In this document: positions 1 through 64,000 of the stretch, one piece after another | Numbering within the stretch: the stretch's first letter is position 1 | Layout of the letters: each line of letters starts with the position of its first letter | NCBI GenBank assembly: GCA_903851195.1 | Contig: CAINNJ010000019.1 | Location: 1 to 64,000, forward strand | Reading direction: 5' to 3' | Source of the DNA: an uncultured Acidobacteriia bacterium | Lineage (GTDB): Bacteria > Acidobacteriota > Terriglobia > Bryobacterales > Bryobacteraceae | DNA: 64,000 nucleotides | The notes under the pieces: generated by a model | Told to the model about the DNA's origin: nothing | Seen by the model: only the letters and a program-made list of their open reading frames with translations | Database searches by the model: none | Position numbers and translations under genes: made by a program

Positions 1-385
<385 letters not shown>

Positions 386-899
386 ATAATGTGAGATGAT
401 TGTCGCCCCGGTTGAACTCAAATTCTGACGAAGTTATTAGTGCATCCAATCAGATTGTCAAAGATCTTTACCGACCTTCCATTACCCCCTCTCGGGCGCA
501 ACAGAGAACGGCAGGCCTCGAAACTTGTTGATCCGCTCTCGTCCACGTGAACGTGACGCAAGGACTTTTTACATCCTCAGGCAGATCGTCTGTTTTTCGC
601 TTCTTGAAAGAACTACCAGGAAGGCTGTTAACCACATCGAACAGATCCGGCCTTTGGTGACCTCGTCCGCTCTACAGCTTGTTACCAATCCTTAGTTACT
701 CAAAACTGCCGTGATCGTTGAATTGTAATTCCATCGTTGCTGAACACTTCAAGAAAGTGTTGCTGGCGATGATTCAAATCCCGACTTGTTACTGCCTTAA
801 CGAATCTACCACACCGAATCGGCTTTAGCAACTTTCACTTCGCTTTCGCGTCGTGTCCGTTTCTTTCTGCTCTCGGCCCGGTTTCGCTCCGACAAAACT
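386..899 (-). other. rRNA leader region, no protein gene seen
   Basis: About 500 bases without a convincing gene lie between the 16S 5' end and the proposed rRNA promoter. Long untranslated leaders carrying antitermination and processing signals are normal for rRNA operons. I see a boxA-like sequence at 455-466 but no tRNA cloverleaf. Confidence 0.7.
455..466 (-). promoter_or_regulatory. boxA-like rRNA antitermination site
   Basis: On the minus strand this reads GATCTTTGACAA, close to the rRNA boxA core (TGCTCTTTAACA in E. coli). It lies about 70 bases before the 16S start, where NusB/S10-bound boxA sites are expected. This is inference from motif and position. Confidence 0.5.
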
Positions 900-929
900 A
901 GAATAGCAACGCTTCCAACCCGTTTGCAA
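900..929 (-). promoter_or_regulatory. Candidate sigma70 promoter for the rRNA operon
   Basis: On the minus strand a -35 box TTGCAA (924-929) is followed after 18 bases by a -10 box TATTCT (900-905). Transcription would start near 893 and run through the leader into 16S. It sits directly after a palindrome that could end transcription of the preceding small gene. Confidence 0.45.
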
Positions 930-931
930 GG

Positions 932-956
932 AATTCCGGAAATAATTTCCGGAATT
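932..956. terminator. Perfect 12-bp palindrome between small gene and rRNA promoter
   Basis: AATTCCGGAAAT, one central A, then ATTTCCGGAATT forms a perfect inverted repeat. It begins four bases after the stop of the minus-strand small gene at 960 and ends just before the rRNA -35 box. It has no clear U-tract on the minus strand, so it is either a weak terminator insulating the rRNA promoter or a protein-binding palindrome. Confidence 0.45.
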
Positions 957-959
957 TCT

Positions 960-1214
960 TCAGGCCGCCGCGACCTGCTTTTTGCGGCTGACCGGGACCG
1001 GCTTCACACCCGACTTTACCGGGAAGTGATCGCGCAGCCAGTTATGGATACTTTCCTTTTGGCTCGCGTTGACCACACGCTGCCAGCGAATGTCACCCGA
1101 TCTTTCGTCGTACTCGGCCACTACATACTGTGTGGTCGTGATGACGGAGATAGGGCCTTCCGCCCTGAATCGACAACAGTAGTATGAGTCGTTGATAACA
1201 CGGCGATCTTCCAT
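960..1214 (-). CDS. Small conserved-looking hypothetical protein upstream of the rRNA operon
   Basis: 84 residues, function not recognised. The chain reads as a folded small domain with alternating strand-like segments (ISVITTTQYVVAEYDER) followed by a helix-like stretch (QKESIHNWLRDHF) and a short basic tail ending in three alanines. No signal peptide or membrane segment is seen. A TACAAT-like -10 lies about 15 bases before the ATG, leaving little room for a ribosome binding site. A palindrome follows the stop. Overlapping frames are less protein-like. It could still be a chance ORF. Confidence 0.5.
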   Translation of the reverse strand: MEDRRVINDSYYCCRFRAEGPISVITTTQYVVAEYDERSGDIRWQRVVNASQKESIHNWLRDHFPVKSGVKPVPVSRKKQVAAA

Positions 1215-1301
1215 ATTGTTTCGATTGTATCACTTTTTTCGGGGGATCCCGGCGTGCAACTCCTGCCGATATCACGTTACAACCGCCCGATTTGTGCGTT
1301 T

Positions 1302-2759
1302 TCAAGCCCAAAATCCGGTGACAGGCTTGCCTTTGACTAATTCCCGAGGTTGATTCAGGTGATTCAGCACCTGCGTGTCCGGATCAATCCCCAACGCGTA
1401 GTAAACCGTCGCCAGCAGATCATTGGGATGCACCGGCTTGTCTTTGGGCGACGAGGCGGTCTGGTCGGATTCCCCATACTGCATCCCGTTCGCGATCCCG
1501 CAACCCGCCACAATCCCGCTGTAACAGTAAGGCCAGTGGTCCCTCCCGTCCGGCGCGTTGGAATTCCCCGAAGTACTCACGCCAATCCGCGGCGAGCGCC
1601 CGAACTCCCCGATCGCCACCACCAGCGTGTCTTTTAACATCCCCCGTTGCGACATATCTTCCAGCAGCGCGGAGAGTCCCCGGTCCAGCACTGGACAGTG
1701 AATGTTTTTCAACGGTCCGAAATTCGCCGCATGTGTGTCCCACGAATCCACTTCGGGATTTCCGTTCGCCACCGCCGGCCAGTTCATCTGTACAAACCGC
1801 GTCCCGGCCTCGATCAGACGCCGCGACAGCAGCAGTCCCTGCCCGAACGTGGTTCTCCCGTATCGATCCCGGGTCTTATCCGCTTCTTTACTGAGGTCGA
1901 ACGCATCCCGGGCCTTCCCGGAAAGCACCAGATCGAACGCTTTCCCGTAGTACTCATCGATGGCGTACGAGTTCAGCGCCTTCTCCAGGTCGGGCATCGA
2001 TCCGTTGATCCCTTTCAGCAGATCGAAACGGTCTTTGAGACGCTGCGGCGGAATCTCCTTGCGCAGGGTCAGGTCGTCGAGCTGAATCGGCTTGTTCGGA
2101 TCCTGGTAGAGGCGATACGGATCGTAAGCCTTCCCGAGGAACCCGGCCGCGCCCCCCTTGCCGATCACGCTCGATTCCTGCAGCGGCCGCGGCATCTCCA
2201 CAAACGGCAGCACGGGCTGCGTCGGCGGCTTCCGCTTGGCGATGTGGCTGCCGGCGGTGGGGAAGTCGGCCGGGGAAGGCGGCTCCAGCTGGCCCGAGGG
2301 CGAGACCTTGTCCGGCGGATACCCGGTCAGCATCTGGTAGATCGCGGCCGTGTGGTTGAACAACCCGTTCGGCGTATAACTCATCGACCGGATGAGCGTG
2401 CACTTGTCCAGTTGTTCCGCCATCATCGGCATGGTCTCGCTGATGTGCGTGCCCGGGATCTTCGTTTTGATCGGCTTGAACTCGCCCCGAATATTCGCGG
2501 CGGCATCCGGCTTCGGATCCCAGATATCGATATGGCTGGGGCCGCCCTGCAGGAACACCATGATCACGGACTTCGCCGTATCGAAGCCCCGGCTGCCGGC
2601 CAGCGGACTCACGCCCGTCGCCGCTGCCGCCTGAGCCTTCTGCCACTCAAGAAAGTTCGCCAGGTTTAACCCCAGCATCCCCGCCGAACCGACCCGCATC
2701 AGTTCGCGGCGCGTGACGCCTTCACAATTCCGTCCGTTGCGGCCTGGAATGACGAGCAT
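1302..2759 (-). CDS. DUF1501 family secreted protein
   Basis: 485 residues. The N-terminus carries a twin-arginine-like motif (TRRELMRVGSAGMLGL) near residues 16-31, suggesting Tat export. The body has DUF1501 hallmarks: FLQGGPSHIDIWDPKP near residues 69-84, the MNWP and DTHAANF segments, and a GEFGRSPRI motif. The family is distantly related to the sulfatase/phosphatase fold and is usually encoded next to DUF1549/DUF1553 cytochromes in Planctomycetes and Solibacter-type Acidobacteria, as here. It starts nine bases after the DUF1549/1553 gene with a good AGGAG. Its biochemical role is unknown. Confidence 0.9.
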   Translation of the reverse strand: MLVIPGRNGRNCEGVTRRELMRVGSAGMLGLNLANFLEWQKAQAAAATGVSPLAGSRGFDTAKSVIMVFLQGGPSHIDIWDPKPDAAANIRGEFKPIKTKIPGTHISETMPMMAEQLDKCTLIRSMSYTPNGLFNHTAAIYQMLTGYPPDKVSPSGQLEPPSPADFPTAGSHIAKRKPPTQPVLPFVEMPRPLQESSVIGKGGAAGFLGKAYDPYRLYQDPNKPIQLDDLTLRKEIPPQRLKDRFDLLKGINGSMPDLEKALNSYAIDEYYGKAFDLVLSGKARDAFDLSKEADKTRDRYGRTTFGQGLLLSRRLIEAGTRFVQMNWPAVANGNPEVDSWDTHAANFGPLKNIHCPVLDRGLSALLEDMSQRGMLKDTLVVAIGEFGRSPRIGVSTSGNSNAPDGRDHWPYCYSGIVAGCGIANGMQYGESDQTASSPKDKPVHPNDLLATVYYALGIDPDTQVLNHLNQPRELVKGKPVTGFWA

Positions 2760-2768
2760 AATTTTCTC

Positions 2769-4958
2769 CTACCGGTTGTACAGAAACGCTTTGCTGTTGA
2801 CCAGCGCCCACAGCAGATCCTGGGCGCGGGCCGCGCGGCTCTCGCCGCCACGCAGATACGTAATTCCCCTGTCGAGTTCCGTCGGGGTGGGCGTCCGGCT
2901 CAACGTCGCCAGGTACAACTCCTGCAGCAGGGCGCGATCGTCCGCCCCCGCAATGAGCACCTTCGCGATCCGCCCCGCCGGATCCGCAATGGCATCCGAG
3001 ATGGTCCGCCCGTTCACCAGATTCAGCGCCTGCGGGAGGCTCAGGTCCGTCTTCCGCTCACACTCACAGGCGGATTCCCGCTGCGGACGCCCGAACAGGT
3101 CGAGAAAACCGTCCTTGCCGACATGCGGATCGGGAAACTCCTCCGCCTTCGTATCCGCCGGAACTTCCGGGAACGCCGGCCGCACGCCCGTCGCCTGGGT
3201 AAGCGCGTCCATCAACTGCTCGGCATTCAGACGCCGGGGCACCGCATGGGAAAAATTCGTGTTGTCGGACTCGTTCCACTCGTTCGTTTCGATACCGGCC
3301 TGATAGATCCGCGAATTCACGATGGTTCGGATCAGGTGCTTCAGATCGTAATTGTGATCTTTGAAGTCTTTCGTCAGCGCATCGAGCAGGGCTTCATTGG
3401 CGGGCGGATTCGACGCCCGGATGTCATCCACGGGATCGATAATTCCCTTCCCCAGAAAATAGCTCCACATCCGGTTCGCCATGGATTTGGCAAAAAACGG
3501 GTTCTCTTTCGACGTGATCCATTCCGCGAAGGCTTTGCGGCGGTCGGCGCCGTCGGGCAGCGCCATGGGCGCGAGACTCACCGTGGTGGCGGCGACCAGA
3601 AACTTCGGCCGCATCACACGGTCGTCTTTGGGATGCCGCACATCGTAATCGTCCCGCTTGTCATATACGATCTCTTCCCCGCTCTCGAAACCCGGCCGCA
3701 GCCCGACGGTGGAGAAGAACGACGTCATTTCGTAATACTGATTCTGCGTCCAGCGCTCGAAGGGATGATCGTGACACTGCGTGCAGACCATGCGGACGCC
3801 GAGAAACACCTGCGTCGTCTTCTCCATGGTGGGCTTGGCGTCCCGGGTCACGCGGAAATAGTTGGTCGCGGGATTCTCATTGGTGCTGCCGCGTGCCGTC
3901 AGCATTTCGCGCACGAACTGGTCATAAGGCTTGTTGCTCGCGATCGATTCGCGGATCCACTCGCGGAACTCCCAGGCGGCCTTGTCGCCCAGGTACTTGC
4001 GGCTGTTCTGCAGCAGGTCGCCCCATTTCAGCGTGAAATGGTCCACGTAGCTCTTGCGCGCCAGCAGGGTGTCGATCATCCGGCTGCGCTTCAGTCGGGA
4101 TGGCGTACCGTCCGCCAGAAATGCCCGCGCCTCTTCCGCGGTGGGAAGCTGCCCCGTCAAATCCTCGGAAACGCGGCGCAGGAAGGTCGCGTCGTCCGCC
4201 GCGGCGGCGGGCTGGATCCGGAGCCGCTGCAGTTTCGCGTCGATCAGCTGATCGATGTAGTTGTTCTGTGGCAGGGCTTTCCAGACGAAACCCGGCTTCG
4301 GATTCAGCACCGTGACCGGCACCGTCCCGAACTTGCCCTCATAGCGGACCAGCATGGTGGCCTCGCCGATGCGCGCGCCTTTCACGACAGCGTCGGCCGA
4401 AACGTCCGCCGTGTCCGGAATGTTGCTCGCGATCACCGCCTCCTTCGTGACATCCCGAACCGCGCCGTCCAGATAGTGGGCCACCACGCGGACCTGCTGT
4501 TCCAGCCCCGGCTTCGCCATTTCCACGGCCGGCGGCTGCATCTCGATGCGCTCCACCTTGTCTTTCGCGGGGTCGCCGAACGGCACGCCCTGCGCAATCC
4601 AGTTGAAAACGGTCTGATAATACTTCGAGCCCGGCTCGATGCGCAGCCCGCCCCCGTGCGCCACTTCCTGGGTGGGCTTGGCGAGCATCAGGCTGCGGCC
4701 AGGATCGGACCGGTTGAAGCGGCGTCCGGAAAGATCGTAGAGCAGCGCCTGGTAGTCGAATTCCGGGTCGTAACCGCGCAGCGAGAGCTTGAAGCCGTTC
4801 TTGCCTTTGGCCGCTCCGTGACAGGGGCCCGACGTGCAGCCGACCTTGTTGAGGATCGGCGCGACATCGCGCAGGAATGTGACCTGTTCCGCCGCCTGGG
4901 CAAACGGAAAGCTGAACGCGGTAAAGCTAATTGCTGCCAGAAGTCTTGTTCGAAGCAT
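2769..4958 (-). CDS. DUF1549/DUF1553 secreted planctomycete-type cytochrome-like protein
   Basis: 729 residues with a cleavable signal peptide (about residues 1-22, ending AQA). A cysteine motif GCTSGPCHGAAKGKNGF follows near residue 40. Then come an Ig-like region (about 160-215), a DUF1549 domain holding a canonical haem-binding CTQCH near residue 390, and a C-terminal DUF1553 domain. The first motif has four residues between its cysteines, so it is not a standard CxxCH. The gene overlaps the preceding PPC gene by 32 bases. The protein is probably periplasmic or surface-attached and co-acts with the DUF1501 protein. The substrate is unknown. Confidence 0.9.
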   Translation of the reverse strand: MLRTRLLAAISFTAFSFPFAQAAEQVTFLRDVAPILNKVGCTSGPCHGAAKGKNGFKLSLRGYDPEFDYQALLYDLSGRRFNRSDPGRSLMLAKPTQEVAHGGGLRIEPGSKYYQTVFNWIAQGVPFGDPAKDKVERIEMQPPAVEMAKPGLEQQVRVVAHYLDGAVRDVTKEAVIASNIPDTADVSADAVVKGARIGEATMLVRYEGKFGTVPVTVLNPKPGFVWKALPQNNYIDQLIDAKLQRLRIQPAAAADDATFLRRVSEDLTGQLPTAEEARAFLADGTPSRLKRSRMIDTLLARKSYVDHFTLKWGDLLQNSRKYLGDKAAWEFREWIRESIASNKPYDQFVREMLTARGSTNENPATNYFRVTRDAKPTMEKTTQVFLGVRMVCTQCHDHPFERWTQNQYYEMTSFFSTVGLRPGFESGEEIVYDKRDDYDVRHPKDDRVMRPKFLVAATTVSLAPMALPDGADRRKAFAEWITSKENPFFAKSMANRMWSYFLGKGIIDPVDDIRASNPPANEALLDALTKDFKDHNYDLKHLIRTIVNSRIYQAGIETNEWNESDNTNFSHAVPRRLNAEQLMDALTQATGVRPAFPEVPADTKAEEFPDPHVGKDGFLDLFGRPQRESACECERKTDLSLPQALNLVNGRTISDAIADPAGRIAKVLIAGADDRALLQELYLATLSRTPTPTELDRGITYLRGGESRAARAQDLLWALVNSKAFLYNR

Positions 4959-7005
4959 CGCTCTTGGTTTCCTCTGTCACTTCCCACGGAATCGCCCGGG
5001 CCACCACGGTTTCGCGCTGCCCGTCTACGGTCAGATTGGCGGTGATCACCAGATCGTAAGTCGCCGGAGCCGTTGACCGGGTTGTGGTGACCCGGAACGT
5101 CCCGGTCGGCGCGCCCTTCTCCGCCACTTTCATATCGATGATGCGGAGGTCACGCGCCCCCGGCGCATCCACGCTTACCGTCGCCGGCAGGGCAATTGTT
5201 TTGTCTTTCGTACTGAACGACCACTCGAAATCGAACGCGTCGCCCTCGTCCATGCGGATGCGGCGGAGCGGCTTCAGTGCCAGAGTCGCGGACGGCTCTT
5301 TTCCCATCGCCACCGGCATCGCGATATTCAGCCACGGCGCCGTGAAAGGCTTCTGTCGGTCCGTGGAAGCGCCATCGGGCAGACCGGTTCCGGCAGCCAC
5401 GTCGATTACGGCCCCGGCGCCGGACGCCTGCCTTCGCAGGATGGACCCGTCCGCCAGTTTTGCTTCGGCGATCACGATCAGGTCGGCGGCGGGCATTTCC
5501 GCGTCCGGAGCCACGGTCACGGTCAGAGTGCCGCGGCGGCTCACTGCCCGCGCGCCGCTCGCGTCCATCGTTTCGGCGGCGATGTAGCCCCCTTCTGCCG
5601 TCCAGCCCTTCGGCAATCCAGGGATGCTCGCGCGGATGGGCCCGTCGTAACCGCGACGATCGGCCGCGACGCTGATCAGCGCAGTACCGCCGCGCGGGAC
5701 GTTCAGATACGCAGGACTGGCCGAAAGCAGAAACTCTTCCGCTTGCTTCCTGACGGACAAACGGTAGCCGAAATCGTTGCCGCCACGGCCCGCAAGGTCC
5801 TCGATCGCGACGGTGATTTCGTTCGTCTCCGCCGGAACCTTGAAGTTCAGAAAAGGATCGCCCTGCGTTCGGCCCACAATCAGCGCGGATGTCACATCGG
5901 TCGACGGAATCGGATCTCCGGCGGAGGCCAGTTTCTTGCCCTGCGCATCATAGACAGTCAACAGGGCGTCCAGCCGGGAAGTGCCCAGTTCCCGGGACTG
6001 CAACTCGAAGAGCAGCGCGTCGCCGGGCGTGACTTTGAGTGGATAGCGGTCCACCTCGCCCGGCCGTGCGATTCGCCCGTTCATGACTCCGGGTACCGCA
6101 AGAGTTCCGGCGCTCTCCGTTTGCTCGGCGGCATCGCTCAGCGCCACCGTGAACGGCAGCGTCGGCGAACCCGGCATCGCGACCGTCGCGAAATTGCCGG
6201 TATCCGGAAGTTTGACGACTGCCTTGCTCGCGCCGGCCTTGCTCGTGAACCCGAACGTGACCGTTTCCCCGTGCCGGCCGCCCAGCGGGAAGACAGACTC
6301 CGGGTAGTTGTACGTCCCGATTTTCAGGCGATAAAAATTCTGCTCCTGCTTACTGAACCGCGCGTCGTGGACCTCAATGTAGTAATTTCCATCGCGCGCG
6401 AACGTGTAGTCGATACGGGAATCCACGCCGATACCGGGGGCATCCTCATTGCGGGTGAGCAGATTGCCCTTCTCGTCATAGAGTTCCAGCGCGGGATCGA
6501 TGGCGGACCCGCAGCGGCGCGCTTCCACTTCGAAAACCCGCCGCTCGCCGGCCTTCGCGGTCACGCGGAAGAAGTCCCGATCGGCGCCGTTCAGCTTGCC
6601 GTTGATGGTGACTGGCATGACTTTGACCGGTTCCGCGGTCTGGATCGTATTGTTCGCCGGCTCGGCGGACTCCTGTTCCGCCACTTCCGGAAATGTGCCG
6701 ACTGTGAACAGCAGAATATTCGACAACCCGCTCGCGTTCTGAATCCGAACCGGATACGTGCCGACCGGAGCGTCCGCGCGCAGTTCCACCAGAAACGGGA
6801 AGCCCTTCATGGTGGGGGTCAGGGGCGTGACGATCGCCGGGAGGGTGGTGATCAGCTTCGAGCCTTCCAGCAATTCCCGGCCGGTGAGCGTCAGCGTAAA
6901 CGTCTTGCCTTGCTGCGCCCCGCGCGGCTGCAGTTCAACCAGCGCCGGCGCGGCTGCCCAGACGGCCTGCGCCGCCAGCAGGAATCCCAACAGAACCTTA
7001 GTCAT
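4927..7005 (-). CDS. Secreted PPC-domain (pre-peptidase C-terminal) protein
   Basis: 692 residues with a signal peptide (MTKVLLGFLLAAQAVWA). An IPT/TIG-like start (about 20-100) leads to two PPC-type beta domains, one around 130-225 with DRDFFRVTAKAGERRVFEVEA and one around 310-420 with GEVDRYPLKV. More beta-rich repeats follow, with no catalytic motif seen. It overlaps the cytochrome/WD40 gene by 8 bases and the DUF1549 gene by 32 bases, so all four genes of this cluster look cotranscribed. It is probably a binding or scaffold partner in an extracytoplasmic complex. Confidence 0.85.
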   Translation of the reverse strand: MTKVLLGFLLAAQAVWAAAPALVELQPRGAQQGKTFTLTLTGRELLEGSKLITTLPAIVTPLTPTMKGFPFLVELRADAPVGTYPVRIQNASGLSNILLFTVGTFPEVAEQESAEPANNTIQTAEPVKVMPVTINGKLNGADRDFFRVTAKAGERRVFEVEARRCGSAIDPALELYDEKGNLLTRNEDAPGIGVDSRIDYTFARDGNYYIEVHDARFSKQEQNFYRLKIGTYNYPESVFPLGGRHGETVTFGFTSKAGASKAVVKLPDTGNFATVAMPGSPTLPFTVALSDAAEQTESAGTLAVPGVMNGRIARPGEVDRYPLKVTPGDALLFELQSRELGTSRLDALLTVYDAQGKKLASAGDPIPSTDVTSALIVGRTQGDPFLNFKVPAETNEITVAIEDLAGRGGNDFGYRLSVRKQAEEFLLSASPAYLNVPRGGTALISVAADRRGYDGPIRASIPGLPKGWTAEGGYIAAETMDASGARAVSRRGTLTVTVAPDAEMPAADLIVIAEAKLADGSILRRQASGAGAVIDVAAGTGLPDGASTDRQKPFTAPWLNIAMPVAMGKEPSATLALKPLRRIRMDEGDAFDFEWSFSTKDKTIALPATVSVDAPGARDLRIIDMKVAEKGAPTGTFRVTTTRSTAPATYDLVITANLTVDGQRETVVARAIPWEVTEETKSDASNKTSGSN

Positions 7006-8350
7006 TGCGGCTCACCAGTAACGGCACGGGAACGAAATCTTTCAGCAGTTCACCGGACGCGCTGTTGTAGATTCGCACATGCCCGTCGAAGCCGCCGGTA
7101 GCCACGCGATCCCCCGCGGGATTAAAGGCGACCGCGTAGATACCGGCTTTGTGCCCGGTGCAACTGGCCACCGGCTTACCGGTATCCGCATCATAAATAT
7201 TGACCTGCGGACTCAAACCCGCCACGGCGATCTTCTTCCCGTCACCCGACCAGGCCAGCGCCGCGATCACCCCGTCCTGCCTCGGAAACTTGCGGACCAG
7301 CGTGGTGTCGTCCGCAATCTTCATCACCTTGGGCCGGTCCATCACATACATATAAGGAATCCGCTCTTCCCCGCCGATCACGACAATGTCCTTCGAAGGG
7401 TGCCGCGCAATCGCCTGCAGTTCGCCGCGCAAAAGGTTCACGTTCTCCAGAAAGCCGCCCGAGGCCGTATCGGACAGCTTCGCCGCCCGGTCTTTGCTGA
7501 CTGAAACCACCCGCTTCCCGTCGACGCCGAACACTGTAGACAGCACCCAGTTTTCATGGTTGCCGATTTTCTGCAGTTCCTTGCCGGTGGAAGTCTCGAT
7601 CAGCCGGACGGAGTTGTCGGTGGCGCCCGCCGCGATCATCTTTCCATCCGGCGAGACCGATCCGCCGAAAACCGTGTCGCCTGTCAGCGTTACGGACCGC
7701 TTCAGCTTGCCGGTCGCGGTATCCCAAATCTGGATCTCGCCGAACCGGGCCGGAGTCCCGCCCGCCGTGACCAGCAGTTTGCCGTCGCTCGAGTAGGTTA
7801 CGCTGTTCAGCCGTTCAGAGAGACCGACCAGCCGTGAAATCAGACCGCTGCCATCGGCCTTGTGAAGCAGCACCTCGCGGTAGCCGGAGACCGCGAGCGT
7901 CTGTCCGTCCGGAGAAAAGGCCAGCGCACTGATGACAGGCGGTTGGGAGTAGCTGGGCGGATTCGCGGCGGAGATTGTGTCTGTCGCTTCTTTGGGCGTG
8001 TCGTTCTTCGCGCCTGCCGCGATCCACGCGGAAATAGCCTCGATCTGGTCTTTGGGAACCGCCGTTCCGCCCAGCGGCATCAGCGGCTGCATCTCTCCCC
8101 GCATGTATTTCACGACCAGGCTTTCGGCCGGACTTCCCGCCCGAAACGCCGGACCGCGCTTGCCGCCTTTCGCGAAGCCTTCGAAGGTGGTGAGATCGAG
8201 ACCGGAACTGAGAGAGTTCGGCTGGTGACAGCCCTGGCACTGCCTCTGCAGCACGGGCCGCACATCGCGGAAGTAGCCGGGACTTCCGTCCGCCGCGGCG
8301 CGGGCGGACCAGCTGATCAGACACAAACTTGTCCACAGAAAGACGCGCAT
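6998..8350 (-). CDS. Secreted c-type cytochrome fused to WD40 repeats
   Basis: 450 residues from the ATG at 8350. An in-frame extension further upstream is unlikely because the predicted signal peptide (MRVFLWTSLCLISWSARA) begins here. A haem motif CQGCH follows near residue 38 in a planctomycete-type cytochrome domain. The rest is a WD40 propeller with repeated FSPDGQTLAVSG, SSDGKLLVTAGG and SPDGKMIAAGA units. It is the first gene of a four-gene operon and faces the DsrE-like gene across a 75-base divergent promoter region. Confidence 0.88.
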   Translation of the reverse strand: MRVFLWTSLCLISWSARAAADGSPGYFRDVRPVLQRQCQGCHQPNSLSSGLDLTTFEGFAKGGKRGPAFRAGSPAESLVVKYMRGEMQPLMPLGGTAVPKDQIEAISAWIAAGAKNDTPKEATDTISAANPPSYSQPPVISALAFSPDGQTLAVSGYREVLLHKADGSGLISRLVGLSERLNSVTYSSDGKLLVTAGGTPARFGEIQIWDTATGKLKRSVTLTGDTVFGGSVSPDGKMIAAGATDNSVRLIETSTGKELQKIGNHENWVLSTVFGVDGKRVVSVSKDRAAKLSDTASGGFLENVNLLRGELQAIARHPSKDIVVIGGEERIPYMYVMDRPKVMKIADDTTLVRKFPRQDGVIAALAWSGDGKKIAVAGLSPQVNIYDADTGKPVASCTGHKAGIYAVAFNPAGDRVATGGFDGHVRIYNSASGELLKDFVPVPLLVSRND

Positions 8351-8425
8351 GGCTGTGGATGCGATTCTATCACTGAAAATGCCAAGCCATTTCGCGCCGG
8401 GCAGGCAGTCTATCATCAGACTCAT

Positions 8426-8857
8426 ATGAAGAGAATGCTCCTCGCTCTCACGGCTCTGACCCTGGGACTTTCCCTGGCCGGAACCTCGCAAACTCCCCCG
8501 CCCCGCAAGCACCAGGTGGTTCTTCAGATGAACACGGATGTCGGCGATTCCTGGTCGCAGTTGCTGGGGAACGTGGGCAATATCCAGAATGCGTTCGGCG
8601 CCGGCAATATCCAGATCGAAGTGGTGACCTACGGCAAAGGAATCGCCCTGCTGCTGAAATCCAACGCGGCGTATGAGGAGCGGATCCGCAAAGCCGTGGA
8701 CTCCGGCGTGGTGTTTGCCGTCTGCAAAAATTCGATGCGGTCGCGGAACGTCAAACCGGAAGATCTCTTTGCGTTCGCCACGCCGGTGGATTCGGGCGTC
8801 GCGGAGCTGATCCGGAAACAGGAAGCGGGTTGGTCTTATGTACGGGCAGGTGAGTAA
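8426..8857 (+). CDS. DsrE/DsrF-family protein with signal peptide
   Basis: 143 residues. An N-terminal hydrophobic segment (about residues 4-20) looks like a signal peptide, so the protein is likely periplasmic. The remainder matches the DsrE-like fold: HQVVLQMNTD opening strand, a VTYGKGIALLL strand-helix, and AVCKNSMR containing Cys100, the position used for sulfur handling in this family. It lies 51 bases before the deiodinase-like gene on the same strand and may be cotranscribed with it, suggesting a thiol/chalcogen redox context. The start is fixed by the signal peptide. Confidence 0.8.
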   Translation: MKRMLLALTALTLGLSLAGTSQTPPPRKHQVVLQMNTDVGDSWSQLLGNVGNIQNAFGAGNIQIEVVTYGKGIALLLKSNAAYEERIRKAVDSGVVFAVCKNSMRSRNVKPEDLFAFATPVDSGVAELIRKQEAGWSYVRAGE

Positions 8858-8908
8858 GAGGCTGTAGTAGAAACCAGGTATTGCGCCGGCAGGGCTCCTC
8901 GCGGTCAA

Positions 8909-9613
8909 ATGACGATGTCAATGCGCAGGATCGCAGCCCGGACAGCCCTGGCCCTCGTGGCGCTCTACAGCGTCGCGTTGGCCTTTATCGCAGTCGCGAT
9001 GCGCCAACCGCCGGAGCGCTTTGCCGGCGCCATGAAGTACGCAGGCCCGGTTCCCTTCCTGCTCTTCCCCTTCGAGACGCTCTGGAAATCGGCGCGCGCG
9101 GGCCGGATTCATCCCGGCGACTCCGCACCCGATTTCACCCTGCCCGTGCTGGACGGCCAAGGCAACGTCACGCTGTCGTCGTTCCGGGGCAAAAGACCCG
9201 TCGTGCTGGTCTTCGGCAGCTATACCTGACCGCCCTTTCGCCGGGAGGTTCCCGCGCTCGCCAAACTTTACGAGCAGTACAGGAATGACGTGGAATTCTT
9301 CGTCGTCTACATCACGGAGGCGCACTCCACGGACCTCTGGCAGATGGCGAGCAACGTAAAAGACGGCGTGCTCTTCGGGAATCCGACCACGGTCGCCGAG
9401 CGGGAGCAGGTCGCCGAGTCCTGCGTCCGCAAACTGCACATCCCGTTCCCGGCGCTGATCGACGGCATTGAAAACCGCGTGGAAAAGGCCTATACGGGCT
9501 GGCCGGACCGGCTTTATCTGATCGGAAAAGATGGCGTGGTCCGGTTCAAAACGGAGCCAGGACCGTTCGGCTTTTCCGCGGCGGACCTTGCCGCCGCGCT
9601 GGCGCGCCTGTAG
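8909..9613 (+). CDS. Iodothyronine-deiodinase-family selenoprotein (TGA read as Sec)
   Basis: Frame 8909-9613 is interrupted only by TGA at 9227-9229. Read as selenocysteine (Sec107), it gives 234 residues: an N-terminal membrane anchor (about 8-30), then a thioredoxin-like fold with GDSAPDFTLPVLD, FGSYT-U-PPFRR, VVYITEAHSTDLW and a PDRLYLIGKDG..GPFGF tail. FG(S)xTUPPF, YIxEAH and the RLY..GP tail are hallmarks of the deiodinase family (PF00837-like). The frame continues uninterrupted, with family motifs on both sides, and a SECIS-like hairpin follows the TGA. In bacteria these proteins probably act as membrane-anchored reductases or peroxiredoxins; the substrate is unknown. Alternatives are a nonsense mutation or a sequencing error in a Cys (TGC/TGT) version. 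Confidence 0.85.
9240..9257 (+). promoter_or_regulatory. Candidate bacterial SECIS hairpin
   Basis: A 5-bp stem CGGGA (9242-9246) / TCCCG (9250-9254) encloses the loop GGT, with two further pairs (9240-9241 with 9256-9257) if C9255 is bulged. Seventeen bases separate the TGA (9227-9229) from the loop. Bacterial SECIS elements lie within the coding sequence shortly after UGA and carry a G in the first two loop positions, as here. SelB recognition is inferred. Confidence 0.6.
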
Positions 9614-9623
9614 AATTCCGGGC

Positions 9624-9986
9624 ATGGAACAGAGCCCGGCCGAAGATCACCTGGCGCGCGTAAGGCGTCTCTGTCTGGCGCTGCCGGACACGTCGGAGAA
9701 GCTTTCGCACGGCGAGCCAACATTCTTTGTCCGCAAGAAAGTCTTCGTGATGTTCGCCAATAATCACCACAACGATGGCCATGTTGCGGTCTGGATTCCC
9801 GCTGCGCCTGGCGAGCAGGCCGCACTCATCCACCAGGCTCCGGACGTTTACTACAAGCCACCCTATGTCGGCGTGCGCGGGTGGGTCGGGATCGAACTGG
9901 CCCGGGTCGGGGACGACGAACTCGCCGCTCACATCGGCGAAGCGTGGCGGCTTACGGGAGCGCAAAAGCCACGAGCGCGTCGCTAG
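9624..9986 (+). CDS. MmcQ/YjbR-family protein
   Basis: 120 residues from the ATG ten bases after the selenoprotein stop. Family features are LALPDTSEKLSHGEPTFFV near the N-terminus, FANNHHNDGHVAVW in the middle, and YYKPPYVGVRGWVGIEL, the typical MmcQ/YjbR (DUF419) core. Members are small cytoplasmic proteins with a fold like some DNA-binding domains; their function is poorly known. The 3' end overlaps the convergent dehydrogenase gene by 35 bases. Confidence 0.8.
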   Translation: MEQSPAEDHLARVRRLCLALPDTSEKLSHGEPTFFVRKKVFVMFANNHHNDGHVAVWIPAAPGEQAALIHQAPDVYYKPPYVGVRGWVGIELARVGDDELAAHIGEAWRLTGAQKPRARR

Positions 9987-11769
9987 GCTCGTTGCCGGGA
10001 ACTTCATGGCCGCCCGCGGCGATCACGACATACTGCTTCCCGTTCGCGGCCCGGAAAGTCATCGGCGTGGCGCGGGCGGAGGCGGGCAGTTTTCCACGCC
10101 AGAGTTCTTTCCCGGTCGAGAGATCGTAGGCCTTCAGATACGGGTCGAAGGTGGCGCCCAGAAACAATAGTCCGCCTGCCGTGGCGATCGGCCCGCCCAG
10201 CGAAGGCGAGCCCCAATCCGGGTGATCGCCCACCCAGGGCACATAGCCGGTCGGAACCTCCCATTTCAGTTTGCCGGTGTTGGCGTCGATGGCCGCGAGC
10301 ATCCCGTACGGCGGGGCCGTGCACGGCGTGCCTTTCGGCGTCAGAAGAAAGACGCGCTGCATGCCGTACGGAGTGCCGCGCTGCCAGGCGGTTTCCCAAT
10401 CCGGCCGTGCTTTCTCCGCCTGATCGAGTTGCGCGCGCGGAACCAGACGAACCACGGCTGCCAGGCTGTTGTACGGAACCAACAAGGTCGCGCTCTTCGG
10501 CTCGAAGGCCAACCCGCCCCACGCCATCCCGCCGATATTGCCTGGATAGACAAGCGAACCCTGCAGACTGGGCGGCGTGAACATGCCGTCGTAGCGCAGT
10601 TTGGAAAGCGCTTCCGAACACCACTTCCGGTCTTCCTCGGTTTGTCCGCCAGGCCGGAATGTGGTTGAGCCCAGATGCGCCGGCAGCAGCGGAAACGGCT
10701 GCGTGGGCGAGGCTGCTTCGCCGGGGACATCGCTCTTGGGCACGGGACGCTCTTCCACGCCGAACAGCGGCTTGCCGGTCAGGCGATCCAGCAGAAACAG
10801 ATTGCCGGTCTTCGAGCCCACGGCCACGGCGGGCTTGCCTTGCACAGTGATAAGCGCCGGTTGCGAGGCCACGTCGTAATCCCACAGATCGTGATGCACG
10901 GTTTGGAAAGACCACACCACTTTGCCGGTTTTCGCCTGCAGCGCCACCACCGAGTTGGCGTATTGATTGTTGCCCTTCCGCTCCCCGCCAAAGTAGTCCG
11001 GACTGGCGCTGCCCGTCGGAACAAAGACCAGGCCGTTGGCTGGATCCGGCGTAATCGCGGACCACGCGTTGGCGGCGCCCGTTTTCGTGCCTGGCATGGG
11101 ATCGAAGCTCCAGAGTAGCTTGCCCGAGCGGACATCGAACGCGCGAACCTCCCCGCTCGGCATATCGGTCCGCTGGTTGTCGGCAATGGCGGACCCCACC
11201 ACAATAACGTCGCCGATGACCGCGGGCGCGGAGGTCTCTTCGTACTCCCAGGCCGCTTTGACCGGCAAGCGAAGCCCCTGTTTGAGATCGAGATGGCCGT
11301 CATTGGCGAAGTCCGGAAGGGGCTGGCCCGTGGCGGCGTCCAGCGCGAAGAGGCGCGCGTCGATGGTCGCCACAAAGACGCGCCGCTTGCCTTCGGGACT
11401 GACCCAGGTGGCAACGCCGCGATTCGCGAAATCGCCCCAGCCGGCCTGCTGATCGATGTGGGGATCGAAGGCCCACTTCTGCTTGCCGGTTTCCGGTTCG
11501 AGCGCAATCACACGGCCGAACGGAGTCGTGATGAACAGCGTGTTGTCCGCATACAGAGGCGTAGTCTCAAAAGCCGACTGCTTGCCGCGCAGGCCACCTT
11601 TCGCTCCCACATAAAGATCGCCCGTGTGAAACGTCCAGGCCACCGTGAGCCGGTCCACATTAGAGCGGTTAATCGTGTCGAGAGGAGAGTACTTCGCGCC
11701 GTCGTTAACCTGACCGGTCAGCGGGGCGCAGAACAGGGACAAAAACAAAACCGCACGCAACAGGCGCAT
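9952..11769 (-). CDS. PQQ-dependent (quinoprotein) dehydrogenase-like protein
   Basis: 605 residues from the ATG at 11769, chosen because a signal peptide (MRLLRAVLFLSLFCAPLTGQ) starts there. An eight-bladed beta-propeller is indicated by repeated tryptophan-docking units such as LEPETGKQKWAFDP, DVRSGKLLWSFDP, LQAKTGKVVWSFQTVHHD, IDANTGKLKWEVP and DLSTGKELWRGKLP. HHDLWDYD and the GGMAWGG region are typical of membrane/periplasmic glucose and alcohol quinoproteins. No C-terminal haem motif or N-terminal membrane bundle is seen, so it probably passes electrons to a separate acceptor. Substrate unknown. Confidence 0.9.
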   Translation of the reverse strand: MRLLRAVLFLSLFCAPLTGQVNDGAKYSPLDTINRSNVDRLTVAWTFHTGDLYVGAKGGLRGKQSAFETTPLYADNTLFITTPFGRVIALEPETGKQKWAFDPHIDQQAGWGDFANRGVATWVSPEGKRRVFVATIDARLFALDAATGQPLPDFANDGHLDLKQGLRLPVKAAWEYEETSAPAVIGDVIVVGSAIADNQRTDMPSGEVRAFDVRSGKLLWSFDPMPGTKTGAANAWSAITPDPANGLVFVPTGSASPDYFGGERKGNNQYANSVVALQAKTGKVVWSFQTVHHDLWDYDVASQPALITVQGKPAVAVGSKTGNLFLLDRLTGKPLFGVEERPVPKSDVPGEAASPTQPFPLLPAHLGSTTFRPGGQTEEDRKWCSEALSKLRYDGMFTPPSLQGSLVYPGNIGGMAWGGLAFEPKSATLLVPYNSLAAVVRLVPRAQLDQAEKARPDWETAWQRGTPYGMQRVFLLTPKGTPCTAPPYGMLAAIDANTGKLKWEVPTGYVPWVGDHPDWGSPSLGGPIATAGGLLFLGATFDPYLKAYDLSTGKELWRGKLPASARATPMTFRAANGKQYVVIAAGGHEVPGNEPSDALVAFALP

Positions 11770-11865
11770 AACGGGATTGTGATGCCTGGCGGAAATTTCG
11801 GCAACTCCCGCGGTTCGGGCCATGGAATCGCGTTGCGAAGACATCGCGTTTGCGACAATTCGAAC

Positions 11866-12477
11866 GTGATTCAGTATCGCAGGATAGCCGCCCTCCTCCT
11901 GGGTGTTTGGCTAGGCGCGGGAATTTTCGCCGACATCGCGGTCACCCAGAATTTTCAGACGGTCGACCGTTTTCTTTCCTCTCCGGGAAGCGTGGGCGCG
12001 TCGGTGGAACTGAACCGGATCGGGCGCGAACGCGAACGCGTCATTTTGCGGCGCAACGCCGGCGAGGAAAATAATTTCCTGTTTGAAAACTGGGAACGCG
12101 CCGAACTGCTTCTCGGGGTGGCGTTGTTCGCGACGCTGTTTTTCGGTGAGCGGCCCAACAAACCCATGCTCGGAGCGGCGGTGGCCATGTGGATCTTCGT
12201 TCTGGTGCAGCGATTTTTTCTGACGCCCGAGGTCACGGAAATAGGGCGCAAAATAGCGGACCTGCCGGGTAACGATCCGCTGGTCAATACATTCTGGATG
12301 TACCACGGGATTTATTCGGGTTCGGAAATCCTCAAGCTCCTCGTCGGATTTGGCCTCGCCCTGCGCCTGAGCGTGCGCGGCAAGCCGGACCGGGACCGCT
12401 TCGCCAGAGAGTACGAAGCACAACAGGCGCTTGCCGCTAAGAACGCGGCAAGGCTAACCCGGGAAACCCGCGCCTGA
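11866..12477 (+). CDS. Four-TM integral membrane protein, DUF4149-like
   Basis: 203 residues if started at GTG 11866, where the first membrane helix (RRIAALLLGVWLGAGIF) begins. Further hydrophobic segments are around 85-101, 106-125 and 155-172, followed by a charged, helical C-terminal tail. A GVWLGA helix at the N-terminus and this helix pattern resemble DUF4149 proteins, but the match is by eye only. The rhomboid gene starts 36 bases later on the same strand. Function unknown. Confidence 0.65.
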   Translation: MIQYRRIAALLLGVWLGAGIFADIAVTQNFQTVDRFLSSPGSVGASVELNRIGRERERVILRRNAGEENNFLFENWERAELLLGVALFATLFFGERPNKPMLGAAVAMWIFVLVQRFFLTPEVTEIGRKIADLPGNDPLVNTFWMYHGIYSGSEILKLLVGFGLALRLSVRGKPDRDRFAREYEAQQALAAKNAARLTRETRA

Positions 12478-12513
12478 ACGGCCAAACCGTGAAAGTGAAG
12501 CAACGGCGAAAAA

Positions 12514-13323
12514 ATGGATAATCGCAGAATGTGCCCGAACTGCCGGGCGTTCATCACGACGAGCGACCGTGTTTGTCCTTATTGCAATGAGCACGTGGGA
12601 CCGCGCTACGTGGAGCGCCAGCCGGATCTGAAGATCGGCGGCCTGATTCCGCAGGCGCAGTTCACCACCGTGCTCATTCTGCTCATCAATGCGGGCCTGT
12701 TCATCGCGACAGAATGGCTGTCCGGCAGCATGGGCCCGAACATCGCGCTCTGGGCTTTCGGCGGCAAGTTCGGCCCCAGCATCTGGCAGGAACACCAGTG
12801 GTGGCGGCTGGTCACGGCCGGTTTTCTCCACGGGGGCATGATGCACATCCTGATGAACAGCTGGGCGCTGTTTCAGCTCGGCGCGCAGGTGGAAGAACTT
12901 TTCGGCACGGCGCGCTATCTGGCGATCTATTTCTGCAGCACGGTGGGCGGCTTTTACCTGAGCGCGAAGATGAACCCGGGTCTGTCCATCGGCTCTTCGG
13001 CCGGGATCGCCGGTCTGATCGGGGCGATGATCGCGTTTGGCGTGATTAATCGTTCCACCGTGGGACGGATGATTCGGAATTTCTACCTGCAGTCGGTCGT
13101 CTACATGATCGCGATCGGACTTCTGCCCGGCATCGATAACTGGGCGCATCTGGGTGGTATTACAGCAGGTTTTGTGGTGGCCTACCTCGCGGGCACGCCC
13201 ATCCATTCCACAAGGCCGAAGGAGGCGATGTGGAGAGTGCTCGCCACCGCGTGCGTACTGGTAACGGCGTTCTGCTTTTTCATGGTTTACACGCACTATC
13301 CGTCGCCGGATCAGTTAAGATAG
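12514..13323 (+). CDS. Rhomboid-family intramembrane serine protease with N-terminal zinc ribbon
   Basis: 269 residues. An N-terminal zinc ribbon (CPNC at 7-10, CPYC at 21-24) is followed by a six- to seven-helix rhomboid core. Rhomboid signatures are FLHGGMMHILMNSWAL (HxxxxHxxxN), GSSAGIAG with predicted catalytic Ser162, and NWAHLGG with His212. The residue after the serine is Ala instead of the usual Gly of GxSG, a mild deviation. It would cleave membrane-protein substrates within the bilayer. The zinc ribbon is probably cytoplasmic. Confidence 0.9.
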   Translation: MDNRRMCPNCRAFITTSDRVCPYCNEHVGPRYVERQPDLKIGGLIPQAQFTTVLILLINAGLFIATEWLSGSMGPNIALWAFGGKFGPSIWQEHQWWRLVTAGFLHGGMMHILMNSWALFQLGAQVEELFGTARYLAIYFCSTVGGFYLSAKMNPGLSIGSSAGIAGLIGAMIAFGVINRSTVGRMIRNFYLQSVVYMIAIGLLPGIDNWAHLGGITAGFVVAYLAGTPIHSTRPKEAMWRVLATACVLVTAFCFFMVYTHYPSPDQLR

Positions 13324-13330
13324 TTCACAC

Positions 13331-13519
13331 ATGCGCTTTATCGTCCTGGCACTCGCTTTCGGTCTCGCCCTCGCGCCCCTCGCTTCAACGATGGAGGCAA
13401 AGACGGCGGCGAAGACGAAGAGGAACGTCCCCCACGCCGTAAAGGCAAAGCGGAGCAAGACTCCCAAAGCGCGGAAAGCCAAACGCACGGCGAAGCGCAG
13501 CCGCAACACGGCAAACTAA
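13331..13519 (+). CDS. Small, Lys/Arg-rich putative secreted protein
   Basis: 62 residues. A good signal-peptide-like start (MRFIVLALAFGLALAPLAST) is followed by an extremely basic tail rich in KAKR/AKRT units. It lies eight bases after the rhomboid gene. No domain is recognised. The basic tail could bind nucleic acid or cell-wall polymers, but low-complexity composition also makes a chance ORF possible. No strong ribosome binding site is visible. Confidence 0.45.
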   Translation: MRFIVLALAFGLALAPLASTMEAKTAAKTKRNVPHAVKAKRSKTPKARKAKRTAKRSRNTAN

Positions 13520-13553
13520 TCCGCTCGCCGGGTCTTCCGCGCACGCGGCAAGA

Positions 13554-13588
13554 CTCTCTAAAGCCCTTGCGCTCTCTAAAGCCCTTGC
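13554..13588. repeat. Two-copy 18-bp tandem repeat
   Basis: ctctctaaagcccttgcg at 13554-13571 is followed directly by ctctctaaagcccttgca; 17 of 18 bases are identical. It lies in the short intergenic stretch before the GGDEF-EAL gene. It could be a replication-slippage product or a doubled regulator site. Confidence 0.85.
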
Positions 13589-13619
13589 AAGGATTGGCCG
13601 ATAGACCCCGCAGGGTCAC

Positions 13620-16600
13620 TTGCGGCGCAGTCTCTCCAGTTTCGTCCGATTCCAGCGGAATCCCGGTTTCCAGTCCCTGCTGCTCTGGCGCTTGCTGGCG
13701 CTGACACTGACTTCTGTCGCGACGGTCTCGTTCTTCGGGGCGAGATTTTTCGGGGAACGGTTGCGTGAGAGCGACGCCCGGCAACTTCGGGACGCGGCCT
13801 TGCGGGTTCGCGCCAGTCTGAGCGACTACATGGATCTGCACCTGAGCGCGGTACTCGCCCTCAGCGAGTCTCTTTCCCCCGCTGGCCGGCCCGAAGCCAT
13901 GTCTCCAACTGTGGCAGTTGCCTGCCGCGGACTCGAAAAGGCCGAGAAGATTTATCCTGGTTTTCTCACCATGCTGGTGGCGGACGCTCGGGGTCGCATT
14001 ATCTGCGCCATCCGCCGGGGTGAAGCCGGGTTCGCCGGGTCCGGAGCGTCCGTCGGCGACCGGGAATACTTCCGGATCCCGCGCACTACGGGGCGCACCT
14101 TTGTCTCCGGAGTTTTTCTCGGCCGAAACCTTGGTCATGACGCGATCGTGGCGCTGAGTGCGCCTGTCCGGAACGGCGCCGGGGGTGTAATCGGCGTGGT
14201 GGAAGGCTCAATCGATATCCGGCGCTTGCCGCTGGAGGTGGATGGAGCTATCGGAAAGCCGGTCGTTCTGGTTCAGGATGGCACGGGCGCAGTCGTTTAC
14301 TCCACCCATCCCGAAGCGCATGCCGCTTTGGAAAAATGGACGCCTTTGCAAGGGGAGAGCGGAGGAGGGTGGTTTCCCGCGGAATCGAGACGTTCCGCGC
14401 CAACGAAACCTGGGCAGCCCTACGATCTCGTTGAGCGCAGCCATGGCGCGGCATCCGATAAAACCGTACGCATGACGGCCGTGCGTTTCCCGCTGCGGGT
14501 CCCGAACTGGCAGGTGACCGCCATGCTCCCGGCCGACGTGATCGCGGGGGATGTCCGGCAGTTTTATTGGACCGTCGGAGGCTGGCTTACCCTGGTTTTG
14601 ATCGTGGCCTGGTTCATGGCGTGGCTGATGGCTCGGCGGGTGGCCCAACCGGTGCAGTTCATCGCCGCGGCCATGCGGGCTTTCCGGTTCGACTCCCCGG
14701 CGATTGCCCCGCTGCCGGCAAGTTCCGCGGGCCGGGAGATAGCCCAGATCCAGAGCGAGTTCTTCCGGCTGGCGCGCCGCCTGAAAGAGTCGTGGCTGGA
14801 ACTTCGGGCGGCGCTGCGCGAGCGCGACGACAAAAACCGCCAACTGCAGCAGTTACTGGCGGAACTGGACCGGAAGGTGGCGGAGCGAACGGCCCAACTG
14901 GCATCGAGCGAAACCCGTTATCGGCAGGTGGTCGAACACGCCGGGGACATCATCTACCGATGCGATCTCAGAGGTCGCGTGACTTTCCATAACGCGGCTT
15001 TCGCGTTGTTATTCGGCGACGACCCGAGCGTTAGTCACAACGGCAAAAGGGTGCAGGATCTGTTGCATCCGGGCGATAAGGAAAAATGTATGGCGGCCGC
15101 GCGGCGTCAGGTCAAAAAGCTGATTCCGGCAATCTACCTCGAGGTCGCGATTCGCACGGCCTGGGGCTCCTGCCGCTGGCTGGGCCAGAGCACGCAACTT
15201 CTGCTGGAGAACGGCAAACCGGTCGGATTCCAGGCAATCTCTCGCGATATTACCGAACAGAAAGCGGCGCAGCAGGCGCTTCGCATCGCCGAGGAACGCT
15301 ATGCGCTCGCCGTGCGCGGCAGCAATGACGGAATCTGGGACTGGGATCTGGCAAAAGGGACCGTGTATTACTCGCCCCGCTGGAAGCAGATTATCGGATT
15401 GACCGAAGACGTGGACTGCCGGAATCTCGACGCCTGGCTATCGCGGGTTCATCCCGACGATGCGGCGTCGCTCAAAAAGGAACTCGATGCCTACGCGGCA
15501 ACCGGAACCGGTTTGTTCGAAAACGAGCACCGGATCCGCCATACCGACGGCACGTGGCGGTGGGTCTCGACCTGTGGCGCCGCGGTGCGAAACCCGGACC
15601 GCCGGGCACTGCGCATCGCGGGTTCCCAGACCGATATCACGCCCGGAAAACTGGCCGATCCGCTGAGCGGTCTGCCCAACCGCCTCGCCGTGCTCGACCG
15701 GCTGGAGAGACTCTTTGAACGCTACCAGGAAAAGCCCGGCCGCGACTTCGCGCTGCTTTTTCTGGATCTGGACCGTTTCAAGCTGGTGAACGACAGTCTG
15801 GGGCATCAGGTTGGTGACGAACTGTTGCTCGGAGTATCCCGGCGCATTTCCGTCGCCGTGCGGGCCAGCGCCGCCGGGAACAGTTGCGTGGGGAGACTGG
15901 GCGGCGACGAGTTCGTGGTGCTGCTCGACGATCTGCCGGAGCCCGAAACCGCCCGGCAGGTCGCAACGGCTATTTTAAGGGAAATGGAAGCGCCGTTTCA
16001 TCTCGCCGGCACGTTCGTGTTCGCCAGCGCCAGTATTGGCATTGCCTATGGGAGCGGCCCCGGCTCCAACGCGGAAGACGCTCTGCAGAACGCGGACGCG
16101 GCCATGTACCACGCCAAATCGGCGGGTCGAGGGCAGTTTGCCGTTTTCGACGGGAGCATGCACGCGCGATCCATCGAGAGACTCCGGCTCGAGACCGATT
16201 TGCGGAACGCCCTTGAGCGGCAGGAATTCCTGCTTTACTACCAGCCGCAGGTCTGCCTGCGCACCGGCAGGCTGACCGGTTTCGAGGCCCTCCTGCGCTG
16301 GCAGCGGAACGGCCGGCTGGTTGGACCTTCCGAGTTCGTGCCGGTGGCGGAAGAAACCGGGCTGGTGATCCTTCTGGGGCGCTGGGTGCTGGAGCAGGCC
16401 TGCCGACAGATGGCGGAGTGGCGAACTGACTTCGCGCTGCACCAGGGGAATTTCGATACCGTCACGATCAGTGTGAACCTCTCCTGCCGGCAGTTCTCCG
16501 ATCCCGAATTGACCAGTCTGATTCGGGAAGTGCTTTCCCGGACCCGGCTCCCCTCCCGCGCTTTGCGGCTGGAAGTGACCGAAACGATCCTGGCGGACGA

Positions 16601-17084
16601 TCCCGCGTCGGCCCACCTGATTCTGAATGAACTGGCCCAAATGGGAGTCGGCCTCGAAATTGACGACTTCGGCACCGGTTATTCCTCGCTCAGCCAGTTG
16701 CACCGTCTGCCTTTCGACACCCTGAAAGTGGACCGCAGTTTCGTCCAGGCAATGGACAAAGCGAGCGAAGGCCGAAAGATCATCGACTCCATCGCCAGTC
16801 TGGCCGGGAGTCTCGGCATCAGCGTGGTCGCGGAGGGGATTGAGACGCCGGAGCATTGGACGCAACTGGAAAGCATGGGATGCCATGTCGGCCAGGGTTA
16901 CTTTTTTGGGGTGCCGTCCGACGCCGAAGAGACCGCCAAAACGATTCGGCTGCGCTGCCGCCAAACCTGGGAGAAGCCGGACGGGTCCCTTCGTTTCGCG
17001 AACGATCTGCAGGCGATTGGCATGGCGGCCGCCCTCGGCGAGAAGATGGCGGAGCCGCGGGGCATGCCCCTTCAGCCGGGCTGA
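13620..17084 (+). CDS. Membrane-bound Cache-HAMP-PAS-PAS-GGDEF-EAL cyclic-di-GMP enzyme
   Basis: 1154 residues from a TTG start, needed to include the first membrane helix (about 21-45). An extracytoplasmic Cache-like sensor (about 50-315) is followed by a second helix (about 320-340), HAMP, a coiled coil, two PAS domains (about 430-550 and 556-675), GGDEF (motif intact as GGDEF near 761-765) and EAL (FEALLRW near 888, DDFGTGYSS near 1016). Both catalytic motifs look intact, so it may make and degrade c-di-GMP; such tandem proteins often have one dominant activity. The ligand is unknown. No clear ribosome binding site precedes the TTG. Confidence 0.93.
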   Translation: MRRSLSSFVRFQRNPGFQSLLLWRLLALTLTSVATVSFFGARFFGERLRESDARQLRDAALRVRASLSDYMDLHLSAVLALSESLSPAGRPEAMSPTVAVACRGLEKAEKIYPGFLTMLVADARGRIICAIRRGEAGFAGSGASVGDREYFRIPRTTGRTFVSGVFLGRNLGHDAIVALSAPVRNGAGGVIGVVEGSIDIRRLPLEVDGAIGKPVVLVQDGTGAVVYSTHPEAHAALEKWTPLQGESGGGWFPAESRRSAPTKPGQPYDLVERSHGAASDKTVRMTAVRFPLRVPNWQVTAMLPADVIAGDVRQFYWTVGGWLTLVLIVAWFMAWLMARRVAQPVQFIAAAMRAFRFDSPAIAPLPASSAGREIAQIQSEFFRLARRLKESWLELRAALRERDDKNRQLQQLLAELDRKVAERTAQLASSETRYRQVVEHAGDIIYRCDLRGRVTFHNAAFALLFGDDPSVSHNGKRVQDLLHPGDKEKCMAAARRQVKKLIPAIYLEVAIRTAWGSCRWLGQSTQLLLENGKPVGFQAISRDITEQKAAQQALRIAEERYALAVRGSNDGIWDWDLAKGTVYYSPRWKQIIGLTEDVDCRNLDAWLSRVHPDDAASLKKELDAYAATGTGLFENEHRIRHTDGTWRWVSTCGAAVRNPDRRALRIAGSQTDITPGKLADPLSGLPNRLAVLDRLERLFERYQEKPGRDFALLFLDLDRFKLVNDSLGHQVGDELLLGVSRRISVAVRASAAGNSCVGRLGGDEFVVLLDDLPEPETARQVATAILREMEAPFHLAGTFVFASASIGIAYGSGPGSNAEDALQNADAAMYHAKSAGRGQFAVFDGSMHARSIERLRLETDLRNALERQEFLLYYQPQVCLRTGRLTGFEALLRWQRNGRLVGPSEFVPVAEETGLVILLGRWVLEQACRQMAEWRTDFALHQGNFDTVTISVNLSCRQFSDPELTSLIREVLSRTRLPSRALRLEVTETILADDPASAHLILNELAQMGVGLEIDDFGTGYSSLSQLHRLPFDTLKVDRSFVQAMDKASEGRKIIDSIASLAGSLGISVVAEGIETPEHWTQLESMGCHVGQGYFFGVPSDAEETAKTIRLRCRQTWEKPDGSLRFANDLQAIGMAAALGEKMAEPRGMPLQPG

Positions 17085-17114
17085 CCCTGGTCCACCTGGT
17101 AAGTTGGAATCAGA

Positions 17115-18077
17115 TTGCAAAAGCCGGCGTTCTCTTTCATCGACCTTTTTGCCGGCATCGGCGGTTTTCGGCTCGGCCTCGAAAAGCTCGGCGGAGAGTG
17201 CGTCTTCTCCTGCGAATGGGACAAATACTCCCGCAAGACTTACGAAGCCTGGTACGGGGATGTCCCTTTCGGCGATATTCGCTCGCTCGACGCCGAGCAG
17301 GTGCCGGATCACGACATCCTGGCGGGCGGCTTTCCCTGCCAGCCGTTCTCGCTCGCGGGAGTGTCGAAGAAAAACAGTCTGGGCCGCCAGCACGGTTTCC
17401 TTTGCGAAGCCCAGGGAACGCTGTTCTTCGAAGTCGCGAAGATCATCGACGCCAAACGCCCGGCCGTTATCTTCCTGGAGAACGTCAAGAACCTGCGCTC
17501 CCACGATGGCGGAAAAACGTGGGAGGTCATCCGCGGGACTCTGGAAGAACTCGGCTACTGGGTGTTCTTCCGCGTTATCGATGCCGCCGGCTGGGTTCCC
17601 CAGCACCGCGAACGGGTCTACATCGTTGGCTTCGATCAGGGCCGATACCCGTTGCGCCCGGATTTCCGCTTCCCTGAACCCGGCCCGCGAACGGTTCGGT
17701 TCGGTGATATCCTGGATCCGGATCCGGAGCCCAAGTACACCCTTTCACCGAAGCTCTGGCAGTATCTCCAGGACTACGCGGCAAAACACAGGGCCGCGGG
17801 CAATGGCTTCGGTTTTGGAATTGCAGACCGGCAGGGCGTGGCGAGAACCCTCAGCGCCCGTTATTTCAAGGACGGTTCGGAGATCCTGATCGACCAGGGC
17901 GCGGATCGCCCTCCCCGCCGCCTGACTCCCCCGGAGTGCGCCCGCCTCATGGGCTTCGACTCCTGGTGCGAGGAGAAGATCGTCGTCTCCGACACGCAGG
18001 CCTACCGGCAGTTCGGCAACGCCGTGGTGCCGAAGGTCATCTCCGCCGTGGGCCGGCAGATCCTGCAGGTTCTATGA
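17115..18077 (+). CDS. dcm: DNA (cytosine-5-)-methyltransferase
   Basis: 320 residues with a TTG start. C5-MTase motifs occur in order: [10 protein letters not shown] (about 10-18), [11 protein letters not shown] with catalytic Cys75, VI ENVKNL (Glu122), [15 protein letters not shown], and IX-X ending [11 protein letters not shown]. It transfers methyl from SAM to C5 of cytosine in a specific DNA site; the target cannot be read from sequence. It is shorter than E. coli Dcm, lacking the N-terminal extension. It overlaps vsr by ATGA, the classic mutation-avoidance pairing. No restriction endonuclease gene is adjacent. Confidence 0.95.
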
Positions 18078-18505
18078 CGGACGTTCACTCGCCCGAACAG
18101 CGCAGCTTTAATATGTCGCGGATCCGGGGCCGCGATACGAAACCCGAACTGCGCGTGCGCAGCCTCCTCCACGCGGCGGGTCTCCGCTACAGGCTCCACG
18201 GCAAGAAGCTTCCCGGAAAGCCGGATCTCGTGTTTGCCGGCGCGAGGACCGTCGTATTCGTCCACGGTTGTTTCTGGCACATGCACCGCTGTAAGTTCGG
18301 CAAACCCGCGCCGGAAACCAACAAGAATTTCTGGGCCGAGAAACGTCGCGGCAATGCCGATCGCGACAAACGAAACCGAGCGGCGCTGCGGGCCGAAGGC
18401 TGGAAGGTGTTCGAAATCTGGGAGTGCGACACGAAAGACGAAGCGAAGCTGCTGAAAAAGCTGGCCCCCGTGATCGATTTCGTCAAGGCCGCCCGGCAAA
18501 CCTAG
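18074..18505 (+). CDS. vsr: Very short patch repair endonuclease Vsr
   Basis: 143 residues; the ATG overlaps the dcm stop. Motifs are the N-terminal [17 protein letters not shown] helix, PGKPDLVF with the metal-binding Asp, [13 protein letters not shown] with zinc-site His/Cys residues, and the [10 protein letters not shown] core strand. It nicks DNA at T:G mismatches formed when 5-methylcytosine deaminates, protecting Dcm sites. Its 3' end overlaps the convergent bshA by four bases. Confidence 0.95.
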
Positions 18506-19626
18506 CGGTTCAGAACCTCTTCGTAGTACCTCTCGTACTGCGGAATAATTCTCTCGGTGCAGAACCGTGTCAGCGCGGTTTGGCGTGCGGCAGCGGCCAG
18601 TCTTGTGTGCAGCGGCTCATCGGTCAGCGCCTCCACCACTCGCGCCGCCTGGCTCGCGACGTTCCCGACCTCTTCCAAAAAGCCGTCGACGCCGTGCGTG
18701 ATTAACTCCGGCACGCCTCCCACCCGCGTCGCCACCGCGGGAACGCCGCAGGCCATCCCCTCCAGCGCCGCCAGACCGAACGATTCCATTTCGCTTGGCA
18801 TCAGCAGCACGTCGGCAAGGCGGATCAGGCTTTCCACGTTGTTCCTCTTGCCGAGAAAATCCACGTATTTCTGCACGCCGAGCTGACCGGCGAGGTGCTC
18901 GGCCGGCCCGCGGTCGGGCCCATCGCCCACCATCAGCAACCGCGCGTCGGTGTGGCGGCGAACTTCGGCCAGAATCCGGATACAATCGTTCACCCGCTTG
19001 ACCGGCCGGAAGTTGGAAAGGTGGATCAGCAGCTTTTCGCCGTTCGGCGCATGGAGTTCGCGCCCCTTTCGCTTCGGATCAGGCGAGTACGTGGAACAGT
19101 TCACGAAATTGTGGATCACCCGGACTTCGTTCGAGACACCGAAGACCTCCTCCGTGTGCCGCCGCAGATCCTCACTGATCGAGGTCACGCCGTCGGACTC
19201 TTCGATGGAAAATTTCGTGATGGCGAAGTAGGACGGATCCAGCCCGACCAGCGTGATGTCCGTGCCATGCAGCGTGGTGATGAACGGCAACTTCCGGCGG
19301 CTCTGCGTCATCTGCCGTGCCAGCATCGCGGAGATGGAGTGGGGAATCGCGTAATGCACGTGCAGCAGATCGAGCTGATAACTCTCCGCCACGTCCGCCA
19401 TCCGCGAGGCCAGCGCAAGGCAGTACGGAGGGTACTGGAACAGGGGATAGTTCGAGACTTCCACTTCATGGTAGTGAATCCGCGGGATGTTCGGATCCAG
19501 CCGGATCGGGTTCGCGTAGGTGATGAAGTGAATGTCGTGGCCGCGTGTCGCGAGTTCGAGGCCGAGTTCGGTGGCCACGATGCCGCTGCCGCCGTAAGTG
19601 GGATAGCACGTAATGCCGATGCGCAT
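18502..19626 (-). CDS. bshA: N-acetyl-alpha-D-glucosaminyl L-malate synthase (bacillithiol pathway)
   Basis: 374 residues from the ATG at 19626. GT4 glycosyltransferase with the BshA signature start MRIGITCYPTYGGSGIVATELG, HVHYAIPHSISA, TTLHGTDITLVG, NFRPVKRVNDCI and the MPSEMESFGLAALEGMACG nucleotide-sugar site. It joins UDP-GlcNAc and L-malate in the first step of bacillithiol synthesis. It lies four bases after a SAM-methyltransferase gene, so the two are likely cotranscribed. BshB and BshC are not in the window. Confidence 0.92.
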   Translation of the reverse strand: MRIGITCYPTYGGSGIVATELGLELATRGHDIHFITYANPIRLDPNIPRIHYHEVEVSNYPLFQYPPYCLALASRMADVAESYQLDLLHVHYAIPHSISAMLARQMTQSRRKLPFITTLHGTDITLVGLDPSYFAITKFSIEESDGVTSISEDLRRHTEEVFGVSNEVRVIHNFVNCSTYSPDPKRKGRELHAPNGEKLLIHLSNFRPVKRVNDCIRILAEVRRHTDARLLMVGDGPDRGPAEHLAGQLGVQKYVDFLGKRNNVESLIRLADVLLMPSEMESFGLAALEGMACGVPAVATRVGGVPELITHGVDGFLEEVGNVASQAARVVEALTDEPLHTRLAAAARQTALTRFCTERIIPQYERYYEEVLNR

Positions 19627-19630
19627 ACCG

Positions 19631-20200
19631 CTATCGGATGTAAAGGAAGAGGGTGTGGCTTCGCCCTTCGCCATCGTCCGGGATCGTCAAGGTCTTTACC
19701 GGAGTCCAGCCGCCGATGCCGAAATCGTGCGCGACGATGCGCGTGCCCTTCTTCAACTGCGCTTCCAGCATCGGCCGGGCCTTCAGATTCGATTCCGGCA
19801 AGAGGTACACGGTGATCAGATCGGCTGAGGAATAGTCCTGTTTGAGGATGTCTCCATAGACGATCCGCGCCGTTTTCTGCAGTCCCAGTTTCTGCAGCTT
19901 CGCCCCGCTCGAAAGGTAGAGATCGTGGTCGAGTTCGATACCGGTGGCATCCGCGTGATACTTCTGCGCGGCCATGATGACGATGCGGCCATCGCCACTG
20001 CCCAGGTCGAACATCTTTTCCCCGGCCCTGAGTTGCCCGAATTCCAGCATCTTGTCGACGATCGACTCGGGCGTGGGATAGTACGGCGCGAGTTTCTCGC
20101 CCGTGGGCTGTCCGGACGGGGCGGATGGCGAGGGCTGCTGTTGAGCCGAGAGCACAACCGCAAAGCAACAGACAAAGGCGCGGGCAAATGAGGAAGTCAT
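19631..20200 (-). CDS. Class I SAM-dependent methyltransferase with signal peptide
   Basis: 189 residues from ATG 20200, preceded by a good AGGAG. A signal-peptide-like start (about residues 1-19, ending LSAQQQ) and a proline-rich linker are followed by YYPTPESIVDKML and the SAM motif FDLGSGDGRIVIMAA, then ATGIELD and YGDIL. The fold resembles Methyltransf_31-type enzymes. A methyltransferase with an export signal is odd because SAM is cytoplasmic. The signal may be an uncleaved anchor. The substrate is unknown; proximity to bshA may be coincidental. Confidence 0.85.
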   Translation of the reverse strand: MTSSFARAFVCCFAVVLSAQQQPSPSAPSGQPTGEKLAPYYPTPESIVDKMLEFGQLRAGEKMFDLGSGDGRIVIMAAQKYHADATGIELDHDLYLSSGAKLQKLGLQKTARIVYGDILKQDYSSADLITVYLLPESNLKARPMLEAQLKKGTRIVAHDFGIGGWTPVKTLTIPDDGEGRSHTLFLYIR

Positions 20201-20525
20201 CGGTGCACTCCTGATCTTAAACTGAGGGCCGGAACGTCCGAAAGAGGATCCATCGGGAAACAGTGTGGAGCAAATGGAAACAGTCCGGCGCCGCGGAGTT
20301 CGCGGTCCCATAACGTTTCGAAATGGGACGGATCGAAAGGTTAATCGCCCGCTTATCAACGCACGATGTGAAAAAGCCTGTGGAAAACCGCCCTTCAATC
20401 CCCCCAACGCGCCGTTTTGAAACGGAGATGTAACGATATGCACCCCGTTTGAGCAATCCCTTCGCATAACCGGTAAACCATTTTGTTTAGGAAGCTTGCG
20501 GGGAACAAACCCGCGAATTACTCTC
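20201..20525. other. Intergenic region with a dyad (GTCCCAT-N11-ATGGGAC)
   Basis: 325 bases without a convincing gene, between the pyrE-like stop and the methyltransferase start. It should hold the minus-strand promoter of the methyltransferase-bshA pair. A perfect 7-bp inverted repeat, GTCCCAT at 20305-20311 and ATGGGAC at 20323-20329, is a candidate operator. The short open frames here are not protein-like. Confidence 0.5.
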
Positions 20526-21167
20526 TCACAGCCAGACGCTGGTGAGAGGTTCGCCACTCCTGCATAAATCGCAGCTATCGGCGTTCGCATAATAGCTTGC
20601 TTTCAGGTGCGCCAGATAGTAAAGAGGCAACGCACCAAAGTCGTGCGTTCTGGGTGTGGGCTGATAAACGATCACCGCAATCCCGATCACGATGGCGCCA
20701 AATCCCTCCAGCGTCGTTTTCAGATCGGCGAGATTGGCGCCGGAATGGAGGATGTCGTCGGTCAGGATGATCTGCTCGCCGGGTTGCGGTTCCAGAAACG
20801 GCCGCATCCGGTAAGGCTGGCCCGGCGCTTCCCGCTCTGCCCAATACGCCTTCTTCGCCTGCAAAGCTTCGCAAATGCCGTACGCCACAGGCAGACCGCC
20901 GGTGGCGGGCGAAACGATCGACATGTCTTTGATGGAGGTGCGGATTTCGGTGCGTTCGCGAAGCAGCCGGCTCAAGCCCACGGTTAGGACTTTGGCGTGC
21001 TGATAGTGCTGCATGGCGAGCGGAACCTGCAGGTATTCGTCGGAATGCGAACCGTTGGGATAGGCGAAATGTCCTTTGCGCAATGCTCCGGTACTCCGCA
21101 GAATGTCGACGACATCGTCCTGATCGGGCACGAATTTCAAGGGGGCCTCAGCTTTCGATTCCAGCAT
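20526..21167 (-). CDS. pyrE: Orotate phosphoribosyltransferase-like protein
   Basis: 213 residues from ATG 21167. OPRT-like features are DILRSTGALRKGHF near the N-terminus, HSDEYLQVPLA, IVSPATGGLPVAYGICEAL, and a PRPP loop ILTDDILHSGANL. The loop keeps the acidic pair but reads DDILHSG instead of the usual DDVITTG. A C-terminal extension contains CDLC, perhaps a metal or redox site. PyrE makes OMP from orotate and PRPP in pyrimidine synthesis. The fold call is firm, exact substrate less so. Confidence 0.75.
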   Translation of the reverse strand: MLESKAEAPLKFVPDQDDVVDILRSTGALRKGHFAYPNGSHSDEYLQVPLAMQHYQHAKVLTVGLSRLLRERTEIRTSIKDMSIVSPATGGLPVAYGICEALQAKKAYWAEREAPGQPYRMRPFLEPQPGEQIILTDDILHSGANLADLKTTLEGFGAIVIGIAVIVYQPTPRTHDFGALPLYYLAHLKASYYANADSCDLCRSGEPLTSVWL

Positions 21168-21306
21168 ACAGCCGCGACCCCCAAAACGTGTTCCACGCGT
21201 GTTCGTAACGGAAATGACAGCGAATAGAAAGCGCCTATGTGGACCATCAGGAATGCCGATCAAAAAAAAAGAAACTATCTTCGGGTCTGCCGCACTAAGA
21301 CTATAG

Positions 21307-21561
21307 ATGCTGCGTACTGAAGATATGGGGATGACAATGCCAAACGTGGAAACTCTTCGGAGTGAAGCGCTCTTCGCGGGCGCCATGGATCCGATGACAC
21401 TCCGGTTTCAAATCGTTGAGTACGACAAGTTTTCGGGGGAATTGCTGGGTGTTCCGGGGGGAAACCTGGGCTTTGAAGAAGCCATCGAAACCACCGCGGG
21501 CCTGATTGAGAAGCGCCGCGATTCGCACTTCTGCCTGGAGCCCGTGGGCTTCCTTCAATAG
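21307..21561 (+). CDS. Small hypothetical protein
   Basis: 84 residues, function unknown. Several nearby in-frame ATGs are possible starts. The protein has a mixed composition with a strand-like MTLRFQIVEYDKFSGELLGV and helix-like GFEEAIETTAGLIEKR, no signal peptide or membrane helix. It is preceded by a purine-rich stretch (aaaaaaaaagaaa near 21262). A nearly equal-length frame exists on the opposite strand, so coding is uncertain. Confidence 0.42.
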   Translation: MLRTEDMGMTMPNVETLRSEALFAGAMDPMTLRFQIVEYDKFSGELLGVPGGNLGFEEAIETTAGLIEKRRDSHFCLEPVGFLQ

Positions 21562-21805
21562 CGTTTGTGTTGCGTGCGCGCCTTGATCTTGGCTTAATTT
21601 TTAATCACCTTGTCAAGCGTTCTTAGTCCAGTACTAACTCGTTCACAGCCTTCTCCGGTTATGCGATCCGGTCGGTTCGCAGGCCGCGCCGGTACTCTGA
21701 AATGATACTCTGAGATTTCAACGTCCAACGCTCGTTTCCCCTGCCCTCCGGGCCTCGATGAAACCCCGTCTGTAGCGTTTCGGAACGACACAGGAGAGAG
21801 ACACT
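21562..21805 (+). promoter_or_regulatory. Upstream region of the large carboxykinase-like gene with short repeats
   Basis: TACTCTGA occurs twice, 13 bases apart (21693-21700 and 21706-21713), within a dyad TGAAAT-N11-ATTTCA (21698-21720). This is a candidate regulator site before the 21806 gene, which starts at TTG after a strong AGGAG (21792-21796). Confidence 0.4.
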
Positions 21806-24800
21806 TTGCAACAGAGTGCCGGGGAACTGATCCGCTACATTAATCTGAAGCTGGCTGCGCTGGGGCAGCCCGTCAGCGCCAGAACGGCCGAGCCCTTTTT
21901 TCTCGAATTGGCCGGACCACTGCTCCGAAATTACCACCAGAAGGACCTGCTGCTTGGCGCGCGTCTTTGTCCGGTGGATTCGCGGATTCAGGAGTTTCTC
22001 GAATCTTATCTTTCGCCGGGCCCGGCACCGCGACTTCCGTCCGATACATTCGTCCTCGACAGGCCCGGACTCGCACGGACCATGTCCCTGCCGGCCGGCG
22101 AAGACTTCTTCTCCTCGCCCTACCTCAAGTCGTACCGCATTGCGCAAGGCATCCTGCACAATCCGAAAAGCGATCGACGAACCACCAAAGGGATCTTTCA
22201 CGTGGTGGAGGGCGGACTGCCGGTACCCGCCGACAAAATCACCGTCCCGAAACAGGCTTTTCAGGCGCTGCTTAACGCGGCGCTGCACCCACCGGACGAC
22301 GTGCTCGCCCTGCCGTTCACGGCGGCCCAACCGGAACAGGTGCGCCTCTTCGTCTCGCTCCTGCTGCGTCCCGTGATCTGCCCGGCGACGGGCACGGAAC
22401 CCGAGAAACGCATGGAGACCAGATTCTTCGCGCCCGCGAGTCTGGTCAGCAATCTCGATTTCGTGGAAGGCATCTTCGGCAACGGGGGCGATCCCGATCT
22501 TCCGGAGAACGATGCCGCGCTCGATCCCGATCACTGGAGCGGGCACACCGGATGCGTGATCCTCGCGCCGCATCTGGTGGGCCTGAAAAAGAAAGACCTC
22601 GGCCTGCCGCATTTCGACGACGCAACCGAACTGCAGCGCCGCGACGGCATGTGCTGGCGCGATGCGGACGAAGCCTATAACGGCGGCGAGGCCTTTAAAG
22701 TGACCTGCCGCGACATGCGGGGCGTGATCGTCACGGTCATCGCCGACAACTACTACGGTTATTGCAAGAAAGAAGTCAAGACGCAGATCAGCTACGCGGC
22801 CAACCTCTTCGGCCTCTGCGAGGAGGAACACGCGGGCGGAGCCATCGCGTTTCCCGCGTACGTGCTCGGGCAGGAATTCTACGCGGGCCGCACCGTGCTG
22901 ACGAAGAAAGTGGTCTACGAAGAAGCCATGCAGTTCCTTGGCGATCGCGTGGAACTGATGCCGCAGCGTTACGCGGTGGACCGCACGTATCCCGATATCT
23001 TTTATGTCCCGGAGAACGCGGATTTTCTGGTTCGCGAAGGTGTCGTCCGGTGGCCGCTGGGCGAGTCCACGCATCACCTGGTATTGCGCGCCGGCGAGAC
23101 CTACGTATTGCCCTGGGGCACCAAGATCCGCCTCGAAAAACAGACCGGCGGCAACTCCTGGCGGCTGATCGCGTCGCGCGCGGACGGCATCCTCTGTCAC
23201 AAGCCCTGCACGGTTTCCGGAGGCGGTAAATCGGAAATTTCGAAGTCCCTGAGCAGTATCGTGCTGAAAGGGCCGGTCTTCGTCAGCGATTATTACCGGG
23301 AAATCGAACAGGTCTCCGCAATTCTGAAGAAGGATTTCTCGGCGATTTACAGGAATCCGCACGAGAGCGCGCGGGCGAAGCGGCCCATCCTGAGTCCCGA
23401 ACGGTCGCTCGGCTCCGTGATCAAGCTGCTGACGCCGTCCGCCGGCTACACCGACGAGCACAACGAATGGATCCGGAAACTGCCGCAGACCATCCGGCAG
23501 TTACTCGTTACGGTCAAAAGATATTACCGGCCGGAGTGGGGTGATAACTGGCAGCATTACTTCACGGTGGACCACATCAACGGTTATCTGGGCAATGAAT
23601 TAAAGTTCGATAACCAGAAACTCGTGGGGAATTACCTGCGGATGGGTTACGATCCCGACGGCTCCTGGCGCATTTATAAGCTGCGCCCGGATTTCAACGC
23701 CGCCGATAAGGTGCAGGTGGAAGACGACATCACGGCCTCCGCCGTCGTGCCCGCGGACAGCCTGAACAATCTGGATCCGGATTACCCGAACCGGAGCGTC
23801 AAGCTGCTGCTGAACTGCGAAGCGCTGCTTTTCCAGAGGCCGGACGACGCCATTTACCGCGGCTTCGACAAGGATGCCGAGGCCGACCTCGCGGCGCCGG
23901 GCAACTTCATCTCGAACTTCGAGCCGCTCACCGTATTGGAAGCCCGTCGACTGGTCGATCAGGTGGTCGACTTCGATCAGTACTCCGAGCCGATGAAAAA
24001 CCTGATCGCCGACTTCGTCAAAGCGCCGGAAACGAAGTTCGTGGTCTCTTCCGCGCACCCCCGCATCGTGGATGGCAAGCCCTCCAAAAACCCCCGCTAC
24101 CTGCAGAAACGCCCGGACCATGCGCGTCCCCGCGATGGCTATCTCGCGGAAATCGGCACGCGTTTAGCGCGCGAAATACCGTCCGGCAATCGGGTTCACT
24201 TTCCCGTGAACGCGGTTCTGGCGGGACGCCGCAATAACCCGCCGGACCTCAAAGCGGGCATTCCGCCGCTGGCCGTTTACAGCCCGATCCATTATCAGGA
24301 ACTGCCCGAGCTGTTCATGGACTTCATCTGCAGCCTGACGGGCAAATCGCCGTCGACGACGGGCTTCGGGAGTGAAGGCGCACTGACCAAGGGACCGTTC
24401 AACGCTTTGTGGCCGGTGGTGGATGTCAATAACGCTTTGGTTTCCGCCATCGTGACCGGCTACGGGGGCTTCACCACGGCCGCCGGACATATCGGGCCCA
24501 AATACCGGGTGGATCACGACAACAGCATGCTGGTGCCGGAACTCTGGTGCCGCATGCGCGTTTTTGAACGCGAACCGGCATTCCTGATCGAAAAGGGCTA
24601 TCTCGAAAAGGTGGAAGACTTCGACTACGAAGGCCGGAAAGTGCTGGCGAGCCGGCTGGGCTACCGCATCACCTCTACGTTCGTCGATCGTTTCCTCGGC
24701 CGCATCTTCGAAATGCCCGGCGCCGTCTTCCCCGAAGACCTGCTGCGTCCGGAGAAGCAGGATCTGGCGGTGTTCGTGGCGGGCGTGGAAGCCATCTGCG

Positions 24801-25153
24801 AGGCGCAGCGCGGCGTCGCCCTGAACTACTTCGAAGACGGCAGCGTGGAAGCGGCCTGCCCGCCCGTGAAGGCGTTGCTGCACATCATGGCGTACGGCGA
24901 ATACCAAGGCAAACCGGTGACCGATCCCGCCATCCGCGGCCTGTTCACGCGGGAAGCGTTGCTGGCCAGCGACTGGTACGCGGAGCGGCTCCGGGTCAAA
25001 CAGCAGCGTGATGTCGCGCTGTGGACCCGCCATGTGGCCGCGTCGAAATCGGAAGCCGCGCGGGAGCGGCTGCGGCACCTGAGTTCGCCCGAGTATCTCG
25101 CCGAACTCGTGGGCACCATCGGGGCGGATCCGTTCACGCTCCAGACCGCCTGA
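21806..25153 (+). CDS. Probable PPi-type phosphoenolpyruvate carboxykinase
   Basis: 1115 residues; TTG start supported by AGGAGAGAG ten bases upstream. Length and overall character fit the PPi-dependent PEPCKs known from Entamoeba and Propionibacterium (about 1100-1200 residues), which are far longer than ATP/GTP enzymes. A GGGKSEISKS loop (Gly472-Ser476 region) resembles the phosphate-binding kinase-1a loop of PEPCKs, and there are several conserved-looking acidic and aromatic blocks (DNYYGYCKKEVKTQISYAA; GHIGPKYRVDHDNSM). The reaction would interconvert oxaloacetate + PPi with PEP + CO2 + Pi. The family call is from memory of size and motifs; an uncharacterised family is the alternative. 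No signal peptide; cytoplasmic. Confidence 0.6.
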   Translation: MQQSAGELIRYINLKLAALGQPVSARTAEPFFLELAGPLLRNYHQKDLLLGARLCPVDSRIQEFLESYLSPGPAPRLPSDTFVLDRPGLARTMSLPAGEDFFSSPYLKSYRIAQGILHNPKSDRRTTKGIFHVVEGGLPVPADKITVPKQAFQALLNAALHPPDDVLALPFTAAQPEQVRLFVSLLLRPVICPATGTEPEKRMETRFFAPASLVSNLDFVEGIFGNGGDPDLPENDAALDPDHWSGHTGCVILAPHLVGLKKKDLGLPHFDDATELQRRDGMCWRDADEAYNGGEAFKVTCRDMRGVIVTVIADNYYGYCKKEVKTQISYAANLFGLCEEEHAGGAIAFPAYVLGQEFYAGRTVLTKKVVYEEAMQFLGDRVELMPQRYAVDRTYPDIFYVPENADFLVREGVVRWPLGESTHHLVLRAGETYVLPWGTKIRLEKQTGGNSWRLIASRADGILCHKPCTVSGGGKSEISKSLSSIVLKGPVFVSDYYREIEQVSAILKKDFSAIYRNPHESARAKRPILSPERSLGSVIKLLTPSAGYTDEHNEWIRKLPQTIRQLLVTVKRYYRPEWGDNWQHYFTVDHINGYLGNELKFDNQKLVGNYLRMGYDPDGSWRIYKLRPDFNAADKVQVEDDITASAVVPADSLNNLDPDYPNRSVKLLLNCEALLFQRPDDAIYRGFDKDAEADLAAPGNFISNFEPLTVLEARRLVDQVVDFDQYSEPMKNLIADFVKAPETKFVVSSAHPRIVDGKPSKNPRYLQKRPDHARPRDGYLAEIGTRLAREIPSGNRVHFPVNAVLAGRRNNPPDLKAGIPPLAVYSPIHYQELPELFMDFICSLTGKSPSTTGFGSEGALTKGPFNALWPVVDVNNALVSAIVTGYGGFTTAAGHIGPKYRVDHDNSMLVPELWCRMRVFEREPAFLIEKGYLEKVEDFDYEGRKVLASRLGYRITSTFVDRFLGRIFEMPGAVFPEDLLRPEKQDLAVFVAGVEAICEAQRGVALNYFEDGSVEAACPPVKALLHIMAYGEYQGKPVTDPAIRGLFTREALLASDWYAERLRVKQQRDVALWTRHVAASKSEAARERLRHLSSPEYLAELVGTIGADPFTLQTA

Positions 25154-25179
25154 ACCCTTTGCTGACACAATAGTGGGCG

Positions 25180-26133
25180 ATGGCAGACCAACAACCCACG
25201 CAACGCCGGGAATTTCTGGCCGGCATGGCCGGTGCGCTTGCGGCAACAACCCTCGCGGGCGCGGCCGGGCGCCCCTCCGGCCCTCTTGTCGACAGCCACG
25301 TCCACCTGTTCTCGAACGATCTGAAGCGCTTTCCGCTGGCGCCCAACGCAACCTACAAACCGGCGCCACTGCCAGTGGAAGAGTACGTCCGGTTCGCGAA
25401 GGCCGCGGGGATCGACCACGCCGTCATCGTGCATCCCGAACCCTATCAGGACGATTACCGCTATCTCGAGTACTGCTTCACCCAGGAGCCCTCGCCAGGC
25501 TTCTTTAAAGGCACCTGCCTGTTCGATCCCACGGCGCACGACACCCCGGACCGGATTGCCGCGCTGGTGGGCATCAATCCCAGGCGCATTGTGGCCCTGC
25601 GGATTCATGAGACGCACAAAGCCGGAACACCGTCGCTCTCCGAAGGCCCCATCAAGGATCGCGACATGCAGTCTCCGGCCATGAAAGCCACCTGGCGCCG
25701 CTGCCGCCAGCTCGGCCTCGCGATCCAGATGCACTTCCTGCCCTGGATCGCCCCGCAGATCGCGGAACTGGCCGGGCAGTTTCCGGAAATGCCGGTGATT
25801 CTGGATCATCTGGGCCGCATGGGCGAAGGCACCTCGGCCGAAGCCGCCGGAGTTCTGAAACTGGCCAAACTGCCCGGCACTTGGATGAAGTTCGCGAATA
25901 TCGGTAGCTCGTCGAAAGAGAAGTATCCGTTCGACGATGTGAAGCCGATGGTGCGGCGCGCCTACGATGCGTTCGGGCCGGACCGCATGATCTGGGGCTA
26001 CTTCGGACACGACATGGCGAGCTTCAACCGTGAGGTGGAACTGTTCGACCGGATGTTCGATTTTGCGAAGGAAGAAGAGCGGGAGAAAATTCGGGGGAAG
26101 AACGCGCTGCGATTGTACCAGTGGACGAGATAA
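25180..26133 (+). CDS. Tat-exported amidohydrolase (COG3618-type TIM-barrel hydrolase)
   Basis: 317 residues. A twin-arginine signal (QRREFLAGMAGALAATTLAG) lies at residues 8-27. The core has the metal motif VDSHVHLF, then IVHPEPYQDDYRYLE, ALRIHETH, IQMHFLP, ILDHLGRMGEG and WGYFGHDMASF, typical of amidohydrolase_2 proteins related to 2-pyrone-4,6-dicarboxylate lactonase. Metal ligands (HxH, later His and Asp) appear present. It probably hydrolyses a lactone or similar ring outside the cytoplasm; the substrate is unknown. Confidence 0.85.
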   Translation: MADQQPTQRREFLAGMAGALAATTLAGAAGRPSGPLVDSHVHLFSNDLKRFPLAPNATYKPAPLPVEEYVRFAKAAGIDHAVIVHPEPYQDDYRYLEYCFTQEPSPGFFKGTCLFDPTAHDTPDRIAALVGINPRRIVALRIHETHKAGTPSLSEGPIKDRDMQSPAMKATWRRCRQLGLAIQMHFLPWIAPQIAELAGQFPEMPVILDHLGRMGEGTSAEAAGVLKLAKLPGTWMKFANIGSSSKEKYPFDDVKPMVRRAYDAFGPDRMIWGYFGHDMASFNREVELFDRMFDFAKEEEREKIRGKNALRLYQWTR

Positions 26134-26163
26134 CCGGCGGCGACCCGAAGGGATCGCCGCCGG
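26134..26163. terminator. Strong GC hairpin between convergent genes
   Basis: CCGGCGGCGA-CCC, loop GAA, GGG-A-TCGCCGCCGG forms a 13-bp stem with a single bulged A. It follows the amidohydrolase stop by one base and precedes the end of the convergent porin gene (26182), so it can serve both directions. There is no obvious U-tract. Confidence 0.7.
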
Positions 26164-26181
26164 CCGGAAGAGAACTGCTGT

Positions 26182-27369
26182 TTACTTCAGCGGTCCGAGC
26201 AGAGCGACGATTCCGAGAGTGAGCGTGTTCTGGCTCTTGTTCGGGGCCAGCTTGCCGCGATCGAAGAACGCGTGGTCGGACGAGTCGTGCCGGAATTCCA
26301 GGCGACCCACCAGATGATCGTTAAGCTTTGCTTCGCCTGTCGCGGTGCCTTCTTTCAGCGTCTGCTTGACGCCGGTTGAGAAACCGTTGGCGTCGTTGAA
26401 GAACTCCGTGCGGGCGGCTACCGCGAAGATTTTGGTCAGCTGATAGCGCGCCGCGCCGGCCAAACCGTACCACTGGTCGTAACCGCCGCCGAAGCGGTTG
26501 TTGCGGGCCCAGTCGCCATTGATATACGCGTTGAATTTGCTGTTCGGGGTCAGCAGGATGGTGCTGTCCACCAGGTTCCTCTTGCCCACGTTCTTGCCGA
26601 AATCGGAGGCGCCTTCGTAGTAGTTGGTGCTCCAGGTGTACTTCGCTTTCGTGAGTGCCGCGGTCAGGCCGATGTTGGAGAGCGTGTGGCTGCCCCAGAC
26701 CGTGTTCCAGGCATTCACCACCTGCACGCCGACCGTGAGTTCCTTGGTCACCGGTGTGGTGACTTTGAAGCCCGAGTGGTAGTAGGGAATGGCCCAGGCA
26801 AAGAGCAGCGAGCGGGTGTAGTTCCAGTTCGAGCTGCTCTCAATGACTTCCGCGCCGGCCGAGGTGACGAACTGGCCGAAATCGATTTCGGTGCCGTGCG
26901 CGTGGTTCGGTTTGAAGATCGCGTACATCTGTTCGAAGTAGCGCAGACCCTTGTGCTCCTGCGCGGCGACATCGGTCGCGTGGATCAGGCGCATGGTTTC
27001 ACCCACGCCAACGTCCACGTGGATACCCAGGACTTTGTCCGACTTATCAATGGTGAACTTACCCAGACTGAAGCGCGGCGCTCCCGAGTGCAGGTCGAAA
27101 TTCTGCAACCCGTTCAGATCGCCCGTGGGCTTGTTGCCGTTTCGCGTCACATAAGCGTCCGCAAGACCGCTGAATACCCAACCGCCGTATTTCGCCGGAG
27201 GAGCGGGCGGAGGAGCGTCCGCGGGCTTGGCCGGTTCAGCGGGAGCTTGCGGAGCCTGTTCGGTCGTTTCCGCCGCGGGTGCGGGAACGTCGGCGGGGCT
27301 GACCACGTCGGCCGCAGTCGCGGACCAGGAAGACACTACGAGGGCAAGAATACAGATGGGTATTCGCAT
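26182..27369 (-). CDS. Outer-membrane beta-barrel protein (BBP2-like porin)
   Basis: 395 residues. Signal peptide (about 1-20), then a Pro/Ala-rich linker (about 21-60), then a barrel domain of alternating amphipathic strands with many aromatic girdle residues (YGGWVFSGLADAYVTRN, KYTWSTNYYEGASDFG, RLEFRHDSSD), ending in a hydrophobic strand LTLGIVALLGPL. This matches the putative beta-barrel porin family BBP2 common in Acidobacteria and Planctomycetes. A strong AAGGAGA precedes the ATG. Its substrate is unknown. Confidence 0.85.
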   Translation of the reverse strand: MRIPICILALVVSSWSATAADVVSPADVPAPAAETTEQAPQAPAEPAKPADAPPPAPPAKYGGWVFSGLADAYVTRNGNKPTGDLNGLQNFDLHSGAPRFSLGKFTIDKSDKVLGIHVDVGVGETMRLIHATDVAAQEHKGLRYFEQMYAIFKPNHAHGTEIDFGQFVTSAGAEVIESSSNWNYTRSLLFAWAIPYYHSGFKVTTPVTKELTVGVQVVNAWNTVWGSHTLSNIGLTAALTKAKYTWSTNYYEGASDFGKNVGKRNLVDSTILLTPNSKFNAYINGDWARNNRFGGGYDQWYGLAGAARYQLTKIFAVAARTEFFNDANGFSTGVKQTLKEGTATGEAKLNDHLVGRLEFRHDSSDHAFFDRGKLAPNKSQNTLTLGIVALLGPLK

Positions 27370-27515
27370 AACTTTCTCCTTGAGTTTTTGCTGAAAGCGG
27401 GCACTGACAGGGTGCGCGATCGGTTTTGGAAACTCCAGTTTACGGTTCTGTGAAGAAGAGGAGGAAATAGATTTTTTGAATCGGGGAGATAGAGGGGCTT
27501 CCGCCGCCGCGCAAG

Positions 27516-27550
27516 CCGCACAAGTCTTTATTTTCTTATGATTTGTGCGG
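27516..27550. repeat. Inverted repeat between glnA and the porin gene
   Basis: CCGCACAA (27516-27523) and TTGTGCGG (27543-27550) flank a 19-base AT-rich loop, 17 bases past the glnA stop. It could be a glnA terminator without U-tract or a regulator site for the porin gene. Confidence 0.45.
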
Positions 27551-27566
27551 CCGCGAAAAGGCGCAA

Positions 27567-28976
27567 TTAAATGTCGTAGTAAAGCGAAAACTCGTAGGGG
27601 TGAGGGCGCAAACGCACCGCTTCCGCCTCGTTCCGGCGCTTGTAATCGATAAAGGTTTCGATCAGTTCTTCGGTGAAGACATCGCCCTTCAGCAGGAACT
27701 GGTGGTCTTCTTCGAGACAGCTCAGCGCTTCGTCGAGCGAGGCCGGCATGGAGGGCACCGACTTCATTTCCTCGGGCGACAAATCGTAGATGTCTTTATC
27801 CAGCGGCTCACCCGGCTCATACTTGTTGAGCACGCCGTCGAGGCCCGCCATCAGCATCGCGGAGAACGCGAGATACGGATTCGCGGACGGATCCGGCGGA
27901 CGGAACTCCACGCGCTTCGCCTTCGGGCTCGCCGAGTACATCGGAATGCGCACCGCGGCCGATCGGTTACGCCGCGAATAGGCCAGATTCACCGGCGCTT
28001 CATAGCCAGGCACCAGACGCTTGTAGCTGTTCGTGGTGGGCGCGATGATCGCGGAAAGAGCCCGCGCGTGCTTCAGCAGGCCCGCGATGTAGTGCAGCGC
28101 CATCGTGCTCATGCCCGCGTAGCCGTCGCCCGCAAACAAAGGCTTGTTGTCGCGCCAGATGGACTGGTGCACATGCATGCCGCTGCCGTTGTCGCCGAAC
28201 AGAGGCTTCGGCATGAACGTGACCGTCTTGCCGTACTGATTGGCCACATTGCGCACGATGTACTTGTACGTCATCATGTTGTCGGCCGATTTCACCAGCG
28301 TGTCGTAGCGCTGGTCGATCTCGCACTGGCCCGCCGTCGCCACTTCATGGTGATGACACTCGATCACCAGCCCGCAACGCTCCATCACGTTGACCATTTC
28401 CGACCGGAGATCCTGATAGTGATCGGTCGGCGGCACCGGGAAATAGCCTTCCTTGTAACGCGGCCGGTAGCCGAGGTTGTCCCGCTCGCGGCCGGAATTC
28501 CAGCGCCCTTCCTCGGCATCGATGAAATAGAAGCCGGAGTGCGCGTTCTGGTCGAAGCGAATATTGTCGAAAATGAAAAATTCCGCTTCCGCGCCGATGA
28601 ATGCCGTGTCGCCGACGCCGGAATTCTGCAGATACAGTTCGGCTTTTTTCGCGATCCAGCGCGGGTCGCGCTCGTAATTCTGCCGCGTCAGCGGATCCCG
28701 CACATCGCCGATCATCACCAGCGTCGGCGTTTCCATAAACGGATCCATGAACGCCGTCGTGGGGTCGGGAATCAACAGCATGTCGCTTTCGTTAATGGCC
28801 GCCCAGCCGCGAATACTGGAACCGTCGATGCCGAAGCCGTCCGTAAAGGACGCTTCCGTGAGTTCCCCGATCGGATACGAAATATGGTGTTGCAGACCGG
28901 GGATGTCGGCAAACCGCACATCCACCTGGCGTGCGCCGTTCTCATTGGCAATCTGCAGAACTTCACTGGGTGTCAT
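27567..28976 (-). CDS. glnA: Glutamine synthetase type I
   Basis: 469 residues, the usual GSI length. Motifs: [12 protein letters not shown] near 47-58, [18 protein letters not shown] (ATP/metal), [22 protein letters not shown], and [10 protein letters not shown] holding Tyr397, the same number as the adenylylated tyrosine of E. coli GlnA. It condenses glutamate and ammonia with ATP. The conserved tyrosine loop suggests GlnE-type adenylylation control (GSI-beta). Single gene with its own divergent promoter region toward 29049. Confidence 0.97.
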
Positions 28977-29048
28977 AAGAGTCCGTCGATGGAAAGAACC
29001 ACCAGTTTACTCCGTTTGCTTCCTCTTCCTGTACTATCGTGATTCGAT

Positions 29049-29810
29049 ATGCCTGTCAATCTGCCGCTATGGACCCTCCTGTTGCTGTTGCAGGACGCGG
29101 GAACCTCGCCGAAGCAGTACGAATGTCATCGCGCGAGCAGCGCCATCACGGTGGATGGAATGCCGGATGACGCGGCGTGGAAGATCGCTCCGTGGACGGA
29201 TGACTTCGTCGACATCGAGGGCGCCGCGCGTCCCCGCCCCCGCTTCCGCACGCGCGCGAAAATGCTTTGGGACACGCAGTATCTTTATGTACTCGCGGAA
29301 CTGGAAGAGCCGGATATCCAGGCGACGCTTACCGAGCACGATTCCGTCATCTTCCACGACAACGATTTCGAGGTGTTTCTCAACCCGTCGGGCGACAGCA
29401 GGAATTACTTCGAATTCGAGATCAATGCGCTGAACACGTCCTGGGATCTCTTCCTTCCCAAACCATACCGGGAGCAAGGCAAGGCGGACAACAGCTGGGA
29501 GATTCCCGGCCTGAAGACCGCGGTGCATGTCGACGGGACATTGAACCGGCCCGGCGACCGCGACGGGCGCTGGGTGGTGGAAATGGCCTTTCCCTGGAAC
29601 GCGTTCACCGCGCGCAGCGGCTACGGAACGCCCCGGCCGGGCGACCAGTGGCGGGTAAACTTCTCGCGCGTGGAATGGCGCACGGAGGCGGTGGAGGGCA
29701 AGTATCGAAAGCTGCCGGGTCGCGAGGACAACTGGGTCTGGTCACCCCAGGGAGTGATCGATATGCATCGTCCGGAGCGCTGGGGTGTGCTGCGCTTTCT
29801 GGATAAATAG
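29049..29810 (+). CDS. Carbohydrate-binding module family 9-like protein
   Basis: 253 residues. The body matches CBM9-like (DUF1083) proteins: ITVDGMPDDAAWKIAPWT near the start, MLWDTQYLYVLAELEEPDI, VIFHDNDFEVFLNPSGD, YFEFEINALNTSWDLFL, WVVEMAFPWNAF and WRVNFSRVEWR. A short hydrophobic N-terminus (PLWTLLLLLQ) may be a signal. These proteins bind carbohydrate on the cell surface or in the periplasm. It ends flush against the convergent cytochrome-like gene (TAG then CTA), so the stops are adjacent. Confidence 0.85.
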   Translation: MPVNLPLWTLLLLLQDAGTSPKQYECHRASSAITVDGMPDDAAWKIAPWTDDFVDIEGAARPRPRFRTRAKMLWDTQYLYVLAELEEPDIQATLTEHDSVIFHDNDFEVFLNPSGDSRNYFEFEINALNTSWDLFLPKPYREQGKADNSWEIPGLKTAVHVDGTLNRPGDRDGRWVVEMAFPWNAFTARSGYGTPRPGDQWRVNFSRVEWRTEAVEGKYRKLPGREDNWVWSPQGVIDMHRPERWGVLRFLDK

Positions 29811-30554
29811 CTATTTCACTGCGGCGAAACAGGACGAGAGCGGCTGCCGGGCCGGGCCCGGCATGTCGCCGAAAGGAAACTCGACCTTTCCGCCCGGAAA
29901 CAGGCCACTCACCGTCAGAGTCCGCGCCGGCAGGGGCAGCGGCCGGTCCGCGTTGAGAATCAGCGCGCCCGGCCCGGACATAACGGTCCCGCCATTCCCC
30001 ATCTTTTCCATGCCTTCCACGCGGTACTCGAGCCGCTGTCCCCCGTCGATGACGGCGCTGAGAGGCTGCCCCTGCGGCGGAACACCCGGCGACCAGGCCA
30101 ACTGGATTTCCCCGTCGTGCGAGCCGGGGTGGCAGGTGAGCGTCAGGCGGTAAAGGTCCGGTTCGCCTTCGCTGGCAACCGATGCCGCAGCCCTCACGAT
30201 GCTGGAGCTCAGCAGGGGACGCGGACCGGTCGTCAGCGTGACGTACCATTCCCCGGCGCGGGCGCCCTCGGCCGTGAGGGCTTCGAGCAGAGCATCCTGC
30301 GTGGCGCGGTCCGGAAGAGGCTTTCCCGAAGCGCCCATGGCTTTGCCTTTCAGCTTGCTGGCCAGCATCGCCGCCACGCCGGGATCCGGGTTCGCCGCAT
30401 CGAAATGCTCCAGAGAAAGGCCGCCGTTCCTCGCGGCATCGGTATGGCAGACCGTGCAGTAGGTCCGCACCAGTTCATTCTGCCGCGAAGCGGGCATCGT
30501 GGCGCAGGCCAGCGCAGGCACGAACACGAAAAGGAGCAGTTGCTGAGCATTCAT
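29811..30554 (-). CDS. Secreted cytochrome-c-like protein
   Basis: 247 residues from ATG 30554. Signal peptide (MNAQQLLLFVFVPALACA), then a planctomycete-type haem region with CTVCHTDAARNGGLSLEHFD near residue 34 (one CxxCH). The C-terminal 150 residues are beta-rich with no recognised domain. It starts 11 bases after the aldose-epimerase-like gene, so the two are probably cotranscribed, linking it to sugar oxidation. Confidence 0.8.
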   Translation of the reverse strand: MNAQQLLLFVFVPALACATMPASRQNELVRTYCTVCHTDAARNGGLSLEHFDAANPDPGVAAMLASKLKGKAMGASGKPLPDRATQDALLEALTAEGARAGEWYVTLTTGPRPLLSSSIVRAAASVASEGEPDLYRLTLTCHPGSHDGEIQLAWSPGVPPQGQPLSAVIDGGQRLEYRVEGMEKMGNGGTVMSGPGALILNADRPLPLPARTLTVSGLFPGGKVEFPFGDMPGPARQPLSSCFAAVK

Positions 30555-30565
30555 TGTCGCTCTCC

Positions 30566-31558
30566 TCAAACCAGCGCTTCCGGCATCGTTTCCGCAGGTC
30601 CCACGGTCGCGAAATATCCGGCGGTCACCTTCGACCGCGCCGGGATCCACCGATACCCGGGGGTATTGTACATCGATCCGCGCTCGATCATCTTCCGTCG
30701 CGGCTCCGGAAACGGCGAGACGCCGAACTCCATGCCCCGGGTCATCGTGCGTCCCAGCCACGGCGTGTGGGTCCGGCTATGGTTCTCCTCCCAGATACCG
30801 AGCCAGGGAAAATCTTCTCGTTTCCACACGTAACCGATCAGGACCTTGTGCGTTGGCGACCACGCAAGAAAAAACGAAGCCGCGCTCGCCGGATCCATCA
30901 GGTGGGCAGTGTAACCAGAGGAAGATAGCGCGTCCGGATAAACCTGGAGGTCCCGGTCCCCGTAAAACGGCCAGTCGAAATCCGCCGTCTCGCCGATCGC
31001 GCGGGACCGCGTCGCGTTGGCGAGAAACCGCGTACGGCCGCGTTCCAGAAAAGGCGGACCCAAAGTCACATGTTGCGTCCAGCCGACGGGACGATCGAGC
31101 GGCGCCAGATTTTCCACGGTTTCCTCAATCCGGGCGCGCCGGCCCTCCAGCGTGATCACCCGCTCGAACGACAACTGCGACCCTTGCAGAACGCACCGGC
31201 ACCGCAAGCCGTCAGGCGACGCTTCGAAATCATAGGGGATTACTCCCGCCTCACCGTGCGCCACGATTCCGGCCCGCTCTTCTTCCGGCGAAGGCGGCCC
31301 GAAAATATCGAGGCAGAGATTGTGACCCATGATGCCCGCCAGCAGACTGCTCTCGGAATCGTTGCCGTAAATCGGGTACTTTTCCGCGGACCATTCGCTG
31401 TTTTCAATCGACGGCCACGGCGGCAGCCACAACGGATTCACACCCGTGGATTTATCGAGAATTTCCGCAATGTGCCCCCCCTCGGCGAGCACAGTCACGC
31501 GGATTTCTCCGTTTTCGATCTGAAAGGCGCGGCGGCCATGGAAAATGGTCTGTAGCAT
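30566..31558 (-). CDS. Aldose 1-epimerase/mutarotase-like protein
   Basis: 330 residues from ATG 31558; a longer in-frame start at 31636 would add a low-complexity segment inside the promoter region and is less likely. Galactose-mutarotase-like fold: GEIRVTVLAEGGHIAEILDK near the start, NPLWLPPWPS, GIMGHNLCLDIFGPPS, VIPYDFEAS, WTQHVTLGPPFLE and GIWEENHSRTHTPW. It may interconvert sugar anomers or only bind sugars. It is divergent from the isomerase/dehydrogenase operon and shares a promoter region with it. Confidence 0.75.
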   Translation of the reverse strand: MLQTIFHGRRAFQIENGEIRVTVLAEGGHIAEILDKSTGVNPLWLPPWPSIENSEWSAEKYPIYGNDSESSLLAGIMGHNLCLDIFGPPSPEEERAGIVAHGEAGVIPYDFEASPDGLRCRCVLQGSQLSFERVITLEGRRARIEETVENLAPLDRPVGWTQHVTLGPPFLERGRTRFLANATRSRAIGETADFDWPFYGDRDLQVYPDALSSSGYTAHLMDPASAASFFLAWSPTHKVLIGYVWKREDFPWLGIWEENHSRTHTPWLGRTMTRGMEFGVSPFPEPRRKMIERGSMYNTPGYRWIPARSKVTAGYFATVGPAETMPEALV

Positions 31559-31593
31559 GGGTCCAGATCCATTACACACGGTGCCGCCGCCGC

Positions 31594-31637
31594 TTGTCGA
31601 TGTGTTGTCGATACGTGTTGTCGATACGTTTGACAAC
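31594..31637. promoter_or_regulatory. Triple TTGTCGAT repeat and dyad: candidate operator
   Basis: TTGTCGAT occurs at 31594-31601, 31605-31612 and 31618-31625. The third copy is part of a dyad GTTGTC-N9-GACAAC (31617-31637). It overlaps a TTGACA -35 (31630-31635) of the plus-strand operon and lies between divergent sugar genes. The LacI-family regulator at 34639 is a natural candidate to bind here. Confidence 0.55.
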
Positions 31638-31658
31638 TCACCTGCAGTGATATACGCT
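31630..31658 (+). promoter_or_regulatory. Candidate sigma70 promoter of the sugar operon
   Basis: TTGACA at 31630-31635, then 17 bases, then TACGCT (31653-31658), or TATACG at 31651 with a 15-base spacer. It lies 33 bases before the first gene of the plus-strand operon and overlaps the dyad operator. Confidence 0.45.
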
Positions 31659-31690
31659 CATCGGAGCTTGAGACGTTTCAACAACTTCCT

Positions 31691-32734
<1,044 letters not shown>

Positions 32735-32743
32735 CTCAGATAT

Positions 32744-33897
<1,154 letters not shown>

Positions 33898-33901
<4 letters not shown>

Positions 33902-34629
33902 TGAAGCTACGCCGTTTTCTGATCGTTCTGCCCCTCGCGGCAGTGGGCCTGCTGGCCCAGCGCGGCGGCCCGCCTGTGCCCGTGCTGGAAGAAACCGGCT
34001 TCCAGCCCATCTTCGACGGCACGTCGATGAAGGGCTGGGACTGCGACCCGAACTTCTGGAAAGTGGCGGGAGGCGAGATCATTGGCGAAACAACCGCAAC
34101 TCACCAGCCGCCGCAGAATATTTTCTGCATCTGGCGCGGCGACCAGCCCGCCGATTTCGAACTCAAACTGCAGTACAAACTCACCGGCGCCGATACCGGC
34201 AATTCCGGAATCCAGTACCGCAGCGTGGAACTCCCGGATGTCGCGAAGTGGGTGCTGAAGGGCTACCAGTTCGATATCGACGCGCGGCAGACCTACACGG
34301 GCCAGCTTTACGAAGAACGCAACCGCGGCTTCCTCGCGCTGCGCGGACAGATCTCGTATATTCCGAACGGGAAGAAAGTGGGCTCCATCGGTTCCACCGG
34401 CGACGGCGATCAGCTGAAGAGCTACATTAAAGCCGGTGACTGGAATGACGTCCATATCATCGCCCGCGGCAACGTCCTGACCCACATGCTGAACGGCCAC
34501 GTGATGAGCGTGACCATCGACGACGATCTGCCGAATCGCCGCCTCAGCGGAGCCATCGGCATCCAGTTGCACAAGACCCCGAACGACATGAAAATCGAGA
34601 CCCGCAATATTCGCCTGAAAACGTTCTAA
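33898..34629 (+). CDS. Secreted DUF1080 (3-keto-disaccharide hydrolase family) protein
   Basis: 243 residues from ATG 33898, preceded by AGGAG. Signal peptide (about 1-20), then the concanavalin-like DUF1080 fold: [78 protein letters not shown] and [11 protein letters not shown]. The family includes enzymes cleaving 3-keto glycosides. Together with the Gfo/Idh and TIM-barrel genes it suggests an oxidative route for glycoside breakdown; the substrate is unknown. Confidence 0.88.
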
Positions 34630-34638
34630 GCCGTTTCC

Positions 34639-35673
34639 ATGCCGACCATCAAAGAGGTCGCGGAGCGCGCCGGCGTCTCCGTGGGAACCGTTTCTCACGT
34701 GATCACCGGTTCCGTGCCGGTCAGTGAGGATCTGCGCGTCCGCGTGCAGACGGCCATCCGCGACCTCGATTACCATCCCAACCATGTCGCGCGCAGTCTG
34801 AAGACCAGCCGCACGCGGACTCTTGGGATTATCGTCCCCGACATGACGATTTCGTTCTTCCCCCAGATCATCCGGGGCGCGGAATTCGCGGCGCGGGAAC
34901 GCGGCTACTCGCTCATCGCCGTCAACTCGATTGAAAGCGCGGAACGGCAGACGGAACTGCTGTCTCTCCTGCGCTCCCAACAGGTGGAAGGTATTCTTCT
35001 GGTGATTGCCGCCGGATCCACCACGGCCTCGGAAATGATGCGGCTGATCGACGCCGGGGTTCCCGTCGTGTGCCTCGACCGCGTGCCCGAGGGCGTGCCC
35101 GTCGATTCCGTTTCCGTGGAAAACGTGACCGCCGGCGCGATGGGCACCGATCACCTGCTGCAGATGGGATATCGGCGAATTGCGATCGTCACCGGTCCTC
35201 TCGACCTGAAGAATGAACAGCGGCGGCTGGAGGGTTATCAGCAGAGTCTGCGGCGCGCGGGTATCGCGCTGGACGACGATCTGGTGTGGCAGGGAAACCT
35301 GCGGACGGAAGATCTGGAATCGATGTGCCGCGAGCGTCTGAGCGATCTGTCCAGACGCCCGGACGCCATCTTCTGCACCAACGGGCCCACGGCCTTGGGT
35401 GCATTGCGGGCCGTGCGAAGTTGCGGCCTCAGCACGCCGGACGACCTGGCGTTCTTAACGTTCGACGAATTGACCGTGGACGATTTGTTTCGTCCGGCCA
35501 TTACGACGATCGTGCAACCGGCCTACGAGATCGGGCACAAAGCATCCGAGCTTTTGCTGGAGCGCATCGAGCAGGGAAAAAGCAGGAAGGACGTGCAGAC
35601 CGTGCGTCTGCCCGCCAAACTTCGGGTACGGGAATCGACGCGGAAAAAGCCGGCGCACGACGCGGTGAACTGA
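34639..35673 (+). CDS. LacI-family transcriptional regulator
   Basis: 344 residues. N-terminal HTH and hinge (TIKEVAERAGVSVGTVSHVI; VRVQTAIRDLDYHPNHVARSL), then a periplasmic-binding-protein-like sensor domain (GIIVPDMTISFFPQII; VEGILLVIAAGS; MGYRRIAIVTGP; LAFLTFDELTVDDLF). It lies nine bases after the DUF1080 gene and probably represses the surrounding sugar genes, releasing when a sugar ligand binds. Candidate operators are at 31594-31637. Confidence 0.93.
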   Translation: MPTIKEVAERAGVSVGTVSHVITGSVPVSEDLRVRVQTAIRDLDYHPNHVARSLKTSRTRTLGIIVPDMTISFFPQIIRGAEFAARERGYSLIAVNSIESAERQTELLSLLRSQQVEGILLVIAAGSTTASEMMRLIDAGVPVVCLDRVPEGVPVDSVSVENVTAGAMGTDHLLQMGYRRIAIVTGPLDLKNEQRRLEGYQQSLRRAGIALDDDLVWQGNLRTEDLESMCRERLSDLSRRPDAIFCTNGPTALGALRAVRSCGLSTPDDLAFLTFDELTVDDLFRPAITTIVQPAYEIGHKASELLLERIEQGKSRKDVQTVRLPAKLRVRESTRKKPAHDAVN

Positions 35674-35703
35674 CCCGCGCCGTGCGTCGATCCGGATAGC
35701 GGC

Positions 35704-36753
35704 TTAAGAAATACCCAGCACCCGGCGGTTTCGTTCACTGTCCGAACCCGCGCCCGCGAAATCGTCGAACGCTTTGGTCGGGACCTCGATCAGGTGTTTG
35801 GCGATGAACGACGCGCCTTCAGCCGCGCCCTGCAGTCCGTCTTTGTAGCAGCATTCCCACTCCAGCACCGCCCACGACTTGTAGCCGATCGCCGTCATGC
35901 GGGTGAAGACCTGCCCGAAATCCACCGTGCCGTCGCCCAGCGAGCGGAAACGGCCCGGACGTTCCTTCCAGCCCTGGAAGCCGCCGTAAACGCCCGCGCG
36001 GGCCGAAGGACGGAACTCCGCGTCCTTCACATGGAATGCTTTGATGCGCGAGCCATACAGGTCAATGAAACCTACGTAATCCATGCACTGCAGCACGAAG
36101 TGCGAAGGATCGTAGTTGATGGCCACGCGCGGATGATTGCCGGTCGCTTCGAGGAACTGCTCGAAGCTGGCGCCATCGTGCGTGTCTTCACCGGGATGCA
36201 ACTCATACGCGAGATCGACGTTGTTCTCGTCGGCGTAATTCAGAATCGGCATCCAGCGCTTCGCCAGTTCTTTGAATGCCTCTTCCACGATCCCCGCCGG
36301 ACGCTGCGGCCACGGGTACATATAGGGCCACAACAGGGCTCCCGTGAACGAAGGCGAAACCGTCAGACCCAGATTGGCCGACGCCTTGATCACATACCGC
36401 ATTTGCTGCGTCGCCCACTCGTTGCGCGCCTTGATGTGGCCGCGCACGGAGGGGTCCGCGAAACCATCGAAGAGCTCATCGTAAGCCGGGTGCGAGGCGA
36501 CCAGTTGCCCCTGCAGATGGGAGGCAAGCTCGGTGATTTCCAGACCGTTGGTCTGGCCTTTCAGGTCATCGCAATACGTCTTCGATTCCGCGGCTTTCTG
36601 AATATCGATCACCCGGCTGTCCCATGAAGGGATCTGCACGCCGGCATAACCCAGACTCTTCACCCAGGCGGTGATGTTGGGCAGCGTATTGAATGGCTCT
36701 GTATCCGCCATGAACTGCGCGAGAAAAATTGCAGGACCTTTAATCTGTGGCAT
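35704..36753 (-). CDS. Sugar phosphate isomerase/epimerase (TIM barrel)
   Basis: 349 residues from ATG 36753. TIM-barrel features: LGYAGVQIPSWDSRVIDI, ITELASHLQGQLVA, VDLAYELHPGEDTHDG, VAINYDPSHFVLQCMDYVGFI, IKAFHVKDAEF and FGQVFTRMTAIGYKSWAVLEWE. Acidic and histidine ligands typical of the xylose-isomerase-like family are visible (Glu, Asp-His, His-x-Lys). It follows a second Gfo/Idh gene on the minus strand with a 13-base gap. Likely handles a keto-sugar. Confidence 0.87.
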   Translation of the reverse strand: MPQIKGPAIFLAQFMADTEPFNTLPNITAWVKSLGYAGVQIPSWDSRVIDIQKAAESKTYCDDLKGQTNGLEITELASHLQGQLVASHPAYDELFDGFADPSVRGHIKARNEWATQQMRYVIKASANLGLTVSPSFTGALLWPYMYPWPQRPAGIVEEAFKELAKRWMPILNYADENNVDLAYELHPGEDTHDGASFEQFLEATGNHPRVAINYDPSHFVLQCMDYVGFIDLYGSRIKAFHVKDAEFRPSARAGVYGGFQGWKERPGRFRSLGDGTVDFGQVFTRMTAIGYKSWAVLEWECCYKDGLQGAAEGASFIAKHLIEVPTKAFDDFAGAGSDSERNRRVLGIS

Positions 36754-36766
36754 TTTTGATAATCTC

Positions 36767-37939
36767 TCAGCTCTTTGACGGCATTGGCACCCAGACGGCG
36801 CCCTTTTCAGCCGATTCCACGGCTGTATAGATAAACTGCATGCCCCGCAGACCGTCATGGACGGTGGGGAAACGATACTCCGCGGGCGTCATCGGGTTGC
36901 CCGCGACATAACGCCGGATCGCCTCGGCGGCGTCAACATAGATGTTCGCGAACGCTTCCAGATAGCCTTCCGGATGGCCGGTGGGAATCCGCGTTGCCGC
37001 GGTTGCTTCCGGCGAAAGATAACCGGCGTTGCCCCGGCTGAGCGTCTGGCGCGGCTGGCCGTGACGGTACAGGTGCAGGTAATTCGGATTTTCCTGCTCC
37101 CAGGAGATAGCGCCTTCGGAACCATAAACGCGCAGGCGCAGATTATTCTCTTCGCCGCACGCGACCTGGCTGACGGTCAGAACGCCTTTGCCACCGCCCT
37201 GGAAGCGCAGCAGCGCGTTGACGTCTTCATCAAGCCTGCGATCCGGCAGGAAGATGCTGGTGTCGGCACAAAGGGAAGCGACTGGATCGCCCGTGACATA
37301 CTCCACCAGGTTCAGGGCATGCGTGCCGATATCGCCCAACGCGCCGCCGATTCCCGACTCCGCGGGGTTGGTTCGCCAGGAAGCCTGCTTCGAGCCCAGT
37401 TTCTCCTGCGGCGTCATCAGCCAGTCCTGCAGATACTCCACGAGCACTTTGCGCACAGTGCCCATCTGTCCGGTCCGGAACAGATGCCGCGCGTGACGGA
37501 CCATGGGATGGCCGGTGTAATTGTGCGTGAGCGCGAAGATTAGTTTCGACCGATCCACAATGCCGACCAGTTCCTCCGCTTCGGTCAGCGTGAGACACAG
37601 TGGCTTGTCGCACACGACGTGGATGCCCGCTTCGAGGAACGTCTTCGCCGGTCCGAAATGGGCGTTGTTCGGCGTGACGATGCTGGCAAAATCGATGCGC
37701 TGATCGGCCGGCAGAGCGGCTTCGGCGGCCGCCATCTGCGCGTAGCTGCTGTAAGCGCGCGCCGGATCGATGTGCAGGCGCGCGGCAGTGGCGCGCGAAT
37801 TCGCTTCGTCGCGGGAGAAGACGCCCGCGGTCAGGTCTATTTGCTGGTCAAGCGCCGCGGCGATCCGGTGGACGGCTCCGATGAAGGAACCCTGGCCGCC
37901 GCCGACCATGCCCATGCGCAGTTTGCGGTCTGGTTGCAT
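36767..37939 (-). CDS. Gfo/Idh/MocA-family oxidoreductase
   Basis: 390 residues from ATG 37939. Rossmann start LRMGMVGGGQGSFIGAVHR near residues 7-24, IDFASIVTPNNAHFGPA, the CDKPLCLT lysine motif, and a C-terminal domain with GIGGALGDIGTHALNLVEYVTG. First gene of a minus-strand pair with the TIM-barrel gene at 35704. The pair mirrors the plus-strand pair at 31691-33901, so the locus holds two dehydrogenase/isomerase modules converging on the LacI gene end. Confidence 0.92.
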   Translation of the reverse strand: MQPDRKLRMGMVGGGQGSFIGAVHRIAAALDQQIDLTAGVFSRDEANSRATAARLHIDPARAYSSYAQMAAAEAALPADQRIDFASIVTPNNAHFGPAKTFLEAGIHVVCDKPLCLTLTEAEELVGIVDRSKLIFALTHNYTGHPMVRHARHLFRTGQMGTVRKVLVEYLQDWLMTPQEKLGSKQASWRTNPAESGIGGALGDIGTHALNLVEYVTGDPVASLCADTSIFLPDRRLDEDVNALLRFQGGGKGVLTVSQVACGEENNLRLRVYGSEGAISWEQENPNYLHLYRHGQPRQTLSRGNAGYLSPEATAATRIPTGHPEGYLEAFANIYVDAAEAIRRYVAGNPMTPAEYRFPTVHDGLRGMQFIYTAVESAEKGAVWVPMPSKS

Positions 37940-38006
37940 AAGGGGCGATTTTATCACCAGGCGAGAGGATTTTCCGCCCGCGACCGCGCCCGGCGGCTCC
38001 CGAGCT

Positions 38007-38462
38007 TTATTCGAACTGAATCTGGGCAATAATCAGGGTCGGCAGAGCCTGATTCCACGTCTCCGGAATGGTGTCGAAAGGCAGCCGGAAAGACTTGGTC
38101 TCACCGGGCGCCAGCGAACCGCTCCGCCCCCCGACAACCAGCGCGCGCTCGCGCGCAATCTCGATGCCCGAGTAATTGCTGAACACACAGGTCACCTCCG
38201 CCAGTTTCACGGTCCGGTTGCCTTTATTCGAAATCTGCCCGAGAATTTCGATCAGCCGCGCGTTCACATAGCTCTCGGACGCCTGCATATGGACGTCGGC
38301 CAGCGCCAGTTGTCCCAGATACGCGCGGGCTTCCTGCGTCAGTTTCGGCGGCGCGGCCTGCTGTTCCTTCTGGCCAAAGGTGAGCCAGCCAAAAACACCC
38401 ATGATCAAAATACCCGCCAGGCCAATCACAATGCCCGCGGGCGAGATTTTAACGTCCGGCAA
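38007..38462 (-). CDS. Hypothetical single-pass membrane protein
   Basis: 151 residues. One membrane helix (about 9-29: GIVIGLAGILIMGVFGWLTF) followed by a beta-rich extracytoplasmic domain with an FxLYD-like organisation (ARLIEILGQISNKGNRTVKLAEVTCVFSN; LAPGETKSFRLPFDTIP). It overlaps the tldE start by 14 bases and is probably the last gene of the tldD-tldE operon. Function unknown. Confidence 0.75.
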   Translation of the reverse strand: MPDVKISPAGIVIGLAGILIMGVFGWLTFGQKEQQAAPPKLTQEARAYLGQLALADVHMQASESYVNARLIEILGQISNKGNRTVKLAEVTCVFSNYSGIEIARERALVVGGRSGSLAPGETKSFRLPFDTIPETWNQALPTLIIAQIQFE

Positions 38463-39801
38463 CAGTCATCTCTCCGATCATCACGGTTGGCGCCGAAATC
38501 GAGCCGCGGAAATCCAGATCGTTCCCGATCTCCGCAATGCCGTTCAGCATCTCCTGGAGCGTGCTCGCGATCGTCACTTCGGACACCGGAAAGGCCAGTT
38601 CGCCGTCTTTGATCCAGATCCCCACGGCGCCGCGCGAGTAATCTCCCGTTACGGTATTGACACCGCTGCCGATCAGTTCGGTCACGAAAAAACCGTTCTT
38701 CACGCCGCGCAGAATCTCGTCGGGCGATTTTTCTCCGGCTTCGAGGAAGAAATTGTGGTGGCCGATGCCGGCATTGCCCGTGATCCCGCGCGCCGCATTG
38801 CCCGTCGTCTTCATCCCGAGCTTCCGCGCCGTATAGGTGTTCAGCAGGTAGTTCTTAAAAACGCCGCGCTCGATCACCGGCGTGCGGCGCGACGGCACGC
38901 CTTCGTCGTCGAAAGGTTCCGACCCGAACAGCCCGGGAATGGTGCCGTCGTCGATCAGGGTAATGCGTTCGTCGGCGACTTTTTCGCCCAGTTTGCCGGC
39001 GAGGAAAGAAGCCTGACGATAGATCGCCCGGCCCTCCACGGCGTCGAACAGATTGCCCAGCAGACTCCTCGCGACCCGCGGTTCGAAGATCACCGAAACC
39101 TTCTGCGTGTCCACCTTCACGGCGCCCAAGCGTCTCACCGCCCGTTCCGCCGCCTTCCGCCCCACCGACTCCGCATCCTCCAGCCCCGCGAAGTTGCGCG
39201 CCATCGTATACCAGAAGTCGCGCTCCATACTCTCCCCGGAGGTGGCGACCGGTACCGCCGAGAGCGAGCAGTACGTCCACCGATAGGAACCCGCGAACCC
39301 GCGCGAATTGGCGAACACGCGGCCGCCGATATTCGAGTCGAAAGCCCCGCCTTCGGAGTTCGTGATCCGCGGATCGAAAGCAAGCGCCGCCGCCTCCGCG
39401 CGTTTGGCCGCGTCGATCTTCAGTTCCGTCGGCAACCCGGCAACATCGTTAGAGAACAGGCGCAGATCCGTCTGCAGCGAGCCCAGTTCGTCGGCATCCG
39501 GCAGCGAAGCATGTGGATCTTCCGTGGTGACCGCCGCCAGATCGATGGCCGAGGACACCATGTACCGGATGCCTTCCGGTGTCAGGTCCGACGTATACGA
39601 CGACCCCATGCGCCGCCCGATCAGAACGCGCACACCAGCGCCCCGCGAGCCTGCCTCTTTCAGCGTTTCGAGTTCGCCCATCCGCACAGTGGCCGAGAAC
39701 TCCTCGCCGTTGGAGATGGTGCACTCCGCATCCGTGGCGCCCGCCTCGCGCGCCTGCCGGATCACGGATTCTGCAATTTCAGGTAAAGCGTCAAACGTCA
39801 A
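38449..39801 (-). CDS. pmbA: TldE/PmbA-family metalloprotease subunit
   Basis: 450 residues, typical length. Features: ARECTI-like N-terminal region (AREAGATDAECTISNGEEF), GAGVRVLIGRRMGSSYTSDL, FDDEGVPSRRTPVIERGVFKNYL, NTYTARKLGMKTTGNA and GVNTVTGDYSRGAVGIWI. PmbA/TldE lacks the HExxxH of TldD and forms a heterodimer with it; the complex trims peptides in E. coli. Its ATG overlaps the tldD stop by four bases. Confidence 0.92.
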   Translation of the reverse strand: MTFDALPEIAESVIRQAREAGATDAECTISNGEEFSATVRMGELETLKEAGSRGAGVRVLIGRRMGSSYTSDLTPEGIRYMVSSAIDLAAVTTEDPHASLPDADELGSLQTDLRLFSNDVAGLPTELKIDAAKRAEAAALAFDPRITNSEGGAFDSNIGGRVFANSRGFAGSYRWTYCSLSAVPVATSGESMERDFWYTMARNFAGLEDAESVGRKAAERAVRRLGAVKVDTQKVSVIFEPRVARSLLGNLFDAVEGRAIYRQASFLAGKLGEKVADERITLIDDGTIPGLFGSEPFDDEGVPSRRTPVIERGVFKNYLLNTYTARKLGMKTTGNAARGITGNAGIGHHNFFLEAGEKSPDEILRGVKNGFFVTELIGSGVNTVTGDYSRGAVGIWIKDGELAFPVSEVTIASTLQEMLNGIAEIGNDLDFRGSISAPTVMIGEMTVAGR

Positions 39802-41240
39802 GCGGTGCCCCCGACAGTCATACGATCAATGCGCACGGTGGGAATGCCGACGCCGACAGGAACGCTCTGGCCTTCCTTGCCGCATACTCCGATACCTTCG
39901 TCCAGCTTCAGGTCGTTGCCCACCATGCTGACATGCTTCATGGCCTCCGGACCGTTGCCGATCAGCGTGGCGTTCTTCACCGGCCGCGTCAGCTTGCCGT
40001 TCTCGATGAGATAGCTTTCCGAAGCGGAAAACACGAAGTTCCCGCTCGTAATGTCCACCTGCCCGCCCGCGAAATTGGCGCAATAAAGCCCGCGCGGCAC
40101 GGAGCGGATGATCTCTTCCGGATCGCTCTCACCCGCCAGCATGAACGTGTTCGTCATGCGCGGCATGGGGATGTGTTCGTAGCTCTCACGCCGGCCGCTG
40201 CCGGTCGGCGTCGCGCCCAGGATTCGGCTCGAAAGATTGTCCTGCAGATAGCCCCGCAGCACGCCATTTTCGATCAGCACGTTGCGCTGCGTCTGGTTGC
40301 CTTCGTCGTCCACGTTGAGCGAGCCGCGCCGCCCGCCGATGGTGCCATCGTCAATGATGGTGCAGAGGGGACTGGCGACCTGCTGCCCGATGCGCCCGCT
40401 GAACGCCGACACGCCTTTCCGGTTGAAATCCGCTTCGAGGCCGTGACCCACCGCCTCATGCAGCAGCACACCCGGCCACCCCGGCCCGAGCACCACGATC
40501 TGTTCGCCCGCCGGCGCATCCGCCGCGCCCAACTGCACAATCGCCTGACGCGCCGCTTCGGTGGCGAAATACTCGGGCGGCCGCTCCTTCTGGAACCACT
40601 CGAGCTCATAGCGCCCGCCGCCGCCCGCGTGGCCCTGCTGCGGCACGCCGTCGGCCTCTTTGGCGAGCGCGAGGACGCTCATGCGCGCCAGCGGCTGCCG
40701 GTCATAATTGAGGACGCCGTCGCTGGTGGCCACCAGCACTTGCCGCAGGTTGTCGGCATACGTGACCTGCACCTGAAAGATGCGCGAATCGTAACCGCGC
40801 GCGGCCCGGTCGGCCCGCTGCGCCAGTTCCACGCGCTCTTTGAAACCGGTCTCATTCGGCGCGGTCAGCACCGGATACAGATTTCGCTTCTGCCCCTCTT
40901 CGAGAGGCGTTTTCTCCACTTTGGCGGGCCCGGCCGCAATCATGGCGGCAACCTGCGCGGCGTGCCGGATCTTCTCCGGGCTCAGGTCGTCGGAATAGGC
41001 GTAGCCCGTTCGTTCCCCCGCAATCACACGCACTCCCACGCCGAGCGACACGCCCTGCGTGGCACTTTTCACGATCGATTCGTCGATGCTGATCGAACTC
41101 GTCGCGAGATATTCGAAGTACAGGTCGGCGTAGTCGCCACCACGCGACAACGCATCACCCAGGTAGTTTTCCAGATCCCGCCGCGTGATCCCGAACTTTA
41201 CGGCGAAAAAGGAATCGGAAAAGCTCATATCTATATTCAA
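39798..41240 (-). CDS. tldD: TldD-family zinc metalloprotease
   Basis: 480 residues. The catalytic motif HEAVGH lies in the block GPGWPGVLLHEAVGHGLEAD, and the downstream cysteine in RGLYCANFAGGQVD fits the third metal ligand region. FVFSASESYLIENGKLTRPVK is also typical. TldD partners with PmbA/TldE to degrade unfolded peptides or process modified peptides. An alternative start at Met5 is possible. First gene of a three-gene operon. Confidence 0.95.
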   Translation of the reverse strand: MNIDMSFSDSFFAVKFGITRRDLENYLGDALSRGGDYADLYFEYLATSSISIDESIVKSATQGVSLGVGVRVIAGERTGYAYSDDLSPEKIRHAAQVAAMIAAGPAKVEKTPLEEGQKRNLYPVLTAPNETGFKERVELAQRADRAARGYDSRIFQVQVTYADNLRQVLVATSDGVLNYDRQPLARMSVLALAKEADGVPQQGHAGGGGRYELEWFQKERPPEYFATEAARQAIVQLGAADAPAGEQIVVLGPGWPGVLLHEAVGHGLEADFNRKGVSAFSGRIGQQVASPLCTIIDDGTIGGRRGSLNVDDEGNQTQRNVLIENGVLRGYLQDNLSSRILGATPTGSGRRESYEHIPMPRMTNTFMLAGESDPEEIIRSVPRGLYCANFAGGQVDITSGNFVFSASESYLIENGKLTRPVKNATLIGNGPEAMKHVSMVGNDLKLDEGIGVCGKEGQSVPVGVGIPTVRIDRMTVGGTA

Positions 41241-41285
41241 TGTAGCAACATGTCCGGACGGCCTGCCGGATGAGAGAATATCGCT

Positions 41286-42050
41286 TTGAACCCTTTTTCA
41301 CTGCAAGGAAAGACTGCGCTGATCACCGGCGCCAGCCGCGGAATCGGCCTGGCCATCGCGCGAGGCATGCATGCCGCCGGGGCGAACGTCGTGCTCGCCG
41401 CACGCTCGAAGGACAAGCTGGAAGCTCTCGCGAAAGAGCTGAACGGCCGCGCCATCGAACTCGATATGACGAGTTCGGCGTCCATTCAGAATGCCGCGCG
41501 GGAAGCCGGCGACGTGGATATTCTGGCCAATGTCGCGGGCATGAATATCCGCAAGCGCTTCGAGGATTACACGCCGGAGCAGTACTCGCTCATCATGCAG
41601 ACCAACCTGCATGGCCTGTCGGAACTGACCCAGCTTGTCGGCAAAGCGATGATTACGCGCGGCAAAGGCGGCAAGATCGTGAACATCGGCAGCTTCACCA
41701 CCTTCACCGGCCTGCCGTACGTCTCGGTTTACGCCATGACCAAGGGCGCGGTAGGCCAGTTGACGAAAGTGCTCGCCGCCGAATGGGCGCCCTACGACAT
41801 TCAGGTGAACTGCATCGCGCCGGGCTTCATTCTGACCGATCTGAACCGCGCGATGTGGCAATCGGAAGCCATGGATGAATGGCGCAAGGGCATGCAAGCC
41901 ATCGACCGGCTCGGGACGCCGGAAGATATCGCGCCCGTCGCCGTGTTCCTCGCCTCGCCGGCCGCGAACTACATCAACGGACAGGTAATTGCGGTGGATG
42001 GCGGCGCAACGACAACCGCGAAATGGCCCGTGCCCCCGCCGTCAGCCTAG
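41286..42050 (+). CDS. Short-chain dehydrogenase/reductase (SDR)
   Basis: 254 residues from a TTG start. Classical SDR: TGASRGIG near residue 14, DVDILANVAG, IVNIGSFTTFTG with the catalytic Ser and YAMTK with catalytic Tyr and Lys, then NCIAPGFILTDL and a C-terminal YINGQVIAVDGG. NAD(P)-dependent alcohol/ketone conversion; similar proteins include gluconate 5-dehydrogenases, but the substrate is not certain. It abuts the next gene with no gap. Confidence 0.92.
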   Translation: MNPFSLQGKTALITGASRGIGLAIARGMHAAGANVVLAARSKDKLEALAKELNGRAIELDMTSSASIQNAAREAGDVDILANVAGMNIRKRFEDYTPEQYSLIMQTNLHGLSELTQLVGKAMITRGKGGKIVNIGSFTTFTGLPYVSVYAMTKGAVGQLTKVLAAEWAPYDIQVNCIAPGFILTDLNRAMWQSEAMDEWRKGMQAIDRLGTPEDIAPVAVFLASPAANYINGQVIAVDGGATTTAKWPVPPPSA

Positions 42051-42911
42051 ATGCGCGGGGCGTGGCTCATCCCGGTGATGGTGGTGGTGGCGGGCGCCCA
42101 GCAAGGCGCGCCTGCTGTCGAATACACCTGCCCCATGGATCCGGATGTGCGTTCGAAGACGCCCGGGAAGTGCCCGCGCTGCGGCATGGCGCTGGAAGCG
42201 GGAATTCAGCAGCCGATGGAATACGGTCTGAATCTGACCGTCAACCCACCCCAGGTGCCCGCCGGGGAGCCGGTCGAGCTGAGCTTCGAACTGATCGACC
42301 CGCGAACTCATCGGCGCGCCACAAAGTTTGAAGTGGTGCACGAAAAGTTCTTCCATCTGTTCCTGGTGAGCGCGGATCTGGAAACATTCGTTCATGACCA
42401 TCCGGTGCTCGGCGTGGACGGCGTCTTCCGTTACCGGACCACCCTGCCGAAACCGGGCATCTATCGCCTGCTGGCGGATTGCTATCCGGCCGGCGGCACG
42501 CCGCAGTTGCTGCCGCGTTATCTCACGACGGCAGGCTACGACAAGTCGATTGCGGAATCGGTCGGCAATCCTGCCCCGGATCTGGCTCCCAAAACCGCCA
42601 CGAATCTGACGATTGCGCTGAAAATGGACCCGCCGGACCCGGTCCCCGGCCGTAAGACGATGCTCTTCTTCACCTTGTCACCGGGCGAAGGGCTCGAACC
42701 GTACCTCGGCGCCTGGGGGCATCTGCTGGCCGCCGGCAGCGATCTGGTCGAGGGCATCCACGAGCACCCCATCTACGCGGACGGTAAGCCGGAAGTGCAG
42801 TTCAACGTTTTCTTCCCGCGCGCCGGCATGTACCGCGTCTGGGTGCAGTTTCAACGGAATGGCGTGGTCAATACGGCCGCTTTCACCATTCCGGTGAAGG
42901 AACTTCGGTAG
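42051..42911 (+). CDS. Heavy-metal-binding-domain protein, exported
   Basis: 286 residues. Short hydrophobic signal-like start, then a heavy-metal-binding domain (YTCPMDPDVRS..GKCPRCGMAL, about 25-48) of the type found in copper-handling proteins. The rest is beta-rich with HxH-containing segments (FVHDHPVL; GIHEHPIYADG) that could bind metal, and ends in an Ig-like strand set. It begins directly after the SDR stop. It probably handles copper or another metal in the periplasm; a specific role is not known. Confidence 0.8.
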   Translation: MRGAWLIPVMVVVAGAQQGAPAVEYTCPMDPDVRSKTPGKCPRCGMALEAGIQQPMEYGLNLTVNPPQVPAGEPVELSFELIDPRTHRRATKFEVVHEKFFHLFLVSADLETFVHDHPVLGVDGVFRYRTTLPKPGIYRLLADCYPAGGTPQLLPRYLTTAGYDKSIAESVGNPAPDLAPKTATNLTIALKMDPPDPVPGRKTMLFFTLSPGEGLEPYLGAWGHLLAAGSDLVEGIHEHPIYADGKPEVQFNVFFPRAGMYRVWVQFQRNGVVNTAAFTIPVKELR

Positions 42912-43136
42912 CTGCGAACCCTGCCCCGTTCGCTTGAGATAGTCGCACTTGTTTTGTGCCGCACACTCGACACAGATGTTCCATTACTATCAATTCGGCC
43001 CGCGCGGCCGTTCTCTACTTAATCTTAAATGTGTGGATTTTGCCGGTTTAGGGGTCAAAATCTCGATATCGGGAGTCTCAGTTGGCTTTGAATATCTTAC
43101 TAATGTAAACTGGTCTGGCGCTCAGGAGGCCGCGAG
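42912..43136 (+). promoter_or_regulatory. AT-richer upstream region of the kinase gene
   Basis: Noticeably AT-richer than the surrounding coding DNA. It contains TTGAAT/TATCTT-like promoter elements near 43088-43099 and a near-ideal AGGAGG at 43124-43129, seven bases before the kinase ATG. An open frame running through it is not protein-like. Confidence 0.5.
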
Positions 43137-44300
43137 ATGTCGAGTTTTGACGGGTGGGAACCAATACAAGATTCAGGTGATCCACCTCGGGAAAAGATCC
43201 TCGGCCGCGGGGGCCAAGGAACGGTCTATTTGGTCCGCAGCCCCGAACGGGTTCAGCAGAGACGAAGAGCAGCAGAAGAACTGAGAAAACAGCTGAGCGA
43301 GGCAACCGCCAAAATCCAGCATAGAGACGTAGACTTTTCGAGGTTCGCGCAGACAATTACGTCCCTCGGAGCGACGGATCCGAGTACTTCCTTGGGCGCG
43401 TTAAAGCATTTCAACATTAAATCTGGCGATCAACAGGAGGACGAGCAGGCAATCGGAAGGTTGAAGGCAGAAGTACAGGCACTATCAGCCCTCAGGAACA
43501 ATCGGTCGGTTCTTAAATTGCTACACGCAAACGTTTCCGAACGTTTCATCGTGACTGAATATCATCCGTCGGGAACCCTGGACAAACACTTGAATCGTTA
43601 TCGGGGGAATGCGTTGGCGGCACTCGAGGCGTTCAGCCCTTTGGTGGACGCGGTTTGGGAGATTCATAAACAACAGATTATCCACCGCGACATAAAGCCC
43701 GAGAATATTTTCGTCGCAGAGTCAGGTGAGCTTGTACTTGGTGATTTCGGGATCGTATTCTTCCAGGAGTCGTCTGGAGACCGCTTGACCAGAACCGTGG
43801 AGCGGGTGGGAAGCCACGAATGGATGCCCCCTTGGGCTTATCCCCGTGTACGTTTAGAAGCAGGCGAAGTGGGGGCTGCACTCGACCTCTTTCCCCTCGC
43901 CAAGATCTTGTGGTCAATGATTGCCGGACGGAACGGCTTTCCTTTTTGGGAGCACAGACGAGACGAAACCAATCTGGAGCGGCTTTTCCCGAGAGATCCA
44001 GCAATGCCGCTTGTCAATAGAATCCTGGATAAATACGTTGTTAGGGAGCAGGTGGAATGCGACCTCTCCGCTTATACCTTTCGGGCACGCGTTGACGATT
44101 TGATCAGACAGCTTAAAGGCAATGCGGGAGGTTCACGGCTTATCGAATCGTCGACCTGGCCTTGTGGAGTATGCGCTGCCGGGGTCTACAAACAGATCTC
44201 GGCATCAATCCCAGGTATAATTCCAGGCCCGGGTGCCGAGCGCATCCCCTTTTCCGTATATAAATGCGACAATTGCGGAAATGCTCAACTCTTCGGATAG
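43137..44300 (+). CDS. Serine/threonine protein kinase with C-terminal zinc-ribbon-like end
   Basis: 387 residues. Gly-rich loop GRGGQGTVYLV (about 23-33), ATP lysine in ALKHF (Lys90) after an unusual charged insert of about 55 residues, catalytic loop HRDIKPEN (183-190) and DFG (203-205), all intact. The C-terminus has CGVCAAG and CDNCGN, a zinc-ribbon pair, then stops. No membrane helix, so likely cytoplasmic. Codon use and base composition are more AT-rich than neighbours, suggesting horizontal acquisition. The target is unknown. Confidence 0.88.
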   Translation: MSSFDGWEPIQDSGDPPREKILGRGGQGTVYLVRSPERVQQRRRAAEELRKQLSEATAKIQHRDVDFSRFAQTITSLGATDPSTSLGALKHFNIKSGDQQEDEQAIGRLKAEVQALSALRNNRSVLKLLHANVSERFIVTEYHPSGTLDKHLNRYRGNALAALEAFSPLVDAVWEIHKQQIIHRDIKPENIFVAESGELVLGDFGIVFFQESSGDRLTRTVERVGSHEWMPPWAYPRVRLEAGEVGAALDLFPLAKILWSMIAGRNGFPFWEHRRDETNLERLFPRDPAMPLVNRILDKYVVREQVECDLSAYTFRARVDDLIRQLKGNAGGSRLIESSTWPCGVCAAGVYKQISASIPGIIPGPGAERIPFSVYKCDNCGNAQLFG

Positions 44301-44446
44301 ACAACGCTGAGAGTATTTTAGACACAGGCCGCGAACGAGTTCGGAACGAGCGGGACAGGTTGCTCGGCCCCGCAGCTCGGGTCCGGCTAACCGGGTTAAA
44401 CCAGAAAGACCTTCGCAAGCGCAAGGGTCAGCTCATGCTTTTCTAA
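44264..44446 (+). pseudogene. Possible frameshifted C-terminal extension of the kinase
   Basis: A second frame overlaps the kinase end and stays open for 60 residues, with protein-like charged helical content (RIDNAESILDTGRERVRNE) up to a stop just before the next gene. If a single base were gained near 44296 the kinase would read ..AQLF-RIDNAES... This suggests either a frameshift in the kinase gene or a chance overlapping frame. Confidence 0.35.
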
Positions 44447-44452
44447 GCCCGC

Positions 44453-45406
44453 CTACCCCGCCAGCCCCGGCACGCCGCCCGCGCTTTTCGCCGCACGCAC
44501 CGCCCGAATCACCGCCATCGCGAGTACCTCAGCCGCCGCGACGCCCACCGCATCCACGTTCGCGCTCTCTTTCCCCAGCGAAATCGCAAACGTCATATCG
44601 CCATCCGCCATCGTGTTCACCGGCGAAATGGTCCGCGCGACGCCCAGACTCGCCAGCGCCGCTACTTTATTCACCTGCACCTTGTCCAGCCGCGCATTCG
44701 TCGCAATCACCGCCAGCGTGGTGTTGCCCCGGAACGGAGCGGCCTCCGGCAATCCGTGCCGCATCGCGGCCGCCGAGTTGACGAACTCCCGGCTCCCTGG
44801 CGCCTTCCGTGCCCCGGCGAGAATCCGGCCATTCTGCGGATCGATCACGTCGCCCAGAGCGTTGACCGCCACCAGCGCCGCCACCATCACGCCCGAACCC
44901 AGCGTCAGCGACGCACTGCCGATGCCGCTCTTCATGGCCTGTTTCATCCCAAAGATCTTGCCGACCGTCGCGCCCGTGCCCGCGCCCACATTCCCTTCCG
45001 CGACCGCCGCGTCGCTGGCCGCCAGCGCCGCCTTCTCGCCCATCTCCCGCCCTGGCCGCACATCGGCCCGCCCGATCGCGAGATCGTACAGAATCGCCCC
45101 CGGCACAATCGGCACACGCGCGACGCCTGTGTCGAAACCGATCCCGCGTTTTTCCAGCACCCGGCGCACGCCGGAAGACGCTTCCAGACCGAACGCACTG
45201 CCCCCCGAAAGTACGATGGCATGCACATGCGGCGCAACATGACCGGGATTCAAAGCTTCCAGTTCGCACGACCCCGTGGCGGAACCCCGCACATCCACGC
45301 CACCCACCGCGTCAACGCCGCACAGGATTACCGTACAGCCCGTCAGCGCTTCGCCGTCCGTGGCATGACCGACCAGAATTCCCGGGATGTCCGTTAAACC
45401 CTTCAT
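44453..45406 (-). CDS. P1-family (DmpA-like) peptidase
   Basis: 317 residues. N-terminal IPGILVGHATD, LSGGSAFGLEASSGV, GAGTGATVGK, and FRGNTTLAVIATNA containing the Thr used as autoproteolytic N-terminal nucleophile in DmpA-type enzymes. These self-cleave into two chains and act as L-aminopeptidases or D-esterases/amidases. No signal peptide. Divergent from the mlaEFD operon across 70 bases. Confidence 0.9.
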   Translation of the reverse strand: MKGLTDIPGILVGHATDGEALTGCTVILCGVDAVGGVDVRGSATGSCELEALNPGHVAPHVHAIVLSGGSAFGLEASSGVRRVLEKRGIGFDTGVARVPIVPGAILYDLAIGRADVRPGREMGEKAALAASDAAVAEGNVGAGTGATVGKIFGMKQAMKSGIGSASLTLGSGVMVAALVAVNALGDVIDPQNGRILAGARKAPGSREFVNSAAAMRHGLPEAAPFRGNTTLAVIATNARLDKVQVNKVAALASLGVARTISPVNTMADGDMTFAISLGKESANVDAVGVAAAEVLAMAVIRAVRAAKSAGGVPGLAG

Positions 45407-45476
45407 GGGATCACTCGTATGCTAGCATCGGTTTCGTAGACACAGGCATCGAAAGAACAGCAAACCACTTACAACA

Positions 45477-46241
45477 GTGTTCGACTTTCTGAAGGGCCCG
45501 ATACTGGCGATCCAGGACTTCTACCTGCTCACGGGCCGGGCGCTTCGTAACGTCACCCGTAAACCGCACTATCTCGACGACATCAAGCTGCAGATGGACT
45601 CTCTCGGAGTCGGCAGTATGCCCATCGTGCTGCTCACCGGATTCTTCTCCGGCGCGGTGATGGCGCTCCAGATGGGCCGTGCGCTCCAGCAATACGGGCA
45701 GACCGGCCGCACCGGCACCGTCGTGTCCATCATCCTCGTGCGGGAACTCGGCCCGGTGCTGACCTCCCTGATGGTCGCGGGGCGCAACGCGTCCGGCATC
45801 GCCAGCGAACTCGGCTCCATGAAAGTGACCGAGCAGATCGATGCCATGCGCGCGCTCGGCACGGACCCGGTACAGAAACTCGTCACTCCCCGTATGATCG
45901 CCATCGCCATCATGCTGCCCTGCCTGACGGTGATTGACGATGCAGTCGGCATGCTGGGCGGCTGGATCATCGGAAAACTGATCTACGATCTCGACTGGGC
46001 CCAATACTGGTCGCAATGCTGGCGCGCTCTGCTGTGGAGCGACGTGGTCCAGGGTCTGCTCAAGCCCTTCGTCTATTCGTTCGTCATTTCGCTGATCGGC
46101 TGCTTTTATGGCCTGCGCGCGTCGGGCGGCACCCAGGGCGTCGGCAAAGCGACCACCCAGGCCATGGTTGCGGCCTCCGTCGCCATTCTGGTTCTGAACC
46201 TCTTCATGGGCCTGATCTTCGTCAAGTATTCGGGGAACTGA
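45477..46241 (+). CDS. mlaE: MlaE-family ABC transporter permease
   Basis: 254 residues from a GTG start. MlaE signature: FFSGAVMALQMGRALQQYG, LVRELGPVLTSLMVAGRNASGIASELG, MKVTEQIDAMRALGTDP, and LIGCFYGLRASGGTQGVG, with five to six membrane helices. It forms the inner-membrane channel of an MCE system moving phospholipid between the membranes. It overlaps the ATPase start by one base. Confidence 0.95.
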   Translation: MFDFLKGPILAIQDFYLLTGRALRNVTRKPHYLDDIKLQMDSLGVGSMPIVLLTGFFSGAVMALQMGRALQQYGQTGRTGTVVSIILVRELGPVLTSLMVAGRNASGIASELGSMKVTEQIDAMRALGTDPVQKLVTPRMIAIAIMLPCLTVIDDAVGMLGGWIIGKLIYDLDWAQYWSQCWRALLWSDVVQGLLKPFVYSFVISLIGCFYGLRASGGTQGVGKATTQAMVAASVAILVLNLFMGLIFVKYSGN

Positions 46242-47098
46242 TGAGCGAAGCTTCTTCTCCGTCGGCTTCCCAGTCTCCCGGCCAAAGCCTGCTTCGCTTC
46301 GAAGGCGTCAGCGTCGTCTTTGACGACGATACTCGCGCGCTCGACAAACTTTCGTTCGACGTCAAAGAAGGCGAAACACGCATCATCCTCGGCGCGGCCG
46401 GCAGCGGCAAAACCGTGCTCCTCAAGACCGCCATGGGCCTGAATCGCGCCTCGGAGGGGCGGGTTTTTCTCTTTGGCGAAGACGTCACCAGGAAGCCCGA
46501 ACAGGAGTTGTTCGCCCTGCGCGCCCGCCTCGGCATGCTGTTTCAGGACAGCGCCCTGTTCGATTCCATGACGATCGCGCAGAATGTCGCCTATCCCCTG
46601 CTGAATCAGACGGCGAACCGCATGCCGCGCGACAGGATGGAACCCGCCGTGCGGGATTCCCTGCGCTTCGTGGAGCTCGAACATACTCTCGATAAGTACC
46701 CGAGCGAACTTTCAGGCGGCATGCGCCGTCGCGTGGCCATCGCCCGCGCGGTGGTCACCAAACCGCCGCTGCTCCTTTACGATTCGCCCACCGCGGGTCT
46801 CGACCCGATCACGGCCCACACCATCATGGCCCTCATCATCAAGGAACGCGATGTGGACAATACGACGGCTTTGGTGGTGACGCACCGCTATCAGGACGGC
46901 AACCTGGTGACGAACTTCCGGTACAATCCGGAAAGTGGCCGGCTCGACCCGGCCGGCGATTCGGGCACCAATACCATCTATATGGTCCTGCGTGAGGGCC
47001 GTCTGGTTTTTGAGGGAAAACAACAGGCGCTGGAAGCCTGCACGGACCCGTATATTTCGAAATTCGTCAAGCGTCCGGAAAAGGAGTCCGCGGCGTAA
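46241..47098 (+). CDS. mlaF: MlaF-type ABC transporter ATP-binding protein
   Basis: 285 residues. Walker A GAAGSGKT (about residues 50-57), Q-loop FQDSALFDS, signature LSGGMRRRVAIARA, Walker B LLLYDSPTAGLDP, and a switch histidine in VVTHR. About 30 extra C-terminal residues with NP..GRLDPAGDS insert beyond the usual core. It energises MlaE. The start lies directly at the mlaE stop. Confidence 0.95.
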   Translation: MSEASSPSASQSPGQSLLRFEGVSVVFDDDTRALDKLSFDVKEGETRIILGAAGSGKTVLLKTAMGLNRASEGRVFLFGEDVTRKPEQELFALRARLGMLFQDSALFDSMTIAQNVAYPLLNQTANRMPRDRMEPAVRDSLRFVELEHTLDKYPSELSGGMRRRVAIARAVVTKPPLLLYDSPTAGLDPITAHTIMALIIKERDVDNTTALVVTHRYQDGNLVTNFRYNPESGRLDPAGDSGTNTIYMVLREGRLVFEGKQQALEACTDPYISKFVKRPEKESAA

Positions 47099-47121
47099 GA
47101 ACCGGCGGCGCAAGAGAGACT

Positions 47122-48195
47122 ATGGCATCGCAAAAAAAAGTCAGCTGGGCGCAGTTGCGCGTGGGCATTCTGGCCGCCGTGGCGATGGTGATCGCGGGCG
47201 CGCTGATCTTCCTTCTGACCTCGCAGAGCAATTTTCTGTCGGGCGAGTTCGAACTCCGCACCTACATGCAGGATTCCGCGGGCATGGCGGAAAACGCCCA
47301 GGTGCGCCTGAACGGCATCTTCGTCGGTCACATCGCCAAAGTGCAGCTTTCCGGCTCGCATGAGCCGCAGCGCACCGTCGAGATCCGGATGAAACTGCAG
47401 CGCAAGTATCTGGAACTGATTCCCGACGATTCCCGCGCCGCCATCAGCGCCTCTAACCTGCTGGGCGACAAGTACATCAATATCACCAAGGGCACTCATC
47501 CGAAGCACGTCGCGCCGGGCGGCGAAATCGCCTCCGTCACCAATCAGGACATCCCGGAAATCCTCACGCAGGCTGCCGGACTGCTTGCCCAGTTCCAGAC
47601 CATTCTCGGCCGCGTGGATGGCTTGCTGGCCGTGGTGGACGCCGGCCAGGGCAACCTGGGCAAACTGCTGAAAGACGATTCCCTCTACGACCGCCTGAAT
47701 TCCGTGGCCGGCGAAGTGGGGCAACTGGTCAAGGACGTCAAGAACAGCAACGGGACCATCAGTAAGGTGCTTTACAGCGATGAGCTGTACAACGATTTCC
47801 GCCGCCTGATGCAGCGCACCGACGACATGATGGCCCAGGTGCAGCAGGGCAAGGGCACCGCCGGCAAGCTGCTGTACGATCCCGCCATCGCCGACGAAAC
47901 CCGCGCCACCATTCAGGAAGCGAAGAAGATGCTCGACAACCTGAATGCCGGCAAGGGCACCGCGGGCAAACTGCTGACCGACGACGAGATTTCCAAACAG
48001 CTCTCCGCGATTCTGCAAAAGGTCGGCACCACCGTCGATCGCCTGAACGCCGGCCAGGGCACGCTGGGACAGCTGATGGTCAACCCGCAGCTCTATGATT
48101 CCGCCACGGGCGTTTCCCGCGAACTGAACAGCCTGCTGGCGGACGTCCACAAGAATCCGAAGAAGTTTCTCACCATCCGGCTGACCCTGTTCTGA
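47122..48195 (+). CDS. mlaD: MlaD/MCE-domain lipid-transport protein with C-terminal repeats
   Basis: 357 residues. One N-terminal membrane anchor (about 13-34), an MCE domain (about 45-125, with VRLNGIFVGHIAKVQLSG and ISASNLLGDKYINIT), then a helical region carrying repeated GxGTxGKLLxD units (GQGNLGKLLKDD, GKGTAGKLLYD, GKGTAGKLLTDD, GQGTLGQLMVN) about 20 to 90 residues apart. It binds lipid in the periplasm and docks on MlaE. Confidence 0.93.
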   Translation: MASQKKVSWAQLRVGILAAVAMVIAGALIFLLTSQSNFLSGEFELRTYMQDSAGMAENAQVRLNGIFVGHIAKVQLSGSHEPQRTVEIRMKLQRKYLELIPDDSRAAISASNLLGDKYINITKGTHPKHVAPGGEIASVTNQDIPEILTQAAGLLAQFQTILGRVDGLLAVVDAGQGNLGKLLKDDSLYDRLNSVAGEVGQLVKDVKNSNGTISKVLYSDELYNDFRRLMQRTDDMMAQVQQGKGTAGKLLYDPAIADETRATIQEAKKMLDNLNAGKGTAGKLLTDDEISKQLSAILQKVGTTVDRLNAGQGTLGQLMVNPQLYDSATGVSRELNSLLADVHKNPKKFLTIRLTLF

Positions 48196-49049
48196 TGGGC
48201 GGCGATATCCGGCTGAGCGATGTCCGGCTGAGCAAGATCCGGCTGATCGTGAACGCCGACGATTTCGGTTTCACGCGGGACGTGAATGCCGGCATCGTGG
48301 AAGCGCATCGCCGTGGCATCCTCACGGCGACCACGCTCATGGCCAATGGCGACGGCTTCGAGGACGCCGTCCGTCTCGCGGGCGAGACGCCGTCGCTCGA
48401 CATCGGCGTTCACCTTGTTCTGGTGCAGGGCCGCAGCGTGCTGGATCCCCGGCGCGAATTGCCCGCAACCCTGCAGGCCCTCATGGGCGCGCTCTGGCGC
48501 CGGGAATTGCGCGTGTACGACGAACTCGCCGCGCAGGTCCGGAAGATCGTCGCAGCGGGCATCCGCCCCAGCCACCTCGATACCCACAAGCACACCCACC
48601 TGTTACCGCCGGTGCTCAGCGCCGTCGCCCGCATCGCACGCGAGTTCAATATCCCCTGGGTTCGCCGGCCTTTCGATTTCGGTATCGATCCCGGTACGCG
48701 CCTGACCAAACGCGGCGTCTCCGTGGCCATGCGGCTCATGCGCCCCCGCTTCGCGTCGACGCTCGACGGACTGCGGTTCACCGACCACTTCACGGGCTTC
48801 CAGATCACCGGCACCCTCAATGAAGGAAGCCTCGCGGCCACGCTCGAAAAGCTGCCTCCCGGCCTGACCGAATTCATGTGTCACCCCGGCCACCTGGGCC
48901 CGGAGTTGCGCGGCGCGGCGACGCGGCTCAAGGAAAGCCGCGCAGCCGAGTTGGCCGCGCTGCTCTCTCCGCGGACGCGGACGGTACTGGAGCAGCGCGG
49001 CATACAGCTAATGAACTATCGGCAGATCGGAGTCACTGACTTAGGGTGA
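48195..49049 (+). CDS. ChbG/HpnK-family carbohydrate deacetylase
   Basis: 284 residues. YdjC/ChbG/HpnK motifs: LIVNADDFGFTRDVNAGIVEA (metal Asp pair), IGVHLVL, SHLDTHKHTHLLP (His ligands), and TEFMCHPGH near the end. The family deacetylates N-acetyl sugars; HpnK members act in hopanoid biosynthesis. It starts at the mlaD stop, so it is in the lipid-transport operon. The first residues carry three 5-residue repeats (DIRLS DVRLS KIRLI). Confidence 0.9.
   Translation: MGGDIRLSDVRLSKIRLIVNADDFGFTRDVNAGIVEAHRRGILTATTLMANGDGFEDAVRLAGETPSLDIGVHLVLVQGRSVLDPRRELPATLQALMGALWRRELRVYDELAAQVRKIVAAGIRPSHLDTHKHTHLLPPVLSAVARIAREFNIPWVRRPFDFGIDPGTRLTKRGVSVAMRLMRPRFASTLDGLRFTDHFTGFQITGTLNEGSLAATLEKLPPGLTEFMCHPGHLGPELRGAATRLKESRAAELAALLSPRTRTVLEQRGIQLMNYRQIGVTDLG
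48204..48248 (+). repeat. Three 15-bp tandem repeats inside the deacetylase 5' end
   Basis: GATATCCGGCTGAGC, GATGTCCGGCTGAGC and AAGATCCGGCTGATC follow one another in frame, encoding DIRLS-DVRLS-KIRLI before the family's first conserved strand. They extend the N-terminus and probably arose by slippage. An internal start could bypass them. Confidence 0.85.
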
Positions 49050-49770
49050 AGTTCACGTCGATTTCCGTGATCACCTCCACCGGGCTGCCGTTCAGCATGG
49101 TCGCCTGATATCGCCACTGCTGCACCGCATCCAGCGCGGCCTTGACCAGCAGCGAGGGCCCGTTGATCAGCTGGAGGTTTCGGATTGTTCCGTCCGTGCC
49201 GATCACCGCGGTAATCCGCACCGTCCCCTGCACCCGCGCGGCTTTCGCCAGCGCCGGATAGGGCGGCTTCGGCCCGAACAGCAGCCTCGCCGCCTGCACC
49301 CCGGTGCCGACGCGCATCGGGCCCTTCGGGGTCTCCGGCTTGACTACCGGTGCGGCAGGCTGGGGTGGCGAAGGCCTGCGCTCCGGCAGAATGCCGGTAG
49401 CGCCAGGAATCACGGCATAAGACCCGGACATCGAGCCCGGAAAAGCCGGCCCCGCGATTTCCGGCGCATCCGCCAGAGTCGCGGCATGTTCAGGAATTCT
49501 GGTTGGCACCATAATCATGGGTCGGAACTCCGGCCGCGGCGAACTGGTCGCGGCCCGTTGCGTCACCACCTGTTCGGGTTGGACCGGCTGCGGCTTCGGC
49601 CGCATCGGCAAATACAAAGGCACTTCGAGCTTCGGGCGAAGAATTTCCGGATGGAGCATCGGCAGGATAATGGCCACAGCCACCAGTCCTGTTTGCAAAG
49701 TCAGCGAGGCCACGACAGTCCACGGTCTCCGGGCGTGCGCCTGCGTATTGACGAAAGTCTGATCGAACAT
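49033..49770 (-). CDS. TonB-family protein
   Basis: 245 residues. N-terminal membrane helix (about 18-40: WTVVASLTLQTGLVAVAIIL), Pro-rich periplasmic spacer, and a C-terminal TonB domain with GPKPPYPALAKAARVQGTVRI and GTDGTIRNLQLINGPSLLVKAALDAVQQWRY. It couples energy to outer-membrane receptors or acts as an isolated TonB-like protein. Good GGGAG ribosome binding site. The 3' end overlaps the convergent deacetylase by 17 bases. Confidence 0.9.
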   Translation of the reverse strand: MFDQTFVNTQAHARRPWTVVASLTLQTGLVAVAIILPMLHPEILRPKLEVPLYLPMRPKPQPVQPEQVVTQRAATSSPRPEFRPMIMVPTRIPEHAATLADAPEIAGPAFPGSMSGSYAVIPGATGILPERRPSPPQPAAPVVKPETPKGPMRVGTGVQAARLLFGPKPPYPALAKAARVQGTVRITAVIGTDGTIRNLQLINGPSLLVKAALDAVQQWRYQATMLNGSPVEVITEIDVNFTLSQ

Positions 49771-49871
49771 AAAGTTCTCCCTTTCGCAGCGGCTTTAAAT
49801 TTTAAATTTTTCGAAATGGACCGGTCGCTCGAATGAGCTGCGTGCGTGTGTTGTTAATGGGATAGACACCA

Positions 49872-49894
49872 CTTGTGGAAAGAAGTTCCACAAG
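49872..49894. repeat. 9-bp inverted repeat after moaA
   Basis: CTTGTGGAA (49872-49880), spacer AGAAG, TTCCACAAG (49886-49894), 15 bases past the moaA stop on the minus strand. No U-tract follows in that direction. Weak terminator or protein-binding site in the moaA/TonB intergenic space. Confidence 0.45.
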
Positions 49895-49908
49895 GTGAAA
49901 GTAAAAAA

Positions 49909-50898
49909 CTAGCCGCCGATGGCGTACATCGGCCGCGGCGGCGGCACGAACTTAACCGAATTAATTTCGTGCCCGAGCCACTTCTCCGCGACATTCTGCC
50001 GGATCACCGCCGCGATCTCTTCGTCGCTCGCGTTGCTTCGCAGCAGACCCTTCACATCCGTCTCGTCGATGGCAAACAGGCAGTAGCGAAGTTTCCCGTC
50101 GGACGTCAGGCGGATCCGGTTGCAGTTCAGGCAGAACGGCTTGCTGACGGAGGCGATGAAGCCCACGCGTCCGCCGCCATCGGCATAACGGTATTCGGTA
50201 GCGGGCGCGCGCGGATCCGCGTCGGGCACGGCTTCCAGCGGACCGATCTCTTCCGAGATCATGGCGATCATCTCATCCGCCGTCAGCACGCGCTTGCGGC
50301 CCCACAGGGCCTGCGAGTCGAGCGGCATGAACTCGATGTACCGGGGCTCGAAGCCACGCTCCCTGCAAAACCGCGCCATCGGCACAATATCCGGCTCAAT
50401 CAGCCCTTTGACGGCCACCACATTGAACTTGATCTTCTCGAATCCGACCCGCACGGCTTCGTCGATCCCCGCCAGCACGCGGGGCAAGTCGTCGCGCCGC
50501 GTGATCTGCAGAAAACGTGCCCGGTCGAGCGTATCCAGATGAATATTCAGCCGGCGCAGCCCCGCGCTGTATAAATCGCTGGCGTATTTCCCCAGCAGCA
50601 CGGCGTTGGTGGTCAGCGCGATGTCGCGAATCCCGGGAATTACCACTAACCGCTCGATCAGCCGCGGCAGATCCCGGCGCACCAGAGGCTCTCCGCCGGT
50701 CAGCCGCAGCTTCGTGACACCCAGCGGCACGGCGGCGCGCACGAACCGCTCGATCTCTTCGAAACTCAGAATCTCCGCACGGTCGGTAAACTGGACGCCT
50801 TCTTCCGGCATGCAGTAGAAACAGCGGATATTGCACCGGTCCGTGACACTGATCCGGAGATTGTCGTGGATGCGTCCGAATTTGTCGGTGAGTGGCAC
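49909..50898 (-). CDS. moaA: GTP 3',8-cyclase MoaA
   Basis: 329 residues. Radical-SAM cluster CNIRCFYC near residues 22-29, LRLTGGEPLVRRDLP, second 4Fe-4S site CLNCNRIRLTSDGKLRYC, and the C-terminal GG needed for activity. It converts GTP to 3',8-cH2GTP in molybdenum cofactor synthesis. It lies 22 bases after nadA, likely cotranscribed. Confidence 0.96.
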   Translation of the reverse strand: MPLTDKFGRIHDNLRISVTDRCNIRCFYCMPEEGVQFTDRAEILSFEEIERFVRAAVPLGVTKLRLTGGEPLVRRDLPRLIERLVVIPGIRDIALTTNAVLLGKYASDLYSAGLRRLNIHLDTLDRARFLQITRRDDLPRVLAGIDEAVRVGFEKIKFNVVAVKGLIEPDIVPMARFCRERGFEPRYIEFMPLDSQALWGRKRVLTADEMIAMISEEIGPLEAVPDADPRAPATEYRYADGGGRVGFIASVSKPFCLNCNRIRLTSDGKLRYCLFAIDETDVKGLLRSNASDEEIAAVIRQNVAEKWLGHEINSVKFVPPPRPMYAIGG

Positions 50899-50920
50899 GT
50901 AATGGTCTTGGCCGAAATCC

Positions 50921-51850
50921 TTACCGGATCGCCAGCATGCGTTCGAGGGGCACCAGCGCCCGCGCCATCAGGTCCCCGGGAATCTCAACCCGCGGCTCCA
51001 GATGCAGCAGACAGTCGCGCACTTTCTCCATCGTATTCAGCCGCATGAACGGGCATTCGCTGCAGTTGCAGTTCTCGTTGGCCACGTAATGGAACTTCTT
51101 ACCGGGCGCCACGCGCTCCAGTGAGAAATTCACGCCGCTCTCCGTCATCACGATGAACTCGCGGGCCGGGCTCGACCCGCAATAGTCGATGATTGCGGAA
51201 GTGGACCCGATGAAATCCGAGTTCCGCAGCACGTCCGCCGGGCATTCGGGATGCGATACGACAACGGCATCGGGATACGCCGCCTTCGCGTCAAGCAACC
51301 GCCGCACGGGAAACGTATTGTGCACAATACAGGATCCCTGCCAGATCTTCATGTTTTTCCGGCCGGTCTGCTGCTGCACGTAAGCCCCGAGATTGCGATC
51401 CGGCAGGAACAGCACCGTCTTCTCTTCGGGGATCGAGTTGACCACCTGCACGGCGTTGCGTGACGTGCACAGAATGTCGGACTCCGCCTTCACTTCGATG
51501 GAAGTGTTGATGTAGCTGACGATGACATGTTCCGGATTGCGCCGCCGGTACTCCCGGATCGGTTCCACCGGACACCCCTCCACCAGACTGCAGCTCGCGT
51601 CCTTGTCCGGAACCACCACGATCCGCGAAGGATTCAGCACCTTGGCCGTCTCCGCCATGAACCAGACGCCGCAGAACGCGATCACGTCGCCTTCCGCCTC
51701 GCGCGCTTTCCGCGCCAGTTCCAGACTGTCGCCGACATAATCGGCCAGTTCCTGTATTTCGGCTTCCTGGTAGTGGTGAGCGAGCAGAATGGCCCTGCGG
51801 TCCCGCTTCAGGTCCAGAATCTCTTCAGCGACGGTGCTGGTGGCAAGCAT
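50921..51850 (-). CDS. nadA: Quinolinate synthase A
   Basis: 309 residues. Motifs: ILLAHHYQEAEIQELADYVGDSL, AFCGVWFMAETAK, DKDASCSLVEGCPVEP, VVSHPECPADV, and CNCSECPFM near the C-terminus; the three cysteines for the 4Fe-4S cluster are present. It makes quinolinate from iminoaspartate and dihydroxyacetone phosphate in NAD synthesis. Downstream of an FmdB gene by 12 bases and upstream of moaA. Confidence 0.96.
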   Translation of the reverse strand: MLATSTVAEEILDLKRDRRAILLAHHYQEAEIQELADYVGDSLELARKAREAEGDVIAFCGVWFMAETAKVLNPSRIVVVPDKDASCSLVEGCPVEPIREYRRRNPEHVIVSYINTSIEVKAESDILCTSRNAVQVVNSIPEEKTVLFLPDRNLGAYVQQQTGRKNMKIWQGSCIVHNTFPVRRLLDAKAAYPDAVVVSHPECPADVLRNSDFIGSTSAIIDYCGSSPAREFIVMTESGVNFSLERVAPGKKFHYVANENCNCSECPFMRLNTMEKVRDCLLHLEPRVEIPGDLMARALVPLERMLAIR

Positions 51851-51862
51851 GGCTTTGGAACG

Positions 51863-52231
51863 CTATTTCGTATCGGAAGCCGAACTTTTGGTTTCCGTTT
51901 TCGCGGTTGTCGAAGAAGAATCCGGGGAACTGCTTCCCGAATCGCTCTTCGTTTCCGCTTTCTTCTCAGACGACCCGCCGTCGCCTTTGGATTCGCCGGA
52001 AGCGGAATCGCCCGATTTCGTATCCGCGGGTTTCGGCATCGACTGGCCGTTCCCTTTCGCATAATCCGTGGCGTACCACCCGGATCCCTTGAGATGGAAG
52101 GCAGGCGCCGACAACAACCGCTCCGTCGCGCCGCCGCATTCTTCATGGACCGTCAGGGGCAGATCGGAAAACTTCTGGATCACTTCGAAAACTTTGCCAC
52201 AGGAGTGGCACTTATATTCATACAGAGGCAT
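51863..52231 (-). CDS. FmdB-family zinc-ribbon protein
   Basis: 122 residues. N-terminal FmdB zinc ribbon MPLYEYKCHSCGKVFEV with a downstream CGGATERLLSAPAFHLKGSGWY typical of this regulator-like family. The C-terminal 50 residues are low-complexity, Ser/Lys/Asp/Glu-rich and probably disordered. First gene of fmdB-nadA-moaA. Function is unknown; members are proposed regulators or assembly factors. Confidence 0.85.
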   Translation of the reverse strand: MPLYEYKCHSCGKVFEVIQKFSDLPLTVHEECGGATERLLSAPAFHLKGSGWYATDYAKGNGQSMPKPADTKSGDSASGESKGDGGSSEKKAETKSDSGSSSPDSSSTTAKTETKSSASDTK

Positions 52232-52326
52232 ACTGCACCCTCATCTTAACAACCGCGCGGACCGATGTGGGAAAGGGGACGGAAGGAGGGGAATGCGAAC
52301 GGGACGAAACGGGGAGGAAAAGCGAA

Positions 52327-52394
52327 CCCTCGCCGCCGGACCCTGTCTGGAGCAGACAAGGCAGGAAGACCGGACCGGGGCCCGGCGGCGAGGG
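52327..52394. repeat. 13-bp perfect inverted repeat downstream of the TPR gene
   Basis: CCCTCGCCGCCGG (52327-52339) and CCGGCGGCGAGGG (52382-52394) flank a 42-base loop. It lies eight bases past the TPR gene stop (minus) in an otherwise empty 170-base gap. A long-stemmed 3' structure or unusual terminator; no U-tract. Confidence 0.65.
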
Positions 52395-52402
52395 TGGGCG
52401 AA

Positions 52403-53671
52403 CTACTTCTTCTTCGGTGCGGCCTTCTTCGGCGCGGCCTTTTTGGTCGGCGCGGCCGAGGAGAACGCGTTGTCGGGCAGGCCCTTGATCGCTTCCTTCG
52501 GGTCGTCCACCGAGAGAGTCAGCATGTAAGGCTCTTTGGTGAACGATTCCACCACGGCTTTGAACTCCAGCGAGTCGCCGGCATTGATCGCCTTCTGGTT
52601 CAGCGCGTGCTCGAACTTCAGCGTCGCGTCACCCCCGGCGTTGTCGACGTTCACCACCAGATCCTTATCGTTGACGGACACCACCTTACCTTTGAACGTG
52701 CCGATGTTCTCGGGCGGGATCTGCGAACCCTTCACGGTGCCGAAGTACGTATCGCCCTGCTCACCCTTCAGAGCGTCGCGAATCTGACGCCAGAGCGCGA
52801 TATCGGGATGCGCTTTGTTGAACGCTTCGATATCGCCGAACTTCTTCGCTTCCAGTTCCGCAACGCTGTCGATATGGAAACCGGCGGGAGGCAGAGCGGC
52901 CCCGGCAGCCTGTTTCTTCAAATCGTCCAGCCCGGAATCGTCGCCGTGATAGCCGACGTACGCGCGCTTCAGATAATCCGCCGCCGGACCCGCCGCGGCG
53001 GGAGGCAGTGCATTCGCGCCCGTCACCGTGAGCGACCGCGCCAGATCGTACAGCGCTTCGGAGTACCGCGCCACATTCTTCTGGCGGATGATCACGCTGC
53101 CCAACCAGTAAGAAACCTGCGCGGAATCCGGAGCCAGTTCGAGAATCTTTTTGAACTCCGTTTCGGCTTCGGGGTCGCTCTTCTTCGCGAACGCGATCCA
53201 GCCCAGCACGGAATGCGACTGCAGTTCAAACGTCTTGCGCGCGTCCGCCCACTGCTGATCGGTGGCTCCCGCGGGTTTCGCGCCGGCGGCGAAATAGTTG
53301 TCCAGATTGTCGAGAATCTGTTTGGCCGCTTTCTGACCGGAATCCAGCAGTTCCGGAGGCGTGGTCTTGCCATAGGCAGCCATGGCGCTGCCGAGGAGAG
53401 CCTGAGCCTGCATCAGGGTACGAGCGCTCTTCAGCTTGCTGTCGGGATACTTCTGCTCCCATTCCTTCAGCTTGTCGAGCTTCTTGCCAGGATCCGTTTC
53501 TTTGCCTGCGGCATTGGCGAGATCGTATTCGCCCTGATCCTTATAAGGCGATTCCTGCTGTGCCTGGGGTGCGGGTTCAGGCGCCGGGGCCGGATACGCC
53601 CACGCGCCGGTGGGTGCCGTTGCTGCGACTGCCACCAGCCCAAGTGTGATTTTGATTAAACGATGATGCAC
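52403..53671 (-). CDS. TPR-containing exported protein
   Basis: 422 residues. Signal peptide (about 1-25, ending GAWAYP), a Pro/Gln-rich linker, then helical TPR-like repeats (DLANAAGKETDPGKKLDKL; SDPEAETEFKKILELAPDSAQV) to about residue 280, then a beta-rich domain (GTFKGKVVSVNDKDLVVNVD), ending in a KKAAPKKAAPKKK tail. Function unknown; probably a periplasmic scaffold. Divergent from the SSS symporter. Confidence 0.82.
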   Translation of the reverse strand: MHHRLIKITLGLVAVAATAPTGAWAYPAPAPEPAPQAQQESPYKDQGEYDLANAAGKETDPGKKLDKLKEWEQKYPDSKLKSARTLMQAQALLGSAMAAYGKTTPPELLDSGQKAAKQILDNLDNYFAAGAKPAGATDQQWADARKTFELQSHSVLGWIAFAKKSDPEAETEFKKILELAPDSAQVSYWLGSVIIRQKNVARYSEALYDLARSLTVTGANALPPAAAGPAADYLKRAYVGYHGDDSGLDDLKKQAAGAALPPAGFHIDSVAELEAKKFGDIEAFNKAHPDIALWRQIRDALKGEQGDTYFGTVKGSQIPPENIGTFKGKVVSVNDKDLVVNVDNAGGDATLKFEHALNQKAINAGDSLEFKAVVESFTKEPYMLTLSVDDPKEAIKGLPDNAFSSAAPTKKAAPKKAAPKKK

Positions 53672-53895
53672 TTCTGTTGCCTCCCGCCTCTTTGTCGAAT
53701 TGCCGGTCCGCTTCTGGCCGTCTTAAGAGAATATCCCAAGAGGAACGGCAAAAGCGGAGTATACCGAACCCGTGCCGTTCCAGCAATCAAATGCCCGCAG
53801 TTGCAGTTGACGCGCGTGCTGGTCCGCTTGTTCCCACTTCCGCATTTTTGCTCGCCCGAACTGTTACAATCGCCCAAGTCTTATGGGAATTCCGC
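53672..53895. promoter_or_regulatory. Divergent promoter region between TPR and symporter genes
   Basis: Contains a strong TTACAAT -10-like box (53864-53870) about 26 bases before the symporter TTG start. The minus-strand promoter for the TPR gene should lie in the left half. No gene seen. Confidence 0.5.
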
Positions 53896-55326
53896 TTGCG
53901 AACCATTGATCTCGCTGTCATCCTCGCCTATCTCGCCGCGGTCACCTGGTTCGGCGCGCGCTTCCGCCAGTCGCAGAAATCGCTGAAAGATTACTTCCTC
54001 GGCGGCCGGTCCGCCCCGTGGTGGGCTATCGCGCTCTCCATCGTATCGGCGGAAACCAGCACGCTGACCATCATCGGCACGCCGCCGCTCGCCTACCGCG
54101 GAAGCCTCGTGTTCCTCCAGGTAGTCTTCGGCTACCTGCTGGCCCGCATCGTGATCTCGGCAATTTTTCTTCCGCAGTACTTCGAGGGACAGCTTCTCAC
54201 TGCCTACGCCCTCATGGAGCGCCGTTTCGGCCCGCACATCCGGAAGGTCACGGCGGGAATCTTCCTGATCACCCGGGCGCTCGCCGAAGGAGTGCGGGTA
54301 TTCGCCGTCTCGATCGTGATCTCCATCATTCTGCATACCGGCGGCATGGCATCGATATTTCTGATCATTTTCCTGACACTTTTTTACACTTTCGAAGGCG
54401 GCATGACGGCCGTCATCTGGACCGACGTGATCCAGATGATCATGTATGTGCTGGGCGCCGGCGTCAGCTTCGTTATCCTGGCGGGAAAGATCCCCGGCGG
54501 TTTGCCGCATGTGCTCGACGCCGCAGGCGCCGCGGGAAAACTGCAGGTCTTCGATTTCCACTGGTCCTGGACAGCGCCCTACACGTTTTGGGCGGGGCTG
54601 ATCGGCGGCTGCTTCCTGACCACCGCCAGCCATGGCACCGACCAGCTTGTAGTCCAGCGGCTGCTCAGCGCGAAAAACGAACGCCAGAGCCGGCTCGCCC
54701 TGCTCTCCAGCTGGCTCGTCATATTTGTACAGTTTTCTCTTTTTCTGACAATCGGCATCATGCTGTGGGTTCTGCGGGAGGGAAAACCGATTCAGGGCGC
54801 GCCCGACCGGCTCTACCCCGCCTTCATCTGGGAAGCCCTTCCGGTCGGCATCGCCGGTCTCGCCATGGCCGCGATTCTGGCCGCGGCCATGGCCAACCTT
54901 TCGGCGGCGCTGAACTCGCTCGCCTCCGCCACCGTGGTGGATTTCTACCAGCCACTCACGCAATCCCGGCACTCCCCGGAACATTACCTGCGGGTTTCCC
55001 GCCTTTCCACGGTGTTCTGGGGAGCGGTTCTCGCCGCCATCGCGCTCCTGGCCAGCCAGTGGGGTTCGGTGCTCGAGTCCGGTCTGTCCATTGCGTCCGT
55101 GACTCTCGGGATCCTGCTGGGCGTCTTTCTCCTGGGCGTTTTGACGAAACGGCCGGGGGAGCGCGCCGCCATTACAGGCGTGGTGGCCGGGGCCATTGTC
55201 ATGGTTTTCGTTAAGTTCGCGACCAAAATTCCCTTTACCTGGTGGGTTCTGATCGGCAGTTCAGCGACTTTCAGCGTGGGATATCTGGCTTCATTTGCGG
55301 TGCAGGAAAGGAAACGGAATTCATGA
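53896..55326 (+). CDS. Sodium:solute symporter (SSS family)
   Basis: 476 residues from TTG 53896, chosen because the first helix (TIDLAVILAYLAAVTWFGA) begins here and GGGAA lies upstream; longer in-frame starts would add a non-protein-like segment. Typical SSS features: LKDYFLGGRSAPWWAIALSIVSAETST near residues 31-57, GGMTAVIWTDVIQM, GTDQLVVQRLLSAKN, and about 12-13 helices. It imports a solute with Na+; the solute is unknown. It overlaps the APC permease by ATGA. Confidence 0.92.
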   Translation: MRTIDLAVILAYLAAVTWFGARFRQSQKSLKDYFLGGRSAPWWAIALSIVSAETSTLTIIGTPPLAYRGSLVFLQVVFGYLLARIVISAIFLPQYFEGQLLTAYALMERRFGPHIRKVTAGIFLITRALAEGVRVFAVSIVISIILHTGGMASIFLIIFLTLFYTFEGGMTAVIWTDVIQMIMYVLGAGVSFVILAGKIPGGLPHVLDAAGAAGKLQVFDFHWSWTAPYTFWAGLIGGCFLTTASHGTDQLVVQRLLSAKNERQSRLALLSSWLVIFVQFSLFLTIGIMLWVLREGKPIQGAPDRLYPAFIWEALPVGIAGLAMAAILAAAMANLSAALNSLASATVVDFYQPLTQSRHSPEHYLRVSRLSTVFWGAVLAAIALLASQWGSVLESGLSIASVTLGILLGVFLLGVLTKRPGERAAITGVVAGAIVMVFVKFATKIPFTWWVLIGSSATFSVGYLASFAVQERKRNS

Positions 55327-56675
55327 CAGAGCTTCGCAGGGATTTGGGTCTGGCGGCGGCCCTCGCCATTGTCGTCGGCACGGTAATCGGGAGCGGTATT
55401 TTCCGGGTTCCGCAGGCGATGATTCAGAGCGTCGGCACCGTGCAGATGGTGTTCGTCGTCTGGGTGGTGGGCGGCGCGCTCTCCATGGCGGGCGCTCTCA
55501 CCTACGCGGAACTTGCCGCGGCGATGCCCGGCGCCGGAGGCGAATACGTTTATCTCACGGAGGCATACGGGCCAATGTGGGGCTATTTGTACAGCTGGAC
55601 ACAACTGTCCGTGGCGAAAAGTGGTTCTATCGCTACACTGGCCACCGCTTTTTTCGAGTACACCGCGCACTTCATCCCCGAATTCGAGAGGGTCTGGTTC
55701 TCGCTCGGCCCGGTGCCCATAAAATTTGGCCAGATATTTGCTCTGGTTTTGATCCTGGTTCTGGGAATGATTAACTACTTCGGTGTCCGCATCGGGGGCA
55801 ACGTCCAGATTGCCGTCACCGTGGTCAAAGTCGCCCTGATTGCCTTCGTCATTATTGCCGGACTTTTTTATTCCCATCCGGCCGCGCATGCAGTCCCACT
55901 CTCTGTTCCGCCTCTTCAAACCGGGTTTATCGCCGCTCTGGTGGCCGCCCTTTGGGCGTACGACGGGTGGAATAACGTCGGCATGGTTGCTTCCGAGGTC
56001 CAGAACCCGAAGCGAAATCTCCCGCTCGCCCTGATTGGGGGGACGGCCGTCGTAATTGCGATATATATGCTCGCCAATTGGGCCTACTTCCGTGTGCTGA
56101 CTCCCCAGGAGGTGGCGGACCACAAACTCGTCGCCGCCGAGATGATGCAGCGCGTCCAGGGACCGGCCGGCGCCGCGGCCGTCTCCGTAGCCGCCATGAT
56201 CTCCATTTTCGCGGCCCTGAACGGGTCCATCCTGTCGGGCGCCAGAGTGCCGTACGCCGCCGCCCGCGACGGCCTGTTCTTCAAATCCGCGGCCCGCGTT
56301 CATCCCGCGTTTCACACCCCGGGCGTGTCCATCATGATGCTCACCGGCTGGTCCTGCGTGCTGGTGCTCTCCGGCAAATACGACGACCTGTTTAATTTCG
56401 TGATATTCGGCAGCTGGATCCTCTACGCGATGGCCGCCGCGTCGGTCTTTGTTCTGAGAAGGAAACGGCCCGAGCTCCCCCGTCCGTATAAAACCCTGGG
56501 ATACCCGGTGGTGCCCGCGCTTTTTCTGGCCGGCGCATTCGTGCTCGAACTGCGCACGCTCATCGACAAACCGCGCCAGGCAATCACCGGAATCGTGTTG
56601 ATTTTAATCGGTCTTCCCTTTTATTTTTATTGGCGGCGGGGTGCGAAAAAGGCCGTTTTTGATCCGTCCAATTAG
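55323..56675 (+). CDS. APC-family amino acid permease
   Basis: 450 residues, about 12 membrane helices. APC signature: LAIVVGTVIGSGIFRVP near residues 16-32, GGALSMAGALTYAELAAAMPGAGGEYVYL, and WAYDGWNNVGMVASEVQNPKRNLP. Similar to LAT/SteT-type exchangers; the substrate is probably an amino acid. Coupled to the SSS symporter by an ATGA overlap. Confidence 0.93.
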   Translation: MTELRRDLGLAAALAIVVGTVIGSGIFRVPQAMIQSVGTVQMVFVVWVVGGALSMAGALTYAELAAAMPGAGGEYVYLTEAYGPMWGYLYSWTQLSVAKSGSIATLATAFFEYTAHFIPEFERVWFSLGPVPIKFGQIFALVLILVLGMINYFGVRIGGNVQIAVTVVKVALIAFVIIAGLFYSHPAAHAVPLSVPPLQTGFIAALVAALWAYDGWNNVGMVASEVQNPKRNLPLALIGGTAVVIAIYMLANWAYFRVLTPQEVADHKLVAAEMMQRVQGPAGAAAVSVAAMISIFAALNGSILSGARVPYAAARDGLFFKSAARVHPAFHTPGVSIMMLTGWSCVLVLSGKYDDLFNFVIFGSWILYAMAAASVFVLRRKRPELPRPYKTLGYPVVPALFLAGAFVLELRTLIDKPRQAITGIVLILIGLPFYFYWRRGAKKAVFDPSN

Positions 56676-56870
56676 CCCCGGGGAGGGTGCTGGTACTGAA
56701 CTAAACAAAATTCGTTCCAAAAATAGAACAAAACTCTTGCGCGGGCTAGGGGAAATGGGTTACAAAATTAACTAGGCACTGCACCAAGTATTTACGCTCT
56801 CGTTCCGGTTACGGAACAGTAATGCGAACTACAGGTGCTACTTCGAAACAGATATACAGGAGTCACCAAA
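56676..56870 (+). promoter_or_regulatory. AT-rich promoter region of the AT-hook gene
   Basis: 195 bases, AT-richer than neighbours, with A/T runs (56700-56735). Contains the AGGAG (56858-56862) for the small AT-hook gene. No convincing gene. Confidence 0.5.
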
Positions 56871-57095
56871 ATGGACGTATCGAAAATCCTGGCCGAGCTT
56901 CGTCAGGAAAGAGAGCAGCTGGAAGAAGCGATATTGAGTCTGGAGCGTCTGGCCGCCGGTCGCGGAAGGCGCCGGGGCAGACCGCCGGCATGGATGTCGG
57001 AAGCCAAAAAACGCGGCCGCCCGCCGGGCAGCAAGAACAAGAACACCGTTGCCAGAACGGCGCCGCAAAAAACCACGGCCGCCGCAGCCGCTTAA
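56871..57095 (+). CDS. Small coiled-coil/AT-hook DNA-binding protein
   Basis: 74 residues from ATG 56871, which has AGGAG eight bases upstream. N-terminal charged coiled coil (SKILAELRQEREQLEEAIL), then two AT-hook motifs GRRRGRPPAW and KKRGRPPGSK, then an Ala/Thr-rich tail. AT-hooks bind the minor groove of AT-rich DNA, so this is likely a nucleoid-associated or regulatory protein. A strong terminator follows. Confidence 0.85.
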   Translation: MDVSKILAELRQEREQLEEAILSLERLAAGRGRRRGRPPAWMSEAKKRGRPPGSKNKNTVARTAPQKTTAAAAA

Positions 57096-57128
57096 CAGCA
57101 TCCTTGCGTCCACGTTTCCATCTATAGC

Positions 57129-57160
57129 AAAAAAGGCAGCCCGTAAGGCTGCCTTTTTTT
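57129..57160. terminator. Strong intrinsic terminator (bidirectional)
   Basis: Stem GGCAGCC (57135-57141) / GGCTGCC (57147-57153), extended by A/T pairs, loop CGTAA, then T7 (57154-57160). On the other strand the A-run becomes a T-run, so it can also serve the convergent gene ending at 57196. Confidence 0.92.
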
Positions 57161-57195
57161 GTGCAATTTCAAACTTTTACAGAGCGTCAATACAG

Positions 57196-59463
57196 TCAGC
57201 GATACAGAAGGTACTTCTCCCGAACCGCGGCGAACTCCGGCATCCCTTTCGTGGCCGCGCCCTGGGCATCTCCGCCGTCCCGCAGCGCTTTCAGCACCGC
57301 CTCATTACCGATCAGCTTCCGGTTGACCTCAAACTCCATTTTCCCCGGATAGAGCTTCCCGAGTGCCGCCGCCAGTTCCAAACCAAGACGCGAACTGTTG
57401 AAGATGTCCCGATTTGTCACCACAAATCCGATTCCCTGCACTTCCTTCCCCGCGTAATGGGACGACGCGGGCGTAAATTTCACCGGATAAAAACGCACCC
57501 CCGGAACGGCACGGGAACTCAGGTAATCCGCCAGCCGGTTGCCGTCGATCCAGTCCGCGCCGATTCTTTGAAACGGCTCATCCGTTCCTCTCCCGACGGA
57601 ATAGTTGAGGGAATATTCCAGCATGCCCAACCCGGGATAGAGGAGCGCCGCCTCCGGATTCCGGATGTTCGGAGACGGGTTAATCCACGGTAATCCCGTC
57701 GCGTCAAACCAGTCCGCACGGTTCCAGCCCGCCATTTCGATCACATGGACCTCCGCATTCAGGTGACGTTCGCCGTTCTCCAGCATCGCGAGTTCTCCGA
57801 TCGTCAACCCGTGTCGCAGCGGCAGCGGATACGCTCCCACAAACGACAGGTTCGACGCATCCAGCATCGGCCCCTCGACGTGAATGCCGGTCAAAGGGTT
57901 CGGCCGATCCAGGACATAAACCGGAATTCGCGCCTTTGCCGCCTCTTCCATCGCATAAAGCAGCGTCGATTCGAAAGTATAGAAGCGTACTCCGATATCC
58001 TGGATATCGAACACCAAAGCACTTAAACCCTTCAGCATTTCCGGTGTGGGTCGCAAAGTCTTTCCATAAAGGCTGAAGATTGGGATTCCGGTCGAAGGAT
58101 CCGTGGAATTCCCGATGTTCTCCCTGTCCTCCACCCCCGCAAATCCGTGCTCCGGCGAGAAAATCGCTTCCACTTTAACGCCCGCCCGCCGCATCAGGTC
58201 GATATTCCGCCGGCCCTGCCGGTCCACGCCGCTCTGATTTGTGATCACTCCCACCCGTTTTCCCTGCAAAGGAGCGAAATGGTTCGCGACGAGAACCTCC
58301 AGCCCCGTCTGCACCTTCGGAAGGGCCGCGGAAAGCACCTGTGGCTCATATCCGATACCCGCCGCGGTGATGGTGGCGATCTGCCGCCGGAGCGGCGTAA
58401 TCGCCTTGCGCAGATGCGGATGCCCCGAATTGGCCAGCAGAATCACATAACTGCGGGAAGCCGGATCAATCCAGATGGAAGTCCCGGTAAATCCCGTATG
58501 CCCAAACGACCCCACGGGGAACAAATCCCCCCGGTTTCCCGAGTAAGGGGAGTCGATATCCCAGCCCAACCCGCGCTGAACCGGCTGATTGACCGGCGTA
58601 TGCGGTGAACTGAACTTGCGAATCGTTGCCGGGGAAAACAGGCCGCCTCCGTCGAGCAGCATCTGACAGAATTTCGCCAGATCGCTCGCGGTTGAAAAAA
58701 GACCCGCGTGACCCGCCACCCCGCCCATGTACCTGGCCGTCGGATCGTGCACCACCCCGCGCAATATCGTGCCGTCTTTCTGCATTTCGGTGGGCGCAAT
58801 CAGGGCGCGGCGCGAGGCGGAGGGCAGGTAGCCGCTGTCCGTCATGCCCAGCGGGTCGAGCAGAATCTGCCGCACATACTCGTTCTCCGGAACCCCGCTC
58901 ACCCGCCGGATGATCTCTCCCAGCAGAATGAAATTGATGTCGCTGTAGACGAATTTGGCATTCGGCGGATTCACCGGTTTATCCTGCAGCGCGCGCTGAA
59001 TCCCCGTGTCGTAGCCGCTCCATGCCGGTTCGAGGTCCAGATCCGGCCGGAATCCAGAAAAATGGGTCATCAGTTGCCGCACCGTGATGGCGCTTTGGCC
59101 CCCCTGAAACTCCGGCAAATAGGCGGTCACCGGGTCGTCGATATTGACCTTCCCCCGTTCGAACAGGCTCATCATGCAGGAGGTCGTCGCAACTACCTTT
59201 GTCAGTGAGGCGACATCGAAAACGGTATCGACGGTCATCGGTTCTTTGGCCGGCAGCAAGGCGCGATACCCATAGGCCTTGCGAAAGACCACCTGGCCGT
59301 CATGTCCCACCAGCACCACCGCGCCCGGAATTTTGTCCTCCCGGATCGCCAGATTGATGGCGGCATCGATCGCGGCCGCTCCCTGGAAAGTCTGTCCCGA
59401 TGCCAGGGCGGGTACAAGGCCGGCGGCAGCGGTCAAAATTGGCACAAAAAGCGGCAGTCTCAT
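57196..59463 (-). CDS. Fusion of serine-hydrolase (AmiE-like) and DUF1343 (NamZ-like) domains
   Basis: 755 residues. Signal peptide (about 1-24). First domain (about 30-375) is a beta-lactamase-type serine hydrolase with SLTK (Ser86-Lys89), YSD and HTGF motifs. Second domain (about 390-755) is DUF1343, with VGVITNQSGVDRQGR, FSPEHGFAGVEDRE and VFDIQDIGVRFYTFES. In Bacillus subtilis the separate proteins AmiE and NamZ cleave MurNAc-peptides and release MurNAc from wall fragments; here both are in one chain, suggesting peptidoglycan turnover. Confidence 0.88.
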   Translation of the reverse strand: MRLPLFVPILTAAAGLVPALASGQTFQGAAAIDAAINLAIREDKIPGAVVLVGHDGQVVFRKAYGYRALLPAKEPMTVDTVFDVASLTKVVATTSCMMSLFERGKVNIDDPVTAYLPEFQGGQSAITVRQLMTHFSGFRPDLDLEPAWSGYDTGIQRALQDKPVNPPNAKFVYSDINFILLGEIIRRVSGVPENEYVRQILLDPLGMTDSGYLPSASRRALIAPTEMQKDGTILRGVVHDPTARYMGGVAGHAGLFSTASDLAKFCQMLLDGGGLFSPATIRKFSSPHTPVNQPVQRGLGWDIDSPYSGNRGDLFPVGSFGHTGFTGTSIWIDPASRSYVILLANSGHPHLRKAITPLRRQIATITAAGIGYEPQVLSAALPKVQTGLEVLVANHFAPLQGKRVGVITNQSGVDRQGRRNIDLMRRAGVKVEAIFSPEHGFAGVEDRENIGNSTDPSTGIPIFSLYGKTLRPTPEMLKGLSALVFDIQDIGVRFYTFESTLLYAMEEAAKARIPVYVLDRPNPLTGIHVEGPMLDASNLSFVGAYPLPLRHGLTIGELAMLENGERHLNAEVHVIEMAGWNRADWFDATGLPWINPSPNIRNPEAALLYPGLGMLEYSLNYSVGRGTDEPFQRIGADWIDGNRLADYLSSRAVPGVRFYPVKFTPASSHYAGKEVQGIGFVVTNRDIFNSSRLGLELAAALGKLYPGKMEFEVNRKLIGNEAVLKALRDGGDAQGAATKGMPEFAAVREKYLLYR

Positions 59464-59610
59464 CAGAATTAGTATGAGGTTAACAGTTTGGCCGGGCGCC
59501 GGGTCGTACGCTTTCCACCAGGCTCTGGTCTCGGGCCGGCCGTCCGGCTTGCAGTCCGCGCGCGGGTCTGTTAAAACTCAACGTGAACGACGGCCCCGTG
59601 CGCCGCGCCT

Positions 59611-60192
59611 ATGACACCCCCCAAAAAATCGTTAACCCTCCACACCAGCGCGATCACCCACAGCGGATCTGGCACCGCGGTCTCGCAGGAACCCCTTCGC
59701 CCGGCCGACCAGCAACTCAAGACCTGGGACGCCGCGGTCCGGCTCTTTTCCCGGCGGAAATACGAAGACGCCCTGCACCTCTTCCGGGAAGCCGCCCGAG
59801 GACCCGCCGCCCACGTCGCCGACAAAGCCCGTTCGTACGGGCAAATCTGCGAACGCAAAATGTCCGGTCCAGAAATGGAATTCCGCAACGCCGAAGACCA
59901 TTTCTATTTCGGAGTGGAACGAATGAACGCCCGGGATCTCGATCAGGCGCATTATCACCTGTCCCGCGCCCTGCGCCTGCAACCCGAGGGCGATAACATT
60001 CTTTACGCGCTCGCCCTTTGTCGCGGCTTCGCGGGAGACATAGCCGGGGCGTATGAGAACCTGAAACGTGCGATTGATCTCGACCCGCGGAACCGGATCA
60101 TGGCCAGACAGGACTCCGATTTCAGAAATCTCGCCGGAAAATCCTCCGCTCTGCGCGCCTTGCTTGGCGCCGACGGGAGCCCGGAAGCTTAG
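59611..60192 (+). CDS. TPR-like protein
   Basis: 193 residues without signal peptide. Helical repeats of TPR type: DAAVRLFSRRKYEDALHLFRE, AEDHFYFGVERMNARDLDQA, HYHLSRALRLQPEGDNILYALALC and GAYENLKRAIDLDPRNRIM. Function unknown; likely a protein-interaction adaptor. It lies six bases before yvcK and is probably cotranscribed with yvcK-glmU. Confidence 0.82.
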   Translation: MTPPKKSLTLHTSAITHSGSGTAVSQEPLRPADQQLKTWDAAVRLFSRRKYEDALHLFREAARGPAAHVADKARSYGQICERKMSGPEMEFRNAEDHFYFGVERMNARDLDQAHYHLSRALRLQPEGDNILYALALCRGFAGDIAGAYENLKRAIDLDPRNRIMARQDSDFRNLAGKSSALRALLGADGSPEA

Positions 60193-60198
60193 CGGCCG

Positions 60199-61248
60199 GT
60201 GGCAAAAGTCCGGAAGACCCAATCTTCCCCACCAAAGCCTGCCATGAACTCGCCCCTGCGCGTGGTTTCCATCGGCGGCGGTACCGGTCTTTCGTCGCTG
60301 CTCAACGGGCTCAAGACCCACGTCCGGCCCCACGGCGACTTCCCCGGAGTCGACATCACCGCCATCGTGGCCGTGTCCGATGACGGCGGAAGTTCCGGCC
60401 GCCTCCGCCGTGAGTTCGACGTCCTGCCGCCGGGTGACATCCGGAACTGCATGGTGGCGCTTTCCGAAGACGGCGCGCTGCTTTCCCGGCTCTTCCAGTA
60501 CCGGTTCGCCGCCGGCCACGGGCTGAAAGGCCATAGCTTCGGAAATCTGTTTCTGACCGCCCTCACGGACATCACGGGCGACTTCCCCGAGGCCGTGCTT
60601 CGCTCCTGCGAAGTCCTCAACATTGCCGGGCGTATCTTTCCTGCCACCGCAGCAAACGTGACGCTCGAAGCCGTTCTCGAAGGCGGCCGCGTGGTCTCGG
60701 GCGAGTCCCGCATCAGCCGCAGCAAACGCAGAATCCGCGAGATCCGGATGAAGCCAGCCGACGCGCGGCCCCTCAAAGAAGCGCTGGATGCCATCGCGCG
60801 CGCCGACCTCATCACCCTCGGCCCCGGTTCCCTCTTCACCAGCGTCATCCCGAATCTGCTGGTCAAGGGTATTCCCAAAGCCATCTGCAAATCTCCGGCG
60901 CTGAAAGCCTATTTCGTGAATCTGATGTCGCAACCGGGCGAAACCACCAACTTTCGCGCGTCCGACCACGTGGAAGCCATCCGCGTGCACGCGAAAGACC
61001 GGTTGCTCGATTGCGCGGTCGTGAGCACCACCCGCATCTCTCCCGCGCTGCGGCGTAAATATGCGGAACAGGACGCCGCACCCATCGAAATCGATACCGA
61101 CCGTCTGCACGAGATGGGGCTGGGCATCATCGAAGCGGATCTGCTGCAAAAGGGTGGCAAGGTACGACACAATCCGGAAGCGATCGGCGCGGTGATTGTA
61201 AAACTGGCGAAACACGGCCGGGCCCGCCGTTCCGCCTTGCGAGAATAG
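60199..61248 (+). CDS. YvcK/CofD-family gluconeogenesis/cell-shape factor
   Basis: 349 residues from GTG 60199; ATG 60244 is an equally plausible start, 15 residues later, just before the conserved core. Motifs: RVVSIGGGTGLSSLLNGLK, AVSDDGGSSGRLRREF, LPPGDIRNCMVALS, GHSFGNLFLTAL and LGPGSLFTSVIPNLL. YvcK binds UDP-GlcNAc and supports morphology and growth on gluconeogenic carbon in B. subtilis. Next to glmU, which makes UDP-GlcNAc, which fits well. Confidence 0.93.
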   Translation: MAKVRKTQSSPPKPAMNSPLRVVSIGGGTGLSSLLNGLKTHVRPHGDFPGVDITAIVAVSDDGGSSGRLRREFDVLPPGDIRNCMVALSEDGALLSRLFQYRFAAGHGLKGHSFGNLFLTALTDITGDFPEAVLRSCEVLNIAGRIFPATAANVTLEAVLEGGRVVSGESRISRSKRRIREIRMKPADARPLKEALDAIARADLITLGPGSLFTSVIPNLLVKGIPKAICKSPALKAYFVNLMSQPGETTNFRASDHVEAIRVHAKDRLLDCAVVSTTRISPALRRKYAEQDAAPIEIDTDRLHEMGLGIIEADLLQKGGKVRHNPEAIGAVIVKLAKHGRARRSALRE

Positions 61249-61253
61249 TAGCG

Positions 61254-62636
61254 ATGATTACCGACGCAGCAGTTGTAATTCTGGCGGGTGGCCAGGGCAC
61301 CCGCATGAAGTCCCGCATGGCGAAGGTGTTGCATCGCGCGGGCGGCAAAGCTCTGGTGGAGCATGCCATCGATACGGCGCGCCAGGTGGCGCCTCCCGAT
61401 CGGGTCTTCGTGGTTGTCGGTCACCAGGCCGATGCCGTGCGCGCTGTCGCCGAAGCCGCCGGAGTGGGCGCCATTCATCAGAAAGAACAGCTCGGCACGG
61501 GCCACGCCGTGATGTGCGGCGAAAACCAACTCGCAAGCCTGGGCGGCATTCTGATCGTCCTGAATGGCGATTGCCCCATGATTCGCCCGGAAACCGTGCA
61601 GCAATTGGTTGAGCTCTATCGCCAAACCGGTTCCGCCGCGACCATGATCACGACCGACCTGGCGGATGCCACCGGTTACGGCCGCATTATTCGCGAACCG
61701 AACGGCGACGTCCTGGCCATTGTGGAGCACAAAGCCGCTACGCCCGAGCAACTGGCCGTGCGCGAGATCAACGCCGGGTTCTACTGTTTCGACGCGGCTG
61801 CGTTCTGGAAGCACGTTCACGAAATCCGCACCGATAACCCGGCGGGCGAGTACTACCTCACCGACATGGTGGCGATTCTGCTCCAGGCGGGCCACCGCGT
61901 CACAGCCCTGAAGATCGAGGATTCCAGCGAACTGCTCGGCATCAATAACCGCTTGGAACTCGCCGCTGTGGATCGTTTGATGCGGGATCGCAAAGTCCGC
62001 CAGTTGATGCTGGAAGGCGTGACCATCGAGCGCCCGGAGACCGTCACGGTAGATAAGGATGTCGAGGTCGGCATGGATACGGTCATCGGGCCGTTTGCCC
62101 AACTGACCGGAAAGACCGTGATCGGCGAGAACTGCCGCATTGGCGCGTCCTCGATCCTTCACGACGCCACTCTGGCCGACGACGTGGAAGTGTTCCCGTT
62201 TTCCCTGATCTCCGCCTCGACCATCGACGCACGCGCGCACATCGGGCCCTTCGCGCGGATGCGGATGGGAGCCCACCTGAAGGAAGGCGCGCACGTGGGA
62301 AACTTCGTGGAACTGAAGAAATCGACCCTGGGCGAGGGCTCGAAGTCGATGCACTTCGCCTACCTGGGCGACTCCACCATCGGCTCCAAAGTCAACATCG
62401 GCGCCGGCACCATCACCTGCAACTACGACGGCAAGCACAAGCACCAGACCCACATCGCGGACGGCGTGTTCGTCGGCAGCAACTCCACGCTGGTCGCGCC
62501 TCTGCGGATCGGCGAGGGCGCTTACATCGCGGCGGGAAGCGTGATTACCGACGCAGTCCCGGCAAAGGCTCTGGCCCTCGGGCGCGCCCGCCAGGTCGTC
62601 AAAGAAGGCTGGTCGCGGAAGCCTAAAGCCGATTGA
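61254..62636 (+). CDS. glmU: Bifunctional UDP-GlcNAc pyrophosphorylase/glucosamine-1-phosphate acetyltransferase
   Basis: 460 residues. Pyrophosphorylase half: [18 protein letters not shown] (Pro of the usual PKVLH is Ala), [16 protein letters not shown]. Acetyltransferase left-handed helix: repeated hexapeptides, [46 protein letters not shown] and [11 protein letters not shown]. Makes UDP-GlcNAc for wall and bacillithiol. Six bases after yvcK; 3' end overlaps convergent larB by 14. Confidence 0.97.
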
Positions 62637-63369
62637 TCAGGCTCGACACGTAACCCGCGCCAAACCCGTTATCGATATTCACGACCGTTACGTTGCTGGA
62701 GCAGCTGTTCAGCATGCCCAGCAGCGCCGCCAGCCCGTGAAAGCTGGCTCCGTATCCGACACTGGTGGGGACGGCAATCACGGGCACCGAAACCAGCCCG
62801 CCGACCGCGCTCGGCAGCGCGCCTTCCATACCGGCGCAGACCACAATCACGCGCGCTTCCGCCAGCCGCGCCCGATTGCTGATCAGGCGATGAATCCCCG
62901 CCACGCCGACGTCGTGAATGGAGTCCACCTCGTTCCCCATCACCTCCGCCGTAACCCGCGCCTCTTCCGCCACGGGAATGTCGCTGGTGCCCGCGCACAC
63001 CACGGCGATCTTGCCCTTGCCCGTCAACGTTTGGTTGCGCCAGAAGCGAATCGCGCCCGAAAGGGGGAAGTGCTCGGCATCCGGCAGTTCGCGTATTACC
63101 CGCTCCGCAATCGCCGGCGAAGCGCGCGTGATCAGAACGTTATCCGCCCGTTCGAGCAGCTTTCCGGCAATCATCACCACCTGCTCGGGCGTCTTCCCCA
63201 GTCCAAATACGACCTCCGGCATTCCGTGCCGCAGCGCACGGTGATGGTCCACCTTGGCGAAACCGAGATCTTCAAACGGCAGGTGGCGCACACGTTCCAG
63301 AGCGGCTTCCACGTCGGTTGCGCCGGTCTTTACGTCTTCGAGCAGAGCCCGGAGTTGATCTTCCGTCAT
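62623..63369 (-). CDS. larB: Nickel pincer cofactor biosynthesis protein LarB
   Basis: 248 residues from ATG 63369. AIR-carboxylase (PurE)-like domain with N-terminal extension: [31 protein letters not shown]-like [41 protein letters not shown] and [25 protein letters not shown]. LarB carboxylates nicotinate-adenine dinucleotide in making the NPN cofactor of lactate racemase. LarC/LarE are not in the window. Divergent from the prenyltransferase gene. Confidence 0.93.
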
Positions 63370-63448
63370 CCTTGCCCACCTTACCAGAAAAGAAGGAGGC
63401 GGAGCGCTGTGCGGCTTCATCCGATAAAATAAGGAATTCCCTCACGGC

Positions 63449-64000
63449 ATGTTCATTAAACGCCTTCGCCTGACGCTCGAAATGATCCGCTTTGAGCATT
63501 CCGTGTTCGCGCTGCCCTTCGCGCTGACGGGGGCGATGCTGGCGTTCCGGGAAAGCGGCGGGCTCACCTCCCGGGGCTGGTGGACGCTGCTCTGGATCGT
63601 GCTGGCGATGGTGGGCGCCCGTTCCGCGGCCATGGCGTTCAACCGTCTGGTGGACGCCGAAATCGACGCGCGCAACCCCCGCACGAAGGGCCGCCACATC
63701 CCCGCCGGATTGCTCTCCCGCGGCTTCTGCTGGGGCTTCACGATCGCCTCCTGCATCCTGTTTTTCGCTTCCGCCTGGGCGCTGAACACGTTGTGTTTCC
63801 GTCTGGCCCCGATCGCACTGGCGGTCGTGCTGTCCTACTCCTACACGAAACGCTTCACCCACCTTTCTCATGTGGTGCTGGGCTTTGCGCTCGGCATCGC
63901 ACCCGCCGCCGCGTGGATCGCGGTGCGGGGCTCGCTCGACCCGCGCATCCTCTGGCTCACCGCGGCCGTGATGTTCTGGACCGCCGGCTTTGACGTGATT
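63449..64000 (+). CDS. UbiA-like polyprenyltransferase, partial
   Basis: First 184 residues, truncated by the right edge. UbiA motif [23 protein letters not shown] (about residues 65-87, the Asp-rich prenyl-diphosphate site) and several membrane helices. Family members prenylate aromatic acids for quinones; in futalosine-pathway bacteria the related enzyme is MqnP. An AAGGA lies upstream of the ATG. The second Asp-rich motif is outside the window. Confidence 0.9.

Follow-up and report, generated by a model that had tools for sequence, protein, structure and literature searches.

Animal iodothyronine deiodinases activate and inactivate thyroid hormone. A gene of the same family, seemingly cut in two by a TGA codon, lies in the genome of an uncultured Acidobacteriia bacterium and raises two questions: whether this codon is read as selenocysteine (Sec), and what such a protein would do in a bacterium. 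The window, the stretch of 64,000 nucleotides analysed here, opens contig 19 of a genome of 7.7 Mb that is 99.7% complete. Its minus strand carries a partial bacterial 16S rRNA (window 1-385, model positions 1-404), cut at the contig start. Judged from its sequence and from those of its relatives, the region 8909-9613 is a well-supported, real selenoprotein gene of the deiodinase family, where "deiodinase" is a family name and makes no claim of activity. The joint reading of the product as a selenoprotein, a deiodinase-family member and a membrane-anchored reductase has a probability of about 0.88, a figure that excludes the substrate.

With TGA read as Sec, the plus-strand frame from 8909 to 9613 encodes 234 residues followed by a TAG stop, and its single in-frame TGA is codon 107 (9227-9229). 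Under the standard code, in which TGA is a stop, the frame splits into two ORFs, 8909-9229 and 9290-9613. The earliest possible start is the ATG at 8909. Codon 107 falls within the motif FGSYT-U-PPFRREVP, and YITEAH and RLYLIGKDG..GPFGF follow further on in the same frame. Residues 56-233 of the product match PF00837 (T4_deiodinase) with 97.2 bits, against a cut-off of 27, and 21 of 21 aligned family members match it as well. These results bear out the sequence-only reading, which had described a frame open save for the TGA at 9227, placed that TGA exactly at the deiodinase catalytic position (FGSYT-U-PPF), recognized the family motifs YITEAH and RLYLIG..GPFG downstream and proposed a comparison with PF00837.

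The same codon can be followed through homologous loci. Matches at E 1e-15 or better occur in 32 of 101 genomes (100 relatives plus the genome of the window) and, by the same search, in 35 of a wider set of 396 genomes spread across the phylum; a scan of GTDB contigs gave four loci. The 63 loci compared here are part of all the genome matches found, and L022, contained letter for letter inside L019, was dropped as a copy. At the Sec column the codon is TGA in 45 loci, Cys in 14, GGA (Gly) in one and unreadable in three; the 45 include two copies in one genome (L027 and L100) and two loci with identical domains (L086 and L087). Nearly all readable loci have TGA or Cys at this position and reading continues past it, in line with what had been proposed for codon 107 from the window alone. 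The in-frame TGA is not a chance occurrence, because homology spans it and so many of these loci have TGA at that very codon. The three unreadable loci (L039, L048 and L049) are frameshifted or truncated, with frameshifts breaking L039 and L048; in L039 a TGA is visible in another frame. In L036 the Sec codon reads GGA, but the hairpin sequence after it is kept, which fits either a recent change or an error in sequencing.

Two groups of relatives lie further off. L085-L088 form a distinct group, distant from the main tree group, with TGA at the same codon and motifs such as GAIT-U-PPY (L085) and GAIT-U-APY (L088). Plasmid and phage collections yielded distant matches only, in 11 plasmid-collection records and one phage-collection record; of those among the 11 that carry an annotation, one is called deiodinase-like and the others are of thioredoxin or peroxidase type. 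On the Mycolicibacterium plasmid NZ_CP126902.1 (L128:2333-4303), a distant protein annotated as "deiodinase-like" overlaps a carboxymuconolactone decarboxylase-family gene at that gene's end and has a glutaredoxin-domain gene after it.

The genome that contains the window also contains the apparatus for inserting Sec. Its tRNA-Sec scores 69 bits against a cut-off of 47, and ARAGORN agrees (tRNA-SeC, anticodon tca). SelB scores 347 bits (cut-off 242), SelA 491 bits (cut-off 268) and SelD 356 bits (cut-off 125), so that selA, selB, selD and the tRNA-Sec gene, for which a search of the genome had been suggested, are all present. The selD gene (L060, contig 23:19353-20273) itself carries a TGA in frame, close to where the match begins, and a predicted hairpin follows it. 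Also on contig 23, 24 nucleotides past the tRNA-Sec gene (L014:9233-9327 by ARAGORN), lies a phage-type tyrosine integrase (PF00589, 90.7 bits; L014:9352-10515), and the tRNA-Sec gene may serve as the insertion site of a mobile element.

Across genomes, tRNA-Sec was detected in 38 of the 45 that have the TGA form, a count that combines 18 of 21 with 21 of 25, shares G096 between the two sets and omits G031, where tRNA-Sec is present and the homolog copy is in two pieces. None was found in the remaining seven TGA-form genomes (G056, G061, G063, G124, G188, G331 and G339; completeness 64 to 96%). The tRNA is also present in 7 of 9 genomes having only stop-free forms, in 3 out of 20 match-free genomes, taken as they were listed (18 of those 20 come from one family), and in 83 of the 101 genomes comprising the window's own and its close relatives. 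Its co-occurrence with the TGA form gives weak support, because tRNA-Sec is common among the close relatives anyway.

Further evidence comes from the bases that follow the codon. A bacterial SECIS hairpin is recognized on the plus strand at 9240-9257 (GCCGGGA-GGU-UCCCG-GC), with a core stem formed by 9242-9246 and 9250-9254 and an apical GGU loop at 9247-9249; close homologs can form the same structure with an apical GGU. It lies just past the UGA and has a small loop with a G, the arrangement by which bacterial selenoprotein hairpins are recognized. In 27 distinct gap-free sequences in one register, made up of a first set of 21, from which L020 had been left out, and of the six with the window's register chosen from 21 further TGA sequences, 97.8% of the cells of the five core pairs are paired. 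Changes on both sides occur at all five core pairs (10 cells); shuffled data give 0.8 such pairs on average, and none of 500 shuffles reaches as high. Sliding the registers by one to three columns gives much worse pairing than the true register. The first 21 sequences alone give 98.1% paired cells and both-side changes at four of the five pairs. When the register is held fixed and every one of the 42 TGA sequences is counted, 167 of the 210 core cells are paired; most of the remaining sequences reach five of five if stem shift and loop size are left free, a latitude with which some would do so by chance alone. Some of the stem changes alter the protein too, as in L038, where R-S-Q-V-G-K stands in place of the R-R-E-V-P-A of the window.

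Synonymous variation points the same way. The hairpin position was fixed before the synonymous variation of the codons was examined. At the four codons that span the top of the hairpin (CGG GAG GTT CCC), 19 close Sec homologs differ synonymously by 0.026 on average, whereas the remaining 51 scored codons average 0.50. Only 18 of 100,000 random four-codon sets are as low, and the hairpin-top stretch ranks first of 52. The same four codons vary in eight Cys paralogs, which are under no SECIS constraint.

Single-sequence folding was set aside as proof of the SECIS; covariation and synonymous constraint were used in its place. Folded alone, the window's 51 nucleotides from the UGA prefer another structure (z -0.88), and the probability of the core pair 18-26 is only 0.08 there; it exceeds 0.5 in 13 of the 21 sequences. 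The isolated hairpin has a folding energy of -9.8 kcal/mol (z -1.14). The competing fold uses bases right after the UGA, which would be covered by a ribosome positioned at that codon. Rfam gives no SECIS-type match within 8800-9700.

The protein itself has the layout of a membrane-anchored enzyme. An AlphaFold model built from 21 sequences (mean pLDDT 94.0, pTM 0.89) shows N-terminal helices followed by a thioredoxin-like core. A transmembrane helix is predicted for residues 5-31 (8921-9001), where the Kyte-Doolittle profile has its maximum of 2.50 at residue 13; the membrane anchor noticed at first sight ahead of the Sec is thus predicted by both model and hydropathy. Linker helices modelled over residues 35-62 (9011-9094; 35-45, 48-52 and 55-62) lead from the membrane helix to the thioredoxin/peroxiredoxin-like deiodinase core, residues 66-234 (9104-9610), which is defined by PF00837 and by Foldseek matches to 4tr3 and 9h48. 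A membrane helix followed by linker helices is the predicted arrangement expected of the deiodinase family. Among 21 aligned members, 19 have a hydrophobic N-terminal stretch of at least 1.77 (Kyte-Doolittle) and 18 have a net positive charge ahead of it. In the window's protein the charges, +3 before the helix and +2 after, follow the positive-inside rule only weakly. The catalytic domain most likely lies outside the cytoplasm, facing the periplasm. By eye, the N-termini of L038 and L040 resemble cleavable signal peptides.

Comparison with solved structures places the protein beside the animal enzymes. By sequence, the nearest are mouse Dio3 (4tr3, E 2e-19) and Dio2 (9h48, E 3.5e-14), and against the family profile Dio3 reaches 117 bits and Dio2 108 bits, with the next chain at 39. 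By fold, Foldseek ranks Dio3 4tr3 first (E 3.3e-12, TM 0.77 by target) and Dio2 9h48 second (E 5.4e-12, TM 0.81). As in animal Dio1-3, the Sec stands at the same place in G-S-x-T-U-P-P-F within the same fold. The accessible text of a study of the Dio2 structure lists Ser127, Thr129, Sec130, Tyr157, Glu160, His162, Trp167 and His182 as active-site surroundings, gives Cys205 as a distal cysteine and describes full-length models that have a long membrane helix at the N-terminus together with one or two linker helices (PMC11592359). The modelled helices of the window protein resemble those described there, and its Ser104, Thr106, Sec107, Tyr134, Glu137, His139 and Trp144 correspond to residues of this set. 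Conservation and alignments with Dio3 and Dio2 identify Tyr134, Glu137, His139 and Trp144 (9308-9340) as the equivalents of Tyr157, Glu160, His162 and Trp167 of mouse Dio2, while Arg201 (9509-9511) aligns with the Arg of FERLYVI in Dio3. The Tyr, Glu and His of YITEAH are each present in 63 of 63 rows; over the same rows, which were found by similarity, Ser is present in 57, Thr in 52, Trp in 51 and Arg201 in 48.

The differences from the animal enzymes are equally specific. Unlike them, the window gene has a bacterial SECIS inside its coding region. Tyr105 occupies the place of the proximal Cys of Dio1 and Dio3. The second relay His (Dio2 His182, Dio3 His219) is absent, its position aligning with Pro159 or Thr161, and over residues 157-163 of 21 members His occurs only in L025 and L035, at different positions. 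The distal Cys (Dio2 Cys205) is absent too: its Dio3 counterpart aligns with Pro181, and an extra cysteine, Cys172 (9422-9424), lies nine residues earlier. Cys172 is present in 40 of the 63 rows, among them all 23 of the closest Sec rows and all nine TPR-type Cys rows; it is in none of the nine rows of the group L020, L071-L076, L078 and L079. The best NCBIfam match, NF038285 (deiodinase_rel), covers residues 70-232 on profile positions 179-341 with 195.6 bits, below its cut-off of 250, and leaves the first half of the 347-position model unmatched.

A natural cysteine counterpart exists in the same genome. This paralog (C39:31354-31824; L015:4730-6376) has N-terminal TPR repeats and a PF00837 domain at its C-terminal end. 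It contains FGSYSCPNFR and EAHSTEQW and a Cys at the Cys172 position, with Cys (TGC) in place of Sec and PNF in place of the PPF of the window protein. Eight further Cys proteins were typed as TPR proteins by their long open frames and their place in the tree, the Pfam scan covering the window genome's copy only.

In a tree that includes Acidobacteriota as the sole bacterial phylum and has a very long ResA outgroup branch, 23 Sec proteins of the window's type form one supported group with L036 (97/84), and the nine TPR-type Cys proteins form a separate one (100/99). The two mouse deiodinases fall among nine other Acidobacteriota Sec proteins (97/85). Placing the mouse enzymes outside those nine is not rejected by the AU test (p 0.33), and four AU tests gave p values from 0.13 to 0.42. 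That Acidobacteriota hold the ancestral type, a membrane selenoenzyme with UPPF and the active site of the animal enzymes that dehalogenates aromatics in the periplasm, and are the source lineage of the animal deiodinases, is a scenario that we regard as unlikely.

The genes around the locus were considered as a clue to function and rejected as such, since no steady neighbor occurs in 37 loci and none suggests a substrate. Upstream, 51 nucleotides from the selenoprotein gene, a DsrE-family gene (43.1 bits; 8426-8857, plus strand) has a signal-like N-terminus and an exported-looking product. Downstream, a YjbR gene starts at 9624 on the same strand, 10 nucleotides away. Neither DsrE nor YjbR has a tblastn match (E 1e-3) in 40 other stretches, 39 of them with a homolog. 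The 37 loci compared have no conserved gene neighborhood by a simple ORF-picking procedure that misses short genes, the window's DsrE gene among them: one cluster of mostly large proteins recurs in 11 of the 37 at varying positions, and clusters other than this one and the deiodinase occur in five loci at most.

Taken from sequence comparison, the best reading of the product is a membrane-bound, probably periplasmic, Sec-dependent reductase. The ribosome would decode the UGA at codon 107 as selenocysteine, a step for which the sequence evidence is strong, aided by the SECIS hairpin starting about 10 nucleotides past the UGA and by the host's SelB, tRNA-Sec, SelA and SelD. The product would be held in the membrane by its one N-terminal helix, followed by the short linker helices and the catalytic domain. 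Sec107 would act as the nucleophile, with Ser104, Thr106, Tyr134, Glu137 and His139 assisting as proposed for animal deiodinases, in a reaction that may reduce a small substrate by two electrons. The oxidized selenium would then be resolved by Cys172, the candidate resolving cysteine, or directly by an outside thiol. As to that substrate, a peroxide or another oxidized small molecule is quite conceivable, if at somewhat less than even odds; a halogenated aromatic is a tentative candidate, a protein disulfide is improbable and something else altogether is unlikely.

The first specific form of such a reductase is a periplasmic, peroxiredoxin-like peroxidase in which Sec reacts and Cys172 resolves. 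AhpC-TSA (57.7 bits) and Redoxin (49.3 bits) match the protein more weakly than PF00837 does, though above their own cut-offs, and AhpE-type and other peroxiredoxins, whose overall fold the window protein has in common, are among the Foldseek matches. The constancy of Cys172 in the closest Sec and TPR-type rows fits a resolving role, and the carboxymuconolactone decarboxylase-family and glutaredoxin-domain genes adjoining the Mycolicibacterium homolog hint at peroxide or thiol chemistry. The YITEAH residues kept in every row are those of deiodinases, however, the Dio structures rank above the peroxiredoxins, and Cys172 is missing in 23 of the 63 rows. A peroxidase is a plausible proposal that falls short of an even chance.

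The second is a genuine reductive dehalogenase, in which Sec107 would attack the halogen on the phenolic ring of natural organohalogens and release halide as animal deiodinases do. A Sec placed as in animals with UPPF, the match of Ser104, Thr106, Tyr134, Glu137, His139 and Trp144 to the Dio2/Dio3 set and a similar predicted succession of membrane helix, linker helices and core all speak for it. Against this, the animal His182/His219 and distal Cys positions are not conserved, no neighbor recurs across the compared loci, and bacteria are not expected to have thyroid hormones, according to the accessible part of a 2005 report (PMC1088965). We consider dehalogenation possible but rather doubtful.

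A ResA/TlpA-type thiol-disulfide oxidoreductase acting on proteins would likewise be membrane-anchored at its N-terminus, as ResA is. ResA structures come next after the deiodinases in the fold search, and the overall fold is common to both. Unlike ResA/TlpA, the window protein has neither CxxC nor UxxC, since UPPF has no Cys three residues on, and it carries the deiodinase EAH..D.W loop instead; the NCBIfam ResA model reaches 40.8 bits against a cut-off of 170. This assignment is very improbable. Finally, a reading in which no selenoprotein is made, the TGA being a genuine stop codon, an error of sequencing or the mark of a decayed gene, could appeal to the GGA of L036 and the frameshifts of L039 and L048, and is scarcely credible in view of the recurrent TGA at the same codon with homology on both sides, the SECIS covariation and the full Sec machinery.

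Proteins of this kind have a history in print. The accessible part of the 2005 report, on the Sargasso Sea, describes bacterial deiodinase-like selenoproteins with Sec and Cys forms and a bacterial SECIS, for which a redox role was thought possible (PMC1088965), and they appear again in that of the 2008 GOS report (PMC2398784). Reviews of 2022 and 2026, in their accessible text, tabulate them as UxxC (PMC9312934, PMC13188914). The window gene resembles the 2005 and 2008 proteins, as they are described there, in PF00837, Sec, a bacterial SECIS and the occurrence of Sec and Cys forms. It differs from the UxxC of the reviews, having UPPF without such a Cys; the 2008 table, in its accessible part, is without a UxxC motif, and the comparison with the 2005 and 2008 set is by description only. 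A search for deiodinase with Acidobacteria or Solibacter, in a collection of open-access journal papers and judged by title, found no report of this group.

The window gene thus adds a member to a kind that, by the accessible text of these reports, has been in print since 2005 with its function uncharacterized. The locus offers a member that is full-length and membrane-anchored, with an active site like that of the animal enzymes; its genome has the complete set of Sec genes, its core recurs in many homologs, and the natural Cys paralog in the same genome is a built-in comparison. Together, the locus and its paralog make the role of deiodinases before thyroid hormone directly testable.
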